A model generated the notes under the pieces. That model had not been told where the DNA came from and did not search any database. It worked only from the letters and a program-made list of their open reading frames with translations. DNA of 64,000 bases from Pseudomonas sp. 31-12 (lineage in GTDB: Bacteria; Pseudomonadota; Gammaproteobacteria; Pseudomonadales; Pseudomonadaceae). The position numbers were made by a program, and so were the translations under genes. Positions 1 to 64,000 of the stretch are shown piece by piece. Where the stretch lies: positions 4,898,001-4,962,000 of the forward strand of contig NZ_CP029482.1 of NCBI RefSeq assembly GCF_003151075.1, in the 5' to 3' direction. How positions within the stretch are numbered: position 1 is the stretch's first letter; each line of letters starts with the position of its first letter.

Positions 1-186
<186 letters not shown>

Positions 187-190
187 ATCG

Positions 191-246
191 CGTCGCTCCC
201 ACAGAGATTGCGCTGAACCTGTGGGAGCGAGCCTGCTCGCGATGGC
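191..246. repeat. REP-type palindromic pair
   Basis: Two inverted halves (CGTCGCTCCCACAG, and GTGGGAGCGAGCCTGCTCGCG after it) sit between two convergent genes. The GTGGGAGC core recurs through the window in intergenic positions only. The left half is shortened. Confidence 0.7.
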
Positions 247-252
247 GCCAGT

Positions 253-1482
253 TCAAACAACACTGAGTTGTGCCAATGCCACCCGCAACCGCGCCGCACT
301 CGCCCGCGGGCAATTCAGCTGAACCTGCGCAAGCCCCAGCCAGTCCGCCATCTGCCGCAGATTGACCGCCAACGCCAGCATCCCCTCGTCATCCAGCCCC
401 GGCTCTTCCTCATGCACAGCGTGCACAGCCAGCCGGCCCAATGCTCGCTCGGCGCGCAAATCCACCCGCGCGGCGATCCGTTCATTGTGCAAAAACGGCA
501 GCACGTAATAGCCGTACACCCGCTTGTCCTGCGGCGTGTAGATCTCCAGTCGATAACGGAAATCGAACAACCGCTCGGTCCGGCTGCGCTCCCAGATCAG
601 CGAATCAAACGGCGACAACAGCGCACTGGACTCGACCTTGCGCGGCACTTTCGGCTCGGGCAGGCAATAGGCTGGTTGCCGCCAGCCCTGCACCTCGCAG
701 GTCAGCAATTCACCCGCCTCCACCAGTTCCGCCAGCCGCAGCCGGCTGTCTGCCGGGTTCAGGCGGAAATAATCGCGCAGGTCCTTTTCCGTGCCGACAC
801 CCAATGCCGTCGCAGCATGCAGCAACAGCCCGCGCTGGGCCTCGGCCTCACTGAGTAACGGCTGTTGCAGGATGGCCGAAGGAATCACCCGTTCCGGCAG
901 ATCGTAAAGCCGCTCGAATCCACGGCGCCCGGCAACCGTCACTTCACCGGCGGCGAACAGCCATTCCAGCGCATGTTTTTCAGCGCTCCAGTCCCACCAT
1001 GGCCCGGCCCGCTCCTGACGAGTCGACAGACTTCCAGCCCCCAGTGCGCCAAGCTGCTGCACCGAGGCCAGCACCCGGCGAATCGTGTCCTGCTGCTCGC
1101 GACCGAAACGTGCCAGTTGCTGATAGATATCTTCGCCGCGCGTCGCACGCTGCATGCGCCAACGCATCAAGGGGTACATCGACAAGGGCAGCAACGACGC
1201 TTCATGGCCCCAATATTCGAACAACGTGCGCCGACGGCCCTGGCTCCAGGCGGCCTGATCAAGCAAATCGGGAGAGTAGTTTCCGAGGCGGGAAAACAAG
1301 GGAAGGTAGTGCGAACGCACCAACGCATTGACCGAATCGATCTGCAGGATGCCCAGGCGTTCGATCAGCCGGTTGAGCTGAACCGGTTTGATCGCCGCTG
1401 GCGGTTGCCGCCCGTTGAACCCTTGGGCGGCCAGCGCCAGACGTCGAGCCTGTTTGTTGGAAAAGGACAGCGTTGCGGGCAT
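253..1482 (-). CDS. YcaQ-family winged-helix DNA glycosylase
   Basis: This 409-residue protein matches the crosslink-repair glycosylase family of E. coli YcaQ: N-terminal helix-turn-helix-like segment with LSFSNKQARRLALAAQGF, then LGILQIDSVNALVRSHYLPLFSRLG, then a C-terminal half with LLSPFDSLIWERSRTERLF and the YGYYVLPFLH stretch. The family unhooks interstrand crosslinks and alkylated bases; that activity is inferred, not visible. Start at 1482 is chosen because GGAGG lies 5 bases upstream; an alternative start 24 bases further up has no such site. Confidence 0.85.
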   Translation of the reverse strand: MPATLSFSNKQARRLALAAQGFNGRQPPAAIKPVQLNRLIERLGILQIDSVNALVRSHYLPLFSRLGNYSPDLLDQAAWSQGRRRTLFEYWGHEASLLPLSMYPLMRWRMQRATRGEDIYQQLARFGREQQDTIRRVLASVQQLGALGAGSLSTRQERAGPWWDWSAEKHALEWLFAAGEVTVAGRRGFERLYDLPERVIPSAILQQPLLSEAEAQRGLLLHAATALGVGTEKDLRDYFRLNPADSRLRLAELVEAGELLTCEVQGWRQPAYCLPEPKVPRKVESSALLSPFDSLIWERSRTERLFDFRYRLEIYTPQDKRVYGYYVLPFLHNERIAARVDLRAERALGRLAVHAVHEEEPGLDDEGMLALAVNLRQMADWLGLAQVQLNCPRASAARLRVALAQLSVV

Positions 1483-1546
1483 GAATACCTCCGTGTCTGC
1501 TCGCAACCTACCTCACCAAAGAGGGGTTTGTGTAGCGATGGCATCA

Positions 1547-1762
1547 TCATTTATGCATCGGATCATCCCAGAACGGCCGGACCGATTCATGTTCCACATC
1601 TGCACGACTCACGCCGATGTCCTTCAGTGCTTCGTCGCTCAAGCTTGCCAGCAGTTCACGTTCACGGTGAAGTTCGTACCAGCGACTAAACTTGTGCAAC
1701 AGATCGGATACCGCGTGGATTGAGAATTTTTCTTCCGTTACATGCTCGTTATGACCTTTCAT
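1547..1762 (-). CDS. DUF1127 domain small protein
   Basis: A 71-residue protein ending in RPFWDDPMHK. The central segment (ELLASLSDEALKDIGVSRAD) is the DUF1127 signature, a short arginine-rich helix-turn pattern found in many proteobacterial small proteins, some of which act as RNA- or phosphate-related regulators. The start at 1762 follows a strong GGAGGG site. It is divergent from the LysR gene at 1859 with about 96 bases between. Specific role unknown. Confidence 0.8.
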   Translation of the reverse strand: MKGHNEHVTEEKFSIHAVSDLLHKFSRWYELHRERELLASLSDEALKDIGVSRADVEHESVRPFWDDPMHK

Positions 1763-1858
1763 CTTGCTGCCCTCCTTTAGGGATGGCTCAAGTCTCGCCT
1801 CAGCGCTAAGATCAATCCAACGAATGTTTCTGATGGTAACCATCTCGGAGATTGATGG

Positions 1859-2713
1859 ATGTCGGCGTACCCTAGTATCGATACTGACGTGCTGCGCACC
1901 TTTGTCGCCATCGCCGACCAGGGCGGATTTACCCGCGCCGGTGAAATGGTCAACCGCACGCAGTCAGCGGTGAGCATGCAGATGAAGCGTCTGGAAGAAG
2001 ACGTATTGCAGCGCCAGTTGTTCGAGCGGGATGGACGCCAGGTCAAGCTGACCGCCGAAGGCCAGGTCTTGCTGGGTTACGCGCGGCGCATCCTCAAACT
2101 TCACAGCGAAGTCTTCAATACGTTGCGTGAGCCGCACATGGTCGGCACCGTGCGCATCGGCACGCCCGACGATTACGTCATGCGCTTCCTGCCGGGGATC
2201 CTGTCGCGCTTCGCCCAGTTTTACCCGCTGATCCAGATCGAAGTTCACTGCGAATCAACCAAGCAATTGTTGCAACGCCAGGACCTGGACTTGTCCATCG
2301 TCACCCGCGAGCCCGGTACTGAAATCGGCCAATTGCTGCGCAAGGAACGTTTCGTCTGGGCCGAAGCACAATGCTTCAGCGCCCACGAGCAGACGCCGCT
2401 GCCCCTGGCGATGTTCAACAGTGATTGTTTCTGCAGGCTATGGGCATGCAATGCGCTGGACGCGATGGGCCGCGATTACCGCATTGCCTACAACAGTTCC
2501 AGCCTGTCGGCGTTGATGGCCGTGGTCAGTGCGGGCCTTGCAGTGACCGCGCAACTGGAAAGCCTGATCACGCCGGACATGCGCATCCTGGGAGAAGCCG
2601 AAGACCTGCCGCTGTTGCCGGAAGCCTGCATCATGCTGGTGCGCAACCTGCACAATCCGTCACCGATCACCGAGTGCCTGGCCGAGCACATCGTCGAAGG
2701 CTTCAAACTTTAA
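1859..2713 (+). CDS. LysR-family transcriptional regulator
   Basis: 284 residues. Residues about 8-68 form the LysR winged helix-turn-helix (DVLRTFVAIADQGGFTRA, QSAVSMQMKRLEE), followed by a periplasmic-binding-protein-like effector domain (GTVRIGTPDDYVMRFLPGIL). A GGAG site ends 8 bases before ATG. It is divergent from the DUF1127 gene, which such regulators often control; the target cannot be read from the sequence. Its 3' end overlaps the convergent TauE/SafE gene by 11 bases. Confidence 0.9.
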   Translation: MSAYPSIDTDVLRTFVAIADQGGFTRAGEMVNRTQSAVSMQMKRLEEDVLQRQLFERDGRQVKLTAEGQVLLGYARRILKLHSEVFNTLREPHMVGTVRIGTPDDYVMRFLPGILSRFAQFYPLIQIEVHCESTKQLLQRQDLDLSIVTREPGTEIGQLLRKERFVWAEAQCFSAHEQTPLPLAMFNSDCFCRLWACNALDAMGRDYRIAYNSSSLSALMAVVSAGLAVTAQLESLITPDMRILGEAEDLPLLPEACIMLVRNLHNPSPITECLAEHIVEGFKL

Positions 2714-3452
2714 ACGCGAGCATCACCGCGCACAGCACCAGGAAGCCGCAGAACAGCCCGCGCAATAGCCGCTCCGGCATGGCGTGGGCGATCTTCACGC
2801 CCCAACTGATGCTCATCAATCCGCCGACGGCCAACGGCAAACCGATCATCCAGTCCACTTGATGATGCATCGCGTACGTCACCAGTGTGACGCCGGTGCT
2901 GGGCAGCGCCAGAGCCAGCGACAAGCCTTGGGCCACCACCTGGGTGGTGCCGAACACGCTGGTCAATACCGGCGTCGCCACCACTGCCCCACCGACTCCA
3001 AACAACCCGCCCATGGTGCCGGACGCCGCACCGAGCACACCCAGCCATGGCCAGGAATAACGCATTTGTGCAGAGGCCGGCGCGTTGGCGGTGAACATGC
3101 GCACCAGGTTATAGGCCGACAGGACAATCAAGAACGCGACAAAGCCCACGCGCATGGTTTGCGCGTCGATGCCTACCGCCCAGATCGACCCGATCCACGC
3201 GAAGCAAAACCCCATTGCCGCCAATGGCAACGCGTGACGCATTTCGATGCGATTGCGCTGGTGATAACGCCACAGCGCCAGCATCACGTTGGGCACAACC
3301 ATGACCAACGCCGTGCCTTGGGCTATTTGCTGATCGAGACCGAACAGCACGCCCAGCAACGGAATCGCGATCAAGCCACCGCCAATGCCGAATAGCCCGC
3401 CAAGGGTTCCTAAGGCTGCGCCGAAGACCAGATACATCACGAACTCAATCAC
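2703..3452 (-). CDS. TauE/SafE family membrane transport protein
   Basis: 249 residues beginning at a GTG (VIEFVMYLVFGAALGTLGGL) preceded by GGAA; upstream ATG codons in the frame would add a charged extension atypical of the family. It has two repeats of a glycine-rich membrane hairpin (GGLFGIGGGLIAIPLL and GGLFGVGGAVVATPVL), the TauE/SafE hallmark, and about seven to eight hydrophobic segments. Family members export sulfite, sulfoacetate or other organic anions. It is divergent from the LysR gene at 3562, a likely regulator. Substrate unknown. Confidence 0.88.
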   Translation of the reverse strand: MIEFVMYLVFGAALGTLGGLFGIGGGLIAIPLLGVLFGLDQQIAQGTALVMVVPNVMLALWRYHQRNRIEMRHALPLAAMGFCFAWIGSIWAVGIDAQTMRVGFVAFLIVLSAYNLVRMFTANAPASAQMRYSWPWLGVLGAASGTMGGLFGVGGAVVATPVLTSVFGTTQVVAQGLSLALALPSTGVTLVTYAMHHQVDWMIGLPLAVGGLMSISWGVKIAHAMPERLLRGLFCGFLVLCAVMLAFKV

Positions 3453-3561
3453 AAGCGAATTTCCTTTTGTCAGGGCATTCATCCTACGCAGTCGGCGCTG
3501 GCGGGGAAACGCACAGCAACGCACAATGGCTGTGCCAACTTCGCATAAGCGCAGATACACC

Positions 3562-4518
3562 ATGAACCCCAATCAATTGACTGAACAGCTCGGCCTGTTC
3601 CTCGATGTGCTGGAAACCGGGAGCTTTTCCGCTGCGTCCCGCCGCCATCCGTTGACGCCTTCGGCCGTGGCGCGGCGCATCGACAGCCTGGAAAATGCAG
3701 TCGGCAGCCAGCTGTTCATTCGCAGCACCCACGCGGTGCGCGCGACGCCTGCCGGCTTGGCGTTTGCCGAACGTGCGCGGCGCATCGTTGCGGAATTGCG
3801 CCTGGCTCGGGCTGAAGCCGTGTCCCTGAGCAGTGCACCGGAAGGCTTGATCCGCATCGATGCGCCCGCGGCGTTCGGCCGTCGGCACCTGGCACCGGTG
3901 ATTGCCGACTTCTTGATGCTCTACCCCGGCCTGGACGTGCAGTTGCACTTGATCGACAGTTTTGTCGACATGCAAGGGCTGAACCTGGGCAAGGTTGACC
4001 TGGTGCTGCGCGCCGGGCAAATGGCCGACACGAGGCTGGTGGCCACGCCGCTGGCGAGTATGGTACGCATTGCCTGCGCCAGTCCCGAGTACCTCAAACG
4101 TCGCGGCGTCCCGACCGAGCCGGCGCAGTTGATCGAGCATGACGGTCTCGACTGGGACGGTCTGGCCCCGCCCTTCGCCTGGCGCTTCGAACGCGATGGG
4201 CACATGCACTTGCATCGCCCGGCGCGCATCCGCATGAGCGCCAACAATGCCGAGGCGCTGGTGTGTGGTGCATTGGCCGGGTTGGGCATCGCGCACTTGC
4301 CGACCTGGCTGGCCAGCGAGTACCTGTTGCGCGGCGAATTGCTGCCGCTGTTTTGTGAAAACGGCCTGCCACCTCCCGAATCCACCGGCATCTATGCGTT
4401 GCGTCTTGAGCAGCAACCCAATTCCCGCAGTCGCTTGTTGCTGGAATATCTGAAAACCCGCTTCAGCCCGATTCCGCCGTGGGACCTGGCGCTACAAAAC
4501 ACCCTGGACCGGCACTAG
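3562..4518 (+). CDS. LysR-family transcriptional regulator
   Basis: 318 residues starting MNPNQLTEQLGLFLDVLETG. The N-terminal HTH (SFSAASRRHPLTPSAVARRIDSL) and the substrate-binding domain with FGRRHLAPVIADFLMLYPGL are typical of the large subgroup that includes CrgA-like regulators. A longer in-frame reading upstream lacks family similarity. It lies 109 bases from the divergent TauE/SafE gene, which is its likely target; the inducer cannot be deduced. Confidence 0.88.
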   Translation: MNPNQLTEQLGLFLDVLETGSFSAASRRHPLTPSAVARRIDSLENAVGSQLFIRSTHAVRATPAGLAFAERARRIVAELRLARAEAVSLSSAPEGLIRIDAPAAFGRRHLAPVIADFLMLYPGLDVQLHLIDSFVDMQGLNLGKVDLVLRAGQMADTRLVATPLASMVRIACASPEYLKRRGVPTEPAQLIEHDGLDWDGLAPPFAWRFERDGHMHLHRPARIRMSANNAEALVCGALAGLGIAHLPTWLASEYLLRGELLPLFCENGLPPPESTGIYALRLEQQPNSRSRLLLEYLKTRFSPIPPWDLALQNTLDRH

Positions 4519-4587
4519 TCCAGAATTGTCTGGTGCATTAAAGATTCGTCCGCTAGATTCATGACGATTACTGATCAAGGCTTTGAA

Positions 4588-5049
4588 ATGACCACCGAAC
4601 GCAACACCCCGGATAACTGCGACCAGCTGCTGCTGGACAATCAGGCTTGCTTCGCCCTGCATTCCACCTCGCTGCTGATGACCAAGGTGTACAAGCCGCT
4701 GCTGCAAGCGCTGGGCCTGACCTATCCGCAGTATCTGGCGATGATGGTGTTGTGGGAGCGGGACGGGTTGACCGTAGGCGAAATCAGCACGCGACTGCTG
4801 ACAGACCCCGGCTCACTGACGCCTTTGCTCAAACGCCTGGAGGTCGAGGGTTTGCTCAGTCGCACCCGCAGCCGTGAAGATGAACGGGTGGTGATTGTCG
4901 AGCTGACCGAACAAGGGCGCGCGTTGCGGGAGAAGGCGCGCGGCATTCCCCAATGCATCCTTGGTGCTAGCGGAATGACACTTGAGAGACTGCAGAAACT
5001 TCAAGCGGAGTTGCAAGAACTGCGCAGCAATCTGCAAGACAGCCTCTAA
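4588..5049 (+). CDS. ohrR: MarR-family organic hydroperoxide sensor OhrR
   Basis: 153 residues from ATG 4588, chosen over ATG 4561 because AAGG precedes it. The sequence NQACFALHSTS near the N-terminus carries the reactive Cys (Cys21) of OhrR, and Cys123 (PQCILG) is placed like the resolving cysteine of two-Cys OhrR proteins. The winged helix (TVGEISTRLLTDPGSLTPLLKRLE, REDERVV) is MarR type. In the family, organic peroxides oxidise the cysteine and release the repressor from the ohr promoter. The adjacent ohr gene fits this role. Confidence 0.92.
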   Translation: MTTERNTPDNCDQLLLDNQACFALHSTSLLMTKVYKPLLQALGLTYPQYLAMMVLWERDGLTVGEISTRLLTDPGSLTPLLKRLEVEGLLSRTRSREDERVVIVELTEQGRALREKARGIPQCILGASGMTLERLQKLQAELQELRSNLQDSL

Positions 5050-5070
5050 CCTTCAAACCACCCCAGATCC

Positions 5071-5163
5071 CCTGTGGGAGCGGGCTTGATCGCGAAAGCG
5101 GTGTTGCCAGTCGACAAAAATGTTGCCTGATGCATCGCTTTCGCGAGCAAGCCCGCTCCCACA
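5071..5163. repeat. REP pair (inverted)
   Basis: CTGTGGGAGCGGGCTTG followed about 55 bases later by its inverse, CAAGCCCGCTCCCACA, each arm extended by CGCGAAAGCG / CGCTTTCGCG. It lies between ohrR and the ohr promoter. Confidence 0.85.
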
Positions 5164-5344
5164 TTTGTTTTGTGGTGTCCCTGTCGATCTCGCGTCCTCT
5201 TTCAAAAAAATTCTCCGCTGAAAAATCCTGCCGCGACCGCTCTAACTCGACACATCCAATCCGCTGCCCTCTCCAATCCAAAACTTTTTCAAAAATTTAT
5301 CTTGCGCACTAAATATTGGCGCGATACATTCACTTCGCACTTAC

Positions 5345-5366
5345 TTAGCGCGCAAACATTTAGCGC
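5345..5366 (+). promoter_or_regulatory. candidate OhrR operator upstream of ohr
   Basis: Two direct copies of TTAGCGC (5345-5351 and 5360-5366), the first within the near-palindrome TTAGCGCGCAA, lie 32-53 bases before the ohr start. AT-rich palindromes with a GCGC core are the usual OhrR binding sites. Assignment is by position and resemblance only. Confidence 0.4.
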
Positions 5367-5397
5367 AAACCAATCAAACCCGAACGAGGCTTACACC

Positions 5398-5817
5398 ATG
5401 CAAACTCTCTACACCGCAATCGCAACCTCCACTGGCGGCCGTGACGGTCGTGCGGTTTCCAGTGACAACATCCTCGACGTCAAACTCGCTACCCCCAAAG
5501 AACTCGGTGGTGCCGGTGGCGCTGCGACCAACCCTGAGCAACTGTTCGCTGCCGGCTACTCCGCTTGCTTCATCGGCGCGCTGAAGTTCGTCGCCAGCCA
5601 GACTAAACGCAGCATCCCGAACGACGCATCGATCACCGCCCATGTCGGCATCGGCCAGATCCCTGGCGGCTTCGGTCTGGACATCGATCTGCACATCAGC
5701 CTGCCGGGTCTTGAACAAGCCGACGCGCAAAGTCTGGTCGACGCAGCACACCAGGTCTGCCCGTACTCGAACGCGACCCGTGGCAACGTCGATGTGCGCC
5801 TGCACGTGACCGTCTAA
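5398..5817 (+). CDS. ohr: organic hydroperoxide resistance protein Ohr
   Basis: 139 residues, the usual length. The two catalytic cysteines are visible: Cys57 in AAGYSACFIGAL and Cys121 in HQVCPYSNATRGN, along with the conserved N-terminal TLYTAIATSTGGRDG. Ohr is a dimeric cytosolic thiol peroxidase reducing fatty-acid and other organic hydroperoxides with lipoylated proteins as electron donors. It is placed behind its regulator OhrR; the gap of 348 bases holds a REP pair and a candidate operator. The start is the ATG at 5398 after GAGG. Confidence 0.95.
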   Translation: MQTLYTAIATSTGGRDGRAVSSDNILDVKLATPKELGGAGGAATNPEQLFAAGYSACFIGALKFVASQTKRSIPNDASITAHVGIGQIPGGFGLDIDLHISLPGLEQADAQSLVDAAHQVCPYSNATRGNVDVRLHVTV

Positions 5818-5850
5818 CTGCTGGCTACCAGGCCCAAACAGGAAACGAAC

Positions 5851-6867
5851 ATGAACACTTTCAGCAAAGTCTTGACCGGCACCCTTCTCGCTTTGTCCAT
5901 CAGCAACGTGTTTGCAGGCGATGGGGTTGAACACAACACCCAGGCGTTCCTCGATGTCCTGAATGCCGGCACCGGCAAACCAATGGAACAACTCACCCCC
6001 AAAGAAGCCCGCGCGGTGCTGGTGGGTGCGCAAGCCTCGGTGAAACTGACACTGCCAAAAGCCGATGTCAGCGAGAAGACCATTCAAGTCGATGGCCAAC
6101 CGCTCAGCCTGACCATCGTCCGGCCGGCCGGGGTCAAAGGCGAGCTGCCAGTGTTCATGTTCTTCCACGGCGGTGGCTGGGTGCTGGGGGACTTTCCGAC
6201 CCACGAACGCCTGGTTCGCGACCTGGTGACGGGTTCGGGTGCGGTGGCGGTGTTCGTCAATTACACCCCGTCGCCGGAAGCGCATTACCCGGTGGCGATC
6301 AACCAGGCTTATGCCGCGACGAAATGGGTGGCCGAGCACGGTAAAGAGATCAACGTCGACGGCAAGCGCCTGGCCGTGGCCGGCAACAGCGTCGGTGGCA
6401 ACATGGCGGCCGTGGTTGCGTTGATGGCCAAAGACAAGGGCACCCCGGCGATCAAGTTCCAGGTGCTGCTGTGGCCGGTGACGGACGCCAACTTCGAAAC
6501 CGCGTCCTACAACCAGTTTGCCGAGGGGCACTTCCTCACCAAAAACATGATGAAGTGGTTCTGGGACAATTACACCGCCGACGCCAAGCAGCGTAACGAG
6601 ATCTACGCCTCACCGCTGCGGGCAACCACCGCGCAACTGAAGGGCTTGCCACCTGCCCTGGTGCAGACAGCCGGTGCCGACGTGTTGCGCGATGAAGGTG
6701 AAGCTTATGCGCGCAAACTGGACGAGGCTGGCGTGCCGGTCACAGCGGTTCGCTACAACGGCATGATTCACGACTACGGTTTGTTGAATGTGGTGAGCCA
6801 GGTTCCAGCAGTACGCTCGGCGATGCAGCAGGCGTCGGAAGAACTGAAACAACACCTGAAGAAATAA
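5851..6867 (+). CDS. secreted alpha/beta hydrolase (HSL-type esterase)
   Basis: 338 residues with an N-terminal signal peptide (hydrophobic 8-22, cleavage after VFA). The hormone-sensitive-lipase group signs are present: HGGGW oxyanion motif at 106-110, nucleophile Ser180 in GNSVGG, acid Asp277 in AGADVLRDE and His307 in GMIHDYG. Substrate unknown; such enzymes cleave short-chain esters, here probably in the periplasm. It begins 33 bases after ohr with an AGGAAACG site, so the two may be co-transcribed and the esterase may share peroxide control. Confidence 0.88.
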   Translation: MNTFSKVLTGTLLALSISNVFAGDGVEHNTQAFLDVLNAGTGKPMEQLTPKEARAVLVGAQASVKLTLPKADVSEKTIQVDGQPLSLTIVRPAGVKGELPVFMFFHGGGWVLGDFPTHERLVRDLVTGSGAVAVFVNYTPSPEAHYPVAINQAYAATKWVAEHGKEINVDGKRLAVAGNSVGGNMAAVVALMAKDKGTPAIKFQVLLWPVTDANFETASYNQFAEGHFLTKNMMKWFWDNYTADAKQRNEIYASPLRATTAQLKGLPPALVQTAGADVLRDEGEAYARKLDEAGVPVTAVRYNGMIHDYGLLNVVSQVPAVRSAMQQASEELKQHLKK

Positions 6868-6954
6868 CACAGGTCAAAATGCGGGAGCGGCGGTGCGACG
6901 ATTCGACTTGCTCGCTCCCACAGTGTTCATGGTTGAGCCTGAAACTGCGCCCAC

Positions 6955-6985
6955 AAAAAAGCCCGACTCAATGGTCGGGCTTTTT
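6955..6985. terminator. bidirectional intrinsic terminator
   Basis: Stem AAAAAAGCCCGAC / GTCGGGCTTTTT with loop TCAATG, flanked by A and T runs, between the convergent esterase and efp genes; it can serve both. Confidence 0.9.
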
Positions 6986-7002
6986 CATTCCTCAAGCGGT
7001 GC

Positions 7003-7572
7003 TTATTTAGCACGGCCTTTGTAGGAACCGCCTTCGCGGGTATCGATCTCGATCATATCGCCGATTTCGATGAAGTCAGCAACCGACAGCTCGGTACCGT
7101 TCTTCAGTTTGGCAGGCTTCATCACCTTGCCGGAAGTGTCACCGCGAGCGGAACCTTCGGTGTAGTCAACCTGACGCACGATGGTGGTCGGCAGTTCTAC
7201 GGAAACCAGACGCTCTTCGAAGAAGATCGCTTCGCAAACATCGGTCATGCCTTCTTCAACGAAAGGCAGAACGGCTTCGATGTCTTCAGCGTTCAGCTCG
7301 TACATGGTGTAGTCGGTGGTGTCCATGAACGTGTAGGTGTCGCCGCTGATGAAGGACAGGGTCGCTTCTTTGCGGTCGAGGATTACGTCGTCCAGTTTGT
7401 CGTCGGCGCTGTAAACGATCTCGGTCTTGTAACCGGTCAGCAGGTTTTTCAGCTTGGTCTTCATGATCGCGCTGTTACGACCGGATTTGGTGAATTCAGC
7501 TTTCTGAACCAGCCAAGGATCGTTTTCGAGACGGATCACGGTACCGGGTTTCAGTTCTTTACCAGTTTTCAT
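7003..7572 (-). CDS. efp: elongation factor P
   Basis: 189 residues, full length. EF-P enters the ribosomal E site and relieves stalling at polyproline. The modified residue at the tip of the KOW-like first domain is Arg32 within TKSGRNSAI, not lysine; this is the class activated by arginine rhamnosylation. The C-terminal OB domains end in a GGSYKGRAK tail. Its modifying enzyme EarP is the next gene upstream (7621-8772), in the same direction. Confidence 0.97.
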
Positions 7573-7620
7573 TGCGAATATCCGAATTTGGATGGGATTT
7601 ACAAAAATCTAGGCCGCGTA

Positions 7621-8772
7621 TCATATCCAATTTACATAAAACTGTACCAGCGCTGCGGCAAGATCAGCCTGCAAGGCTTGTTCCAGACACCACGTCTCGG
7701 CGTGTTTTTGCAGCTCCGGCCAGTGTTTGCAGGTCGCTAACCAATGGTCGGACATATCATGACCCGCATTCCACGCACGCCAAAGACCGCTGATCGCCTC
7801 GCTGGCGGGCCCGGACAGGCCTTGGGTGTACAGAGCCAGGAAGGCGTCGAGCTTGTCCAGATGGATATCTTCGTCCTGCTGATAGATGTGCCAGAGCAGC
7901 GGCCGCCCTGCCCATTGCGCGCGAACAAAGGAATCTTCGCCGCGCACGGCGTTGAAATCGCAGCACCACAGCAAATGATCGTATTGATCCTGTCGGACGA
8001 ACGGCAGGACTTGCACGGTCAATTCACCGCGCACGTGCACCGCGCCTGCCGCCAGTTGATCGACACCCAGCCAGCATTCGACATCCCCGAGAATCCGGCT
8101 TTCGGGCACCAGCAGATGCGTGGGAATCGAATCGGCGGCCAGCACGTCCAGCCAACTGGCCAATCCGCTGTTTTCGTAGGCAAACAGTGAGATCAGTTGA
8201 GCGTTCGGTGCGCGATCGATCCCCAGGCCTTGCAGGAATTCGCGCTGGGCTTCGGGGTTTTGCTGAAACTGCTGGCGACGTTCAAGCAATCCGTTTTCGC
8301 GCAGCAAGCCACCCGTGCCTTTCTGGAACCCCGGAAAGAAGAAGTACTTCTGCACGCTCTTGTACTTCACCGATGGCAAACCGTGACAGCCGATCACCCA
8401 GTCTTCGGCGCTCAGGTAGTCGAGGTTCATCCACAGCGGCGGCTTTTCCCGCGAGGCCATGGCGTCCATGTAGGCGCTCGGCAACTGGCAGGCGAACGCG
8501 GCGATCACCACATCAGCCGCTTCAGCGGGTTGCCATTCGGTGGGCCACTGACACACCTCCACACCCTGCTGCCATTGCTGCGTGGCGCTGATGTCGATTT
8601 CCGGACAGATGCGTTCGAAGGCCCGCAGGTCATCGACCCACAAGCGCACCTCCACGGCATGCTCGGCCACCAGTTGTCGGGCCAGGCGCCAGGTCACACC
8701 GATGTCGCCAAAGTTGTCGACCACGGTGCAAAAAATATCCCAGCGGGTTTTCACTTGAGGCATTTCAGGCAT
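7621..8772 (-). CDS. earP: EF-P arginine rhamnosyltransferase EarP
   Basis: 383 residues. The N-terminus WDIFCTVVDNFGDIGVTWRLARQL contains the conserved aspartates of the EarP active site, and AVRGEDSFVRAQWAG near the C-terminus carries the nucleotide-sugar-binding Glu/Asp region. EarP transfers rhamnose from dTDP-rhamnose to Arg32 of EF-P. ATG 8772 follows GGGAG with 6 bases between; the second ATG is 9 bases later. The gene runs into efp with 48 bases between, so they are probably co-expressed. Confidence 0.95.
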   Translation of the reverse strand: MPEMPQVKTRWDIFCTVVDNFGDIGVTWRLARQLVAEHAVEVRLWVDDLRAFERICPEIDISATQQWQQGVEVCQWPTEWQPAEAADVVIAAFACQLPSAYMDAMASREKPPLWMNLDYLSAEDWVIGCHGLPSVKYKSVQKYFFFPGFQKGTGGLLRENGLLERRQQFQQNPEAQREFLQGLGIDRAPNAQLISLFAYENSGLASWLDVLAADSIPTHLLVPESRILGDVECWLGVDQLAAGAVHVRGELTVQVLPFVRQDQYDHLLWCCDFNAVRGEDSFVRAQWAGRPLLWHIYQQDEDIHLDKLDAFLALYTQGLSGPASEAISGLWRAWNAGHDMSDHWLATCKHWPELQKHAETWCLEQALQADLAAALVQFYVNWI

Positions 8773-8896
8773 TCCAGGCTCCCGTTGGCAAAGGCGCCGA
8801 TTGTCCGCATAAATTACCTCGCGCAGAAGAGCCGACGGCGATTAATCTTCGTGCGACAATCGCCACTCGCCCGCGACCACCCGCCAGGAGGCAGCC

Positions 8897-9307
8897 ATGC
8901 CCTACCGTCCCAACCCGCGCCGTCCGTTGCCGATTCAGCTCAATGCGCTGCAATTGACCGGCAGCATTGCCCTCGGTCTGTGGCTTGGATTCCTCGCAAT
9001 CGCGCTGACTTGCTGGCTCGCCTCGCGCCTGCTGTTCAGCGAGCAACTCGCGCCAGTCGCCGCCGCGGTAGAGCAACTGGCCAAGCCGCCGGTGGTAGTG
9101 CAACCGGTGCCGGACATCCCGCCGCAGAGCCCACTGTTCGAACAGTATGAAGAGAACCTGCGCAAGAACGAGCAGCAGCAACGCATGGATCAGGCCCGCA
9201 GCAGCGGCCGCAATCTGTCCAATCCGAAATGCCAGTTGTGGCTGCAACAGGACAAGACCGCGCCGAGCGAAAAAAGCCGCGCCAACGTTCTGCAATTCTG
9301 CGACTGA
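8897..9307 (+). CDS. single-pass membrane protein of unknown function
   Basis: 136 residues after an AGGAGG site. It has a basic N-terminus, one membrane helix at about 22-45 (LTGSIALGLWLGFLAIAL), a proline-rich linker (VVVQPVPDIPPQSP) and a glutamine-rich charged segment ending in CQLWLQQDK and FCD. The layout predicts a short cytoplasmic tail and a periplasmic part with two cysteines that could pair. It is followed after two bases by the Gre-like gene. I do not recognise the family. Confidence 0.75.
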   Translation: MPYRPNPRRPLPIQLNALQLTGSIALGLWLGFLAIALTCWLASRLLFSEQLAPVAAAVEQLAKPPVVVQPVPDIPPQSPLFEQYEENLRKNEQQQRMDQARSSGRNLSNPKCQLWLQQDKTAPSEKSRANVLQFCD

Positions 9308-9309
9308 CC

Positions 9310-9804
9310 ATGAAGCTCTCTATGCACAAGCCAGCCGTCCACCGACTGATTATCGACAAGCTTCGGGTCGATCTCGACATCGCCGAGCGTGCCGCGCAAA
9401 CCGCTTACGAAACCGCGACCCACGAAGAAAACATCGCCGAAAACAAGTACGACACCCTAGGCCTGGAGGCGTCTTATCTGGCTGCCGGACAGGCCAAACG
9501 CGTGGAAGAAATCAGGCAGTCACTGACGTTGTGCCAGAACCTGACCTTGCGTCCTTATGACGAACAACGCGGGATCGAAGTCGGCGCCCTGCTCGGCCTG
9601 GAAGACGAAAAGGGGCGTGAGCAATGGCTGTTCCTGGCCCCTGACGCGGCGGGCCTGAAAGTCGATATGGTCGGGCAAATGATCACTGTCATCACCCCTC
9701 GCTCGCCGCTGGGCAAAAGCCTGCTGGGCAAGTTCGAAGGGGACGAAGTGGAGATTCTGGTGGCGGGCGCTCGGCAACAGTTTGCTGTCACCGAGGTGAT
9801 CTAA
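9310..9804 (+). CDS. GreA/GreB-like transcription factor
   Basis: 164 residues. The N-terminal half is a predicted antiparallel coiled coil (ERAAQTAYETATHEENIAENKYD), and the C-terminal half is an FKBP-like Gre domain with VITPRSPLGKSLLGKFEGDEVEI, where SPLGKSLLGK matches the Gre family's C-terminal motif. Gre factors stimulate RNA cleavage by backtracked polymerase through acidic residues at the coil tip; here the tip reads EENIAEN instead of the usual GD.KEN. Whether it keeps cleavage activity is unclear. A typical GreB is at 25678-26175. Confidence 0.75.
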   Translation: MKLSMHKPAVHRLIIDKLRVDLDIAERAAQTAYETATHEENIAENKYDTLGLEASYLAAGQAKRVEEIRQSLTLCQNLTLRPYDEQRGIEVGALLGLEDEKGREQWLFLAPDAAGLKVDMVGQMITVITPRSPLGKSLLGKFEGDEVEILVAGARQQFAVTEVI

Positions 9805-9810
9805 ACAGGG

Positions 9811-10794
<984 letters not shown>

Positions 10795-10899
10795 TCAAAG
10801 CAAGGTAGACGCCACGGGCATCAGCGACGGTATATAACTATATTAATGGCTTGAAGAATAAATCTAGAACTTTTTTGTCAAATTGCCACTATTCGCTTT

Positions 10900-11403
10900 C
10901 TAGCGATCCCCTTGGCGACGACGTTCAACGAGTGGCACCAGATAAACCGGCACCCGAGACAGTTGCAACACCCGCGCAGCGGTCCTGCCCAGAGGCGTTT
11001 CCGCGCCAGCACCATGGCTATGACTACCTACGATCAACAAATCCACGGAGAGTTTCTGCGCCTGGTCGAGAATCACCTGCGATGGGTCACCCTGCAGCAC
11101 TCGCACCGCTTTGATCCGCTCCAGATCCTGCTCCCCTTCATCCCCCAACTCTTCACGAAAGCTGTCGAGCACCCGCTGCTCAATATTGGCGATCACCGTG
11201 CTCAGGCCCTGACTGTGAAACTCGTTCAAGGCCTGCTCATCGAGGTAACTCTGCAGCACTGATTCGGCAAACAACCCCATGGGCTCAACGGCGTGTACCA
11301 CATACAAGTCGGCATTGAATGTCCGCGCCAGCGCCAAGGCATGCTGCATCACCAACGGTGCATACAGACCGAGGTCAGTGGCATACAGCATCGAATGAAT
11401 CAT
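10900..11403 (-). CDS. universal stress protein family
   Basis: 167 residues. Begins MIHSMLYATDLGLYAPLVMQ and contains the Usp ATP-binding pattern GSHSHGAGAETPLGRTA near residues 130-146 (G-2x-G-9x-G-(S/T)-like) followed by VPVYLVP. UspA-type proteins are cytosolic stress-survival factors of poorly defined mechanism. It stands alone between cysB and a 5'-nucleotidase, all on the minus strand. Confidence 0.9.
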   Translation of the reverse strand: MIHSMLYATDLGLYAPLVMQHALALARTFNADLYVVHAVEPMGLFAESVLQSYLDEQALNEFHSQGLSTVIANIEQRVLDSFREELGDEGEQDLERIKAVRVLQGDPSQVILDQAQKLSVDLLIVGSHSHGAGAETPLGRTAARVLQLSRVPVYLVPLVERRRQGDR

Positions 11404-11498
11404 ATGACCTCCTCGCGTGCCAACATGGCGGAGATTTGATTCAGCTTAGCAGTGCCTTGGCGAGTACGACGGCCCGCGTAACGCGTTGAACCGCGGGC

Positions 11499-12404
11499 TT
11501 AAACCTTTTGCTCGTTGCTTATGCCGTGGGGCACGTGGCCGGTGGCGACCACCTCGCGGGCCAGCTCGCAATGACCGGCCTGATCGTCGAAAAACACGTC
11601 GGCGGCAAACGCTTCGAGGAATGCCGACTTGGTCAGGCCACCCAGAAACAGCGACTCGTCCAGACGAATGTCCCATTCGCGCAACGTGCGGATCACCCGT
11701 TCATGGGCCGGCGCCGACCGTGCCGTCACCAGGGCGGTGCGGATCGGACAGGCGTCATCAGGAAACTCGCGCTGCAACAGATTGAGGGCGGCGAGAAAAC
11801 CTTTGAACGGCCCACCGCGCAAAGGCTCGCGAGCCGATTCGCGCTCGCTGGCCTGAAACGCTTCCAGGCCGCCGGACTGATAGATCCGCTCGGACTCGTC
11901 GGAAAACAGCACCGCATCACCGTCGAAGGCGATGCGCAATTCATCGCTGGCCGCACGGCTGGCACCGCCCGACAGAATGGTCGCTGCAGCGAACCCGGCA
12001 TCCAGCGCGCTGCGCACGTCTTCGGCGTGGGTGGAGAGAAACAGGTCGCAGCCAAAGGCCTTGAGGTACGGATAGGGACTGCGACCGCCGACAAACGCCG
12101 CGCGGGAAATCGCCAGGCCATAGTGATCAATCGAGTTGAATACGCGCAGGCCGGTGTCCGCGCTGTTGCGCGACACCAGGATCACCTCGACCCGGGCGCG
12201 TCCAAGACTGGCATTAAGGTTCAGGAGTTTTTGCACCAACGGAAACGCATCCCCGGGCTCGAGGATTTCGTCTTCGTGTTCAATCTGATATTGCCGGTAG
12301 GCCTCGACGCCGCTCGACAGATAGACCTTGTGACTTTCGCTCAGGTCGAACAGCGCTCGCGACGAAATCGCCAGCACCAGTTTGTCGTCAATCGTCTTTG
12401 CCAT
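11499..12404 (-). CDS. 5'-nucleotidase (cytosolic type I-like family)
   Basis: 301 residues. Conserved motifs of this family are visible: KLVLAISSRALFDL at the start, EVILVSRNSADTGLRVFNSI, and DVFFDDQAGHCELA near the C-terminus with paired aspartates of a HAD-like fold. It is expected to dephosphorylate nucleoside monophosphates in the cytoplasm. The next gene upstream (2-dehydropantoate reductase-like) is 25 bases away in the same direction. Confidence 0.85.
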   Translation of the reverse strand: MAKTIDDKLVLAISSRALFDLSESHKVYLSSGVEAYRQYQIEHEDEILEPGDAFPLVQKLLNLNASLGRARVEVILVSRNSADTGLRVFNSIDHYGLAISRAAFVGGRSPYPYLKAFGCDLFLSTHAEDVRSALDAGFAAATILSGGASRAASDELRIAFDGDAVLFSDESERIYQSGGLEAFQASERESAREPLRGGPFKGFLAALNLLQREFPDDACPIRTALVTARSAPAHERVIRTLREWDIRLDESLFLGGLTKSAFLEAFAADVFFDDQAGHCELAREVVATGHVPHGISNEQKV

Positions 12405-12429
12405 GCCCTTCCCCCTCAGGTTGATCGAC

Positions 12430-13386
12430 TCACGTGTTGCGTCGATCGATAAAGCTCAAGCTGCGATACAAGGCTTCGATTCGCGGCAATTCGCATCCCG
12501 CCGTTTTTGCCGCCGCCAGCGGTCGCGCATAAATCGCCTGGAGTTCCAGCGGTCGTTTGTGCAGGAAATCGTGGTACATGCTCGGCCAATAGTCGGGCAT
12601 TTTCTCGGTCATCATGAACAAAAAGTCCGCGTAACCGGCCGGCATTTCGTGACCGCAAGCCTTGGCGCCCTGAACCACTTCGGCCATCAAGGCCTTGATC
12701 AGTTCCCGGCTGTCGGCATCGGCCATCAACGGCGTGGTGCCCGCGCCAAGCAGTACCGACAGTCCGTTGTAAGGGATATTCCAGACCAGTTTCTGCCAGC
12801 GCGCCTGATGCAGGTTCGCCATGGCCTGTGAGTCGATGCCGGCACTGCGGAACAACCCGGCGCCCTCCTCGACTATCGCCATGCGCGCCTGTTCATCGGT
12901 GGCGGGGCCACTGTGGTAGCCGACATTCACCGCGCCAAGGGCCTGATGAGTGATCGCCCCCGGACCGGTGCGATGGACGCAAATCAGGCAGAGCCCGCCG
13001 AGCAGGTGCAGCGTATCCGGGAGCAAGGCTCGCAGACTGTCTTCGACATCCAGGCCATTTTGCAGGAGCAAGACTTTGGCATTCGGCGCGGCGGCTTGAA
13101 GGATAGCGGGCGCCAGGTCTGCGTTGCTGGTGGTTTTCGCACCGACCAGCAACCAGTCGCAAGGCGGCATGTCTTCGGCCGACGAATAGGCCTGGACCGG
13201 ATTCAATGTCAGCGCACCGTGTACCGCGCTGTCGACTTGCAACCCGCGTTCGGCGACCGCTGCAAATTCACTGCGCAACAAAAAGTGAACATCGAAACCG
13301 GCACGCGCCAGCATCACCCCGTAGAAACCGCCGATCGCGCCGGTTCCGATAATACCGATTGTCGGTTTGGCAACTGCCTCCATCAT
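12430..13386 (-). CDS. 2-dehydropantoate 2-reductase family protein
   Basis: 318 residues. An N-terminal Rossmann motif GIIGTGAIGGFYG at about 10-22 and the C-terminal helical domain with the KLVWNIPYNGLSVLLGA stretch match the PanE/ApbA fold, which reduces 2-oxo acids with NADPH, classically ketopantoate for pantothenate synthesis. Several paralogues exist in Pseudomonas, so the substrate is uncertain. ATG 13386 follows GAGGAG; its start overlaps the end of the thioredoxin-like gene by 4 bases, suggesting translational coupling. Confidence 0.85.
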   Translation of the reverse strand: MMEAVAKPTIGIIGTGAIGGFYGVMLARAGFDVHFLLRSEFAAVAERGLQVDSAVHGALTLNPVQAYSSAEDMPPCDWLLVGAKTTSNADLAPAILQAAAPNAKVLLLQNGLDVEDSLRALLPDTLHLLGGLCLICVHRTGPGAITHQALGAVNVGYHSGPATDEQARMAIVEEGAGLFRSAGIDSQAMANLHQARWQKLVWNIPYNGLSVLLGAGTTPLMADADSRELIKALMAEVVQGAKACGHEMPAGYADFLFMMTEKMPDYWPSMYHDFLHKRPLELQAIYARPLAAAKTAGCELPRIEALYRSLSFIDRRNT

Positions 13387-13718
13387 GGCAACTCCTCTGC
13401 ATCACGACTGAGCGCCCGGCGCACGGCTTCATTGAGCCCGGTGCTGGTCAGGCGCGACTGTACTGGCCCGAAAAACTCGCCGTCGCGCACCACAAACAGC
13501 GCCGGCAAATGGAAAACCTGATAACGCTCGACCAACCCGCCATTGTCCCCGGCATCGATCCAGCACAGCCGGTCGATCGCCAGTTCGAGTCGCGGCAATT
13601 GCTCCCGGGCAAACCGGCAACTGGCGCAGCCGACACTGGTAAAAATCACCAGCGACACACCGCTCATCGCCAGCAGCCGTTGGTCGGCGTCGAAATCGGT
13701 CAGTTCCGATTCGACCAC
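13383..13718 (-). CDS. thioredoxin-fold protein
   Basis: About 111 residues if started at GTG 13718. A CxxC active site lies in FTSVGCASCRFAREQLP, with the later VERYQVFHLPALFVV corresponding to the cis-proline loop of thioredoxins. No signal peptide is seen, so it is likely cytoplasmic. ATG codons up to 13769 are open in frame but would overlap the start of the divergent PilZ gene; the start is therefore uncertain. Overlap with the following reductase gene is 4 bases. Confidence 0.75.
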   Translation of the reverse strand: MVESELTDFDADQRLLAMSGVSLVIFTSVGCASCRFAREQLPRLELAIDRLCWIDAGDNGGLVERYQVFHLPALFVVRDGEFFGPVQSRLTSTGLNEAVRRALSRDAEELP

Positions 13719-13767
13719 TATACTGGGGGAAACAATGTCAGATGGCCGACACATGGAGTCCGTGTTC

Positions 13768-14211
13768 ATGGGACGTTTTTTACCTCACCCTGACGATGTG
13801 CCCGTCGAATTAACGTTGCTCAAGCATGAGTGCATTTCGCGGCAACGGCTGCACACTATCAGCCTCGGCGGCATGGCTTGCAATTACCACCGCGCCTGGC
13901 GCCACGGTACGGCGCTGGAAGTGCGCATGCCAACCCTGAATCCCGATTTGCGCTACCTGGGTTATGTAGCCTGGTGCCTGCGACGCAAGCATGGGTATCT
14001 GGTGGGCATTGCGTTCGTCGACGAACAGATGCTGTTCAGTGCGCGAATGGGCGAACAGGTCTGCCAGATCGAGCGTTATTGCCGCCTGCGTGACGCACAC
14101 GATGACCTGCAGGATATTCAGGCCCTGGCCCTCGACTGGGTCCAGCAGCATGCCGACGAGTTCTCCCACGACACGGTTCGCAAGGCATTTGCACAGCCAG
14201 CATTGGGTTAG
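13768..14211 (+). CDS. PilZ-domain protein
   Basis: 147 residues. The pattern LHTISLGGMAC, followed by hydrophobic strands and GYLVGIAFVD, is the (D/N)xSxxG-type part of a PilZ domain; the N-terminal Rxxx R part is less clear (ISRQR). PilZ proteins bind cyclic di-GMP in the cytoplasm and act on motility or exopolysaccharide. GGAG lies 9 bases before ATG 13768; another ATG at 13753 is possible. It is divergent from the thioredoxin-like gene. Confidence 0.75.
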   Translation: MGRFLPHPDDVPVELTLLKHECISRQRLHTISLGGMACNYHRAWRHGTALEVRMPTLNPDLRYLGYVAWCLRRKHGYLVGIAFVDEQMLFSARMGEQVCQIERYCRLRDAHDDLQDIQALALDWVQQHADEFSHDTVRKAFAQPALG

Positions 14212-14372
14212 GCGACGCTCTCAATTAGTGAGAAAGCCCCTAAAACCGGTGTCTGCCCATTGTCGAGCAGGCGCTTAACGCGCTAAGGTTCGGCTCCCCG
14301 ACGCGCTTAATTTGCTGTGCTCCGCCGCGCGGGTTCGCTGGCGGCCGGCACCCGTGACCTGACGAGTAAACG

Positions 14373-15449
14373 ATGGCTGATTTACCGATCAACGACCTAA
14401 ACGTCGCCTCCAACGAGACCCTGATCACTCCCGATCAGCTCAAGCGTGATATCCCTCTGAGCGACGCTGCCCTGCGCACCGTCACCAAGGGTCGCGAAGT
14501 CATTCGCAACATTCTTGATGGCACCGACCACCGCCTGTTCGTCGTGATCGGGCCTTGCTCGATCCACGACATCAAGGCAGCCCACGAATACGCCGAGCGC
14601 CTGAAAGTGCTCGCCGCAGAAGTGTCCGATACCCTGTATCTGGTCATGCGCGTGTATTTCGAGAAGCCACGCACCACCGTCGGCTGGAAAGGCTTGATCA
14701 ACGACCCGTACCTGGACGACTCCTTCAAGATTCAGGACGGTCTGCACATCGGTCGTCAGTTGCTGCTGGACCTGGCCGAGATGGGCCTGCCGACCGCCAC
14801 TGAAGCCCTTGATCCGATCTCCCCGCAATACTTGCAGGACCTGATCAGCTGGTCGGCCATCGGCGCGCGCACCACCGAATCCCAGACTCACCGTGAAATG
14901 GCGTCCGGCCTGTCTTCGGCCGTCGGCTTCAAGAACGGCACCGATGGCGGCCTGACGGTGGCGATCAACGCCCTGCAGTCGGTTTCCAGCCCGCACCGTT
15001 TCCTGGGTATCAACCAGGAAGGTGGCGTGTCGATCGTTACCACCAAGGGCAATGCCTACGGTCACGTGGTACTGCGCGGCGGCAACGGCAAGCCGAACTA
15101 TGATTCGGTCAGCGTCGCACTCTGCGAGCAAGCGCTGAACAAGGCGAAGATCAAGCCGAACATCATGGTCGATTGCAGCCACGCCAACTCCAACAAGGAC
15201 CCGGCCCTGCAACCGCTGGTGATGGAGAACGTCGCCAACCAGATCCTCGAAGGCAACCAGTCGATCATCGGCCTGATGGTCGAAAGTCACCTGAACTGGG
15301 GCTGCCAGGCCATCCCGAAAGACCTCGCCGACCTGCAATACGGCGTGTCGATCACCGATGCCTGCATCGATTGGTCTGCGACCGAAAACACCTTGCGCAG
15401 CATGCACGCCAAGCTCAAGGATGTGCTGCCGAAGCGCGCTCGCACCTGA
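14373..15449 (+). CDS. aroF: class-I 3-deoxy-7-phosphoheptulonate synthase
   Basis: 358 residues. GPCSIHD at 60-66 carries the metal-binding cysteine of the AroF/G/H family; later AHREM-like and KNGTDG, GHVVLRGG and VDCSHANSNK motifs form the phosphoenolpyruvate and metal sites. It makes the first intermediate of aromatic biosynthesis. Which amino acid inhibits it cannot be decided by eye, so the aroF symbol is family-level. The 161-base upstream gap has several GC-rich inverted stretches but no clear regulatory site that I can name. Confidence 0.92.
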   Translation: MADLPINDLNVASNETLITPDQLKRDIPLSDAALRTVTKGREVIRNILDGTDHRLFVVIGPCSIHDIKAAHEYAERLKVLAAEVSDTLYLVMRVYFEKPRTTVGWKGLINDPYLDDSFKIQDGLHIGRQLLLDLAEMGLPTATEALDPISPQYLQDLISWSAIGARTTESQTHREMASGLSSAVGFKNGTDGGLTVAINALQSVSSPHRFLGINQEGGVSIVTTKGNAYGHVVLRGGNGKPNYDSVSVALCEQALNKAKIKPNIMVDCSHANSNKDPALQPLVMENVANQILEGNQSIIGLMVESHLNWGCQAIPKDLADLQYGVSITDACIDWSATENTLRSMHAKLKDVLPKRART

Positions 15450-15466
15450 TCACGTTTCGCCGCACA

Positions 15467-15499
15467 CAAAAACGCCGGGCTTAACCCGGCGTTTTTTTG
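15467..15499 (+). terminator. intrinsic terminator of the class-I DAHP synthase
   Basis: Stem AAAAACGCCGGG / CCCGGCGTTTTTTT with loop CTTAA, beginning 17 bases after the stop codon. Confidence 0.92.
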
Positions 15500-15522
15500 T
15501 GTTCGTATTTTGCGTTTTGCGG

Positions 15523-15810
15523 TTACTGGCTCAGCTTGGCGGCATGCCGCTGGTGACGCTCCATGTAGCGCTCGACGTAAGAGCACGATGGAATGACGGT
15601 GTAACCCATTTCTTCAGCGTACTGCAGCGCCTGCTCGGTCAATGCCGCCGCGATGCCGCGACCACGCAACGCGTTAGGCACGAAGGTGCGATAGATATCC
15701 AGAGTCTGTTTCCCAAGATCCATATAGGTCAGGTAGGCACGATGACCGTCCACACTGGTCTCGAACTGATGACCAGCCTGGTCATGGTGGATGGACAACG
15801 CCTCGCTCAT
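15523..15810 (-). CDS. small GNAT-like N-acetyltransferase (YjdJ type)
   Basis: 95 residues. The core TYMDLGKQTLDIYRTFVP and NALRGRGIAAALTEQALQYAEEMGY matches the short acetyltransferase-like family, where RGRGIA is the acetyl-CoA phosphate loop, followed by VIPSCSYVERYMERH. Substrate unknown. Start 15810 is preceded by GAGGAG; a longer reading upstream lacks support. It converges with the DAHP synthase gene. Confidence 0.88.
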   Translation of the reverse strand: MSEALSIHHDQAGHQFETSVDGHRAYLTYMDLGKQTLDIYRTFVPNALRGRGIAAALTEQALQYAEEMGYTVIPSCSYVERYMERHQRHAAKLSQ

Positions 15811-16451
15811 CACTACTCCTCGCGGGTCTTGAATTCTGACCCCTACCTTACCGATGTTTTTCCGGCGAAGGAACATCTACGCCACCCCGTGCCTGAATGG
15901 ACACCGAGAAGAACTGCACCGATCTCGCGCAACCGGACACCCTCAAATAGTAGGCACCATTGGCAGAAATGCTCAAGATACGCTCGTCATCGGACTCAGG
16001 TGGCGGGTGCTGCTCCGGGTGACGCAGGGACGGCTCGACCGGAGATATCCGCGGGTCGATAGCCTGAACATTGCCGGATGTTGAGACTTAAGACGAACGC
16101 GCGCTCTTAAAGTCACCATCAAGATGGATAAAGATTATGAGAGCCGCTACGCAAAATCCGAACAAAAGTATGGACGAATCCATATAGGCAGACTTTAGCC
16201 AAGAATGAGAAAAACAGCGCTGAGTGCACGGAACTTTTTTTCGGCGGATCGCTCATCTCGGGCCTCCCAGCTGGATATTTTTTAAACAATGCAGTTAAAA
16301 GTTGCTCGAAAAAGAATCAACGCCTACAATTTTTTTTGCTTCTTGCTACACGTCAGTTTACTTACTAGAAGTAATGGGTAGTATGTACGCCGGCTATTTC
16401 CTCACTCTGAGGAGACAGCTACTTAATAGAAAGTCCTTGAAGGGGAACACG
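15811..16451. other. 641-base region between the acetyltransferase and oprI
   Basis: No convincing gene is seen. The right half is AT-rich and probably carries the oprI promoters, giving a long untranslated leader if the candidate at 16231 is used. A 76-codon reading at 15854-16084 has no recognisable protein character. Confidence 0.5.
16231..16257 (+). promoter_or_regulatory. candidate envelope-stress (AlgU/SigX type) promoter of oprI
   Basis: GAACTT at 16231-16236 is followed after 16 bases by TCATC, close to the GAACTT-N16-TCnnA pattern of AlgU-like sigma factors, about 195 bases before the oprI start. It is a pattern match only; the -10 part is imperfect. Confidence 0.3.
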
Positions 16452-16703
16452 ATGAACAACGTTCTGAAATTCTCTGCTCTGGCTCTGGCCGCAGTTCTGG
16501 CTACCGGTTGCAGCAGCGTATCGAAAGAAACCGAAGCACGTCTGACTGCTACTGAAGACGCAGCTGCTCGCTCCCAGGCTCGTGCAGACGAAGCTTACCG
16601 TAAAGCTGATGAAGCTCTGGCTGCTGCTCAAAAAGCACAACAGACTGCTGACGAAGCTAACGAGCGTGCTCTGCGCATGCTGGAAAAAGCTAGCCGCAAG
16701 TAA
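16452..16703 (+). CDS. oprI: major outer membrane lipoprotein OprI
   Basis: 83 residues, the usual size. Signal peptide with lipobox LATGC (Cys20 would be lipidated), then an alanine-rich heptad coiled coil ([20 protein letters not shown]) and the C-terminal ASRK, whose last lysine can be linked to peptidoglycan. OprI trimers tether the outer membrane to the wall. A strong site AGGGGAA precedes ATG, and a terminator follows; codon use is strongly biased as for highly expressed genes. Confidence 0.97.
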
Positions 16704-16724
16704 TAGTCCTTCGGGATTGTTATC

Positions 16725-16754
16725 AAGCCGACCCATTTATGGGTCGGCTTTTTT
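16725..16754 (+). terminator. oprI intrinsic terminator
   Basis: Stem AAGCCGACCCA / TGGGTCGGCTT, loop TTTA, then a run of T, 22 bases after the oprI stop. Confidence 0.92.
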
Positions 16755-16777
16755 ATTGCCTGATATTTCCTGCCGGC

Positions 16778-16817
16778 AATAAAAAACCCACCGGCGCGGC
16801 CTGCGTCGGCGGGTTCT
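16778..16817 (-). terminator. terminator of the L,D-transpeptidase gene
   Basis: Read on the minus strand, GAACCCGCCGACGC pairs with GCGCCGGTGGGTT across a GGCC-containing loop and is followed by a T run. It starts 10 bases beyond the stop codon. Confidence 0.75.
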
Positions 16818-16826
16818 TTTCAAGCC

Positions 16827-17798
16827 TTACTGCAGCGGGTCAATCGGTGCAGTTGTCACCATCGGCGCGGAAGTGTTTGGTACTCCGATTTCCACCGGCA
16901 GGCCATCTTCAGCGGCAACCACGTCGCGGACCACGTCCCAGTTCATGCGCAGGTTATTGGTGATGTCCTCGCGCTTGAGCATCGCGTTGATCACAGCGGT
17001 GTGCTTGTCGACCACAGAAGGGTTGCCCTTGTCGTCCAGCGGCGTGTGCGCTTCCAGGTACACCTTGCCGCCACTGACGCCGAACTTGTACGGATCGCTG
17101 AGGATGCGTACCGAGGTACCGACCGGCACCATGCCCGCCATTTCCAGCACGTTGTTGTTGAACATGCGGAAGCAGCCGTGGCTGGTGCGCATGCCGATGC
17201 CGAACTTCTTGTTCGAGCCGTGGATCAGGTAGCCCGGCGTACCCAGGGTGAACTTGAACGGCCCCAGCGGGTTATCCGGGCCGGCCGGCACGACGTTCGG
17301 CAGCGGATCGCCATCAGCGGCGTGCTCGGCCTTGATCGACGCTGGAGGGGTCCAGGTCGGGTTCGGCGTCTTGGCAATGATGCTGGTGTGGGCAATCGGC
17401 GAGCCCCAGCCTTCACGACCGATACCCAGCGGGAAGGTGTAGACCACGTTCCGGCCTTTCGGGAAGTAGTAGAGGCGGTATTCAGCCAGGTTGATGACGA
17501 TGCCTTCACGCGGGCCCGGCGGCAGGATGAAGCGCGTCGGCAGGACGATCTCGGTACCAGCGCCCGGCAACCATGGATCGACGCCAGGGTTGGCCGCGAC
17601 CATTTCCGAATAGCCCAGATCGTAAGTGGTGCCGAGGTCGGCGAAGGTGTCTTCGTACTTGGCCTTGATTACTTGCACCTGGCCGACGATGTCTTCACCG
17701 GGCGGTGGCAGGGGCAGCTCCAGTGCGGCTACGGGGCCCGCCATACAAAGGGCGGCAAGAGACAGGCAGCGGGTAACGGCAGGAAAACGCGGCAACAT
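16827..17798 (-). CDS. L,D-transpeptidase with LysM domain
   Basis: 323 residues from ATG 17798 (GGA 8 bases upstream). Signal peptide (LSLAALCMAGPVAA), a LysM-like wall-binding region at about 35-95 (TFADLGTTYDLGYSEMVAANPG), then a YkuD catalytic domain with IHGSNKKFGIGMRTSHGCFRM, where the His and Cys of HX..SHGC(I/F)R are intact. It is predicted to act in the periplasm, forming 3-3 crosslinks or attaching lipoproteins to peptidoglycan; its position next to oprI makes OprI attachment an attractive inference. Confidence 0.9.
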   Translation of the reverse strand: MLPRFPAVTRCLSLAALCMAGPVAALELPLPPPGEDIVGQVQVIKAKYEDTFADLGTTYDLGYSEMVAANPGVDPWLPGAGTEIVLPTRFILPPGPREGIVINLAEYRLYYFPKGRNVVYTFPLGIGREGWGSPIAHTSIIAKTPNPTWTPPASIKAEHAADGDPLPNVVPAGPDNPLGPFKFTLGTPGYLIHGSNKKFGIGMRTSHGCFRMFNNNVLEMAGMVPVGTSVRILSDPYKFGVSGGKVYLEAHTPLDDKGNPSVVDKHTAVINAMLKREDITNNLRMNWDVVRDVVAAEDGLPVEIGVPNTSAPMVTTAPIDPLQ

Positions 17799-17900
17799 CC
17801 GGAAAATCCTTCGCATGATCGACAAGGGTATAAAAACGCGATTGTACACCGGCATCCGGAATTTCGGGGAGTTGGCCGATAGCAAGCTATCTTTGCCGCT

Positions 17901-18194
17901 TTACAGCTCGAACCGCAACTCTGGCCAGATCGGCGAGGTGCCGCGTTTCTGCGATTCGAGGATGGCCCGGCACAGCGAACACAGGCGCTGGTCCTGGAAT
18001 ACCCGACGGTCGACACTCGACCAGCGCGGTTGCGCGGGCAGCAGACTGCCGCACAAGGTTCGGTCGGCCGAGCCGCCCAGCTCCAGCTGACGAGTCACCA
18101 GATGCACCCGCACTTCCTGGCAGGCGAACAGATCCAGCTGTTCGTCAGGCTCGATCAGTTGGTAGGCAAAAAGGGACCAGGCAGGACGCGGCAT
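17901..18194 (-). CDS. conserved hypothetical protein
   Basis: 97 residues beginning MPRPAWSLFAYQLIEPDEQL, after a GGAG site with 6-base spacing. Cysteine pairs (CSLCRAILE near residue 80, CGSL, FACQ) suggest a metal site or disulfides, but no domain is recognised. From memory of the P. aeruginosa order, a small gene lies between the transpeptidase and tesA at this place, so this is likely the ancestral neighbour of tesA. Confidence 0.65.
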   Translation of the reverse strand: MPRPAWSLFAYQLIEPDEQLDLFACQEVRVHLVTRQLELGGSADRTLCGSLLPAQPRWSSVDRRVFQDQRLCSLCRAILESQKRGTSPIWPELRFEL

Positions 18195-18250
18195 CGGGGG
18201 CTCCAAATCGGGGGCGCCACCTTAGCCGAAACACCGCCGCTAGAAAAGCG

Positions 18251-18403
18251 TCAAAGCAGCGGTTTCAGTGTCGGCCAGACATTTTCCAGCAACTTGTCCT
18301 GAGCGCCCGCAGCCGGGTGCAATCCGTCGGCCTGCATCAGGTCTGGATGACCGCCCACGCCGTCGAGAAAAAACGGTACCAGCGGAATGTTTTTCTCGTT
18401 GGC
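18251..18403 (-). pseudogene. 3' fragment of tesA, left copy of the 153-bp direct repeat
   Basis: It matches 21840-21992, the last 50 codons and stop of the complete tesA, with two differences in 153 bases (18306 C for A, giving Gly for Val; 18386 A for G, silent). The match starts exactly at the tesA stop codon and stops at 18403, after which the sequence is unrelated. It has no start and cannot encode an esterase. It marks the left edge of the Hxs insertion and must be the ancestral tesA end, still next to the old neighbour. Confidence 0.93.
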
Positions 18404-18557
18404 TAGGCTTCTATACGCCTCGAAATTTGCCGGCCTTGCTACGTCTGTCGGATTTAAGAGATGGATAATCGTTCCAGCGCTAATTCCACATTGACATCAC
18501 CGCCGAACGCCAGCGAGACTCGCTGCATAACCTCACCAATGATAAGGAAATCCAGTA

Positions 18558-18842
18558 ATGAAAAAGCGTTCCTTTTTGGTACCAATGGCAACTCTGGCAG
18601 CAGCCGTAGCTACGGAGCAGGCTTCGGCTTTAGTCACCCACGAGGCTGTCGAGCCCAGCACCGACACCACAATCTCACTCCAATCGGCTACTCAGAGCGA
18701 AAACATTTCGGCTCGCGGCGGCAATGATCTATTTGCGTTTGTCCTGAAACGTGGAGATCAAGGTCAGTTCATGGCTTACCACAGCTCTCATAGCTCCCAC
18801 GCTTCGCACAGCTCACATAGCTCCCACCACTCGGGCTCCTGA
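18558..18842 (+). CDS. hxsA: His-Xaa-Ser repeat peptide HxsA
   Basis: 94 residues. The N-terminal part (MKKRSFLVPMATLAAAVAT, then an acidic Thr/Ser-rich segment) may act as a leader or export signal. The C-terminus, residues 75-92, is six consecutive His-x-Ser triplets (HSS HSS HAS HSS HSS HHS) ending GS. HxsA is the presumed substrate of the radical-SAM proteins HxsB and HxsC. An AAGGA site lies upstream of ATG 18558. A conserved-looking FVLKRGDQGQF stretch precedes the repeats. Confidence 0.92.
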   Translation: MKKRSFLVPMATLAAAVATEQASALVTHEAVEPSTDTTISLQSATQSENISARGGNDLFAFVLKRGDQGQFMAYHSSHSSHASHSSHSSHHSGS

Positions 18843-18843
18843 A

Positions 18844-19146
18844 ATGGAATTTACGGCTAGGCTCGCGTTTGATGAGCGGCTTTATGACGGACAGGTTTTG
18901 CAAAAAGCCACTTACCGCTCGATGAATTCACTGACAGCTGATATCACATGCGCCGATGGGAAATTTATCTGCGCCTTATCCTCGAATATCGGCATAGATG
19001 AGCCTGCGTTTCTGTCTGCTGTTCAAGAATTCAAGAAGGATGTCCTCGACTACCAGCTGCGTCACAAGCTGAACGTTGAGACCCTACCGATCAGGAATCT
19101 GATCCTTGGGCTGGCCTTCTCAAAAACCGGGCTAATCAGTGAGTAA
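18844..19146 (+). CDS. hxsD: His-Xaa-Ser system protein HxsD
   Basis: 100 residues starting one base after the hxsA stop. It carries the family's signature region as DVLDYQLRHKLN (the family is described by an LLNDYxLRE-like motif) and ends RNLILGLAFSKTG. Function is not established; a role as a small partner or recognition protein for the maturases is an inference from its constant linkage to them. Its end overlaps the GTG of hxsB by 8 bases, implying coupled translation. Confidence 0.88.
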   Translation: MEFTARLAFDERLYDGQVLQKATYRSMNSLTADITCADGKFICALSSNIGIDEPAFLSAVQEFKKDVLDYQLRHKLNVETLPIRNLILGLAFSKTGLISE

Positions 19147-20596
19147 ATTCCATAAGCTGGAATTTTATGTAGAGCAACGCCCCTACGAATTGCTGCCTTT
19201 CAAATTTGATCGCCTGAATGACGACGAGTACGTCATCACCAATATGGCAGGCGAGTATCACGTCATACCAATACCAATGCTCGAACCGCTGATCAGCAAA
19301 ACGCTTGCGATCTCATCAGAGCTGATCCCTGCGCTCCGGTCGAAGCAGTTCATCCGATTCGCCAATGAGCAGGCGCCACTTCAGCTTCTGGCACTCAAAA
19401 TTCGCACACGCTTGTCCCGACTAGCCCAGTTCACCAATCTGCACATCTTTGTCGTGACCCTTCGCTGCGACCATAGCTGCCCGTATTGCCAGGTATCAAG
19501 GCAATCGGAGAGTAAAGGGGAATTCGACATGACGAGAGAGATGGCTGAAAAGTCGCTTGATTTCGTTTTCAGATCCCCCAACCCAGCCATCAAAATAGAA
19601 TTCCAGGGGGGTGAGCCACTGCTGAACTTTGAGATGGTGGAGTACGTCGTTCTTGAGGCTAAAAAACGCAATCTCAAAGAAGGTCGCGATCTTCAGTTCG
19701 TCATCGCAACCACGCTGTCGCTTCTGACTGATGACGTGCTCGACTTCTGCAAGCAGCACAACATCGTACTTTCTTCCTCTCTCGACGGGCCAATGGACCT
19801 TCATAATGCGAATCGCCCAAGACCCGGACGAGACAGTCATCAGCGTTTCGAAGAAGGCCTGAAAAAGGCCCGCGCAGCTCTTGGCTACGACCAAGTGTCG
19901 GCTCTAATGACGACTACTGATAAGAGCCTTCCGCTAGCCCGTGACATCATCGATGAGTATTTGCGTCTGGGTTTTGACGGAATTTTCCTCCGCACTCTTT
20001 CTCCATACGGCTTCGCAATCAAGACCAAAAAATTCATGTCGTATGACACTGAGCGCTGGTTGGAATTTTACAAGGAAGGTCTTGATTACATCATTGAACT
20101 GAACAAGTCCGGCATACGATTTGTCGAGCAATACTCCTCTCTCGTACTGACAAAAATGCTGACCTCTGGGGATCCTGGCTTTGTTGATTTGATGAACCCC
20201 GCTGGCGCAGGTATAGCCGCCATCGTGTTCAATTACGATGGAGCCGTCTATGCCTCAGATGAAAGCCGGATGCTTGCCGAGATGGGCGATCATACGTTCA
20301 GACTGGGCAACGTTCTTGAGCATTCCTATGAGGAAATCATTCTTTCCGATCAGCTTCTGGACGCACTGGAAAATTCCTTCACCTTGAGCGCCCCTATGTG
20401 CTCCGACTGTGCGTTTGAGCCTTACTGTGGTGCCGAACCCGTCTACCACCACGCCATGCACAAGGATCTGGTAGCGAGAAAACCTGAATCCTCGTTCTGC
20501 AAGCGCAACATGGCGATTTTTAAGCATCTCATTGAACTGATGGGAAGCGACGAACATACGAAACGGATTTTTATGGGGTGGGCCAATCGATGCTGA
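19139..20596 (+). CDS. hxsB: radical SAM/SPASM maturase HxsB
   Basis: 485 residues from GTG. The radical-SAM cluster motif CxxxCxxC is Cys110, Cys114 and Cys117 (LRCDHSCPYCQ). FQGGEP provides the glycine-rich SAM contact. A C-terminal SPASM-like cysteine set is at 421, 424, 430 and 454 (CSDCAFEPYC, FCKRN), expected to hold auxiliary iron-sulfur clusters, as in peptide-modifying enzymes. It probably makes a radical-based crosslink or other change in the HxS repeats of HxsA; the actual chemistry cannot be read here. Confidence 0.93.
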   Translation: MSKFHKLEFYVEQRPYELLPFKFDRLNDDEYVITNMAGEYHVIPIPMLEPLISKTLAISSELIPALRSKQFIRFANEQAPLQLLALKIRTRLSRLAQFTNLHIFVVTLRCDHSCPYCQVSRQSESKGEFDMTREMAEKSLDFVFRSPNPAIKIEFQGGEPLLNFEMVEYVVLEAKKRNLKEGRDLQFVIATTLSLLTDDVLDFCKQHNIVLSSSLDGPMDLHNANRPRPGRDSHQRFEEGLKKARAALGYDQVSALMTTTDKSLPLARDIIDEYLRLGFDGIFLRTLSPYGFAIKTKKFMSYDTERWLEFYKEGLDYIIELNKSGIRFVEQYSSLVLTKMLTSGDPGFVDLMNPAGAGIAAIVFNYDGAVYASDESRMLAEMGDHTFRLGNVLEHSYEEIILSDQLLDALENSFTLSAPMCSDCAFEPYCGAEPVYHHAMHKDLVARKPESSFCKRNMAIFKHLIELMGSDEHTKRIFMGWANRC

Positions 20597-21753
20597 AGCT
20601 CAGCGGGAAGGTTATCCGTATCCACGCGGTCAATGTTTACAAGGACCTCACCCTGATCAAGGTTTCCACCAATCGGAACCTGCCTGAAATCCTGCGACGG
20701 GAAATGGCGTATCTGATTTCCGATCATGAGATACCCACAGGTTTCGCCCACTATCTACTGACTGAGCAATATCAGAAGCTGGCGGAGGGACTGCCTGCCG
20801 GCTCTGACTACTCCATCCTGGCGAATGAATTCAGTTACATCGGTGACAATGACGTTATCCGGCTTTCAGCTGATCGCCAGAGTATTCGAGTGTTGTTTAG
20901 GGCTACGTCACCCAACAACAGCATCCTGTTGACCGAGCAGTGCAATAACTACTGCCTTATGTGTTCTCAACCGCCTAAAGCTGCTGATGATTCATGGATA
21001 CTCGATGAGGTCGAGAGCTTGATTCCGTTGATCCCGAAAGAGACCCGGGAGCTGGGGTTTACGGGAGGTGAGCCTACGACGGACAAAGAGCGTTTTCTTA
21101 AGATCATTCGCCTGACAAAGAGCTATCTGCCAAGAACCGCGATTCACATCCTTTCTAACGGTCGAAGCTTCAAAGATCCAACGTTCGCAAAAAAATATGC
21201 CGCAATTCAATTGCCTGACGCGATGATCGGAATCCCCGTCTACTCAGACGATCCGACACTGCATGATTACATCGTCCAGGCTCAAGGAGCGTTCGATGAA
21301 ACCATTCAGGGCATTCTTAACCTCAAGCGCCTGGGTCAGAGGGTCGAGATCCGAGTGGTCATACACAAGCTCTCTGTGCAGCGACTTCCTGAGTTGTGTG
21401 AGTTCATCGCCCGCAATCTTCTTTTTGTCGATCAAGTGGCACTGATGGGCCTTGAAATGATGGGCTTCACCAGAGCCAATCTAGACGAGCTATGGATTGA
21501 TCCAATTGAGTACAAAGACACGCTTAGCAGGTCCGTTAGCATTCTGGCCAAGTACGGCATGAACATTTCGGTCTACAACCATCAGCTTTGCTTGGTGAAT
21601 CCCGACATCCTGCCCTACTACCGCAAATCGATCAGTGATTGGAAAAACGAGTTCGCACCCGAATGCCAGAGCTGTAAAAAACAGACTGAGTGCGGCGGCT
21701 TCTTCGCCTCGGGTGTCAAATTCGGCTACAGCAAACAGCTATCTCCTTTCTGA
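20590..21753 (+). CDS. hxsC: radical SAM maturase HxsC
   Basis: 387 residues from ATG 20590, overlapping the end of hxsB by 7 bases (a GTG at 20578 is possible). The cluster motif is Cys118, Cys122 and Cys125 (TEQCNNYCLMC), with LGFTGGEPT as the SAM-binding glycine motif. C-terminal Cys359, Cys362 and Cys368 (CQSCKKQTECGG) may bind a further cluster. Two maturases in tandem distinguish the Hxs family from single-enzyme peptide systems; division of labour is unknown. Confidence 0.92.
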   Translation: MLKLSGKVIRIHAVNVYKDLTLIKVSTNRNLPEILRREMAYLISDHEIPTGFAHYLLTEQYQKLAEGLPAGSDYSILANEFSYIGDNDVIRLSADRQSIRVLFRATSPNNSILLTEQCNNYCLMCSQPPKAADDSWILDEVESLIPLIPKETRELGFTGGEPTTDKERFLKIIRLTKSYLPRTAIHILSNGRSFKDPTFAKKYAAIQLPDAMIGIPVYSDDPTLHDYIVQAQGAFDETIQGILNLKRLGQRVEIRVVIHKLSVQRLPELCEFIARNLLFVDQVALMGLEMMGFTRANLDELWIDPIEYKDTLSRSVSILAKYGMNISVYNHQLCLVNPDILPYYRKSISDWKNEFAPECQSCKKQTECGGFFASGVKFGYSKQLSPF

Positions 21754-21839
21754 CCCTCTCACGTAGAAATCTGCATTTTCAGTCACAAGCGTTCTATGTT
21801 CGACGATCAGCGTCCGAATTGATCCTCTTGGCAATTATT

Positions 21840-21992
21840 TCAAAGCAGCGGTTTCAGTGTCGGCCAGACATTTTCCAGCAACTTGTCCTGAGCGACCGCA
21901 GCCGGGTGCAATCCGTCGGCCTGCATCAGGTCTGGATGACCGCCCACGCCGTCGAGAAAAAACGGTACCAGCGGGATGTTTTTCTCGTTGGC
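21840..21992. repeat. right copy of the 153-bp tesA 3' direct repeat
   Basis: It is the functional 3' end of tesA and is 151/153 identical to 18251-18403 at a constant offset of 3589. Neighbouring bases differ on both sides, so the repeat boundaries are sharp. Confidence 0.95.
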
Positions 21993-22445
21993 GAGTGTGC
22001 TGTAGACCTTCGCAAAGGCCTCGGTATAGCGAACGCCATAGTTGGGTGGCAGCTGCATGCCAAGCAAAAGCACCTTGGCGCCACTGTTCCTGGAGCTGTC
22101 GATCATCGACGCAAGGTTTTGTTGCAAATTAGCTGGGGGCATTCCGCGCAGGCCGTCGTTGCCGCCCAACTCAAGGATTACCAGCTCCGGCTTATGCTCT
22201 GCAAGCAGCGCGGGCAGGCGCGCCTGGCCTCCGGCGCTGGTGTCGCCGCTGATGGAGGCGTTGACCACCTTATCGTCGAAACCTTCACGCTTGAGCCGTT
22301 GCTCAAGCAACGACACCCACCCCAAGCGGGTATCCAGGCCGAAACCGGCGCTGATACTATCGCCAACGATCAGGACTGTTCCCGCCGCTGCGTTCTGGGC
22401 CATGCACATCAAGGCCAGGCCAGCACTCAAAAACCACACTCGCAT
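21840..22445 (-). CDS. tesA: SGNH esterase/thioesterase TesA (arylesterase)
   Basis: 201 residues. Signal peptide ends at AQNAAA. SGNH blocks are visible: GDSIS with Ser30, the glycine in SISGDT, GGND with Asn96, and DGLHP with Asp177 and His180. The enzyme is a periplasmic multifunctional acyl hydrolase. The start at 22445 has GGAG upstream, inside the first codons of the divergent ybbA gene, whose ATG is only 10 bases away. The last 50 codons are duplicated at 18251-18403. Confidence 0.95.
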   Translation of the reverse strand: MRVWFLSAGLALMCMAQNAAAGTVLIVGDSISAGFGLDTRLGWVSLLEQRLKREGFDDKVVNASISGDTSAGGQARLPALLAEHKPELVILELGGNDGLRGMPPANLQQNLASMIDSSRNSGAKVLLLGMQLPPNYGVRYTEAFAKVYSTLANEKNIPLVPFFLDGVGGHPDLMQADGLHPAAVAQDKLLENVWPTLKPLL

Positions 22446-22455
22446 CGGATTCTCC

Positions 22456-23139
22456 ATGGGCGCAAGCATTCTCACCGCGAAGAACCTCAGCAAAGTGGTT
22501 CCCAGCGCGGAAGGTGAACTGACTATCCTGCACGAACTCAGCCTGGAACTGAACAAGGGTGACAGCCTGGCCATCGTCGGCGCTTCCGGTTCCGGCAAAT
22601 CCACCCTCCTCGGCCTGCTCGCCGGCCTCGACCTGCCGAGCAGCGGTGAAGTCACCCTCGCCGGCCAGGGCCTGAGCAATCTCGATGAAGACCAGCGCGC
22701 GCGCATTCGGGCCGAGCATGTGGGTTTTGTGTTTCAGTCCTTTCAACTGCTCGACAGCCTCAACGCTTTGGAAAACGTCATGCTGCCGCTGGAGCTCGAT
22801 GGCCGCAAAGACGCTCGTGAACGGGCCACTCAATTGCTCCAGCGGGTTGGCCTGGGCCAGCGCCTGACCCACTCGCCGCGCCAGCTCTCCGGTGGTGAAC
22901 AGCAGCGCGTAGCGATTGCCCGTGCGTTTGCCGCCGAACCGGACGTGCTGTTCGCCGACGAACCCACTGGCAATCTCGACAGCCATACCGGCGAGCGCAT
23001 CAGTGACCTGCTGTTCGAACTCAACCAGGAACGCGGTACGACCCTGGTGCTGGTGACCCACGACGAACGCCTGGCACATCGCTGCCGGCGCCTGATCCGC
23101 CTTGAAGCCGGCCTGCTGGTCGCCCCTCTGGAGCCGTGA
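22456..23139 (+). CDS. ybbA: ABC transporter ATP-binding protein (YbbA)
   Basis: 227 residues. Walker [10 protein letters not shown] at 42-50, signature [10 protein letters not shown], Walker B VLFADEP and the TGNLDS D-loop are all present, in the LolD/MacB-like class. It pairs with the FtsX-type permease that follows and overlaps its stop codon by one base. Such pairs act mechanically on envelope substrates; the substrate is unknown. Its start lies 10 bases from that of tesA on the other strand. Confidence 0.93.
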
Positions 23140-25643
23140 TGGCACGCCTGCCGCTGTTGCGCCTGTTCAGCCTTGCCATCCGGCAACTCCTGCGCGACGC
23201 CCGCGCCGGTGAGTTGCGCGTGTTGTTCTTCGCCCTGGTGGTCGCCGTGGCGGCGAGTACCGCCATCGGCTACTTCGGTGCCCGCCTGAATGGCGCCATG
23301 ATGCTGCGCGCCACCGAGTTTCTCGGTGCTGACTTGTTGCTCGAAGGCAGTTCACCGGCACGCCCCGAACAGATCAGAAGTGGGACGGAGTTGGGACTCG
23401 AACACGCTCAAGTGGTGGAGTTCTCCAGTGTCATCGCCACCGACAACGGCATTCAACTGTCCAGCATCAAGGCGGCCGACGATGTGTATCCACTGCGTGG
23501 CGAACTGAAAAGCGCCCCGGCGCCCTTTGCACCGGAGGAAGCCGGTGGCGGACCGAAACCCGGTGAAGCCTGGGTTGAAGCGCGACTGCTGACCGCGCTG
23601 GACCTGAAGATCGGCGACAGCATCGATGTCGGCCTGCGCACCCTGAAACTGGCGCGGGTCCTGACCTACGAACCGGACCGTGCCGGCAATTTCTACAGCC
23701 TGACGCCGCGGGTGCTGATCAACCTCAGCGACCTCGCCGCGACCGGCGTGGTGCAACCCGGCAGCCGGGTCAGTTACCGTGAACTCTGGCGTGGTAAAGC
23801 CGAGGCGCTGGAAACCTACCGTCAACTGATCAAGCCCGGCCTCGCCGCCAACCAGCGTATACAGGATGCCCGCGACGGCAACCGGCAGATCGGCGGCGCG
23901 CTGGGCAAGGCCGAGCGTTACTTGAACATGGCCAGTCTGGTGGCGGTTCTGTTGTCCGGCGTGGCCGTGGCGCTGTCGGCGACGCGCTTCGCCACCCGCC
24001 GCTTCGACGCCAGTGCCTTGCTGCGCTGCCTGGGTCTGTCGCGCCGGGAAACCATGGTGCTGTTCGGTTTGCAGCTGACGGTACTCGGCCTGCTCGCCAG
24101 CCTTGGCGGCGCCCTCCTCGGCTGGCTCGCACAGCTTGGATTATTCGCGCTGCTGCATGATTTGTTGCCGACCGATGTGCCACCGGGCGGTCTGTTTCCC
24201 GCCATCGCCGGGATCGGCACCGGGCTGGTGGCCTTGGCCGGTTTTGCCCTGCCGCCGCTGGCGGCACTCGGTCGAGTGCCACCGCTGCGGGTTCTGCGTC
24301 GGGACATGCTGCCGATTCCGTCCAGCACCTGGATGGTCTACGGCGCCGCGTTGGGCGCCCTCGGCCTGATCATGTGGCGCCTGAGCCTCGACCTGCTGCT
24401 GACCTTCGCCCTGCTCGGCGGCGGCGTGATCGCGGCGGTCATACTCGGCGGCCTGCTGTTGCTGCTGCTCAAAAGCCTGCGTCGGATGCTGGCGCGCGCC
24501 TCGTTGCCCTGGCGCCTTGGGCTGGGCCAATTGCTGCGCCATCCTCTGGCGGCAGCGGGACAAGCCCTGGCCTTCGGTCTGATCCTGTTGTCCATGGCGC
24601 TGATCGCATTGTTGCGCGGTGAGTTGCTCGACACTTGGCAGAACCAATTGCCGAAAAACGCGCCGAACTATTTCGCTCTGAACATTCTGCCCGCCGACAA
24701 ACAAGCCTTCACCGATCGCCTGATCGAACTCTCGGCCCAATCGGCGCCGCTGTACCCCGTAGTGCCCGGACGACTGATCAGCATCAACGGCGAGCCGGTG
24801 CAGGAGATCGTCAGCAAGGATTCGGCGGGTGACCGGGCGATCCAGCGCGACCTGAGCCTGACCTGGGCGGCGGATCTGCCGGCGGGCAACAAACTGACGG
24901 CGGGCAACTGGTGGAGCGAACAGCCAGCTGATGAGATTCCTGGCGTATCGGTGGAGGGCAAGGTTGCCGAAAGCCTGAAGCTCAAGCTTGGCGATCACAT
25001 GGTCTTTACCGTCGGCGGGGCCAATCGCGAAGCGAAAGTCACCAGTCTGCGGGAGATCAACTGGGACAACTTCCAGCCGAACTTCTTCATGATTTTCCAG
25101 CCTGGGACGTTGAAGGATTTGCCGGCGACCTACCTGACCAGTTTCTATCTGGCGGCGGGTCACGATCAGCAGATTGTCGACCTGTCCCGGTCGTTCCCGG
25201 CGGTGACCATCCTGCAAGTCGAAGCCTTGTTGGAGCAGCTGCGCAGCATCCTCGCTCAAGTCACTTTGGCGGTGGAATATGTGCTGTTGTTTGTCTTGGC
25301 GGCGGGGATGGCGGTGTTGTTCTCGGGCTTGCAGGCGACCCTCGATGAACGCATTCGCCAAGGAGCGCTACTGCGCGCACTGGGGGCCGAACGGCAGTTG
25401 CTGGTCAAGGCACGGCGGATCGAGTTCGGCTTGCTCGGCGCGGTCAGCGGGTTGTTGGCGGCGTTGGGTTCGGAGTTGGTGAGCCTGGTGCTTTACCGCT
25501 ACGCCTTCGACCTGCCGTGGCATCCGCATCCGTGGCTTTTGGTGTTGCCTTTGATTGGCGCGGTGCTGATCGGCGGCGCCGGCGTGTTCGGTACCCGTCG
25601 TGCGCTGAACGCCAGCCCGCTGACAGTGTTGCGCGAGGGTTGA
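23139..25643 (+). CDS. ybbP: FtsX-like ABC transporter permease (YbbP)
   Basis: 834 residues. A membrane helix near 20-45 ([19 protein letters not shown]), a large periplasmic MacB-type domain, then two blocks of membrane helices ([37 protein letters not shown] region and the last 130 residues), as in the ten-helix YbbP architecture. It forms a complex with YbbA, and in E. coli the homologues occur beside tesA, as here. ATG 23139 is used because it overlaps TGA of ybbA. Confidence 0.92.
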
Positions 25644-25677
25644 TAGACTCAAGGCCTTTCCCTCACAAGAAGTTGCC

Positions 25678-26175
25678 ATGAGCCGTTATCGCCCTCCCCG
25701 CACCGCTGGCACCGCGCTGATCACCCCCGAAGGTGAAGCGCGGATGCGGGCCGAGTTCCATGAGCTCTGGCATGTCCGTCGGCCTCAGGTGACGCAATCG
25801 GTCAGCGAGGCGGCGGCACAGGGTGATCGCTCGGAAAACGCCGAGTACACCTACGGCAAAAAGATGCTGCGCGAAATCGACAGTCGCGTGCGCTTTCTCA
25901 CCAAGCGGCTCGAAGCGCTGAAAGTTGTCAGCGAAAAACCCAGCGACCCGAACAAGGTTTACTTCGGCGCCTGGGTCACCATCGAAGATGAAGACGGCAA
26001 AGAATCACGCTACCGCATCGTCGGGCCGGATGAGCTGGATTTGAAACTGGGACTGATCAGCATCGACTCGCCGCTCGCCCGGGCGCTCATTGGCAAGGCG
26101 CTGGACGCCGAGGTTCGGGTCCAGACACCGACCGGTGAGCAGTGCGTGTATATCGTGGCGATCGAGTATCTCTAA
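25678..26175 (+). CDS. greB: transcript cleavage factor GreB
   Basis: 165 residues, full length. The coiled-coil tip [14 protein letters not shown] has the Asp and Glu that coordinate the catalytic magnesium in RNA polymerase, and the C-terminal FKBP-like domain has [13 protein letters not shown]. The YTYGK form is typical of GreB rather than GreA. It rescues backtracked polymerase. It lies 34 bases after the permease gene and may be read through from it. Confidence 0.95.
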
Positions 26176-26179
26176 AGCC

Positions 26180-26488
26180 TCAGCGGCGCGTAATCAAACC
26201 TTGCCGGGCAACCCGGGTCAGTTGCTTGATCACTTCCGGCGCGTCTTCAACGCTGGGCGATTGAATGACGGCCAGATCAAAACTGTCGCTGGCAAATCGC
26301 GCCAGTGATTCACCGTCTTCGACAAACTGGATCAGGAACGCTGCGGGGCCGCCGGTACGACGTGGCCAGCCATCGAGATAACGCAGGAGCGTCGGCTGAT
26401 GTTTTCCGCCAAGCAGGATTTTTGGATTGCGCTGGGTGAGGTGTGCCGTGATCGGCGCGGGGCGTACAACGGGGCTTAGTGCATTCAT
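26180..26488 (-). CDS. hypothetical protein
   Basis: 102 residues from ATG 26488 (MNALSPVVRPAPI). No ribosome site is obvious. The central RYLDGWPRRTGGPAAFLIQF and DLAVIQSPSVEDAPEVIKQL read as an alpha/beta protein, but no family is recognised. It converges with greB four bases away. It could be a Pseudomonas-specific small protein. Confidence 0.5.
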   Translation of the reverse strand: MNALSPVVRPAPITAHLTQRNPKILLGGKHQPTLLRYLDGWPRRTGGPAAFLIQFVEDGESLARFASDSFDLAVIQSPSVEDAPEVIKQLTRVARQGLITRR

Positions 26489-26691
26489 TGGGTCGTGTCT
26501 CTGCCTCAAAAGTCTGCATGGCAGGTGAGAGGCAACACCGAACCAGCGCTTTAGCGGTATTTCGAAGCCTGTTTCAAGCTTCTATCGGCAACTGGATAAG
26601 TCACCTGGCGCCCCGCAAGTAGCTGTTTAAATCGGCGCATGAGCAGCATCCTAGAGAAGCTGACCGGACAGTGTCAAGAATGACGCGCAAC

Positions 26692-26722
26692 AAAAAAGGC
26701 CCGCGCAATGCGGGCCTTTTCG
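26692..26722. terminator. intrinsic terminator behind the DoxX gene
   Basis: AAAAAAGGCCCGC / GCGGGCCTTTTC stem with GCAAT loop. On the minus strand it follows the DoxX stop by 14 bases. Confidence 0.88.
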
Positions 26723-26736
26723 TTGAGCCAGAGCGG

Positions 26737-27171
26737 TCAGTCAGCGATCGCGCGGTCTACCGACAGTTTGCCGGCACCTTCGATCAGTACCGCAATGCTG
26801 CCGCCGAGCAAGGCCAGGGCGAATTCATAACCGTTATTGGACATGAACAGACCGTGGCTGATGTGTACGGTGAAAATGGCGACCAGCGAAAGGAAGGCCA
26901 GCCCCAGTGCTGCCGGGCGTGCCAGCAGACCGATGATCAGTGCCAGACCGCCGAAGAACTCGGTACCACCGGACAGAATCGCCATCAGGTGACCCGGTGC
27001 CAGACCCAGGCTTTCCATGTACTGCGCGGTGCCGGCAATGCCGTAACCACCGAACATGCCAAAGAGTTTCTGCGCGCCGTGAGCAGCGAAGATAATGCCG
27101 ACGAAGATCCGCAGAACGGTCAAGCCGTAGCCAGCGCGGGTAAACAGTACCTTGTTGATCAGTGAGCTCAT
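26737..27171 (-). CDS. DoxX-family membrane protein
   Basis: 144 residues with four hydrophobic helices. The N-terminal GLTVLRIFVGIIFAAHGAQKLF and later GGTEFFGGLALIIGLL are the DoxX signature. Family members are inner membrane proteins linked to thiosulfate oxidation or redox stress, but the role in Pseudomonas is undefined. Codon use suggests good expression. Confidence 0.9.
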   Translation of the reverse strand: MSSLINKVLFTRAGYGLTVLRIFVGIIFAAHGAQKLFGMFGGYGIAGTAQYMESLGLAPGHLMAILSGGTEFFGGLALIIGLLARPAALGLAFLSLVAIFTVHISHGLFMSNNGYEFALALLGGSIAVLIEGAGKLSVDRAIAD

Positions 27172-27274
27172 GCTGTGTCATCCATTGTGATTGTGTGTTG
27201 GTTGGCCGCTATACTAATCGATAAAACCAATGTTAAAAGCGCAATTTTTGCGACATAACAATCAGTTTAGTCGA

Positions 27275-28696
27275 TCATTTGCGTGAGGCTACTTTCTGCC
27301 CCTGGGGCTCCAACGACTCCCTTTCACGATCGAACGCCAGGTAATACTTGTTCACGCTATTAACATAGCTGACGGCGCCCATTCCCACCTGCTCCATGGC
27401 AATGCGTTCGACCTGGAAGAACCACTGATTGGGATTCAAGCCTCGCCGCCGGGCTTCGGCGCGCATGCCCTGCACTCGTTCCGGCCCCATGTTGTAGGCC
27501 GCCAGCACGAACGCCATGCGCTCGCGTTCGTTGAGTTTGGGGCTTGCAAAGAACTTGCGACGGATCATCGCCAAGTACTTGGCACCGGCCTGCACATTGG
27601 CGTCGAGGTTCTGAATGTTGTTGACCCCGACGCGCTGGGCTGCGGACGGGGTGATCTGCATCAGCCCGGTGGGGCCGCTGCCGCTACGGGCGTTGGGTTG
27701 CAACGCCGACTCCTTGAAAGCCAGTGCCGCCAGGTTCAGCCAGTCCATGCCTTGGGCATCGGCGTGCTTTTGCAGCACCGGGCGAAGTTTCTCCAGACGC
27801 TGCCGATCAGCCTTGGCCAAGGGATAGTGCACTTGATACAGACGGCGATAGATGCGCAGAAACGCTGCGTCCTGGTCCGACGGTTTCTTGTAGGTGGTCA
27901 GGAAACGATCGATGCTTGCGCGCAACATCGAGGCATCGCGGCGCACGAACCAGAACTCTTCGCCCGGGTCGCTGATCGCCAGCTGCTTGTCGAAGCGCAA
28001 CTTGGGCAGGATCTTGCCCCAGCGCTCGGCAATCGGCTGCTCGACGATGGTCAAGTGAAAGATCCCGCCCTGGACCATCTCCAGGACGTCTTCGACGGCC
28101 AGACTGGGATCGACCCATTCGATTTTCACCGGCGCCAGTTTGTGCAAGGCAAGTTTTGAATTGATCTGACTGACCGCGTCCCCGGCCGCACTGCCGGTGG
28201 GCAGTGCCAGGGTTTTACCCGAGAGTTGTTCGACGCGGGTGTAGCGGCGCTCACCTTTGATCCCCACCAGCACCAAGGGGATGTTGCTGGCAATCGGTTC
28301 GCTGCTGCTGACCGCATGCCCCGGTTGCAAGTCGAGCAACTCCCCCGGCGCGACCAGGTCACCCTCCCCGCGCTGCAAGGCACCGAGCAGTTGATCCTTG
28401 GCCTTGGGAATGATCTTGAGGGTGATTTCCTGTCCGTCACGGGCGTGACCGTTGAGGTATTGCTCGAAGGCGCGCAGGCGGTGGTATTCGACGCCGATGG
28501 CCTGGCCCTGGACTTCGCCAGAGCTGTTGCGGCTCTGGTTGACCAGCACCCGCAACACACGACTGCTGCGAATCTCCGCCAGGTCACGGACCTTGGCCGC
28601 CGGCACGGCTTGCAGCGGGCCGGCCAGACGTGCGACCGCCGGCATCGGCAGCAACAACGAACAGCACAGCAGTAGCAACATCGAGGGACGTGTCAT
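27275..28696 (-). CDS. membrane-bound lytic transglycosylase, MltF type
   Basis: 473 residues. Signal sequence MTRPSMLLLLCCSLLLP, then a solute-binding-protein-like domain to about 275 (VLRVLVNQSRN, GDLVAPGEL), then an SLT domain with the catalytic Glu329 in AFKESALQPNARSGSGPTGL and the GLMQITP and AAYNMGP motifs. It cleaves peptidoglycan in the periplasm to 1,6-anhydro products. Pseudomonas has two MltF-like proteins; the neighbourhood (tatD-like gene, chemoreceptor) suggests the second one, but this is from memory. Confidence 0.88.
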   Translation of the reverse strand: MTRPSMLLLLCCSLLLPMPAVARLAGPLQAVPAAKVRDLAEIRSSRVLRVLVNQSRNSSGEVQGQAIGVEYHRLRAFEQYLNGHARDGQEITLKIIPKAKDQLLGALQRGEGDLVAPGELLDLQPGHAVSSSEPIASNIPLVLVGIKGERRYTRVEQLSGKTLALPTGSAAGDAVSQINSKLALHKLAPVKIEWVDPSLAVEDVLEMVQGGIFHLTIVEQPIAERWGKILPKLRFDKQLAISDPGEEFWFVRRDASMLRASIDRFLTTYKKPSDQDAAFLRIYRRLYQVHYPLAKADRQRLEKLRPVLQKHADAQGMDWLNLAALAFKESALQPNARSGSGPTGLMQITPSAAQRVGVNNIQNLDANVQAGAKYLAMIRRKFFASPKLNERERMAFVLAAYNMGPERVQGMRAEARRRGLNPNQWFFQVERIAMEQVGMGAVSYVNSVNKYYLAFDRERESLEPQGQKVASRK

Positions 28697-28932
28697 CCAC
28701 TCTCCGGAAAGAATACTGGGCCGACCTCACGAATTTTCATGACATCGAACGACAGAAACAGAGCGCCTTTGAGCGCTGACAAAGTGCGAAAGACTGGCAC
28801 AGTGATGGCACCTTGACCACCCCGGCGTGTCTTGCGGCATCAAGAGACAGCTTTAACTCGTTGTAGTTCTTGGCTTTTCTTATAAATCTACAGCTCTGAT
28901 ATGCTTTCCGGCCTTTGGTCCGAGGTAGCACC

Positions 28933-29742
28933 ATGCAACTCATCGATATCGGCGTCAACCTGACCAACCCCAGTTTTGGTGATAAACACCAGGCCGTACT
29001 CGATCGCGCGTATGCCGCGGGGGTCTGCCAACTCGTCCTGACCGGCACCAGTGTCGAAGGCAGCGAACAGGCGCTGGAACTGTGCCGGCAGCTGGACGAA
29101 TCGGCGCAGCGGCTGTTCGCCACCGCAGGCATTCACCCACATTCGGCCAGTGACTGGAACGCTGACAGCGCCCGGCAACTGCGCAGTTTGCTCAAGGAAC
29201 CCAACGTGGTGGCCGTGGGTGAATGCGGGCTGGATTTCAATCGCGATTTCTCGCCACGCCCCCAGCAGGAAAAAGTCCTTGAGGAGCACCTGGCGCTGGC
29301 GGTCGATCTGCAGTTGCCGGTGTTCCTCCACGAGCGCGATGCCAGTCAGCGACTGCTGGAAATCCTCCGTGATTACCGCGACCAGCTGCCGGCCGCGGTG
29401 GTGCATTGCTTCACAGGGGAAAAGAAGGCGCTGTTCAGTTACCTCGATCTGGATTTGCACATTGGCATCACCGGCTGGATCTGCGACGAGCGCCGGGGCA
29501 CGCACCTGCATCCGTTGGTGAAGGAGATCAAGCGCGGGCGCTTGATGCTGGAGAGCGATGCGCCGTACCTTCTGCCGCGCAGCTTGCGGCCCAAGCCGAA
29601 GAACGGTCGCAACGAACCGGCGTATTTGACTGAAGTGCTGCGCGAAGTGGCGTTGCATCGAGGCGAAACGGAAGAGGATCTGGCTGCCCACACCACCGCC
29701 TGCGCTCGCGCGTTCTACGGCCTGCCCTCCATCCCCCAGTAA
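28933..29742 (+). CDS. tatD: TatD-family metal-dependent hydrolase
   Basis: 269 residues from ATG 28933, with GAGGT upstream. [11 protein letters not shown] at the start, [37 protein letters not shown] and [11 protein letters not shown] carry the metal ligands of the TIM-barrel TatD nucleases. The DIGVNLT start resembles E. coli TatD rather than YcfH or YjjV. It is a 3'-5' DNA/RNA exonuclease involved in repair. It stands 190 bases from the divergent mltF-like gene. Confidence 0.92.
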
Positions 29743-29751
29743 CCACAAATC

Positions 29752-29840
29752 CCCTGTGGGAGCGGGCTTGCTCGCGAAAGCGACGAATCAGTCGACATCT
29801 ACATTGACTGTTCCACCGCCTTCGCGAGCAAGCCCACACA
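29752..29840. repeat. REP pair (inverted)
   Basis: CTGTGGGAGCGGGCTTGCTCG and, 40 bases later, CGCGAGCAAGCCCACACACA; the second arm has lost part of its outer GCTCCCAC. Located between tatD and the chemoreceptor. Confidence 0.85.
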
Positions 29841-29949
29841 CATTGGATGTGGGTGTGGTCCTTTGATCCACATCAAGTCCAGAATCCCTGCATAGCGGCA
29901 CAATGCTGGCACCTTGCCAATGCTGTTTCCGCTATCAGAGAAAACCTCC

Positions 29950-31431
29950 ATGGGTGCCTGGCTTAGCAATATCTCGCTGAAATACAAATTCTGGGCGGTC
30001 AATGCGGTCGCCTTTTTCACCACCCTCTTGCTGGTGCTGTACGCCGTGCAGCTTGAACAACAGGCTCGCAGCCACGCGGCTCAAGCGTCGGCTCAGGCGC
30101 AGGCTCGCTTGCTCAATGCCTGGCCTGACGGGCAACCGCTGCCCAAGGCCGAAAACCTGCTGACTTTCAGTCGCGGCCAGGCGCCGTTGCTGAACGAGCA
30201 GCCGGTGCTGGAACTGGCCGATGCCCATGGCTGGGTCGAAATCAATTCAATGCCGCTGTTCGGCGACAACCCGTTGATGGGCGCCGAGGTGCTTTCTCGT
30301 CCCGACGGTCAGCAGGTCGCGGTGATCGCTCATGGACCGAGCCTGAGCCAGGTATTCGGCGAACGCTTCACCCATTACGCGGTGGCGGTGTTCATCCTGA
30401 TGCTGGCGATGCTGGGCGCTTCGCAGTTGTTGATCCGCTTCCTGCTGAGTCAGCTCAACACCCTGAAAGACGTGATGCTTCACGTCGAGAAAACCGGAGA
30501 CCTGTCAGCTCGCGTGCCGCTGGCCTGCAAAGACGAAGTCGGGCAGATGGCCAATGCCTTCAATGCGATGCAGGCCGGTTACCAGCGGGTGGTCAACACT
30601 GTCGCCAGCACTGCCCGGCAACTGGATGATGGCGCGGCGCGACTGGCCTCGAGCATGAACGAGGTGCGTCACGGCATGCTTGGCCAGCAAAGCGAAACCG
30701 ATCAGGCCGCCACGGCGATCAACGAAATGACCGCCACCGTCTATCACATCGCCCAGCACGCCGGCGCCACCCGCGACCTTTCGCAAACCGCCGACACCTT
30801 GGCCGGCAGCGGGCAGGAAGTGGTCAGTCGGGTGCAGAAGTCCATCGCCGGGTTGTCCAGCGGCGTGCAGCAGACGGCCGAGATGATTCAGCGTCTGGCC
30901 GAGGACAGTCAGAAAATCAACGGCGTGGTCGGCGTGATTCACAGCATTGCCGAGCAGACCAATCTGCTGGCGCTGAATGCCGCGATTGAAGCAGCACGGG
31001 CGGGCGAAATGGGTCGCGGTTTTGCGGTGGTCGCCGATGAAGTGCGCAACCTGGCCAAGCGTGTGCAAACCTCGACCGACGAGATCACCATCATGGTCTC
31101 GGCGTTGCAGGCAGGGACCCGCGACGCGGTGGACTTCATGCAGGAAAGCTCGTTCAAGGCCGACGACTGCGTACAACAGGCCCAGGAAGCAGGCACAGCG
31201 TTGGCGCATATCACCAGCGCAGTGGCGCAGATGCGCGAAAGCAATACGCAGATTGCGGTGGCGGCCGAGCAGCAGAGTCAGGTGGCGGAAGAGATGAACC
31301 GGGCGGTGGTGAGTATTCGGGACGTGACCGAGAACACGGTTCAGCAGACGGTGGATTCGGCAGCCACCAGTAATGAATTGGCGGCGTTGGCTGGGGAATT
31401 GAACAAGGCGATCGGGCAGCTCAAGCTTTGA
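29950..31431 (+). CDS. methyl-accepting chemotaxis protein
   Basis: 493 residues. Membrane helices at about 13-33 and 144-166 enclose a short periplasmic part of about 110 residues. A HAMP segment follows, then the signalling domain with the hairpin tip [20 protein letters not shown] and [14 protein letters not shown]. The ligand is unknown; the sensor domain is shorter than a dCache domain. The start at 29950 puts the first helix near the N-terminus; ATG 29920 in frame is possible. Confidence 0.93.
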
Positions 31432-31436
31432 GGGCC

Positions 31437-31519
31437 CCATCGCGGGCAAGCCCGCTCCCACAGGATTAGCGCTATTTCAACATTTGCGCATTACCTGTGG
31501 GAGCGGGCTTGCTCCGGGC
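31437..31519. repeat. REP pair (inverted)
   Basis: CGCGGGCAAGCCCGCTCCCA, then CTGTGGGAGCGGGCTTGCTC, about 40 bases apart, directly after the chemoreceptor stop. Confidence 0.85.
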
Positions 31520-31663
31520 GGCGTTCCGACGATAGCGTCAGCCCGGTCAACATCAATCCCGACCATGGCCGCTATCACTTCGATAGCCAACCTTGATTCG
31601 CCGCCCTCATAAGCCAAGCCTATTCTTCAATCATGTGTTCAACATGGATCGAGGATCAGCATC

Positions 31664-32029
31664 ATGGGCAAACGTCATCCCAACCTACCCGCCTGGCAAT
31701 GGCGAGCCTACCCGGGCAATCACCAGCACCCGACCAATCTGGTGTTGCACCTGATTGCCGTGCCGCTGTTCATCGTGGCGTTTCTGTTGATTGTTTCCGG
31801 CGTGTTCGGCCTGAACTTCGCGAACTTCGCCATCGGTGTCATAGGCGTGATCGCCGCGCTGGGCTTGCAGCGCCACGGCCACAGCCTGGAGGCGCAAGCC
31901 TCCGAGCCGTTCAGTGATCGTAAAGATGCGCTGTCGCGCTTGCTGGTCGAGCAGTTCCTGACCTTCCCGCGATTCTTCCTCAGCGGCGGCTGGTGGCGCG
32001 CCTGGCGTGAGCGCCACCGTCGTCACTGA
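31664..32029 (+). CDS. Mpo1-like (DUF962) membrane protein
   Basis: 121 residues. The family pattern is visible: HPTNLVLHLIAVPLF, then two membrane helices (IVAFLLIVSGVFGL, FAIGVIGVIAALGL) and QRHGHSLEAQASEPF with the conserved histidines that bind iron. In yeast, Mpo1 is a dioxygenase of 2-hydroxy fatty acids; the bacterial role is not defined. GGAT lies upstream of ATG 31664. Confidence 0.8.
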   Translation: MGKRHPNLPAWQWRAYPGNHQHPTNLVLHLIAVPLFIVAFLLIVSGVFGLNFANFAIGVIGVIAALGLQRHGHSLEAQASEPFSDRKDALSRLLVEQFLTFPRFFLSGGWWRAWRERHRRH

Positions 32030-32827
32030 TCAGGCGAAAATCGTCACCGTTTGCCGGCTCATGGCGATCAACTGGCCGTCCGCGCGCCACAGTTTCGCGG
32101 CCGCATGACCATAGCCGTCGGCGCCATGCTCGATTTCAACCAGGTATTTACACCAGTCCAGCGTGCTTAACTCAAGCAACGGCTGGACGAATTCGATGGT
32201 CCAGGTGAGTGTGCTGCCCATCGCGGGTTTGCTCAGGTGCGGCAACAGGGCCGGTGGCCAGGCGTCCACCAGCGCCAGAATATGCGACTCGCTGACCGCC
32301 TCTTCCTTCACATCCCCGCGCAAACGCACCCAGCCGCCCATCTCGCGGGATTTGTTGCCGGTGAACGGCAGACCGCCGACACTCCAGCGCATCGCCAGAT
32401 GCTGCATGAATTCCGGGAGCACGCCTTTGATGTACGGCAGTTCCTGGCACTGCTCCCAATGTTTCATTTCAGGTGCGGGCTCGGCCGCAACCGCGACTTC
32501 GGAAGGTCGCGAGGCACCGAAGCTGCCCTGGATCAACGTCACCACTTGCCCCTTCTGCATCGCCCGGCCCAGCACCTGGCTGACGGCTTTGCCTTCGCGC
32601 AGCACATCAACCTCAAAACTGACCGGCACTTCGGGTTCAACCGGCCCGACAAAGGTGATCGCCAGCGAACGCACCGGCCGATCCGCCGGGACTTTTGCGC
32701 GCATGGCTTCGTATTGCAACGCGGCCACCAGGCCACCGAAACTGGCACGCCCTTGCGCCCATTCGGCCGGGATAGACAGCTCCAGCGGCTGGCTGCGGAC
32801 GGCGTCGAGCAGATCGGAAAAGCGCAT
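32030..32827 (-). CDS. acyl-CoA thioesterase-like, double hot-dog protein
   Basis: 265 residues. The N-terminal hot dog has GRASFGGLVAALQYEAM, and the second has the PAMGSTLTWTIEFVQPL stretch before WCKYLVEIEHGADGYGHAAAKLW and a terminal MSRQTVTIF, the usual TesB/thioesterase-like end. It presumably hydrolyses acyl-CoA in the cytoplasm. GAGG precedes ATG 32827. Its stop touches that of the Mpo1-like gene. Confidence 0.88.
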   Translation of the reverse strand: MRFSDLLDAVRSQPLELSIPAEWAQGRASFGGLVAALQYEAMRAKVPADRPVRSLAITFVGPVEPEVPVSFEVDVLREGKAVSQVLGRAMQKGQVVTLIQGSFGASRPSEVAVAAEPAPEMKHWEQCQELPYIKGVLPEFMQHLAMRWSVGGLPFTGNKSREMGGWVRLRGDVKEEAVSESHILALVDAWPPALLPHLSKPAMGSTLTWTIEFVQPLLELSTLDWCKYLVEIEHGADGYGHAAAKLWRADGQLIAMSRQTVTIFA

Positions 32828-32961
32828 GAAAACCTCGGAGCGGAAAAGGATGGAGGGATGTTAACCAGACGGCGAGGACGGCACAGCGCTTATTCCGGCC
32901 AAAGAAACTGACAGATAGGCCGTGCAGGGCTGGAACACATGATTCCATGTTCAACCCCCAT

Positions 32962-33055
32962 CCCTGTGGGAGCGAGCTTGCTCGCGATAGGGCCGTGACA
33001 TTCAACATTGATGTTGGCTGTCATGCCGTCATCGCGAGCAAGCTCGCTCCCACAG
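32962..33055. repeat. REP pair (inverted)
   Basis: CTGTGGGAGCGAGCTTGCTC and its inverse GAGCAAGCTCGCTCCCACAG. This variant has GAGCTTGCTC instead of GGGCTTGCTC, identically changed in both arms, which shows that the arms evolve together. Confidence 0.88.
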
Positions 33056-33070
33056 TGATTTGCGGTGGTT

Positions 33071-33838
33071 TCAGGATTTGAAGCAGGCAGAGCTGAGTTT
33101 GTCGAGGACGCGGTCGGCGCGTTCTTCGGCCTTGGCCATGGTGGTTTTCCAGACGGCGACACAAGGTTGCAGATCGGATTCCTGTTCAGCCTTGGCCAGC
33201 CATTGAAAACAGTCATGCCATTCACCCAGGGCACCTTGCGCAGACTTCAAGCGCTGCATCGCCGCTTCAGGTAATCGATCCAGTTCGGGATAGGCGTCGA
33301 TGCCATAGCGCACGCGCTTGATCAGCAAGCGCAAGCGATGGCGATCGTGGGCAGGATCGTGCAAAGCCTGATCGAGTTTTTTCCATTGTTTGGCCAGACG
33401 CTTTTCGACGCGTTTGCGCAAGCCCTTGAGCAAACCCTGACGCTGGGAGGCACGGAGAAAACGCGGAAAGGCGTCGAGGATCATCAACAACTGCGTCACC
33501 TCGGGGCTTGCTGCCACCGCCGGATACGCCGCAGCCATCTGCGCCATGCGTCGTTGCGCCGCCTCGGGTTGATCGTGCTTGAGCAGGTACGCCCCGAGCA
33601 CCTCGCGATCACGCAACGGCGTGGTCAGGTCGCCCACCCGGGATGCCGCCGTTTCCAGCTGCTCGACGCCGGGAAGCCCACGCAACGGCCGCAACAGACT
33701 GCGCAAACGGCGAACCGTGGTGCGCAGGTCGTGCAAGGCTTCCGGGTCGGTGCGCGCACTCAAACGCGCCTGGCACGCCAGCAGTCGAACTTCCAGACCC
33801 AGAACATGAGCCACCAACCGATTAACCAAGGCAGACAT
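33071..33838 (-). CDS. CHAD-domain protein
   Basis: 255 residues, almost entirely helical. Conserved CHAD histidines and basic residues are visible in EALHDLRTTVRRLRSLLRPL and DRHRLRLLIKRVRYGIDAY. CHAD proteins bind polyphosphate through this basic pore. There is no attached CYTH domain. A GGGAG site precedes ATG 33838. Confidence 0.88.
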   Translation of the reverse strand: MSALVNRLVAHVLGLEVRLLACQARLSARTDPEALHDLRTTVRRLRSLLRPLRGLPGVEQLETAASRVGDLTTPLRDREVLGAYLLKHDQPEAAQRRMAQMAAAYPAVAASPEVTQLLMILDAFPRFLRASQRQGLLKGLRKRVEKRLAKQWKKLDQALHDPAHDRHRLRLLIKRVRYGIDAYPELDRLPEAAMQRLKSAQGALGEWHDCFQWLAKAEQESDLQPCVAVWKTTMAKAEERADRVLDKLSSACFKS

Positions 33839-33881
33839 CGTTTGCTCCCTGAAGCGAATTTCCTTGAGCCTAGATCATGTC

Positions 33882-34160
33882 TCAACGACCAGCGCGTGAC
33901 TCACGAATATAGAAGCGCGCCTTCTCGGCCTTCTTGGTGCAGCCTTCAAAGCCTTCGAATTGCTGCTGGGTCTTGGCCGCGGTCAACAGCGACAGGGCCT
34001 TGGAGTAGCTGACGGTGCCGGCGAAACCTTCGGCCTTGGCCAGGTCCAGTTCATGCCACGCAGCATCGAGGTTGCTACCGCAGCTGTCACGGTAAGCGGT
34101 TTTGCCAGCACAACCGGCGAGTGCCAGGGCAATCAAGGGCACACAGATCCAGGCTTTCAT
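33882..34160 (-). CDS. small lipoprotein
   Basis: 92 residues from ATG 34160. Signal peptide with lipobox LALAGC. The mature part has three further cysteines (YRDSCGS, FEGCTKK) and a helical KALSLLTAAKTQQQ segment. After removal of the signal it would be a lipid-anchored periplasmic protein. The family is conserved in Pseudomonas as far as I recall; function unknown. Confidence 0.75.
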   Translation of the reverse strand: MKAWICVPLIALALAGCAGKTAYRDSCGSNLDAAWHELDLAKAEGFAGTVSYSKALSLLTAAKTQQQFEGFEGCTKKAEKARFYIRESRAGR

Positions 34161-34381
34161 CACTCACACCTCAAGAATAGGTAAACAGTCGTGCAGGTAA
34201 GACGGTCTGGCACGTGAAAAGTGCCTTGGCCCGCCGCGCAAACTTTATCGCTCGCGAGAATACCCATGTGCCGCCATGGAGTGTCGAAAAAACGACGTGT
34301 TCGCCCCACCGAGCGACCTTAGCGATTGAAGCGCGCCCCATGATAGGTGCATTGTTGAACCTTGTCAGACGAGGGCGATTC

Positions 34382-35428
34382 ATGAAAAAGCGTGTCGCAC
34401 TGGTGCTGGGCTCAGGCGGGGCCCGGGGCTATGCCCATATCGGTGTCATTGAAGAAATCGAACGGCGCGGCTACGACATCGCCTGCATCGCGGGCTGCTC
34501 GATGGGCGCCGTGGTCGGCGGGATCTACGCCGCCGGCAAACTTGACGATTATCGCGACTGGATCGAAAGCCTGGACTACCTCGACGTCTTGCGTCTGGTG
34601 GACGTCAGTTTTCGCTTGGGCGCGATTCGCGGGGAGAAGGTGTTCGGGCAGATCCGCAAGATCGTCGGCGAGATCAACATCGAAGACCTGCGCATCCCTT
34701 ACACAGCCGTGGCCACCGACCTGACCAACCAGCAGGAAATCTGGTTCCAGGAAGGTTGTTTGCACCAGGCCATGCGCGCCTCGGCGGCAATTCCCAGCCT
34801 GTTCACCCCGGTGATGCAGGGCAATCGCATGCTGGTGGATGGCGGCATTCTCAACCCTTTGCCGATCGTGCCCGTGGTGTCGAGCCATTGCGACCTGATC
34901 ATCGCGGTCAACCTCAACTCCACCAACCAGCGCCACTATCAACTGCCGGTGATTCAGCGGCCGCCTGCGTTCAAGACCCGGTTCGACAGCCTGATCAACT
35001 CTCTGGGTTCAAAATTGCCGTTCCGGCGCAAACAGGCGGAACAATTGCTCCTGCTGGAAAAGGAAGCCTTGATGGCCGAAGCGGCCGATATCAACCCCTG
35101 GATCGAATCCGCCGAACCCGAAGCCCAGCAACCGGCGGCCGCTCCTGAACGCGAAGGCGCACCGAAGTCGGCCACAGGCTCGTTCATCATCGACAACGTC
35201 GGGCCGGCGTCCTTGCTGGACCTGATCAACCAGAGTTTCGAGGTGATGCAGACGTCGTTGGCGCAGTACAAGATTGCCGGGTATCCGCCGGACATCCTGA
35301 TCAACGTGCCGAAACGGGTGTGTCGGTTTTTCGAGTTTTACAAGGCGCCGGAGTTGATCGCTCTGGGGCGGGAGATTGCGCGGGATACGCTGGATCGGTA
35401 TGAGAGTGAGCAGAATCGGGATTCTTGA
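34382..35428 (+). CDS. patatin-like phospholipase (RssA/YchK type)
   Basis: 348 residues from ATG 34382 with GAGGG upstream. Oxyanion loop GSGGARGYAHIG at 10-21, nucleophile Ser40 in AGCSMGAVVGG and catalytic Asp153 in VDGGILNPLP make a complete Ser-Asp dyad. A C-terminal variable region holds a proline/alanine-rich linker (about 250-280) before a final helical part. It probably hydrolyses phospholipids; the target is unknown. Confidence 0.9.
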   Translation: MKKRVALVLGSGGARGYAHIGVIEEIERRGYDIACIAGCSMGAVVGGIYAAGKLDDYRDWIESLDYLDVLRLVDVSFRLGAIRGEKVFGQIRKIVGEINIEDLRIPYTAVATDLTNQQEIWFQEGCLHQAMRASAAIPSLFTPVMQGNRMLVDGGILNPLPIVPVVSSHCDLIIAVNLNSTNQRHYQLPVIQRPPAFKTRFDSLINSLGSKLPFRRKQAEQLLLLEKEALMAEAADINPWIESAEPEAQQPAAAPEREGAPKSATGSFIIDNVGPASLLDLINQSFEVMQTSLAQYKIAGYPPDILINVPKRVCRFFEFYKAPELIALGREIARDTLDRYESEQNRDS

Positions 35429-35447
35429 AGTTCTTGAGCGAATCTGA

Positions 35448-35552
35448 GGGCCTCATCGCGGGCAAGCCCGGCTCCCACAGGTTTTGAGGTGATCACACAA
35501 TTTGTGAACAACTCTGATCCTGTGGGAGCCGGGCTTGCCCGCGATGAGGCCC
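35448..35552. repeat. long perfect REP-type inverted repeat
   Basis: Arms 35448-35481 and 35519-35552 are exact inverses over 34 bases, starting GGGCCTCATCGCGGGC and carrying the GGCTCCCACAGG core. The loop is 37 bases. It separates the convergent patatin-like gene and kdpE and could form a very stable hairpin in either transcript. Confidence 0.95.
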
Positions 35553-35569
35553 GATCATTTAGCAAACAG

Positions 35570-36268
35570 CTAAAGACCGCCCTCACTCAACAACCGATAA
35601 CCGACTCCCGCCTCGGTCACGATGAACCTCGGCTGAGTCGGATCATCCGCCAGCTTCTGCCGCAAATGCCCCACCACAATCCGCAGATAGTGACTGTCCT
35701 CGGTATGGGTCGGCCCCCAGATATCTTTCAGCAATTGCTGCTGTGTAATCACTCGCCCGGGGTGCCGGGCCAGTTGCGCCAGCACCGCATACTCCTTGCG
35801 GGTCAACGCGACTTCAGTGCCGTCGAGCAATACCCGGCGATAGGCCAGGTCGACGGTCAACGGGCCGAACGTCAACGCCGCTTGCTGAGCCTCGCCAACC
35901 GGCGCCTGACGCAACAAGGCCCGCACCCGGGCAAGGAATTCCTGAATACCGAACGGTTTGGTCACGTAGTCGTTGGCCCCGCCATCGAGCGCTTCAACCT
36001 TCTGCCCTTCACTGGCACGCACCGACAGCACCAGCACCGGCACTGTCGACCATTCGCGAAACTCGCGCAGCACTTGCTGGCCGTCCATGTCTGGCAGGCC
36101 GAGGTCGAGCACCAGCAAGTCGGGTTTGTTCAACGCTGCCTGGGCCAGGCCTTCGTTGCCGGTGCCGGCCTCGAGCACTTTGTAGCCTTGGGAAGCGAGG
36201 CTGATACGCAGGAATTTGCGGATTTGCGGTTCGTCGTCGATGACCAAAATGGTTGCGGTCTGGCTCAT
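35570..36268 (-). CDS. kdpE: KdpE response regulator
   Basis: 232 residues. Receiver domain ILVIDDEPQIRKFL and LLVLDLGLPDMDGQQVL (phosphoacceptor Asp in LDLGLPD), then an OmpR-type winged helix with LTRKEYAVLAQLARHPGRVITQQQLL. It is phosphorylated by KdpD and activates the kdp operon at low potassium. Start 36268 agrees with family N-termini (MSQTATILVIDDE). It follows kdpD with 36 bases between. Confidence 0.94.
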   Translation of the reverse strand: MSQTATILVIDDEPQIRKFLRISLASQGYKVLEAGTGNEGLAQAALNKPDLLVLDLGLPDMDGQQVLREFREWSTVPVLVLSVRASEGQKVEALDGGANDYVTKPFGIQEFLARVRALLRQAPVGEAQQAALTFGPLTVDLAYRRVLLDGTEVALTRKEYAVLAQLARHPGRVITQQQLLKDIWGPTHTEDSHYLRIVVGHLRQKLADDPTQPRFIVTEAGVGYRLLSEGGL

Positions 36269-36304
36269 GGTTTCCGGTCGCGGCATGGAGATGTCCAAAG
36301 GGTA

Positions 36305-38956
36305 TCAGGCTTCACTTTCAAAACCCGGTTGTTCCTGCAATGGCAAGTGCAGCGTGATGCAGGTGCCGCGCCCTTCGATGCCGTCGGCGACGCTGATCCG
36401 ACCGCCGTGGGCACCGACCATACCCTGACAAATCGCCAACCCCAACCCCGTGCCCTGCCCGCCCCGATCACCGCGGGCGGCGGTGTAGAACATGTCGAAA
36501 ATCTTCGCCCGCTCCTCCTCCGGAATTCCCGGCCCTTCGTCGCAGACCGAGAAAAACAGTTCGCTGTCGTCGGCCCCGGCGCGCAATTGCAGTCGACCGT
36601 GGGGCGGAGAAAAGCGCGCGGCGTTTTCCAGCACGTTGACCAGCGCCTGCTCGATCAGCGCGGCATGCACGTACAGCAGCGGTAATTCGGCCGGCACTTC
36701 GGTGCTGACCTGCAATGGCGACAGCACCGCGCGCAGACGGTTGAGCGAGCTGCCGACGATGTCGGCCGGCGACACCCAGTCCCGCGCCAGCTTCAACGCG
36801 CCGTGACCGAGGCGGGTCATGTCCAGCAGGTTTTGAATGTAACGGTCGAGGCGCTCGGCTTCATCGCGGGTGCCTTCGAGCAGTTCGCGGCGATCCTCCA
36901 GCGGGATGGCTTCACCGAGGGCCAACAGGCTGTCGATGCTGCCGCGCATGGAGGTCAGCGGCGTGCGCAAATCGTGGGACACCGACGCCAGCAAGGCGCT
37001 GCGCAGTTGCTCAGTTTCACCGTGCAGGCGCGCCGCTTCCAGGTCCTCGGCCAGTTGCGCGCGGGCCAAGGCCTGCGCCAGCGGCTGACTCAACGCCGTC
37101 AACAAACGCCGACGCTGACCGCTCAAGGTCTGGCCTTCCTTGGCACACACGCCAAGCAACGCCAACGGTCCGTCTTCCACCGACAACGGCCACCACCACC
37201 AACGCCCGAACGGCAGCGTGCCGGTGCCCGCGCCCGCCGGCTGGTCGTGTTGCCAGGCCCAATCGGCGGCGGCGCGTTCGGCTTCGGAAAACTCCAGCGG
37301 GCCACCGGTCTCGACCTTCCAGCCGCCTTGGCCGTCGTGATTGAGCAGGCACAGTTGCAGATCGCTCCAGCCGTTGAGGTGCTGGGCTGCGGCGCTGACC
37401 ACGGCCTGGCGATCGGTGGCGGCGGTGAGTTTGCGCGACAAATCGAGCAGTTCGGTGGTCTCTTCCTGGGTGTCGCGCAGCGCCTGCAATTGCCGCCGTT
37501 GCCGCGCCGCGAGGTTACCGGTGAGGGCTGCCATCAGCAGGAAGAACAGCAAGGTCAGCACGTCTTCTTCGCGCTGGATACTGAAGGAGAAATTCGGCGG
37601 AATGAACAGAAAGTCATAGGTCAGGAACGACAGCGCCGCACAGGCCAGCGCCGGGCCGAGGCTGCTGCGCACCGCCACCAGCAACACGGCGGCGAGGAAC
37701 ACCAGCGAGATATTCGGCAGCGGCAAGACACTCGCCACTGCCCAGGCCAAGGCCGTGGCCAAAACGGTTGCTACCACCGCCAACGCGTAATCGAACCAGA
37801 CCAGCGAATGCGCCGAACGCTGACGCGGCTGATCCTGTTCCTGATCGCTGTCGAGGACGTTGATTTCCAGCCCGCGCGCATCGCGCAGCAAGCGTGACGC
37901 CAGACCGCCACCAAACAACCGCCGACGCAAACGCTGGCGCGACTGACCGACCAACACCAGACTCGCGCGGCGTTCGGCGGCGTGCTGGATCAGGGTTTTC
38001 GCCACCTCGCCGGCACGCAGCAACACCACTTCGCCGCCAAGACGTTCGGCCAGTTGCTGGGCACTTTGCAGGCGCAGGCGCGATTGCTCGTCGCGCACGC
38101 TGCCGTTGTCCACGTGCACCAGGCTCCACGGCAAATGACGACGTTGGGCGACGCGACTGGCGTGACGCACCAGGCGCTCGGCCTGGGCATCACCATCAAT
38201 GCCGACCAGCAGCCGACCGCGCACGGCGGGCGCCGCTTGGCCGAGCTGGCGATAACCCTGGGTCAGGTCATCGTCAACCTGCGCAGCGGCGGTTTGCATC
38301 GCCAGTTCGCGCAGGGCGGTGAGGTTGGTCTGAGTGAAAAAGGCATCGATAGCCGCGCGCGCTTGCTCCGGCACATAGACCTTGCCGTCGCGCAGACGCT
38401 CAAGCAGTTCGCGCGGCGGCAGGTCGATCAGCAGCAGTTCGTAGGCTTCTTGCAGCACCCAGTCCGGCAGGGTTTCGCGAACCTGCACGCCGGTGATCCC
38501 GCGCACTTGATCGTTAAGGCTTTCGAGGTGCTGGACGTTAACCGTGGTGAAGACGTCGATGCCGGCGGCGAGCAGTTCCTGGATGTCTTGCCAGCGTTTG
38601 GCGTGACGGCTGCCAGGAGCGTTGGTGTGAGCCAGTTCGTCCACCAACACCAATTTCGGCTTGGCCGCGAGCAGGCCGTCGAGGTCCATTTCTTCGAGCA
38701 TCACGCCACGGTATTCCGAACGCACCAACGGCTGTTGCGGCAAGCCGCCGAGCAGCGCTTCGGTCTCGGCGCGGCCGTGGGTTTCGACCACGCCGGCGAT
38801 GACTTTCACGCCTTGGCGCAATTGGGTGTGGGCCGCTTGCAGCATGGCGTAGGTCTTGCCGACACCGGGCGCGGCACCGAGAAAAACCTTGAGCCGGCCA
38901 CGGCCATCGCGGGGCAGGTCTGCTAACAGCGCGTCGGCGCGGCCGGAGTCACTCAT
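36305..38956 (-). CDS. kdpD: KdpD potassium-responsive sensor histidine kinase
   Basis: 883 residues. N-terminal KdpD domain with Walker A GAAPGVGKT at 27-35 and VDELAHTNAPGSRHAKRWQD, a Usp-like domain (RGRLLVGIDGDAQAERLVRHA), four membrane helices around 395-495 (IPPNFSFSI loop), a GAF-like segment, then HisKA with ASVSHDLRTPLTSMRGS (the phosphorylated His) and an ATPase domain with GTGLGLAICQG. It senses potassium and ionic strength and controls KdpE. Confidence 0.95.
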   Translation of the reverse strand: MSDSGRADALLADLPRDGRGRLKVFLGAAPGVGKTYAMLQAAHTQLRQGVKVIAGVVETHGRAETEALLGGLPQQPLVRSEYRGVMLEEMDLDGLLAAKPKLVLVDELAHTNAPGSRHAKRWQDIQELLAAGIDVFTTVNVQHLESLNDQVRGITGVQVRETLPDWVLQEAYELLLIDLPPRELLERLRDGKVYVPEQARAAIDAFFTQTNLTALRELAMQTAAAQVDDDLTQGYRQLGQAAPAVRGRLLVGIDGDAQAERLVRHASRVAQRRHLPWSLVHVDNGSVRDEQSRLRLQSAQQLAERLGGEVVLLRAGEVAKTLIQHAAERRASLVLVGQSRQRLRRRLFGGGLASRLLRDARGLEINVLDSDQEQDQPRQRSAHSLVWFDYALAVVATVLATALAWAVASVLPLPNISLVFLAAVLLVAVRSSLGPALACAALSFLTYDFLFIPPNFSFSIQREEDVLTLLFFLLMAALTGNLAARQRRQLQALRDTQEETTELLDLSRKLTAATDRQAVVSAAAQHLNGWSDLQLCLLNHDGQGGWKVETGGPLEFSEAERAAADWAWQHDQPAGAGTGTLPFGRWWWWPLSVEDGPLALLGVCAKEGQTLSGQRRRLLTALSQPLAQALARAQLAEDLEAARLHGETEQLRSALLASVSHDLRTPLTSMRGSIDSLLALGEAIPLEDRRELLEGTRDEAERLDRYIQNLLDMTRLGHGALKLARDWVSPADIVGSSLNRLRAVLSPLQVSTEVPAELPLLYVHAALIEQALVNVLENAARFSPPHGRLQLRAGADDSELFFSVCDEGPGIPEEERAKIFDMFYTAARGDRGGQGTGLGLAICQGMVGAHGGRISVADGIEGRGTCITLHLPLQEQPGFESEA

Positions 38957-39006
38957 GCTTGAAGCTCACTTTATTCAGATGTTGATGTGGTGATTATTCT
39001 GCCGCC

Positions 39007-39070
39007 ATCGCTAGCAGGCTAGCTCCCACATTGAAATACAAACCCCTGTGGGAGCTAGCCTGCTAGCGAT
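39007..39070. repeat. REP-type palindrome between kdpC and kdpD
   Basis: Arms 39007-39030 and 39047-39070 are exact 24-base inverses built on GCTAGCAGGCTAGCTCCCACA. The inner sequence GCTAGC differs from the other REP pairs here. Confidence 0.9.
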
Positions 39071-39086
39071 TGGCCGCACCACCGAT

Positions 39087-39632
39087 TTACAGGTTATCCA
39101 GCGCCATGTTCAACGCCAGCACATTAACCACTGGCGGGCCAACGAGCGGCTGTTCGATATGCGCATCCATCAATTGCTGAAGCGTAGACGCCGGCAGATT
39201 ACGCGCTGCCGCAACACGCGCCAGTTGATAGGCAATCGCCGCTGGTGGCAAGTGCGGATCGAGGCCGCTGCCAGAAGTGGTGAGCATGGCCAATGGCACT
39301 GGCCCCTGACCGGGCACCAGCAGTTTGCTGGCATCGTCAATCACGCGAGTCGCGAGCGCCGGGTTGCTTGGTGAAAGGTTGCTGGCGCTGCTCGATACGG
39401 TGGCAAACGCACCGGCGGAAGGCCGCGGGTGGAACCAGGCATCGCCAACAAAATCCTGGGCAATCAGCGACGAGCCACGGACCTTGCCGTCGGCGTCACG
39501 CACCAGACTGCCATTGGCTTGATCCGGGAACGCGACCTGGGCAACACCGGTGACGACCAAGGGGTAAGCGACGCCGGTGATCAGGGTCATCAGCACGAGC
39601 AGGCTCAGGGCCGGACGTATCATTGTGGACAT
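39087..39632 (-). CDS. kdpC: KdpC subunit of the potassium ATPase
   Basis: 181 residues. A single N-terminal membrane helix ([20 protein letters not shown]) and a periplasmic/peripheral domain with [17 protein letters not shown] and [13 protein letters not shown] are typical. KdpC stabilises the KdpFABC complex. GGAT precedes the ATG. It is separated from kdpB by 220 bases that contain two palindromic blocks, unusual for an operon normally tightly packed. Confidence 0.94.
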
Positions 39633-39680
39633 TTCAGAATCCTCGAAATTGGAGAAGTAGTGGGGTGTCAGGGAAATCCA

Positions 39681-39718
39681 CCCCTCACCCCAGCCCTCTC
39701 CCCATGGGGGAGAGGGGA
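39681..39718. repeat. palindromic GC block, copy A (kdpB-kdpC gap)
   Basis: CCCCTCACCCCAGCCCTCTC followed by CCCATGGGGGAGAGGGG, which folds on CTCTCCCCATGGGGGAGAG. A related block lies at 39803-39841 in inverse orientation. Confidence 0.75.
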
Positions 39719-39802
39719 AAGGGAGCCGATCTTTGTGCTGTTCAAAATCTGAGTTCGACTCGGTTTTTCAGGTCGATGTAGCTCCAAGAACACCTCGATC
39801 AG

Positions 39803-39841
39803 TCACCTCTACCCCTTGGGGAGAGGGTTAGGGTGAGGGGT
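39803..39841. repeat. palindromic GC block, copy B (kdpB-kdpC gap)
   Basis: ACCTCTACCCCTTGGGGAGA then GGGTTAGGGTGAGGGG, roughly the inverse of copy A. Together they can form a large hairpin inside the kdp transcript. Confidence 0.75.
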
Positions 39842-39852
39842 CGATTTCAGCC

Positions 39853-41910
39853 TCAAACCAGATGCAACGCCGTCAACAGCATGTCGATGGCCTTGATGCC
39901 CACGAACGGCACCAGTAATCCGCCCAGTCCGTAGATCAGCAGATTGCGGCGTAGCAACGCCGCCGCACTCACGGCCTGCACCCGCACCCCACGCAGCGCC
40001 AGCGGAATCAGCACCACAATGATCAAGGCGTTGAACACGATCGCCGACAGAATCGCGCTCTGCGGACTGGCCAGATGCATGACGTTCAGCACACCCAATT
40101 GCGGGTAGATAGAGGCGAACAACGCCGGCAGGATCGCGAAGTATTTGGCCACGTCGTTGGCGATGGAAAACGTCGTCAGCGCACCACGGGTCACCAGCAA
40201 TTCCTTACCGATCTGCACCACGTCCAGCAACTTGGTCGGGTCGCTGTCGAGGTCGACCATGTTCGCCGCCTCGCGCGCCGCTTGCGTGCCATCGTTCATC
40301 GCCATGCCGACGTCAGCCTGGGCCAGGGCCGGGGCGTCGTTGGCGCCGTCGCCGCACATGGCAACCAGGCGGCCGTCGTTCTGTTCGTGGCGAATACGCG
40401 CCAGCTTTTTCTCTGGCGTGGCTTCGGCCAGCACGTCATCGACGCCTGCTTCGGCGGCAATCGCCGCAGCGGTCAGCGGATTGTCGCCAGTCACCATGAC
40501 CGTGCGGATCCCCAGTTTGCGCAGCTCGGCGAAACGCTCGCGGATGCCGGGCTTGACCACGTCCTTGAGGTGAATCACGCCGAGCAATTTACCCTCGGCA
40601 CACACCAGCAAGGGTGTGCCGCCGCTCTGGGCGATCTTGTCGATTTCCCGGGACAGGGCCGGGGCCAGATCGGCGCGTTTCAGGCCGACGAACGCCAGCA
40701 GCGAATCGACCGCGCCTTTGCGATACACGCGACCTTGATAGTCAACACCGGACAAGCGGGTTTCGGCGCTGAACGGCACAGCGGTCAACACGTCAGCGGA
40801 AGGCTCAGGTTGCGGGTGAATCCCACGCAGGTATTCGACGATGGACTTGCCTTCGGCGGTGTCATCGGCCAGCGACGCGAACAACGCACCTTCGGCCAGC
40901 TCCTTGGCGGTCACGCCAGGCGCTGCATAAACAGCGGTGCAGCGACGGTTACCGAAAGTGATGGTGCCGGTCTTGTCCAGCAGCAGGACGTGTACGTCCC
41001 CCGCCGCTTCCACGGCGCGACCGGATTTGGCAATGACGTTCAGACGCACCAGACGGTCCATCCCGGCGATACCGATGGCGGACAGCAAGCCGCCAATGGT
41101 GGTCGGAATCAGCGTGACCAACAACGCCACCAGGAACACCAGCGGCAGGCTGCCGTTGGCGAAGTGGGCGAACGGTTGCAGGGTGACGACCACCAGCAGG
41201 AAGATCAGGGTCAGGCCGATCAGCAGGATGTCGAGCGCCACTTCGTTCGGGGTTTTCTGGCGTTTGGCGCCTTCGACCAGGGCGATCATGCGGTCCAGTG
41301 TCGATTCGCCCGGGTTGGCGGTGATCTTCACCAACAGCCAGTCAGAGACCAGGCGGGTGTTGCCAGTGACGGCCGAACGGTCGCCGCCGGACTCACGAAT
41401 CACTGGCGCGGATTCGCCGGTGATCGCCGCTTCGTTGACGGCTGCAATACCTTCGATGACCTCGCCGTCGCCGGGGATCATTTCCCCGGCTTCGACACGC
41501 ACCACATCGCCCTTGCGCAGGCTGGTGGCGGGCACCACTTGAAAGGTACCGTTGCTGGTTTTGCGGCGGGCGCTCAAGCCTTCGCTGCCGGCCTTGAGGC
41601 TGTCGGCACGGGCCTTGCCGCGACCTTCGGCCAGGGCTTCGGCGAAGTTGGCAAAGAGCACGGTGAACCACAACCACAGCGCGATTTGCGCAGCGACGAA
41701 GGTCGGCACGGTGCTGTCGGGAATGAAGCACAGCACGGTGGTCAGGATCGCGGTCAGTTCGACCACCAGCATCACTGGCGCACGCTGCAATTGCCGTGGG
41801 TCGAGCTTGACGAAAGCTTGCACCAGCGCCGGGCGCCACAGGGCCGAGATCGCGGTTTTTGGCTGTTCCGTCGCCTTGACGGCCGCCGGTTTATTTACAG
41901 GCATATTCAT
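39853..41910 (-). CDS. kdpB: KdpB ATPase subunit
   Basis: 685 residues. P-type ATPase marks: TGES near 164, DKTGT with the phosphorylated Asp at about 312, and [16 protein letters not shown] in the hinge. KdpB powers potassium uptake through KdpA. Three near-adjacent ATG codons exist (41913, 41910, 41904); GGAG stands best spaced from 41910. It begins 10 bases after kdpA. Confidence 0.96.
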
Positions 41911-41920
41911 CATTGACTCC

Positions 41921-43615
41921 TTAGAAGCCCATGCTCAGGTGTTCAGCGATAGGACCCAGCGCCAACGCCGGCAGGAAGGTCAAACCACCCACCAACAAGA
42001 TGGTCACGGTCAGCAGGACCACGAACATCGGACCATGGGTCGGAAAGCTGTTCTGGCCGATTGGTGCGGTTTTCTTCATCGCAAGGCTGCCGGCCAACGC
42101 CAACACCGGAAGGATGTAACCGAAGCGACCGATCAACATGCCCAGTCCCAGCATCAGGTTGTGGAACGCTGTGTTAGCACCGAAGCCGCCGAAGGCCGAA
42201 CCGTTGTTGGCACCGGCCGAGGTGTAGGCGTACAGCAACTGGCTGAAACCGTGGGCACCGGGGTTGCTCACCGCCGCTACCGGACCGGGCAGGCTCGCGG
42301 CAATCGCGCCAAGCACCAGCACGCCGAGCGGCATCACCAGCAAGGTCACCACCAGCAACTGGACTTCCCTGGCTTGCAGTTTCTTGCCGAGGTATTCCGG
42401 CGTGCGGCCGATCATCAGGCCGGCTAGGAACACCGCGATCAACACGTTAAGCAACATGCCGTAGAGCCCGGCACCGACGCCGCCGAAGATCACTTCGCCA
42501 ACCATCATGTTGACCAATGCGACCATGCCACTGAGCGGGTTGAGACTGTCGTGCATGCCGTTGACCGAACCATTGGACGCCGCCGTGGTGGTCACCGACC
42601 ACAGCACGGTGGCGGTGGTGCCGAAGCGCGCTTCCTTGCCTTCCAGCGGTGCGGTCTGTTCGACGGCGACATTGTTCAGGGTCGGATTGGGTTGGTATTC
42701 AGCCCACAACGAGGTCGCGCCGCCGATCAGGAACAGCGCCAGCATGCAGGCGATGATCGCGCGACTCTGACGCAGGTCTTTCACGTAGTGGCCGAAGGTG
42801 AACACCAGCGCGGCCGGGATCAGAATGATCGAGCCAACTTCAAACAAGTTGCTCCACGCCGTCGGGTTCTCGAACGGGTGCGCCGAGTTGACGCCGAAGA
42901 AGCCACCGCCGTTGGTGCCCAGTTGTTTGATCGCAATCTGGCTGGCAGCCGGACCGAGCGGGATCACCTGATCGACGCCTTGCATCGTCACGGCATTCAC
43001 GTACTGCGCGAAGGTTTGCGGCACACCCTGCCAGACCAGGTACAGCGCCAGCAGCAGGCACAGCGGCAACAGGCCGTAGAGGGTGGCGCGGGTCATGTCG
43101 ACCCAGAAGTTGCCCAGGGTCTTGGTCGATTTGCGACCGATACCGCGACACAGCGCAACCAATACCGCCAGGCCGGTGGCGGCGCTGACGAAGTTCTGCA
43201 CGGTGAGGCCGACCATCTGGCTCAGGTAGCTCAGGGACGCTTCACCGCTGTAAGACTGCCAGTTGGTGTTGGTCATGAAACTGACGGCGGTGTTGAACGC
43301 TTGGGTCCACTCCAGACCCGGCAGGTTTTGCGGGTTGAGTGGCAAGTGCGCCTGGAACAACAGGATCACGAACAACAGCAAAAAGCCCGCGAGGTTGAAG
43401 GCGAGCAAGGCCAGGGCGTACTTCTGCCAGCTCTGTTCGGCCTGCGGATCAACGCCGGCCACCCGATAACAACCACGTTCCACCGGTCCGAGGATCGGCG
43501 AAAGCCAGGTGCGCTGGCCTTCCATGACCTTGTAGTAAAACCGCCCAAGGAACGGTGCCGGGATCAGCACCACGGCAAAGAAGGCCAGGATCAGCCAATA
43601 GTCATAACTGTGCAT
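41921..43615 (-). CDS. kdpA: KdpA potassium-translocating subunit
   Basis: 564 residues, about ten membrane helices. Selectivity-filter-like loops are visible, including [19 protein letters not shown] and [15 protein letters not shown]. Start 43615 ([13 protein letters not shown]) follows GGAGCGG; a longer upstream reading is not supported. KdpA is a channel-like subunit of the SKT superfamily and works with KdpB and KdpC. Confidence 0.96.
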
Positions 43616-43623
43616 AGCCGCTC

Positions 43624-43713
43624 CTAGTTCCGGTCCGCGCGCAACAGCGCAACCAACAGATAAATGAACAGCCCCACTGCCAATAGCAGTGACACCCCGT
43701 CCAGAACGCTCAT
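43624..43713 (-). CDS. kdpF: KdpF small membrane subunit
   Basis: A 29-residue peptide, MSVLDGVSLLLAVGLFIYLL then VALLRADRN, one membrane helix, located 8 bases before kdpA as in other kdp operons. It stabilises the Kdp complex. GGAGAA precedes the ATG. It is the first gene of the operon, so the kdp promoter must lie just above 43713. Confidence 0.92.
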   Translation of the reverse strand: MSVLDGVSLLLAVGLFIYLLVALLRADRN

Positions 43714-44139
43714 GGAAGTTCTCCGTGTTACGGCGTATTGCCGCGTGTGGAGTCATTGTCGGCAGGGAGGCTGTAAAGGAACGAGACCAAGGGTGTTGGC
43801 TGTGCATAAAGAAAGCGTAAAGAGTGGGTTTATGCGGGCGTTACAGCAGATTTTTGCAGCGCCTGTCCGGGCCTCATCGCGGGCAAGCCCGGCTCCCACA
43901 GGTTCAGTGGTGGAGTCGGATTCGGAGATTGACTCAGATCCCTGTGGGAGCGTGGCTTGCCCGCGATGGCGGCAGGCCAGACAACATCGCACCCAACTGG
44001 CGCAACAAAATGCGTACCTCCAGTGCCGAACATCCCCGATACGACACCTTTTTACGCTTTACGACTGCCATCACAACACTGGCACGCCCACTGCAAACGC
44101 CCTCCCCGAAGCTGTCCAAACCGTTCAGGGAGCAAACGC
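43714..44139. repeat. kdp/permease intergenic region with REP pair
   Basis: A 426-base region between divergent transcripts. An inverted pair at 43870-43902 and 43939-43970 (CTCATCGCGGGCAAGCCCGG, and GTGGGAGCGTGGCTTGCCCG) occupies the centre. The part next to kdpF should carry the KdpE-controlled promoter, and the part next to the permease its own promoter, but I cannot assign boxes with confidence. Confidence 0.8.
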
Positions 44140-45504
44140 ATGAACACACAACTCAAACCCACGCTGGGCACACTGCACCTGTGGGGCATTGCGGTCGGGC
44201 TGGTGATTTCCGGTGAGTATTTCGGCTGGAGTTACGGCTGGGGCGTGGCCGGGACACTCGGGTTCCTGGTGACCTCGTTCATGGTCGCCACGATGTACAC
44301 CTGCTTTATCTTCAGTTTCACCGAGCTGACGACGGCGATTCCCCATGCCGGCGGCCCTTTTGCCTACAGCCGTCGCGCCTTTGGTGAGAAAGGCGGATTG
44401 ATCGCCGGGCTGGCGACGCTGATCGAGTTCGTCTTCGCCCCGCCGGCGATTGCCTTGGCTATCGGTGCTTACCTGAATGTGCAATTCCCCGCCCTCGACC
44501 CGAAACACGCAGCGGTCGGCGCCTACATCGTGTTCATGGGCCTGAACATTCTCGGCGTGAAACTGGCCGCGACCTTCGAGTTGGTTGTCTGCGTATTGGC
44601 CGTGGCGGAACTTCTGGTGTTCATGGGCGTGGTCGCGCCGGCCTTCAGCTTCAGCAACTTTGCCCTGAATGGCTGGGCCGGCTCCGATGTGTTCGGGGCA
44701 CCAGCGATTGCCGGGATGTTCGCGGCGATTCCATTCGCCATCTGGTTCTTTCTCGCCATCGAGGGCGCAGCGATGGCGGCCGAAGAAGCCAAGGACCCGA
44801 AACGTACGATCCCGAAGGCCTACATCAGCGGCATTCTGACCCTGGTATTGCTGGCCATGGGAGTGATGTTCTTCGCCGGCGGCGTCGGCGACTGGCGCAC
44901 CCTGTCGAACATCAACGACCCGCTGCCACAGGCCATGAAAACCGTGGTCGGCGAAAGCTCGGGCTGGTTGCACATGCTGGTGTGGATCGGCCTGTTCGGC
45001 CTGGTGGCGAGTTTCCACGGAATCATCCTCGGCTACTCGCGGCAGTTCTTCGCCCTCGCCCGCGCCGGTTACCTGCCGGCCTCGCTGGCCAAACTGTCGC
45101 GCTTCCAGACCCCGCACCGGGCCATCATTGCCGGCGGTGTCATTGGTATCGCAGCGATCTACAGCGACGGCCTGATCAACCTCGGAGGCATGACGCTGAC
45201 TGCGGCGATGATCACCATGGCGGTGTTCGGCGCAATCGTGATGTACATCATGAGCATGCTCAGCCTGTTCAAGCTGCGTAAGACCGAGCCGAACCTGGAG
45301 CGCACCTTCCGCGCACCGTGTTATCCGTTGGTGCCGATGATTGCGTTGGTGCTGGCGGTGGTGTGCCTGGTGGCGATGGCCTGGTTCAACACCTTGATCG
45401 GGTTGATCTTCGTTGGCTTTATGGCGGTGGGTTTCGTGTACTTCATGCTCACGGCGCAATTGCGTGCCGATGCGCCGGCAGACGCGATGTTGACCGGCCT
45501 GTAA
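44140..45504 (+). CDS. eat: ethanolamine permease-type APC transporter
   Basis: 454 residues from ATG 44140 after GGGAGC. About twelve membrane helices; the first contains GLVISGEYFGWSYGWGVAG, characteristic of the ethanolamine permease branch of the amino acid-polyamine family, and HAGGPFAYSRRAFGEKGG follows. It would import ethanolamine across the inner membrane. No ethanolamine ammonia-lyase genes lie beside it here, so the substrate assignment rests on the sequence alone. Confidence 0.82.
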   Translation: MNTQLKPTLGTLHLWGIAVGLVISGEYFGWSYGWGVAGTLGFLVTSFMVATMYTCFIFSFTELTTAIPHAGGPFAYSRRAFGEKGGLIAGLATLIEFVFAPPAIALAIGAYLNVQFPALDPKHAAVGAYIVFMGLNILGVKLAATFELVVCVLAVAELLVFMGVVAPAFSFSNFALNGWAGSDVFGAPAIAGMFAAIPFAIWFFLAIEGAAMAAEEAKDPKRTIPKAYISGILTLVLLAMGVMFFAGGVGDWRTLSNINDPLPQAMKTVVGESSGWLHMLVWIGLFGLVASFHGIILGYSRQFFALARAGYLPASLAKLSRFQTPHRAIIAGGVIGIAAIYSDGLINLGGMTLTAAMITMAVFGAIVMYIMSMLSLFKLRKTEPNLERTFRAPCYPLVPMIALVLAVVCLVAMAWFNTLIGLIFVGFMAVGFVYFMLTAQLRADAPADAMLTGL

Positions 45505-45627
45505 TCAGCCAAGTGCGGCAGTCATATCAGGCATAGAATTGAACCACTGCGAAATGAAATCGCTCAAAGTGGTATGCACGATCGATTGGCGAAACCCGCC
45601 AATCGGCCTGCCCTCAAGGAGAGCCCT

Positions 45628-45795
45628 ATGCCCTGGTATGCCTGGTTGATTCTGGTCGTTGCAATCGGCTCGATCGTTGGTGGTTTGATGATGCTGCGTG
45701 ATACCGCCAACAAGGTCGAACTGACCGAAGAGCAACGTAAACGCGTCGCTGAGCGCAACGCGGAAGCGGACGCCAAGGATGCGCAGGACCGCTAA
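45628..45795 (+). CDS. DUF2897 small membrane protein
   Basis: 55 residues after AAGGAG. One membrane helix (WYAWLILVVAIGSIVGGLMML) followed by a charged helix (VELTEEQRKRVAERNAEAD). This matches the small DUF2897 family common in Pseudomonas; function unknown. Confidence 0.85.
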   Translation: MPWYAWLILVVAIGSIVGGLMMLRDTANKVELTEEQRKRVAERNAEADAKDAQDR

Positions 45796-45800
45796 ACCAA

Positions 45801-45833
45801 AAACCCTGTCATTCTGATCGAATGACAGGGTTT
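45801..45833. terminator. bidirectional intrinsic terminator
   Basis: AAACCCTGTCATT / AATGACAGGGTTT, an exact 13-base stem with loop CTGATCG, between the convergent DUF2897 and DUF1989 genes. Confidence 0.93.
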
Positions 45834-45840
45834 GGCGTTT

Positions 45841-46692
45841 CTACTTTTCCCAGTCTGCCTTGGCAATATGCAGGCCATGCAACCCTTTGTACGCCGCACG
45901 TTCGGGCTGGCTCCAGCCCTCGAGCAACGCATCCTCCAACCGATAAATCTCCACCCCCAGCGGGCGACAGACGCTCAGCGGATCCTGCGCATCCGGTCCC
46001 CACATCGCCAGCGAGAGATCCCCTCCCGGACAGGTCGACAGCGCACACAGCAAATCGATCTCGGCAAAGAACTCCAGGTAATCGCCCTTCTGCGCCGGAC
46101 AGGCTTTCATGAAATACATGTCGTCATGGTTCAGGCCGGTGCACTGAAAAATGTTCAGCACGTCATGCACGTCGAACTCAGTCAGGCCATGGGGCAACAC
46201 GGCGCGTGTCAGGTTGGAGTGGCAGTGATGATGAAAATCCTCGCCGGTGAGCATTTTATTCACATAGGGATCGCAGCGAGTGCCGAGCAAATCGTGCAAA
46301 CGACCGCCATGTTCGTCAATGCCGTAACCGGCCAGGCTGTCGTCGGTGATGGTCACCAGCGGCCGCAAGAAAGGCAGGTTCGACCAGAGCCGGTCATGGG
46401 TGCTGACATGGGCGCCCTGCAACTGCCGGGTGCGCGCCGCCCACAGACGCTCGCGCGGATCGTTGGCATTCCAGACATTGAAATCGCCGACTTGCGGGCC
46501 GACCGGCGTGGTCACGCGAAACACATGCCCGGCCGGCACGTTCCAAGCGCGCCCGGTACGGATCGGCACCTCAAATGACTCGATCAGCGTCCGGCCGTCC
46601 TTGTTGTCGCGGATCCGTTCATAGAAGGCTTTGTCCACCTGCAAGGCCGAGCCTTTGCTGACTTGATAGGCCGCGGGATAGTCTTTGTACAT
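45841..46692 (-). CDS. DUF1989 urea carboxylase-associated-type protein
   Basis: 283 residues from ATG 46692 with GAGGA upstream. The family features are present: AGHVFRVTTPVGPQVGDFNVWN, HCHSNLTRAV with metal-ligand-like histidines, and CPGGDLSLAMWG. DUF1989 proteins accompany urea or guanidine carboxylase genes, or stand alone as here. The GntR gene directly upstream (15 bases) suggests a two-gene unit. Confidence 0.85.
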   Translation of the reverse strand: MYKDYPAAYQVSKGSALQVDKAFYERIRDNKDGRTLIESFEVPIRTGRAWNVPAGHVFRVTTPVGPQVGDFNVWNANDPRERLWAARTRQLQGAHVSTHDRLWSNLPFLRPLVTITDDSLAGYGIDEHGGRLHDLLGTRCDPYVNKMLTGEDFHHHCHSNLTRAVLPHGLTEFDVHDVLNIFQCTGLNHDDMYFMKACPAQKGDYLEFFAEIDLLCALSTCPGGDLSLAMWGPDAQDPLSVCRPLGVEIYRLEDALLEGWSQPERAAYKGLHGLHIAKADWEK

Positions 46693-46707
46693 GGCACAAA
46701 TCCTCAA

Positions 46708-47361
46708 TCAGTGATGGGGGGTTGGGGCAAGCATTTGCAACAGAAGGTGTTCGGAGTCATCGAGATAAACCCTCATGGCGTCTGCAGCGGCGCGCTTGTC
46801 GCCCTCGACGAGGAAGTCATGGATCTGCCGGTCGCGAGCCAGCCAGGGCGCCTGGAAACGTGATTCATCCGGAGCGTTGCAGAACGCCAGGCGCAGTTGC
46901 GCGACAACGTTGGTGAAAAACTCATCGAACAAAGGGCTGCGCAGCAACCCGACGATGTGTTGATGAAACGCCAGACTGTGGGAGCCAACGGCGCGCCAGT
47001 CCTCGCGTTCCCGGGCCAGCTCGGTGGCCTCCAGCGCCTCGAGCATCCGGCCGGACTGATCGTCGCTTGGCGGTTGGCTCACGCTGATGGCCTGCAACTC
47101 CAGAGTGCGCCGAACCTTGAACAGATCCCGTACGTCATCGATGCCCAGCCTGCGCACCATCACGCCCTTGTTGCGCACGTAACGGGTCAGACCGTCCTGG
47201 CCCAGACGGTGCAACGCTTCACGAATGGTGTTGCGGGAAGCGTTGTAGGCCGACACCAGATCGTTCTCTACCAGCGCCATGCCAGGCAGCAGGCGACCGC
47301 CAATGATGTCGGCGCGTAACTCCAATGTGATGTGATCGGCCAGGGACAGTCCGCTGTGCAT
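46708..47361 (-). CDS. GntR-family (FadR/FCD type) regulator
   Basis: 217 residues. The N-terminal winged helix (LRADIIGGRLLPGMALVEND, NASRNTIREALHRLGQDGL) and an all-helical C-terminal domain with FHQHIVGLLRSPLFDEF, typical of FCD effector domains with metal-binding histidines. Start 47361 follows GAGG. It probably regulates the adjacent DUF1989 gene in response to a small carboxylate. Confidence 0.88.
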   Translation of the reverse strand: MHSGLSLADHITLELRADIIGGRLLPGMALVENDLVSAYNASRNTIREALHRLGQDGLTRYVRNKGVMVRRLGIDDVRDLFKVRRTLELQAISVSQPPSDDQSGRMLEALEATELAREREDWRAVGSHSLAFHQHIVGLLRSPLFDEFFTNVVAQLRLAFCNAPDESRFQAPWLARDRQIHDFLVEGDKRAAADAMRVYLDDSEHLLLQMLAPTPHH

Positions 47362-47537
47362 GCTTATCGCCTCGTGATTGTTCAACAATCGTCAGCTGAC
47401 AAGTAATCACTATTCGTGCCAGTTGATTCGATGCGGCAGGACGAAGTTGGACGCATCTGCATGCCTTTTAGAAGTAGAAGTACAGTCACCATCCCATTTT
47501 CATTGGTTAAGATGGCGCATTGTTGCGGAGATTCCAG

Positions 47538-48095
47538 ATGCGTTACTCGCAGGACCATAAAGCCCAGACCCATCAACGCATCATCAACGAAGCCTCAGCG
47601 CGATTTCGCCGTGACGGTATTGGCGCGACCGGCTTGCAACCTCTGATGAAAGCATTGGGCTTGACCCACGGCGGTTTCTACTCGCATTTCAAGTCCAAGG
47701 ACGAACTGGTGGAAAAAGCCCTGCAGGCTGCCGCCGATCAGTGCGACGCTACCTGTGCCGAGCTTTTCGCTCAGGATCGCCCGCTGGAAACGTTCATCGA
47801 TACCTATCTGTCCGAATGGCACCAGACTTCACCTGATGAGGGTTGCCCTCTTCCGACGATGTCCTCGGAGCTGGGTTTGCGCGGACAACCCAGCCCGACC
47901 TCAGACGTGGTGCTCAATTCAAGGCTTGAACAAGTGCAAGGCACGCTTGAAGGCGAAGATGCCGCCGACCGCAGCATCTTCATCATGTCCGCACTGGTCG
48001 GGGCGTTGTTGCTGTCGCGCAGTGTCGAGAACCCGGAGCTGGCGCAGCGGATTCTCGACGTGACACGCGAGTTTCTCAAACAACCCCTGGTCTAA
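47538..48095 (+). CDS. TetR-family regulator
   Basis: 185 residues from ATG 47538 after GGAG. HTH at about 12-55 (RIINEASARFRRDGIGATGLQ, LGLTHGGFYSHFKSKDELV). The C-terminal part resembles the branch with GCPLPTMSSELG. It converges with the KAS II gene, overlapping by 4 bases, and probably regulates the SDR-KAS II unit or a quinone/lipid response; the ligand is unknown. Confidence 0.88.
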   Translation: MRYSQDHKAQTHQRIINEASARFRRDGIGATGLQPLMKALGLTHGGFYSHFKSKDELVEKALQAAADQCDATCAELFAQDRPLETFIDTYLSEWHQTSPDEGCPLPTMSSELGLRGQPSPTSDVVLNSRLEQVQGTLEGEDAADRSIFIMSALVGALLLSRSVENPELAQRILDVTREFLKQPLV

Positions 48096-49366
48096 TCCTG
48101 CCAGCGCTTGAACAATACGCTGGCATTGACCCCACCGAACCCGAAACCATTGGACAGCGCGTACTCGATGGCCATCGGCCGCGCCTGACCGTGGACGATG
48201 TCCACACCTTGCGCCGCCGGATCCGGGTTTTCGAAATTGAGAGTGGGTGGCACGATCTGATCGCGGATCGCCAACAGCGTGAAGATTGCCTCGATACCGC
48301 CCGCTGCGCCAAGCAAATGCCCGGTCGCCGACTTGGTCGACGTCACCGCGATCTTGTTGTCCGAGCCAAACAACGACTTGATCGCCGCCAGCTCTCCAAG
48401 GTCGCCCACCGGAGTGGAGGTGGCATGAGCGTTGAGATGCTGCACCTCTGCAGCCGAAATGCCTGCCTGGGCCAACGCCAACAATATTGCCCGACGCGCA
48501 CCGCTGCCGTCTTCGGGGCCCGCAGTCAGGTGAAAGGCGTCCGCAGTGGTGCCGTAACCGACCAGTTCGGCCAAGGGTTGAGCACCGCGAGCCAGCGCAT
48601 GCTCCAATGATTCAATCACCAGAAGGCCCGCGCCCTCTCCCATCACGAAGCCGTCACGGCCACTGTCGAACGGCCTTGAGGCGCGCTCCGGAGTGTCGTT
48701 GTAACCGCTGGACAACGCGCGAGCCGCAGCGAACCCGGCAAGACTGACGCGATCGATCGCGGCTTCCGCGCCACCGCACACGGCGATGTCCGCCTCACCA
48801 CATCGAATCAGCCGCGCGGCGTCTCCAATCGCCTGCACCCCGGCCGCACACGCCGTCACCGGAGCCCCCAACGGGCCCTTGAATCCATGCTGGATCGACA
48901 CATGGCCGGCCGCCAGGTTGACCAGAAATGAAGGAATGGTGAACGGCGACAAACGTCGCGGGCCACGACTGTCGGTAGTCCGAACCGCATCGGCAATCGC
49001 ACCGAAACCACCGACGCCCGAGCCGATGATCGTGGCCGTGCGCTCCTGGGCATTGGCATCCTGAGCTTGCCAGCCGGCCTGCTCCAACGCCTGGCGCGCA
49101 GCTTCCATGGCAAACAGGATGAAGCGGTCCATCTTCTTCTGCTCTTTGGGCGGCGTCGCGCGATCCGGGTCGAAACCTGCTTCGGGATCCTCCGACAACG
49201 TCTGCACTGCCCCACCGACCTTGGCCGGCAGATCAGCGACCACCTCGTCAGGCAACTGACGCAAACCTGAACGCCCCGCCAACAGGCGCTCCCACACTGC
49301 CTCAACGCCGCTACCCAGCGGAGAAACCAGCCCCATACCTGTTACCACTACTCGACGATCACTCAT
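48092..49366 (-). CDS. beta-ketoacyl-ACP synthase II (FabF-like)
   Basis: 424 residues. The Cys-His-His site of KAS II is complete: Cys173 in VTACAAG, His in LNAHATSTPVGD and His in KSATGHLLGAAGG. The C-terminal NGFGFGGVNASVLF is conserved. It extends acyl chains on ACP. It is not beside fabG/acpP and so is probably a second, accessory KAS II, paired with the SDR gene 32 bases upstream. Confidence 0.93.
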   Translation of the reverse strand: MSDRRVVVTGMGLVSPLGSGVEAVWERLLAGRSGLRQLPDEVVADLPAKVGGAVQTLSEDPEAGFDPDRATPPKEQKKMDRFILFAMEAARQALEQAGWQAQDANAQERTATIIGSGVGGFGAIADAVRTTDSRGPRRLSPFTIPSFLVNLAAGHVSIQHGFKGPLGAPVTACAAGVQAIGDAARLIRCGEADIAVCGGAEAAIDRVSLAGFAAARALSSGYNDTPERASRPFDSGRDGFVMGEGAGLLVIESLEHALARGAQPLAELVGYGTTADAFHLTAGPEDGSGARRAILLALAQAGISAAEVQHLNAHATSTPVGDLGELAAIKSLFGSDNKIAVTSTKSATGHLLGAAGGIEAIFTLLAIRDQIVPPTLNFENPDPAAQGVDIVHGQARPMAIEYALSNGFGFGGVNASVLFKRWQD

Positions 49367-49398
49367 ACCGCAATTACCTCAAACCGATTGAAGGCGTC

Positions 49399-50193
49399 TT
49401 ACTTATAGCGCGCGGCTGCCGTACTTTTGGAAAGATTAGGCGCCATGACCAGGCGGGCCTTCACAAAGTCGTCCCAGTCAGAGGCGTTCGGTAACGAGGG
49501 AATGGTGACCAGCTCACCCTGATCCAGACCCGACAACGCCGCGTCGACCATCTCCCCTGCTTCCATCACCATATCCGCCGGAATCTGAGTCGCATCGATA
49601 CCGGAGCGCTCCCAGATTTCAGTGCGTGTTACCCCTGGCAACACTGCTTGAACCTTGACACCTGTACCGTCCAGTTCTGCGTTCAACGACTGGGTCAGGC
49701 TTAACACATAAGCCTTGCTCGCGCTGTAAGTGGCATTAAAGCGCTCGGGAAACAACGCCACCACCGATGCGATATTAATGATCGTCCCCCGACCTGCCTT
49801 GGCAAAACTGGCAGCCGCTGCCGATGCCAATCGAGTGACCGCGGTGACGTTCAGTTGAATCAGTTTTTCCATCTGGTCCATATCGGAATTGGCCAACAAA
49901 CCATCAGCCGCCACACCGGCATTGTTCAGCAACAGGCTGATACTCGAATCACTACGAAGACGCTGCTCGAGCTTCAGCACATCATTCTTCTGTGTCAGAT
50001 CCGCCTTGAACACCTCGACCTGAACGCCATGCTCGGCGCGCAACGTGGTCGCCGCCGCTTCCAGCCGCACTTGATCACGAGCGACCAACAACAAATCAAA
50101 ACCACGCGCCGCCAACCGCTCAGCGTAGATTGCGCCGATACCGGAAGAAGCACCGGTGACGAGGGCGGTTCCTTGGGACGGGGTGGAAGTCAT
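49399..50193 (-). CDS. short-chain dehydrogenase/reductase
   Basis: 264 residues. TGASSGIG at 13-20, NNAG at 90-93 and the catalytic Ser143, Tyr156 and Lys160 (YSASK) define a classical SDR using NAD(P)H. The substrate is unknown. Together with the KAS II downstream and the TetR regulator it may belong to an acyl-chain modification route. GGAG precedes ATG 50193. Confidence 0.92.
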   Translation of the reverse strand: MTSTPSQGTALVTGASSGIGAIYAERLAARGFDLLLVARDQVRLEAAATTLRAEHGVQVEVFKADLTQKNDVLKLEQRLRSDSSISLLLNNAGVAADGLLANSDMDQMEKLIQLNVTAVTRLASAAAASFAKAGRGTIINIASVVALFPERFNATYSASKAYVLSLTQSLNAELDGTGVKVQAVLPGVTRTEIWERSGIDATQIPADMVMEAGEMVDAALSGLDQGELVTIPSLPNASDWDDFVKARLVMAPNLSKSTAAARYK

Positions 50194-50415
50194 GGCTGTG
50201 CTCCTGGGAGTGCTTGAGGGAAAGACAAGCGCCTGAATCTCAGAACGCTTTGGCGGTTATTTGTTTATTATAGGCATAATCCAATTACAATATGATATCC
50301 GTAATTTTTATTGTGGGAACCGAAGGTTCTAACACGCGCCATGAGCCCCACATCGAAAACACACTGCCGAGGCCCGATGCTGAACTCCCGGTCCCGTTCT
50401 GGAGCTAGCCCTCAT

Positions 50416-50630
50416 GGAGCAGCCCAAGGGCAAAACCGAGGGGCCGATATCGCCTTGAATGAGATCAACAAGCTATACGCTATCGAGCGAGATTTAAAAG
50501 AATTCGACGATGAACATCGCCACGCAGGACAGCAAAAATAGCCTGTCCATGCTGGCGCAGTGCAACTCGGCTGGAGAAAACCCAGTCCCAAGTAACCACG
50601 CAGAACGCGCGGAGTAGCAACACGCTAATA
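50416..50630 (+). pseudogene. IS66-family transposase relic
   Basis: Between 50428 and 50523 the frame reads GADIALNEINKLYAIERDLK, close to the IS66 TnpC region before the DDE core. After shifts of frame the expected continuation appears as NSLSMLAQ (50537-50560) and LEKTQSQVTTQNA (50571-50609). No complete frame, ends or other IS66 genes are present, so it is a decayed remnant. The rest of the 50194-50901 gap holds the SDR promoter side and no other gene that I can support. Confidence 0.8.
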
Positions 50631-50901
50631 GGCGCGACGGCCAGCGCCCAACTGAATAGTTGGGTCGAGACTGTCGAAGCCAACAACCAACAACCCCATG
50701 CGTGGCTCCCCCACACACTTGAGTGTTTGCCACAAGCCTTGGCAATAGAGGACGTCGAATCCTTGCGGCCATGGAACTGCTGACCCCGTTTGCATAGCCA
50801 AGTGCGACGCCTATCTTTGATGAGGTGGAGTTTATGGAGCGCTGGCGAGGGAAGGCACAGGCTCGCTAACCACGGTCGGCAATTGCAACTGGCGGTGTCA
50901 G

Positions 50902-52434
50902 CTATCTAGACTTGCAATCCACCATATCGTTGCGATAAAGCGTCCCAATCGGGGTTTTAGCAATGGATGCCAGCGAGCTATTAGGATTAGCACTCTGGAG
51001 CACTTCGGCTACGCCCGGCCGAAGTAGCCAGTAGCGAGAACGCATAGGCATCGGATCGCTATTGGAGACGAAGAAGGTGATACCGATCCCGGCAGGGACT
51101 TCAATCAGGTCGGCGTCAAAGCTCTCTACACCCATGTTCAGAGTATTGCACCAAGGGTTGGTTTCCAACGGATCGTAAACCAGATGATCGCGCAGGCTGG
51201 CCTTGAACGCTGCAAGGTCTGTCTGATTTTTTAGCATCTTGGAATCAATTCGCTCTTGAAAAGTCGTCAACACGCCGGGCAGGAATAGCAGACTGGTAAT
51301 GACGATCAACACCAGCGGGACGTAGCGCTTGAAGTAAAGCAGCACCAGCATACTAAGCAGTAGCTGGGCGCTCATCAGACGGAAGTCATGCCAGAAGCCT
51401 GCGTGGAAGAAGACGATGCAGGCAGCAAGAATGCCGCCCAGGTTGAGAAAGTGGAAAACGCCTTCCTGGCAGGTTAACCATTGGAAACGCTTGATACCCA
51501 CCAATGCAAATACCGCCAACCCTAGGACAAACAGAAGCTGCAGGGTGAAGGCGATTTCTGCCGGCGTTTTCAATGGGCTGAAAAATCCAGCCAGATTTTC
51601 AACGATTCGATTCAGATAGGCATTCAATGGATGCCCAATTGCCAGAATGCCCTGCCCGCCTAACAGATAGGGAGCACGTACTTGCTCGAACAAGATCATC
51701 AACGCCAGCCCCACCACTACCGTCACTATCAGGGACAGCAGAAACATCTTGCGAGTGGGCGCTAACATCAACAGCAGACAGGGTAGTAAGACAATCACCC
51801 ACGAAGGTCGCAAAAGCGAAATAAAGGCGATGAAGACCAGCACACCCACCTTCAAAGCAAGTGAAGCGTGCTCACCCCGCCGCCAGAGCGGAATACACAA
51901 TGCTGCCAGCATCACCGCCAGCGCATAGTGCAGCGTTTCCAGCATGCTCAGAGGGTAGTGCAACAAGCCTGGCCAGAATGTCAGCATGATCAGCGCCAGC
52001 ATTCCCAACTGGCGTCCGTTCAGGCGTGCTGTCCAGCAGAAGCCAGCCAGCGCCAGCGTCAATGCGGTTAAATTAAACAGTGGAAAACTATATGGCTCCC
52101 ACCCAAACAAGCTTCCCGGTATTGCATAGATAAGATAGAGCCAGGGACCCCAGGCATAAAAGTGGAACGCTTCCAGCGGCGCGGGCTGCTCCCACAGGGT
52201 GTAGTAACCGCCTTCCAGTCCAGCGCGGATAGCAGTGGCAACCTGGTGCCAGTGCATAATTTCATCGCTCCAGCTTGGCAGGACGTTCTGCCACTGTCCC
52301 CGGCTGGCGATCAATGTGGCGATAATCGTCATCACCGCCGGAATCAGGCTGACACTGATGATGGCGAGCAGGCGTATGTAGCGTGCCGTAGATACCGATA
52401 GGTCAGTTTCAAGGTGGGGGCTGGCGTACTGCAC
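50902..52434 (-). CDS. polytopic membrane protein, possibly GT-C-like glycosyltransferase
   Basis: 510 residues from GTG 52434 (GGAT 7 bases before). About eleven membrane helices; the first loop contains SWSDEIMHWHQ, an acidic motif placed like the catalytic Asp/Glu of GT-C glycosyltransferases. The soluble C-terminal end (WCNTLNMGVESFDADL, WLLRPGVAEVLQS) faces the periplasm in such enzymes. Two conserved regions with WGPWLYLIYAIPG follow. Next to GtrA/GtrB-like genes it may add a sugar to lipopolysaccharide; this is an inference. Confidence 0.65.
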   Translation of the reverse strand: MQYASPHLETDLSVSTARYIRLLAIISVSLIPAVMTIIATLIASRGQWQNVLPSWSDEIMHWHQVATAIRAGLEGGYYTLWEQPAPLEAFHFYAWGPWLYLIYAIPGSLFGWEPYSFPLFNLTALTLALAGFCWTARLNGRQLGMLALIMLTFWPGLLHYPLSMLETLHYALAVMLAALCIPLWRRGEHASLALKVGVLVFIAFISLLRPSWVIVLLPCLLLMLAPTRKMFLLSLIVTVVVGLALMILFEQVRAPYLLGGQGILAIGHPLNAYLNRIVENLAGFFSPLKTPAEIAFTLQLLFVLGLAVFALVGIKRFQWLTCQEGVFHFLNLGGILAACIVFFHAGFWHDFRLMSAQLLLSMLVLLYFKRYVPLVLIVITSLLFLPGVLTTFQERIDSKMLKNQTDLAAFKASLRDHLVYDPLETNPWCNTLNMGVESFDADLIEVPAGIGITFFVSNSDPMPMRSRYWLLRPGVAEVLQSANPNSSLASIAKTPIGTLYRNDMVDCKSR

Positions 52435-53040
52435 GAATGGGATCCTAGTATGATTGCGTAGACGGTTAAATGTACTTGAAATCCGCGGTGCTACTGAGTT
52501 GTCGGCGCCCAAGCCGCTGTACTACTTCCTTTAGCACGGGAGGCGAGGTAAATAGTCGGTGTATTTACTACGAGTAATACTCGCCATCATGGCGTACAGG
52601 TCAGCGAGACGTCCATAATATACAAGAGCTTTCTACGCATCATCAATGGCCGCAATCAGTTTTGACCAGCCACAAAAATTAAGCCTGATATGCGTATCGT
52701 TGTCAGCGTCTGAAAGGCGCAATGATGAGGAATTCATGCCAGGTATCCCCACGCTATGAAACTCGCACTTCTGATGTTAATTGCCACACCGATTTGTACG
52801 CCACAATCAGTGAAATCCCACAATACCAACGCAAGCTGGACTTGCCAGACTTTAACTTGATCAGCCCACCTCTGCACCTGATAAAGAGTCGAACTATTCG
52901 TTGCTCCCCAAGCGACCTCCCTTAGTATGCCATCGCAAGCCTATGCTCCGAAGATGCGGCCCATCGAACAGACCTAGACACCTCCCGACAAGCACCACGA
53001 GAGATTATAGATACCTCTCATATCGCACATACTAGTATAT
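52435..53040. other. 606-base AT-rich gap
   Basis: No convincing gene or repeat. A 67-codon reading at 52722-52925 has no recognisable character. The base composition falls sharply here and stays low to about 57 kb, in keeping with a transferred region. Promoters for the leftward gene 50902-52434 must lie in the first part. Confidence 0.45.
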
Positions 53041-53817
53041 TTATACGTCATTTTTTTTCGTCTCAAATGGCTTTCGAGCCACAACCAATCTTGATCCGCC
53101 TATTGGAAAATTAACACCGATACTAATCAGCGCTAATTCAAGATTCAGCGCCCACTCGAAAATCTTGTTAATGACAGGATTTATGCGCAGTTCTGCCACC
53201 TCATCAACTTTCGCGCCTGTTTTATCATTTTTCATAACTCGAGACAAATACATTGCCGGTAATAATGTGCTTACAAAAGACGTGCTTCTAATTACTTCGA
53301 ACCCAGCTTGAGCCACTTTAACATGCAACTCATCAGCTTCATATCTTCGGGCATGACAGGCATGCACATCAACCGAACTCCAAAGCCAACGATGTTGAGG
53401 AACTGTAATAAATAGCGTTCCATCAGGCTTAAGTGCCTTGAAGATCTGACGCAATACCAGTTCGTCTTCTTCGATATGCTCCAGCACATCGAAGGCACCG
53501 ATGACATCTGGCGACACTTCAAAATTAATATGTCTGGCGTCCATCTGGGTGAATTCCACATCCGGAAGGCGCTTGCGAGCATAGAACAATCCTTCATTCA
53601 AAAACTCACTACCAGAGAGCTGGGCATCAGGGAACGAATTGGAAACTTCGGAAATAACAAACCCAGTCCCACATCCAATTTCATGATACAAATTGAACCC
53701 TGGACTGTATTTTTTTAACGCCCAAATAATAATTTTGTTTCTAGCGCGAAACCAAAAATTATTGGCCTCCAACGTTTCCAACTCACTGTAAAAATCTTTT
53801 CTAAAGGAAGCTTTCAT
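53041..53817 (-). CDS. class I SAM-dependent methyltransferase
   Basis: 258 residues. The SAM motif I reads LYHEIGCGTGFVISEVS, followed by GAFDVLEHIEEDE (motif II) and LKPDGTLFITVPQH. It is similar to methyltransferases that accompany GtrA/GtrB-like genes. Acceptor unknown. Its ATG overlaps the gtrA-like stop by 4 bases, so the two are translationally coupled. Confidence 0.85.
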   Translation of the reverse strand: MKASFRKDFYSELETLEANNFWFRARNKIIIWALKKYSPGFNLYHEIGCGTGFVISEVSNSFPDAQLSGSEFLNEGLFYARKRLPDVEFTQMDARHINFEVSPDVIGAFDVLEHIEEDELVLRQIFKALKPDGTLFITVPQHRWLWSSVDVHACHARRYEADELHVKVAQAGFEVIRSTSFVSTLLPAMYLSRVMKNDKTGAKVDEVAELRINPVINKIFEWALNLELALISIGVNFPIGGSRLVVARKPFETKKNDV

Positions 53818-54209
53818 TTCGAACCACCTTGAAAAACATAATACTTACAGACAAAGAAACCGAATATTGCAACCAGTACTATTGATATCGCCTGCACCAC
53901 CTGATGAGGATAATGAAGAAAGTCTACAAACGTAAATAGCAGCAGAAAATTCAACAAATAACCGACCAGATGCATTTGAAGGTAACGGAAAAGTGTTCCT
54001 CGATTATCTTCCTGCGAAAAAGTCCATTTAAAATTAGCAAAAAAACTAAAAACGACACCTGTTAAATACATGAGTGTCATTGAAAATTTCGCGCCCCCCC
54101 CCAAGTAAACGATAAATAAGTACCCACAATAAATCAAACAATTACTCATCACACCGACAATGCCGTAGCGTATTAACTGACCGATAGCTGGACTGATTAA
54201 AATTTTCAC
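53814..54209 (-). CDS. GtrA-family flippase
   Basis: 131 residues from GTG 54209, with GGAG 4 bases before. Four membrane helices; LIRYGIVGVMSNCLIYCGYLF at the start and FFANFKWTF before helix three are the GtrA signature. GtrA proteins flip undecaprenyl-phosphate-linked sugars made by GtrB partners. It stands between the methyltransferase and the GtrB-like gene. Confidence 0.85.
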   Translation of the reverse strand: MKILISPAIGQLIRYGIVGVMSNCLIYCGYLFIVYLGGGAKFSMTLMYLTGVVFSFFANFKWTFSQEDNRGTLFRYLQMHLVGYLLNFLLLFTFVDFLHYPHQVVQAISIVLVAIFGFFVCKYYVFQGGSK

Positions 54210-54303
54210 TTTACTCCATCAACCTTACTACAACTGGTATAAAATCGGCATGAGTCGCATATCACCGCTGAATCAGTCAAACAAATTGGATCGACATTAG
54301 ACA

Positions 54304-55242
54304 TTAAAACGTCTTCCGCCCGACGACATACAAAGGCCGCTTCTTGGTTTCATCGAACGTTTTACCAACGTAGATACCAACAATGCCCTGAATGGAAATT
54401 ATGACGCCACCAATGAAGAACATCGAGACCATCAGGCTGCTCCAGCCTGGAACGACGGTACCGTGAAGCACGGTAGAACCTAAAAGATACGCCCCGTAAA
54501 AAAATGATAGAAAGGCCATGGAAAAACCAAGTTTTACTGCTAATCGAAGGGGTTTGTCCGAGTATGCGATTATTGTTTCCATCGCTAAATCCCACAGCTT
54601 TGAAAACGTATAAGTACTCTTCCCCTGGAGTCGCTCAGCATGTTCAACCTCAATACCTGTGGTGCTAAAGCCCATCCAGTGAACCAAGGCACCAAAAAAA
54701 CGTAGTTGCTCTCGCATCTGACAGAGATTATCAACAACCTCACGAGAAATGATACGAAAGTTTCCACTATCGCCATCATAATCAAAATCCGCCAAATAGC
54801 TAAACACTTTATAAAACAACCAGGAAGTTGCTCGTTTAAGTGGGGAGTCGCGTCGCTTACCCCGCAAGGCCAGAACAACATCGTACCCCTCCTTCGCCTT
54901 GGCATATAAACGTGGAATTTCTTCCGGGCGATCCTGGAGATCACAATCCATTACGACGACCCACTCCCCTCGACAACAATCAAGACCGGCAGTAATTCCA
55001 TAGTGCTGACCAAAATTACGACTTAGTTGAATACCAAGCACCCGTGGATCTGCCTTTGCGAGGCGCTCTATTATTTGCCATGAGCGATCACCACCACAGT
55101 CTTCGACCAATAAGATTTCAAAATCTAGCGATATCTCTTCAAGCGATGTCTTTAATCGAAAATAAAGTTCGTCAAGCGAGGTCTCGGCTTTGTAAACCGG
55201 AACAATGACTGAAATATAAGGTTCAGCTATTTTTAGTGGCAT
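54304..55242 (-). CDS. GtrB-like family 2 glycosyltransferase
   Basis: 312 residues. GT-A domain with VIVPVYKAETSL, LLVEDCGGDRSW and the metal-binding DxD as MDCDLQDRPEE (Asp99 and Asp101); two C-terminal membrane helices at about 232-255 and 268-290. Such proteins transfer a sugar from its nucleotide to undecaprenyl phosphate. It is 46 bases below the polytopic gene at 55289 and 94 bases above the GtrA-like gene. Confidence 0.88.
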   Translation of the reverse strand: MPLKIAEPYISVIVPVYKAETSLDELYFRLKTSLEEISLDFEILLVEDCGGDRSWQIIERLAKADPRVLGIQLSRNFGQHYGITAGLDCCRGEWVVVMDCDLQDRPEEIPRLYAKAKEGYDVVLALRGKRRDSPLKRATSWLFYKVFSYLADFDYDGDSGNFRIISREVVDNLCQMREQLRFFGALVHWMGFSTTGIEVEHAERLQGKSTYTFSKLWDLAMETIIAYSDKPLRLAVKLGFSMAFLSFFYGAYLLGSTVLHGTVVPGWSSLMVSMFFIGGVIISIQGIVGIYVGKTFDETKKRPLYVVGRKTF

Positions 55243-55288
55243 CGTATTTCACGCTTCATATATTTTCAACAATAATGAGATTAAGTCT

Positions 55289-56548
55289 TTACCAAAACTG
55301 CATATAAGAAAAAAGTAATTCCTGCCTATAATAAAATATTCCAAATGCTGTATGCGCGAAAAACATTACCAGACAGAGGACATACTTTATCTTATCGATC
55401 CTCTTGATAGTAAACTTCTTTGCATTTTCAAGCAAAAAAACTAAAGAGAACAAAAACGTCAAATACAGCCCAATCTGTCCACTCCACCAAAAATTTCCGG
55501 CATACAGCCTATATCCACTTTCAGCGAAAAAATACGTCAGAACAAGCCCCATCAAAAGACAGGCACTGGACAAAATCAAAGCTTTTTCTTTTACAAATTC
55601 CTTTGAATAGCACAGGAACACAATAAGCGGGAATGCAATAGACAGGAAGAATTTCACAGTCAAAAAACTTGAATAATGACCCATACTCTCAAAGGGTAGC
55701 AAAACAACATGACTTTCATCATTACCAGTCCCCAATGAAAGACCTTGATAATAATAAGTATGAAAGAACTGAAGGCCTAACACCAAGAAAACCGGAAGAA
55801 AAAAAGCACTATATATATATCTGCGCGACAGTATGGACTTTAACTTACAAGCAACAATTAAAAACATCAGAAAGGCTGGCAATATTATGATAAGAAAATT
55901 CGGCTTCGAAACACCGCAGACAAATAATGATAAGGCAAAAGCAATGCCATTTGGCAAATCACTCTCTGACGTACTGGTCGCTGCTTTCAATACATAGCAG
56001 AATGCAATTAGAGACAAGGGCTTTAAGAGTAACATGGTGGGACTGTGGTACACAGTGATCCCAACATACCCAAAATACAAATGACCATCAATAAAATAAA
56101 TAACTTGAAGCGGCGTAACGACGAGCAGACAGATCGAAAACAGTACAGCTATTAGCGGAGAGCTGCATTTGGCCAATAGTCTATAGTTCAAAATTGCCAA
56201 AAAATAGATGGCGAACACCACAACTATTGTTGACGACTTTACATAATCAATGGAAAATATGTTTTTTACCAGGATGACCAATATGTGATATAGCGGGTGC
56301 GGAAGAAGCAATTTTCCATGTTTTTCTATTTCGCCCGCCCACTTCAGATGGGCGATATAGTCTCCGCCAACCAATGACAACTTACTTATCAATGGCGTAA
56401 ACATGACTACGCTAATTACTAGCAAGGCGATATAAGCAGCTAAATCAAACATGTGACGCGATCGCATGTTTAAGTCAGCTTCGCTTTTAATCACCATATG
56501 CTTATCCCTGTCCATACTGAGGGGTTTGACTGGCTTCGATATAATCAT
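55289..56548 (-). CDS. polytopic membrane protein, GtrC-like candidate
   Basis: 419 residues from ATG 56548 with a strong GGGGAGT site. About ten membrane helices and low G+C coding. An early motif VGGDYIAHLKWAGEIEKHG lies in the first periplasmic loop, similar in position to acidic loops of GT-C enzymes. Linked to GtrA- and GtrB-like genes, it may be the serotype-specific transferase that places the sugar on the O-chain; the family is not recognised and function is an inference. Confidence 0.65.
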   Translation of the reverse strand: MIISKPVKPLSMDRDKHMVIKSEADLNMRSRHMFDLAAYIALLVISVVMFTPLISKLSLVGGDYIAHLKWAGEIEKHGKLLLPHPLYHILVILVKNIFSIDYVKSSTIVVVFAIYFLAILNYRLLAKCSSPLIAVLFSICLLVVTPLQVIYFIDGHLYFGYVGITVYHSPTMLLLKPLSLIAFCYVLKAATSTSESDLPNGIAFALSLFVCGVSKPNFLIIILPAFLMFLIVACKLKSILSRRYIYSAFFLPVFLVLGLQFFHTYYYQGLSLGTGNDESHVVLLPFESMGHYSSFLTVKFFLSIAFPLIVFLCYSKEFVKEKALILSSACLLMGLVLTYFFAESGYRLYAGNFWWSGQIGLYLTFLFSLVFLLENAKKFTIKRIDKIKYVLCLVMFFAHTAFGIFYYRQELLFSYMQFW

Positions 56549-57042
56549 AATAATTACTCCCCTCTGCGTAGTTATTTCAGTTGAGATTACAAGACTCTAA
56601 AATTATTGAACGCGCCATATTTGAGCGACTTTCAGGGTGACTGCCAATTTACCGGCAGCGTTGCTCTCACAGGGCGCCTTCCCGATACACACCTGACGTC
56701 GAACAGGCCGAAATTGCAGCGGTTCAAAAATGACGCGCCCCCCCTATCATCTCGGGAGCAATTCAAGCTTCACCTTCTGAAATGCGGCCAGCCAAAACTG
56801 TTACTCTGCATTACAAGCACCTCAATCCACGGATCGCCGCTAATACAGGAGTATCAGTCGCGCCCGCGAGTATACCTGCTGGGGACGAGTGTCGTCTTCT
56901 GCTGGTGGCGCCGGCATGAGAATTGAGAAGTAATGCATTCGCCCCTTTCTGCGCGTTACCGAATCACTGCCTGTAAATCACAAATGCAGGTAAATAATCT
57001 GCACTAGGGCCGGGGTTTCTTGAGGTTATCAAAATCAAGATG
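56549..57042. other. 494-base gap before the IS3-family element
   Basis: The left part should hold the promoter of the leftward gene cluster. A 106-codon reading at 56606-56926 looks unlike any protein I know. I see no intron or transposase continuation that would match the sequence right of the IS element. Confidence 0.4.
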
Positions 57043-57106
57043 TGTAGTGGTCTAATGAAACCGGACACCCATTTAGGCGAGAATGCTCGCCAGATCGAGG
57101 TGCCAG

Positions 57107-58268
<1,162 letters not shown>

Positions 58269-58276
58269 CCACTACA

Positions 58277-58849
58277 GTTCGTCCATGTCACAGACGCCGT
58301 CGATGCTTGCGCCCTGTCAGCCGTCATCCTCGGATACCATCCGGGACTTGGGGTAACAGTTTTCTCTTGGAGAATATTCTGCGTTTCAGCATTCGACGAG
58401 ACTCCGACACCTACTGGCGGCATAACCTATTCGGCCCTTGGTGACGGAGTTACTCGTCACTTACTACGGCTTCGGCTGACTTTTGCACGTTCATCCCGTC
58501 GCCTCTCGACGCTCGGTAGCACACTGGCAAACGTGCAGATCTCCCAGGGTAATTCGCGCGACCTTTCTGCTTATGCCTGTCGGGTTTACGTCGTAGCGTT
58601 CCGTGCAAGTATTGGGCTTTGATGATGCATGCCATCTCACCCCGCTACGTAGCCTAATCCGCTTCCTGTTCGTCAGGCCAGCATTTTGCCTCGGGCTTCC
58701 TTCAGATTCGCAGTCACCCGCGACACCCTTGCCTCTGGCTAACACTCCCCCTTGCCGGGTGTGTAGAGGACTTTCACCTCCAAGTTACCAGCGTGGCCAC
58801 CACAGCCAAACTGGTTGCGCTTACGCGCAACGCGCCATGCCTGGCGCAC
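58277..58849 (-). ncRNA. group II intron 5' region (class C-like), truncated
   Basis: On the minus strand the sequence begins GTGCGCCAGGCATGGCGCG, a group II 5' end, and continues with domain I stretches such as GGAGGTGAAAGTCCTC, AAGGGTGTCGCGGGTGAC, AATCTGAAGGAAGC and GGCCTGACGAACAGG, in the order seen in class C introns. CAAAAGTCAGCCGAAGCC lies before the reverse-transcriptase start. Fragments of that protein (PRENCYPKS, then QGASIDGVCDMDE at 58310-58278) include an in-frame stop and end at the IS3 element. The catalytic RNA 3' part and rest of the protein are missing. Confidence 0.8.
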
Positions 58850-58852
58850 ATG

Positions 58853-58878
58853 CAAAAAGGCCGGTCAATGACCGGCCC
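58853..58878 (-). terminator. comEA terminator and intron insertion site
   Basis: Minus-strand hairpin GGCCGGTCATTGACCGGCC followed by TTTTT, 20 bases after the ComEA stop. The intron relic starts a few bases beyond the T run. Confidence 0.9.
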
Positions 58879-58897
58879 CTAGCGTTGAGTTACAAGA

Positions 58898-59233
58898 TTA
58901 GTTCACTTGAAGCTTTTCGCGGTTCTTGTCCAGAATCGCTTTCCCTATCCCTTTCACTTCCAGCAGTTCGTCTACGGACGAAAATGGACCATTACTGTCA
59001 CGATAAGCAACAATCGCCTTGGCCTTGGCTTCCCCGATACCGGAGAGCTCACGCTGCAGGGTGGGTGCATCAGCGCCATTGAGATCGACTTTTCCAGTTT
59101 GCGCTTGAGGGGAAACTTCCAGCACCAAAGGTGCGTTGCCTGTCTCAGGCTTCACCGCAGGCGCAGCTATTGCAGCAATAGAGGCGCTGGTGAGCAGGGC
59201 AAAAACCAGGGAGTAGAAATAGCCAGTACGCAT
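58898..59233 (-). CDS. comEA: ComEA-family helix-hairpin-helix DNA-binding protein
   Basis: 111 residues. Signal peptide MRTGYFYSLVFALLTSASIA, then two HhH motifs (RELSGIGEAKAKAIVAYR and LLEVKGIGKAILDKNREK). It would bind double-stranded DNA in the periplasm, as in natural uptake, although a competence role in Pseudomonas is not shown. A position next to wbpM is usual for the genus. GGAG precedes ATG 59233. Confidence 0.92.
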   Translation of the reverse strand: MRTGYFYSLVFALLTSASIAAIAAPAVKPETGNAPLVLEVSPQAQTGKVDLNGADAPTLQRELSGIGEAKAKAIVAYRDSNGPFSSVDELLEVKGIGKAILDKNREKLQVN

Positions 59234-59345
59234 AATTGAAGCTCCATGACATCGATTAGGAAAGCAGCTTTTCCGAAGCTGCTCTCCAAACTTAGGCGAT
59301 GTAATGGAGCTGTCAAAAGTGTGTCTGTTGCAGGATGTGAAACAA

Positions 59346-61334
59346 TCAGGGTTCGAGGCGACGTTGTTGGTAGATCCAGTCGACGATCTCACCGTCAGGG
59401 GTGTAGCCGCTGACGGTGTCGCGCAGGAGTTGGCGGACGCGGGAGTAGTCATCCTGCTCAACTGCCGCCAACAGCTCAACCAGCCTTGCCTTGAGCACAT
59501 CCCAGGAAAGGTAGTCCTCGCTGGCAGTCATGATCATTGGGTGGAGAGTCGCCGCAACGTTATCGCCAATCAGTAACTCTTCGTAAAGTTTTTCACCAGG
59601 ACGAAGCCCCGTGAACTCGATGGCAATATCACCATGGGGATTCTTTTCCGATCGCACACTCAGACCAGAAAGGTGAATCATCTTTTCTGCCAGCTCTACA
59701 ATCTTCACCGGCTCGCCCATATCCAGAACGAAAACGTCGCCGCCCTGCCCCATTGAACCTGCCTGAATCACGAGTTGGGCGGCCTCAGGGATAGTCATGA
59801 AATAGCGGGTGATCTTCGGATGAGTGACCGTGAGGGGACCACCCAACTGGATTTGTTTGTGGAACAACGGTATGACCGACCCAGAGGATCCCAGCACGTT
59901 CCCGAAACGCACCATCGTGAAACGGGTTTTATTGACCCGGGATACATTCGACGCATCGGCGAACAAGACAGGAGCCAGTTCGCGGCTCAGGGCCTGGAGC
60001 GTCATTTCAGCCAAACGCTTTGTACTGCCCATTACGTTGGTGGGCCTGACAGCCTTGTCCGTGGAAATAAGTACAAAGTTGGCAACACCAGCTTGCAACG
60101 CAGCTTGCGCGGTGTTCAGCGTACCGATGACATTATTGAGTACGCCTTCGGCAATATTGTGTTCAACCATCGGAACGTGCTTATAGGCCGCGGCGTGATA
60201 AACCGTATCGACGCGCCACGTCTTCATTACGTCCAACAGTTTGTCCTGGTTGCGCACAGAGCCAAGGATCGACACCAACTTTACAGGCAACGATTCGCGC
60301 GCAATCCGCTGCTCCAACTCCGACATGATGCTGTACAGGTTGAACTCACTGTGTTCAAACAGCATAAGTGTGGTGGGTCGCAAGGCGAGGATTTGCCGGC
60401 ACAGTTCAGAGCCGATCGAACCACCGGCACCGGTAACCAAAACCACTTGCGCCTTGATGCAGTGTTCAAGCAGATCGCCCTGTGCCGGTACTGCATCACG
60501 GCCAAGCAGGTCGCCGATGTCCACCTCTTGAATATCATCGACTTTCACACGGCCGCTCGCCAGGTCCATAAAACCGGGAACACTTCGGACGTGCAATGGG
60601 AATCCTTCCAGGTACCCCAGAATCTCACGACGTCTTCCGCGATTGGCCGAGGGTATGGCCAGGAGAATTTCCTGGGCGCCAGTCGCATCGATCATCCGCT
60701 GAATATGCTTGGGCTTGTAAACCTGTAATCCTGAAATAACCCTGTCGGCAATACTGCTGTCGTCGTCGATAAAGGCGACCGGACGCATTGCCCGCCCCAT
60801 GCGTAGTGCCGCAACGAGCTGGTTGCCGGCCGCCCCAGCGCCATAAATGGCAACCTTGGGCAATCCATTGTCCCTGTTCGTAAAAGGTACGTGCTGCGCA
60901 GCGGTAAACCAGTCACCGAGAAAATATTGACGCATTGCCAGCCGCAGCCCGCCGACCATCAGCAGACTTAGCCACCAATAATTGAAAACAATTGAGCGGG
61001 GCACAACATTCTGATGATTGCTATACCAATAGACCACAACGCCGAGGATGAGCGCCGACAGACTCACAGCCTTCACGATTTCAATCAGCGCATCGTTACC
61101 AAAGTAACGTAGAACCGCGCGATACAGACCGAAACGAACGAAGAGCGGAATCGCGATGACAGGAGCACACAGGAACAACCACGTGTGGTCTCTGAGCGGA
61201 TTTATGAACTCGTCAATTCCAAGGCGAACGACAAAAGCCATCCAAAGCGCAATCCAGACCAACACTACATCGGTCCCAACCTGCATCAGCCTTTTTTGCC
61301 GCCGAGGAAGCTGGAGTAGCCATTGGCGAAGCAT
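59346..61334 (-). CDS. wbpM: WbpM, UDP-sugar 4,6-dehydratase
   Basis: 662 residues. Four N-terminal membrane helices, an N-terminal nucleotide-binding domain (YGAGAAGNQLVAALRMGRAM) and a C-terminal SDR domain with VTGAGGSIGSELCRQI. The active site has Ser-Met-Lys (NVMGSTKRLAE) instead of Ser-Tyr-Lys, the known feature of WbpM/FlaA1-like dehydratases. It makes UDP-4-keto-6-deoxy-GlcNAc for QuiNAc/FucNAc units of B-band O-antigen. It is the 3'-terminal biosynthetic gene of the cluster. Confidence 0.96.
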   Translation of the reverse strand: MLRQWLLQLPRRQKRLMQVGTDVVLVWIALWMAFVVRLGIDEFINPLRDHTWLFLCAPVIAIPLFVRFGLYRAVLRYFGNDALIEIVKAVSLSALILGVVVYWYSNHQNVVPRSIVFNYWWLSLLMVGGLRLAMRQYFLGDWFTAAQHVPFTNRDNGLPKVAIYGAGAAGNQLVAALRMGRAMRPVAFIDDDSSIADRVISGLQVYKPKHIQRMIDATGAQEILLAIPSANRGRRREILGYLEGFPLHVRSVPGFMDLASGRVKVDDIQEVDIGDLLGRDAVPAQGDLLEHCIKAQVVLVTGAGGSIGSELCRQILALRPTTLMLFEHSEFNLYSIMSELEQRIARESLPVKLVSILGSVRNQDKLLDVMKTWRVDTVYHAAAYKHVPMVEHNIAEGVLNNVIGTLNTAQAALQAGVANFVLISTDKAVRPTNVMGSTKRLAEMTLQALSRELAPVLFADASNVSRVNKTRFTMVRFGNVLGSSGSVIPLFHKQIQLGGPLTVTHPKITRYFMTIPEAAQLVIQAGSMGQGGDVFVLDMGEPVKIVELAEKMIHLSGLSVRSEKNPHGDIAIEFTGLRPGEKLYEELLIGDNVAATLHPMIMTASEDYLSWDVLKARLVELLAAVEQDDYSRVRQLLRDTVSGYTPDGEIVDWIYQQRRLEP

Positions 61335-61455
61335 TTCAATATCCTTTTCAAAAAATCAAGCGACAAGCTTAAAGCTCAAGAGGTTTTATCTCAATTGACT
61401 TCAAGGTCTTATCTCCCTGCGCCCCCTGAAGACTGTGCTGGGAGGAAGAACCGAA

Positions 61456-62472
61456 TCAACCTTCGCGTTGACCTGCCTTGAACCGCAAGGCCAAGAGAAT
61501 CAATGGTACGTAGGCTATCAACAAACCGAAAAAACCGTCGAGACTGCCCACGGCCACCAGAATGGCTATCGGTAACAGCCAGATCAGATTTATACCGGCG
61601 ACAGACAGGGTGATGGGCAGGTGACCACCAAACTGACGTGATGCATATTGATAGGCATGGCTGCGATGAGCCACGTGCACCTGTTCACCCTTGACCAGTC
61701 GGACAACAAGGGTGCAGGTCGCATCGACGATGAATACACCCAATAGAATGAGCCACCCCCATAATAATGCTGGGTTAACCCACGCTGCTTGCAACGACAA
61801 GACACCCAGCGTAATCCCTAGGAACCCACTACCTGCATCGCCCATGAAAATACGTGCGGGGGGGAAATTCCAATACAGAAAACCAGCCACTGCCAGGGCC
61901 AACGCTATCGGACCCCACACAAATTCGATGTACCCGGAAACAACATAAAGTAGCGCCCCGCCCAAGCACGCAAATATCGCTTCCATACTTGCCAATCCAT
62001 CGATCCCGTCCATGAAGTTATAGAGGTTCAACAACCAAACAAGATAAAAACTTCCAAACACGTATCCAGCCCACGCCAAATTCACCGACATACCGAATAG
62101 CGGAATCGGCGCCAATCCGCCCACAAGAACCAATCCCGTGATCGCGGCGATAAAATGCCCCAATAACCGCCAACGTACCGTAATATGACTGAAATCGTCG
62201 AGAAAACCGATGACAGTGACTGCGACCCCTGGCACCGCGATCGCCCATATCAGGGACCAATGAACCTGCCCGGTCAGTGCAAGCAGAACTGCGCTTAATA
62301 TAAATGAGATTACAAATGCCACGCCGCCGCCCCTAGGGGTAGGCAGCACATGAGAACTTCGTGCATTTGGTATATCTATAAGATTATTGGAGAGCATATA
62401 TCGACGCAGTAGAGCGGTGCCAGTGAGTGCACCGACAAACGCCAACGATAAAATCCAATATAAGCTTGTCAT
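61456..62472 (-). CDS. wbpL: WbpL-like undecaprenyl-phosphate sugar-1-phosphate transferase
   Basis: 338 residues from ATG 62472 with GGAGTG upstream. About eleven membrane helices; VIGFLDD (loop with metal-binding Asp) and LYNFMDGIDGLA are the MraY/WecA family motifs, and SHAYQYASRQFGGH is the C-terminal His loop. It starts O-antigen repeat synthesis by moving FucNAc/QuiNAc/GlcNAc-1-P to undecaprenyl phosphate. Its ATG overlaps the stop of the epimerase gene by 1 base. Confidence 0.92.
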   Translation of the reverse strand: MTSLYWILSLAFVGALTGTALLRRYMLSNNLIDIPNARSSHVLPTPRGGGVAFVISFILSAVLLALTGQVHWSLIWAIAVPGVAVTVIGFLDDFSHITVRWRLLGHFIAAITGLVLVGGLAPIPLFGMSVNLAWAGYVFGSFYLVWLLNLYNFMDGIDGLASMEAIFACLGGALLYVVSGYIEFVWGPIALALAVAGFLYWNFPPARIFMGDAGSGFLGITLGVLSLQAAWVNPALLWGWLILLGVFIVDATCTLVVRLVKGEQVHVAHRSHAYQYASRQFGGHLPITLSVAGINLIWLLPIAILVAVGSLDGFFGLLIAYVPLILLALRFKAGQREG

Positions 62473-63455
62473 CAACAACACTCCAAAAATTCTTTAGCCG
62501 TTCTATTCAAGGCATCTTGTACGGAAACTGGCGGATTCCAACCCAATAAAGTTTGGGTTTTACTGATATCAACCTGCAGTGATCCGCACAAACGCTGAGA
62601 CAATGCTCGGCGCCCCAAAGCAACCGCACAGAAAACCAAAAATCGCTCAGGCACGGGAATTAAACGACTCTTGACACCTAGAGCCTCGGCAGTGCGACTC
62701 AGTAACTCAGTCGTAGACAAGTCAACGCCATCACTAACTAAAAATATTTGACCAGCGGCATTAGGATGCGTAAGGCAAACCAAAATCAAACTGATCAAAT
62801 TTTCGAGCGAAACCAGGCTGCGCTTATTATAAATAGCGCCAAAAGGCAGAGGTATGCCTTTCTTGAGCCACCCCATCATATTTCGAAAATTAGCCTTGAC
62901 ACCCGGACCATAAATCAAGGTAGGACGAACAATTACAACTTCCATCCCAGTTTCCTGCGAAAGAGCAAGTAACGCCTCTTCCGCTTCCTTCTTGGAAATA
63001 CCATACGGGTCGGAGGGAGCCGGATTATCGTCAGCAGTAAAAGAACGACCAGGATGCGTCTCCTCACCATTCACTTTAATAGAACTGATAAAGACAAAAC
63101 GTTTAACTCCGGCTTGTGCCGCTTGCCGGGCAAGATTGACTGTGCCCTCTACATTAATCTTGCGAAACTCGGATAACGCATCCGCGGCGACCTCTTTCAT
63201 CACATGCACCCGTGCAGCAGCATGAACGATAACCGCGACGCCCCTTAAACAATCCTGCCATTCGGTTGATGATGAGATATCAGGGATACAGAATGATTGG
63301 GAGTTTCCTACAGGCGTAGCAGCTTTTGAACGCACGACGGAAACTGGTAAACAACTCGATTGCTTATTCAAGGCGCTGACCAATGCGGATCCCACAAAGC
63401 CGGTTGCCCCGGTGACCAAGACTCGCTGAGGTGCGTGTTCTATATCAATAGTCAA
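62472..63455 (-). CDS. NAD-dependent epimerase/dehydratase of O-antigen synthesis
   Basis: 327 residues. Extended SDR with GATGFVGSALV at the start and catalytic Tyr and Lys in DPYGISKKEAEE. The family includes WbpV-like 4-reductases/epimerases of UDP-4-keto sugars, which would act on the WbpM product to give UDP-FucNAc or UDP-QuiNAc; the exact reaction cannot be decided. Its start overlaps the preceding glycosyltransferase frame by 4 bases. Confidence 0.88.
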   Translation of the reverse strand: MTIDIEHAPQRVLVTGATGFVGSALVSALNKQSSCLPVSVVRSKAATPVGNSQSFCIPDISSSTEWQDCLRGVAVIVHAAARVHVMKEVAADALSEFRKINVEGTVNLARQAAQAGVKRFVFISSIKVNGEETHPGRSFTADDNPAPSDPYGISKKEAEEALLALSQETGMEVVIVRPTLIYGPGVKANFRNMMGWLKKGIPLPFGAIYNKRSLVSLENLISLILVCLTHPNAAGQIFLVSDGVDLSTTELLSRTAEALGVKSRLIPVPERFLVFCAVALGRRALSQRLCGSLQVDISKTQTLLGWNPPVSVQDALNRTAKEFLECC

Positions 63456-64000
63456 TTTGAGAAATCCCTGCGCTCGTTGATCAATAAATCAGAACAGTTG
63501 CTCGCCGCAAAATCGTTGAGAGCACGATCCCTGCAAGCAGCACCCATTGCCGACATTAATGGAATGTTATTCAACGCTGAGAGATTCGTCTTTTCAAGTG
63601 CAACAGTATCTCTGACAGGAACCAAAACTCCTGTTCCGCCATCGACTATTGCATCAGACAAGCCATTGATATCGGTAGCAATCGTGGACGCCCCCATTGC
63701 AGCGGCCCCCATAACGACTGTAGAAAATCCTTCCCGACAATTGGAGAGACATAAAAAATTATTCACAACATCGGAGAATGCCGAGACAAGTTCTTTAATA
63801 TCTTTGTCAGGCGTAATTCTACCAAAAAATAAAAGAACTTTACTCGACTCAGGAATGTCCATATCGCCTCGCGACACACTTCGTGTTTCCGAGGAGTAGC
63901 GGGACCGATCAAACCGATTCAAATCGATGCCCAACCCAAGGCGCGCGATAGTACAGCGAAAAACTACCAAACCCACAATATCATTCCAGTCCCCAGTAGC
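63452..64000 (-). CDS. family 4 glycosyltransferase, C-terminal part (partial, internally deleted)
   Basis: Open to the window edge; at least 182 residues. LGLGIDLNRFDRSRYS and VLLFFGRITPDKDIKELVSAFSD are the start of the GT-B C-terminal domain, and REGFSTVVMGAAAMGASTIA with TDINGLSDAIVDGGTG is the E-x7-E end. Between SDVV and FLCLSNCREGF about 60-70 residues that normally hold the loop-helix region (LLLVG to VFLP) are missing without a frame shift. It may be a nonfunctional remnant. It would transfer a sugar onto the lipid-linked O-unit. Confidence 0.7.
   Translation of the reverse strand, partial: ATGDWNDIVGLVVFRCTIARLGLGIDLNRFDRSRYSSETRSVSRGDMDIPESSKVLLFFGRITPDKDIKELVSAFSDVVNNFLCLSNCREGFSTVVMGAAAMGASTIATDINGLSDAIVDGGTGVLVPVRDTVALEKTNLSALNNIPLMSAMGAACRDRALNDFAASNCSDLLINERRDFSN

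What the first reader, a model, noticed from the sequence alone, without database searches (positions are those of the whole stretch)
18404..21839. A complete His-Xaa-Ser (hxsADBC) system as a discrete 3.4-kb insertion
Seen: four genes in tight order, with a short His-rich peptide, a small partner protein and two radical-SAM enzymes, each with intact CxxxCxxC. Known: the Hxs set was defined by genome comparison as a candidate peptide-modifying system with two maturases; to my knowledge its product and role are not well characterised. Inference: a ribosomally made, radically crosslinked peptide system acquired by an environmental Pseudomonas. The cassette contains nothing else, so these four genes appear sufficient as a transferable unit. 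There is no dedicated exporter or protease.
Basis: partly seen in the sequence, partly recalled or inferred. Interest (0 to 1): 0.85.

Follow-up and report, generated by a model that had tools for sequence, protein, structure and literature searches.

The report
Peptide-modifying cassette stranded in tesA
Four genes that probably make and chemically tie up a small histidine-rich peptide sit at the end of a housekeeping gene, most likely left there by a mobile element that has since lost its own cutting-and-joining enzyme.

Summary
The cassette is real. The precursor is HxsA2 (NF038296, 104 bits), not classical HxsA (17 bits, cut-off 122). In relatives the same tesA site holds integrase-bearing islands: two with hxs, two with other cargo, two not fully seen. 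They share a 15-bp core at tesA codons 107-112 and bring their own TesA C-terminus, so the host enzyme becomes a chimera. The window belongs to a second form, seen in 7 genomes: no integrase, no core on the left, two repeat copies kept alike within each genome. hxsBC of these seven form one clade, yet host and hxs trees conflict strongly for one (TH15), so an integrase-less unit has moved between hosts, probably by homologous recombination. A second site (3' end of a lysR-type gene) repeats the pattern: 4 of 5 without such an integrase, 1 with a broken one. Mechanism (inferred): HxsB, whose model matches AnSME and CteB, and HxsC modify six in-register His-Xaa-Ser triplets; Sec export is likely. 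The chemistry is untested. The hxs system is known; its vehicle and the repeated loss of the integrase appear new.

The parts
18251..18406 (-). left direct repeat: orphan copy of the tesA 3' end (156 bp), followed by a decayed tesA tail
   Evidence: blastn 153/156 to 21840-21995; tail decay read by eye in the alignment
18490..18499 (+). ATTGACATCA: conserved promoter-like box (TTGACA at 18491-18496)
   Evidence: present in 22 of 22 Pseudomonas hxsA2 loci of this clade (one with T for C), 64-68 bp before the start codon
18515..18520 (+). GAGACT, weak -10-like hexamer 18 bp after TTGACA
   Evidence: GA[ACG]ACT at spacing 18 in 14 and at spacing 17 in 4 of 22 loci; function not tested
18558..18842 (+). 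hxsA2, 94-aa precursor: signal-peptide-like N-terminus (1-24), variable linker, conserved LKRGDQGQ segment, His-Xaa-Ser array
   Evidence: NF038296 104.1 bits, cut-off 48; alignment of 25 loci
18780..18833 (+). six in-register His-Xaa-Ser triplets (residues 75-92)
   Evidence: 6 triplets in 23 of 24 intact sequences, 5 in the other
18844..19146 (+). hxsD, 100 aa, predicted ferredoxin-like fold (beta-alpha-beta-beta-alpha)
   Evidence: TIGR03976 47.9 bits, cut-off 50; AF2 pLDDT 89.2
19139..20596 (+). hxsB, 485 aa, radical-SAM maturase (C110, C114, C117; C421, C424, C430, C454)
19196..19429 (+). hxsB N-terminal domain (about residues 20-97), beta-beta-beta-alpha-alpha-alpha, leader-binding (RRE-like) candidate
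   Evidence: secondary structure of the model; alignment to CteB and TigE starts at residues 20 and 12
20590..21753 (+). hxsC, 387 aa, radical-SAM maturase (C118, C122, C125; C359, C362, C368)
   Evidence: TIGR03977 393.1 bits, cut-off 267.9; cysteines
21840..21995 (-). right direct repeat, inside the intact tesA
21840..22445 (-). tesA, full length (201 aa), target gene
22111..22125 (+). GCAAGGTTTTGTTGC, the core (attB-like, tesA codons 107-112) used by tesA-specific islands in relatives; present once in the window, missing from the left copy

Best explanation
The window holds an immobile derivative of an island that targets the 3' part of tesA. Shown by sequence: relatives carry islands at this site made of a tyrosine integrase, cargo (hxsA2DBC in two) and a replacement TesA C-terminus, joined at a 15-bp core. 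Shown: the window form has neither that integrase nor a left core, its two tesA-end copies are kept alike, and a cassette of its lineage has crossed between hosts. Inferred: it descends from such an island, and such cassettes now spread and are lost by ordinary homologous recombination in tesA. Inferred function: HxsB binds the precursor through its N-terminal domain, HxsB and HxsC (with HxsD as a partner) join His to Ser in the His-Xaa-Ser triplets, most likely as three-residue C-C rings, and the product leaves the cytoplasm by the Sec route with signal peptidase I as its only protease, which would explain why no exporter or protease is carried.
For: 156-bp repeats; 7 genomes share the integrase-less form; left versus right copy 93.8-99.3% identical within a genome, left copies 85.4-95.1% between genomes. 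Integrase beside a tesA remnant in 5 of 30 loci fetched around relatives of the G206 integrase, which matches in 57 of 398 Pseudomonas genomes, plus L086. TesA chimera in L037, L086, L140: residues 1-106 are 89-97% identical to the window, 107-201 67-68%, while the three island C-parts are 95-97% identical to each other; two empty-site TesA give 95-96% and 87-89%. Core found on both sides of L037, L086, L104, L140 and of the split L141/L142, but once in the window, in the six other integrase-less loci and in three empty sites. Integrase R, HxLRH and GH..Y motifs found in L037, L086, L140. hxsBC: the integrase-less seven are monophyletic, 98/99; host clade L076+L077+L087 rejected by hxs data, p 2.8e-138, and hxs clade L087+L089+L034 rejected by host data, p 2.9e-6. 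Purifying selection over the 21 pairs of the seven: amino-acid differences 5.0-13.5% against 20-61% at fourfold sites. Unbroken three-residue register with a varied middle residue in 24 sequences. Ala at positions 22 and 24 in 25 of 25, KKR or KNR at 2-4. Precedent for His C2 to C-beta of residue i+2: HaaB (passages of PMC11002830).
Against: No intermediate between the two forms was found, and a search of the non-hxs parts of the seven cassettes found no trace of the integrase, ORF250 or KilA-N gene, only the promoter-like stretch of about 70-80 bp in five of seven. In the integrase-bearing islands with hxs the right tesA end is foreign (67-68%), in the window form it is native, so a second step (conversion, or import into an empty allele) must be assumed. 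The integrase-less clade is far from both integrase-bearing tesA cassettes (41-62% at fourfold sites). In L104 and L142 the chimera is not visible (N 75-76%, C 63-66% to the window), and my GH..Y pattern was not found in the L104 and L141 integrases. The groups in the AU tests were named after seeing the trees. HxsB scores far below cut-off for the four cyclophane families among the 25 of 61 hits shown, so the ring chemistry is by analogy of motif. No signal-peptide predictor was run. The N-terminal domain of HxsB was not searched alone.
Confidence: 0.52

Rival explanations
1. One old insertion at tesA inherited vertically, with many precise losses by recombination between the repeats; no transfer of the cassette after integrase loss. 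(The rivals below bear on different steps and are not all exclusive.)
For: Same site and orientation in all seven; integrase-less hxsBC monophyletic; 144-161-bp alike stretches in six of seven (124 bp in L089) give an easy precise-loss route; patchy presence on the host tree, nearest relative of the window empty.
Against: TH15 (L087): host genes 25-26% different at fourfold sites from L076 and L077 but hxsBC 51% different, and grouped with L034 and L089; both data sets reject the other's grouping.
Confidence: 0.2
2. The cassette was inserted directly by illegitimate or RecA-type recombination with a tesA-bearing circle and never descended from an integrase island.
For: Right tesA end is native in the window form, unlike in integrase islands with hxs; no trace of integrase, ORF250 or KilA-N genes in the seven cassettes.
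Against: Same gene, same end, same orientation and cargo order as the integrase islands L037 and L086; the parallel at the lysR-type site where one of five still holds a broken integrase of the same family.
Confidence: 0.27
3. HxsA2 is a His-rich metal-binding or metal-carrying periplasmic peptide, the enzymes making a modification other than His-Ser rings (for example hydroxylation, epimerisation, a His-backbone bond).
For: Only the motif suggests the ring; HxsB's best fold matches are AnSME (which oxidises a Ser or Cys, recalled) and CteB, entered as thioether bond formation.
Against: Two maturases and a strict three-residue register with a varied middle residue favour i to i+2 linkage.
Confidence: 0.4
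4. The cassette is a defence or conflict module carried like other island cargo.
For: L037, an integrase-bearing relative, has a phage-like companion (KilA-N-like, phrog_2812/129; also a 16-bit match to PADLOC PDC-S22), and the layout resembles non-autonomous Pseudomonas islands that carry putative phage defence (passages of PMC12595487).
Against: The four hxs proteins have no PADLOC hit apart from weak radical-SAM similarity of HxsB and HxsC to viperins, 22-35 bits.
Confidence: 0.1

Closest known systems
His-Xaa-Ser (Hxs) system, NCBIfam TIGR03976/TIGR03977/TIGR03978 with HxsA2 NF038296
   Same: All four gene families, gene order A-D-B-C, His-Xaa-Ser array
   Different: Sits as an integrase-less cassette in tesA; HxsD marginally below its cut-off; precursor is A2, not HxsA
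Triceptide maturases HaaB/YhhB/AmcB (three-residue cyclophanes)
   Same: Aromatic residue, one free residue, partner residue; His C2 to C-beta known for HaaB (PMC11002830 passages)
   Different: HxsB scores 58-65 bits against cut-offs of 425-445 for AmcB and YhhB; two enzymes instead of one; product unknown
CteB (5wgg/5why) and TigE (8vpo), radical-SAM peptide maturases
   Different: 17-18% and 15% identity; different substrates
tmRNA-site tyrosine-integrase islands of Pseudomonas (I23, I44, I55)
   Same: Non-autonomous islands, tyrosine integrase at one end, direct repeats, variable cargo (PMC12595487 passages)
   Different: Here the target is a protein-coding gene, tesA, with a long replaced 3' end; the window form has lost the integrase
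hxs genes on Klebsiella plasmids and on a Leptospira LE1-type phage
   Same: hxs as mobile cargo; HxsB 44% identical in the phage, order A-D-B-C
   Different: Klebsiella record seen: order D-B-C-A, between insertion sequences, HxsC 32% identical

Membership tests
His-Xaa-Ser system | HxsB maturase (TIGR03978) | tested here: met
   624.7 bits, cut-off 370
His-Xaa-Ser system | HxsC maturase (TIGR03977) | tested here: met
   393.1 bits, cut-off 267.9
His-Xaa-Ser system | HxsD partner (TIGR03976) | tested here: inconclusive
   47.9 bits, cut-off 50; precomputed domain PF27806.1 on all 120 listed proteins, P0001 being the window's own, but no hit at E<=0.01 in the Pfam copy scanned here
His-Xaa-Ser system | precursor with repeated His-Xaa-Ser next to the maturases | tested here: met
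   HxsA2 NF038296 104.1 bits, cut-off 48
classical HxsA precursor (TIGR03979) | score over curated cut-off | tested here: not met
   17.4 bits, cut-off 121.65
His-Xaa-Ser system | modified product | not testable with these tools
   needs co-expression and mass spectrometry
three-residue cyclophane (triceptide) maturases | score over the cut-off of a characterised maturase family | tested here: not met
   YhhB 64.5/445, AmcB 58.1/425, GrrM/OscB 47.3/310, FxsB 42.3/370, among the 25 of 61 hits shown
three-residue cyclophane (triceptide) maturases | ring between residue i and i+2 | not testable with these tools
   only the motif spacing fits
RRE-dependent peptide maturases | PqqD-like leader-binding domain | tested here: inconclusive
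   beta3-alpha3 N-terminus and alignment to CteB/TigE from residue 20/12; domain not tested alone
tyrosine-integrase genomic island | integrase within the element | tested here: not met
   none among the four genes; no relative of the tesA-island integrase in the window's own genome at E<=1e-60; no trace in the cassette's other stretches
tyrosine-integrase genomic island | flanking direct repeats at a gene 3' end | tested here: met
   156 bp, 98%
tyrosine-integrase genomic island | recombination core on both sides | tested here: not met
   core at 22111-22125 only

The most novel reading that the evidence does not exclude
tesA is the attachment site of a family of islands that rewrite the host thioesterase's C-terminus, and hxs is a cargo that outlives its vehicle: after the integrase is lost it keeps spreading as a homologous-recombination cassette, while its two enzymes make a run of six neighbouring His-to-Ser three-residue rings in a Sec-exported peptide.
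Probability: 0.22. Interest if true: 0.75.

Novelty: new variant of a known kind. Interest (0 to 1): 0.52.

Why it matters
Hxs is a named peptide system whose product I could not find described; in the two papers whose passages I saw it is mentioned, not worked on. The locus gives a compact set of four genes under one conserved promoter-like box, kept under purifying selection at tesA and at a lysR-type gene without an integrase, which says that these four are the selected unit and what to clone. It also suggests a route by which biosynthetic genes change from integrase-driven to recombination-driven spread, and shows a protein-coding integration site whose use alters a host enzyme.

Tried and rejected
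Two-copy count of the tesA end: 15 of 398 genomes had two blastn matches. A closer look at 12 of these showed that eight second matches are 24-46-bp chance hits. Real second copies are in G206, G254 and G062, and in the window, G161 and G215; in G178 tesA is split over two contig ends and unresolved. blastn misses divergent island ends: G030 and G117 were found only through the integrase. Only 30 integrase loci of the 57 matching genomes were fetched and checked; the cargo of G117 (L127) was not seen, and G062 (L141, L142) is split over two contigs, no hxs in the parts seen.

Loose repeat test (6-kb flanks, 15 non-tesA loci): hits at E<=0.01 in nine, L045, L075, L081, L082, L091, L079, L080, L085 (E 0.009) and L039; none in L084, L088, L090, L078, L038, L040. 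At E<1e-9 the same test is positive in 24 of 118 overlapping control places of the window, so L045, L079, L080, L085 and L039 are leads only. The strict test gives 11 of 24 against 2 of 486; the two integrase-bearing tesA loci and L045 fail it because their repeats lie further out, and in L037 and L086 they are 68% alike.

HxsD as a PqqD-like protein: the model is ferredoxin-like with no PDB match at E<=0.001, and sequence search gave only chance-level hits. Promoter: only the box was compared, no expression data. Plasmid, phage and E. coli collections gave no near copy of the cassette. Several metagenome contigs of about 3.45-3.5 kb carry close HxsB or HxsD; they fit assembly breaks at the repeats as well as circles, so I draw nothing from them. 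The host-tree count of 9 changes includes L071, which is the same genome as L034 and was wrongly labelled empty; by my reading 8 without it, not recomputed. L083 (hxsC cut short near a contig end) was left out of the trees and the triplet count; seven loci (L033, L035, L036, L041-L044) were dropped as repeats of named-contig loci, six by equal contig length, L033 because its comparison values equal those of L087.

Papers: Hxs searches listed no work on a product; tesA-site searches listed no tesA island. Only listings and passages were seen. The 2011 paper that defined Hxs is not held and is known to me by recall and by its citation in PMC9062424.

Full report
What is there. Four tightly packed genes, hxsA2, hxsD, hxsB and hxsC, at 18558-21753 match the His-Xaa-Ser families: HxsB and HxsC far over their cut-offs, HxsD just under (47.9 against 50), and the precursor over the cut-off of HxsA2 but not of classical HxsA. 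The insertion lies between two 156-bp copies of the tesA 3' end, 153 of 156 identical. Taking it out with one copy gives a sequence that aligns without a gap over 955 bp to L046, the empty site nearest on the host tree.

How common. Among 398 Pseudomonas genomes, 17 have a match over the HxsA2 cut-off, 14 of them over the whole profile, the window included. A scan of named genome contigs gave 29 relatives of HxsB, 18 of them in Pseudomonas. From both I made a set of 24 hxs loci (rows dropped are told under Tried and rejected); 9 lie in tesA.

Two forms at tesA. L037 and L086 hold, from left to right, a tesA remnant (native type), a tyrosine integrase (483 aa in L037, PF00589 1.1e-16), hxsA2DBC, an ORF of 250 aa (phrog_3360 in L037), a KilA-N-like protein (in L037 21.7 bits, below the 23.8 cut-off; phrog_2812), and a complete tesA. 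Their complete TesA is a chimera: residues 1-106 are 92-97% identical to the window's, residues 107-201 only 67-68%; a third island with other cargo, L140, has the same kind of C-part (95-97% identity among the three), while TesA of two empty sites gives 95-96% and 87-89%. In L104 and L142, further off in host, this contrast is not visible. The two tesA copies of L037, L086 and L104 are alike up to a common block ending in GCAAG[AG]TT[TC]TGTTGC, whose ends GCAA and TTGC are inverted; L140 and the split L141/L142 have it on both sides too. This is how a tyrosine recombinase that targets a gene would look. L104 and L140 are tesA islands without hxs; L127 and L141/L142 have the integrase beside a tesA remnant, cargo not fully seen. 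So hxs is one cargo among several. The window and six other loci (L076, L077, L087, L089, L094, L034) have no relative of this integrase in the locus, no core on the left, and a repeat that is alike over 124-161 bp. No trace of the integrase, ORF250 or KilA-N gene was found in their remaining stretches, so descent from an integrase island is inferred, not shown.

Repeats are kept alike. Within each of the seven genomes left and right copies are 93.8-99.3% identical over 144 bp; between genomes left copies are 85.4-95.1% identical. The length of the alike stretch varies and the left copy fades into what reads as a decayed tesA tail. This fits continuing gene conversion between the copies after one old event better than seven fresh duplications; it is an inference.

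Vertical or horizontal. On a tree of the flanking genes the tesA-hxs genomes are scattered among empty sites (31 empty rows, chosen as the nearest tesA matches and three others; one further row was wrongly labelled, see Tried and rejected). hxsBC of the seven form one clade (98/99). But L087 has host genes close to L076 and L077 (25-26% at fourfold sites) and hxsBC 51% away from both, grouped with L034 and L089; the AU test rejects each tree's grouping on the other data (2.8e-138 and 2.9e-6). The groups were named after seeing the trees, so the p values are optimistic, though the likelihood gaps (337 and 209) are large. So at least one integrase-less cassette moved or was replaced between hosts.

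A parallel. In L045, L075, L081, L082 and L091 the cassette lies beside a gene of one LysR-type cluster (family shown for L075) whose 3' end is repeated (52-138 bp). L045 still has pieces, in different frames, of an integrase 42-49% identical to that of L037; the other four have no relative of it in the locus. Four of these five pass the strict repeat test, L045 does not. Well-supported branches of the hxsBC tree force at least two changes for this site. The DNA shared by all sites starts near the promoter-like box and ends at the hxsC stop.

Verdict. The system is known; the precursor subtype here, the tesA island family with chimeric TesA, the integrase-less derivative with homogenised repeats, its transfer, and the parallel at a lysR-type gene are what this study adds. 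Searches for prior reports: in an open-licence library only, listings and passages seen.

Noticed in passing
L140 5230-12523; L104 4089-11137; L141 2438-4247 with L142 2587-3192: tesA-site integrase islands of the same family; L140 and L104 carry other cargo; proteins of 334-341 aa near the right end, without a Pfam hit in the one tested (L104).
   Followed up: partly
L156 (Klebsiella plasmid) 3351-6748: hxsD-B-C-A between insertion sequences near tet(A); HxsC relatives found in 332 Klebsiella plasmid records, one looked at.
   Followed up: partly
L155 (Leptospira phage) 3293-6602: hxsA-D-B-C annotated on a phage record; nine IMG/VR contigs encode HxsB relatives (not analysed).
   Followed up: partly
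L083 5785-8197: Pseudomonas avellanae: the HxsA2 array runs into another sequence after four triplets and hxsC is cut short near the contig end; looks degenerate.
   Followed up: no
L079 8136-8435 and 12671-12970: 300-bp repeat, 99% identical, its right copy covering the 3' end of a sigma-54 activator gene, around a methyltransferase-like gene plus hxs: possible further insertion site.
   Followed up: partly
L080, L084, L085, L088 right of hxsC: methyltransferase-like gene (166 aa in L085, PF13649) next to hxsC in four loci, a relative left of hxs in L079; tRNA-Thr downstream in L080 and L084.
   Followed up: partly
window 58434-58723: group II intron parts D1D4-1 and D1D4-3 on the minus strand.
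   Followed up: no
window 16271-16415: Pseudomonas sRNA P14 (108.5 bits).
   Followed up: no
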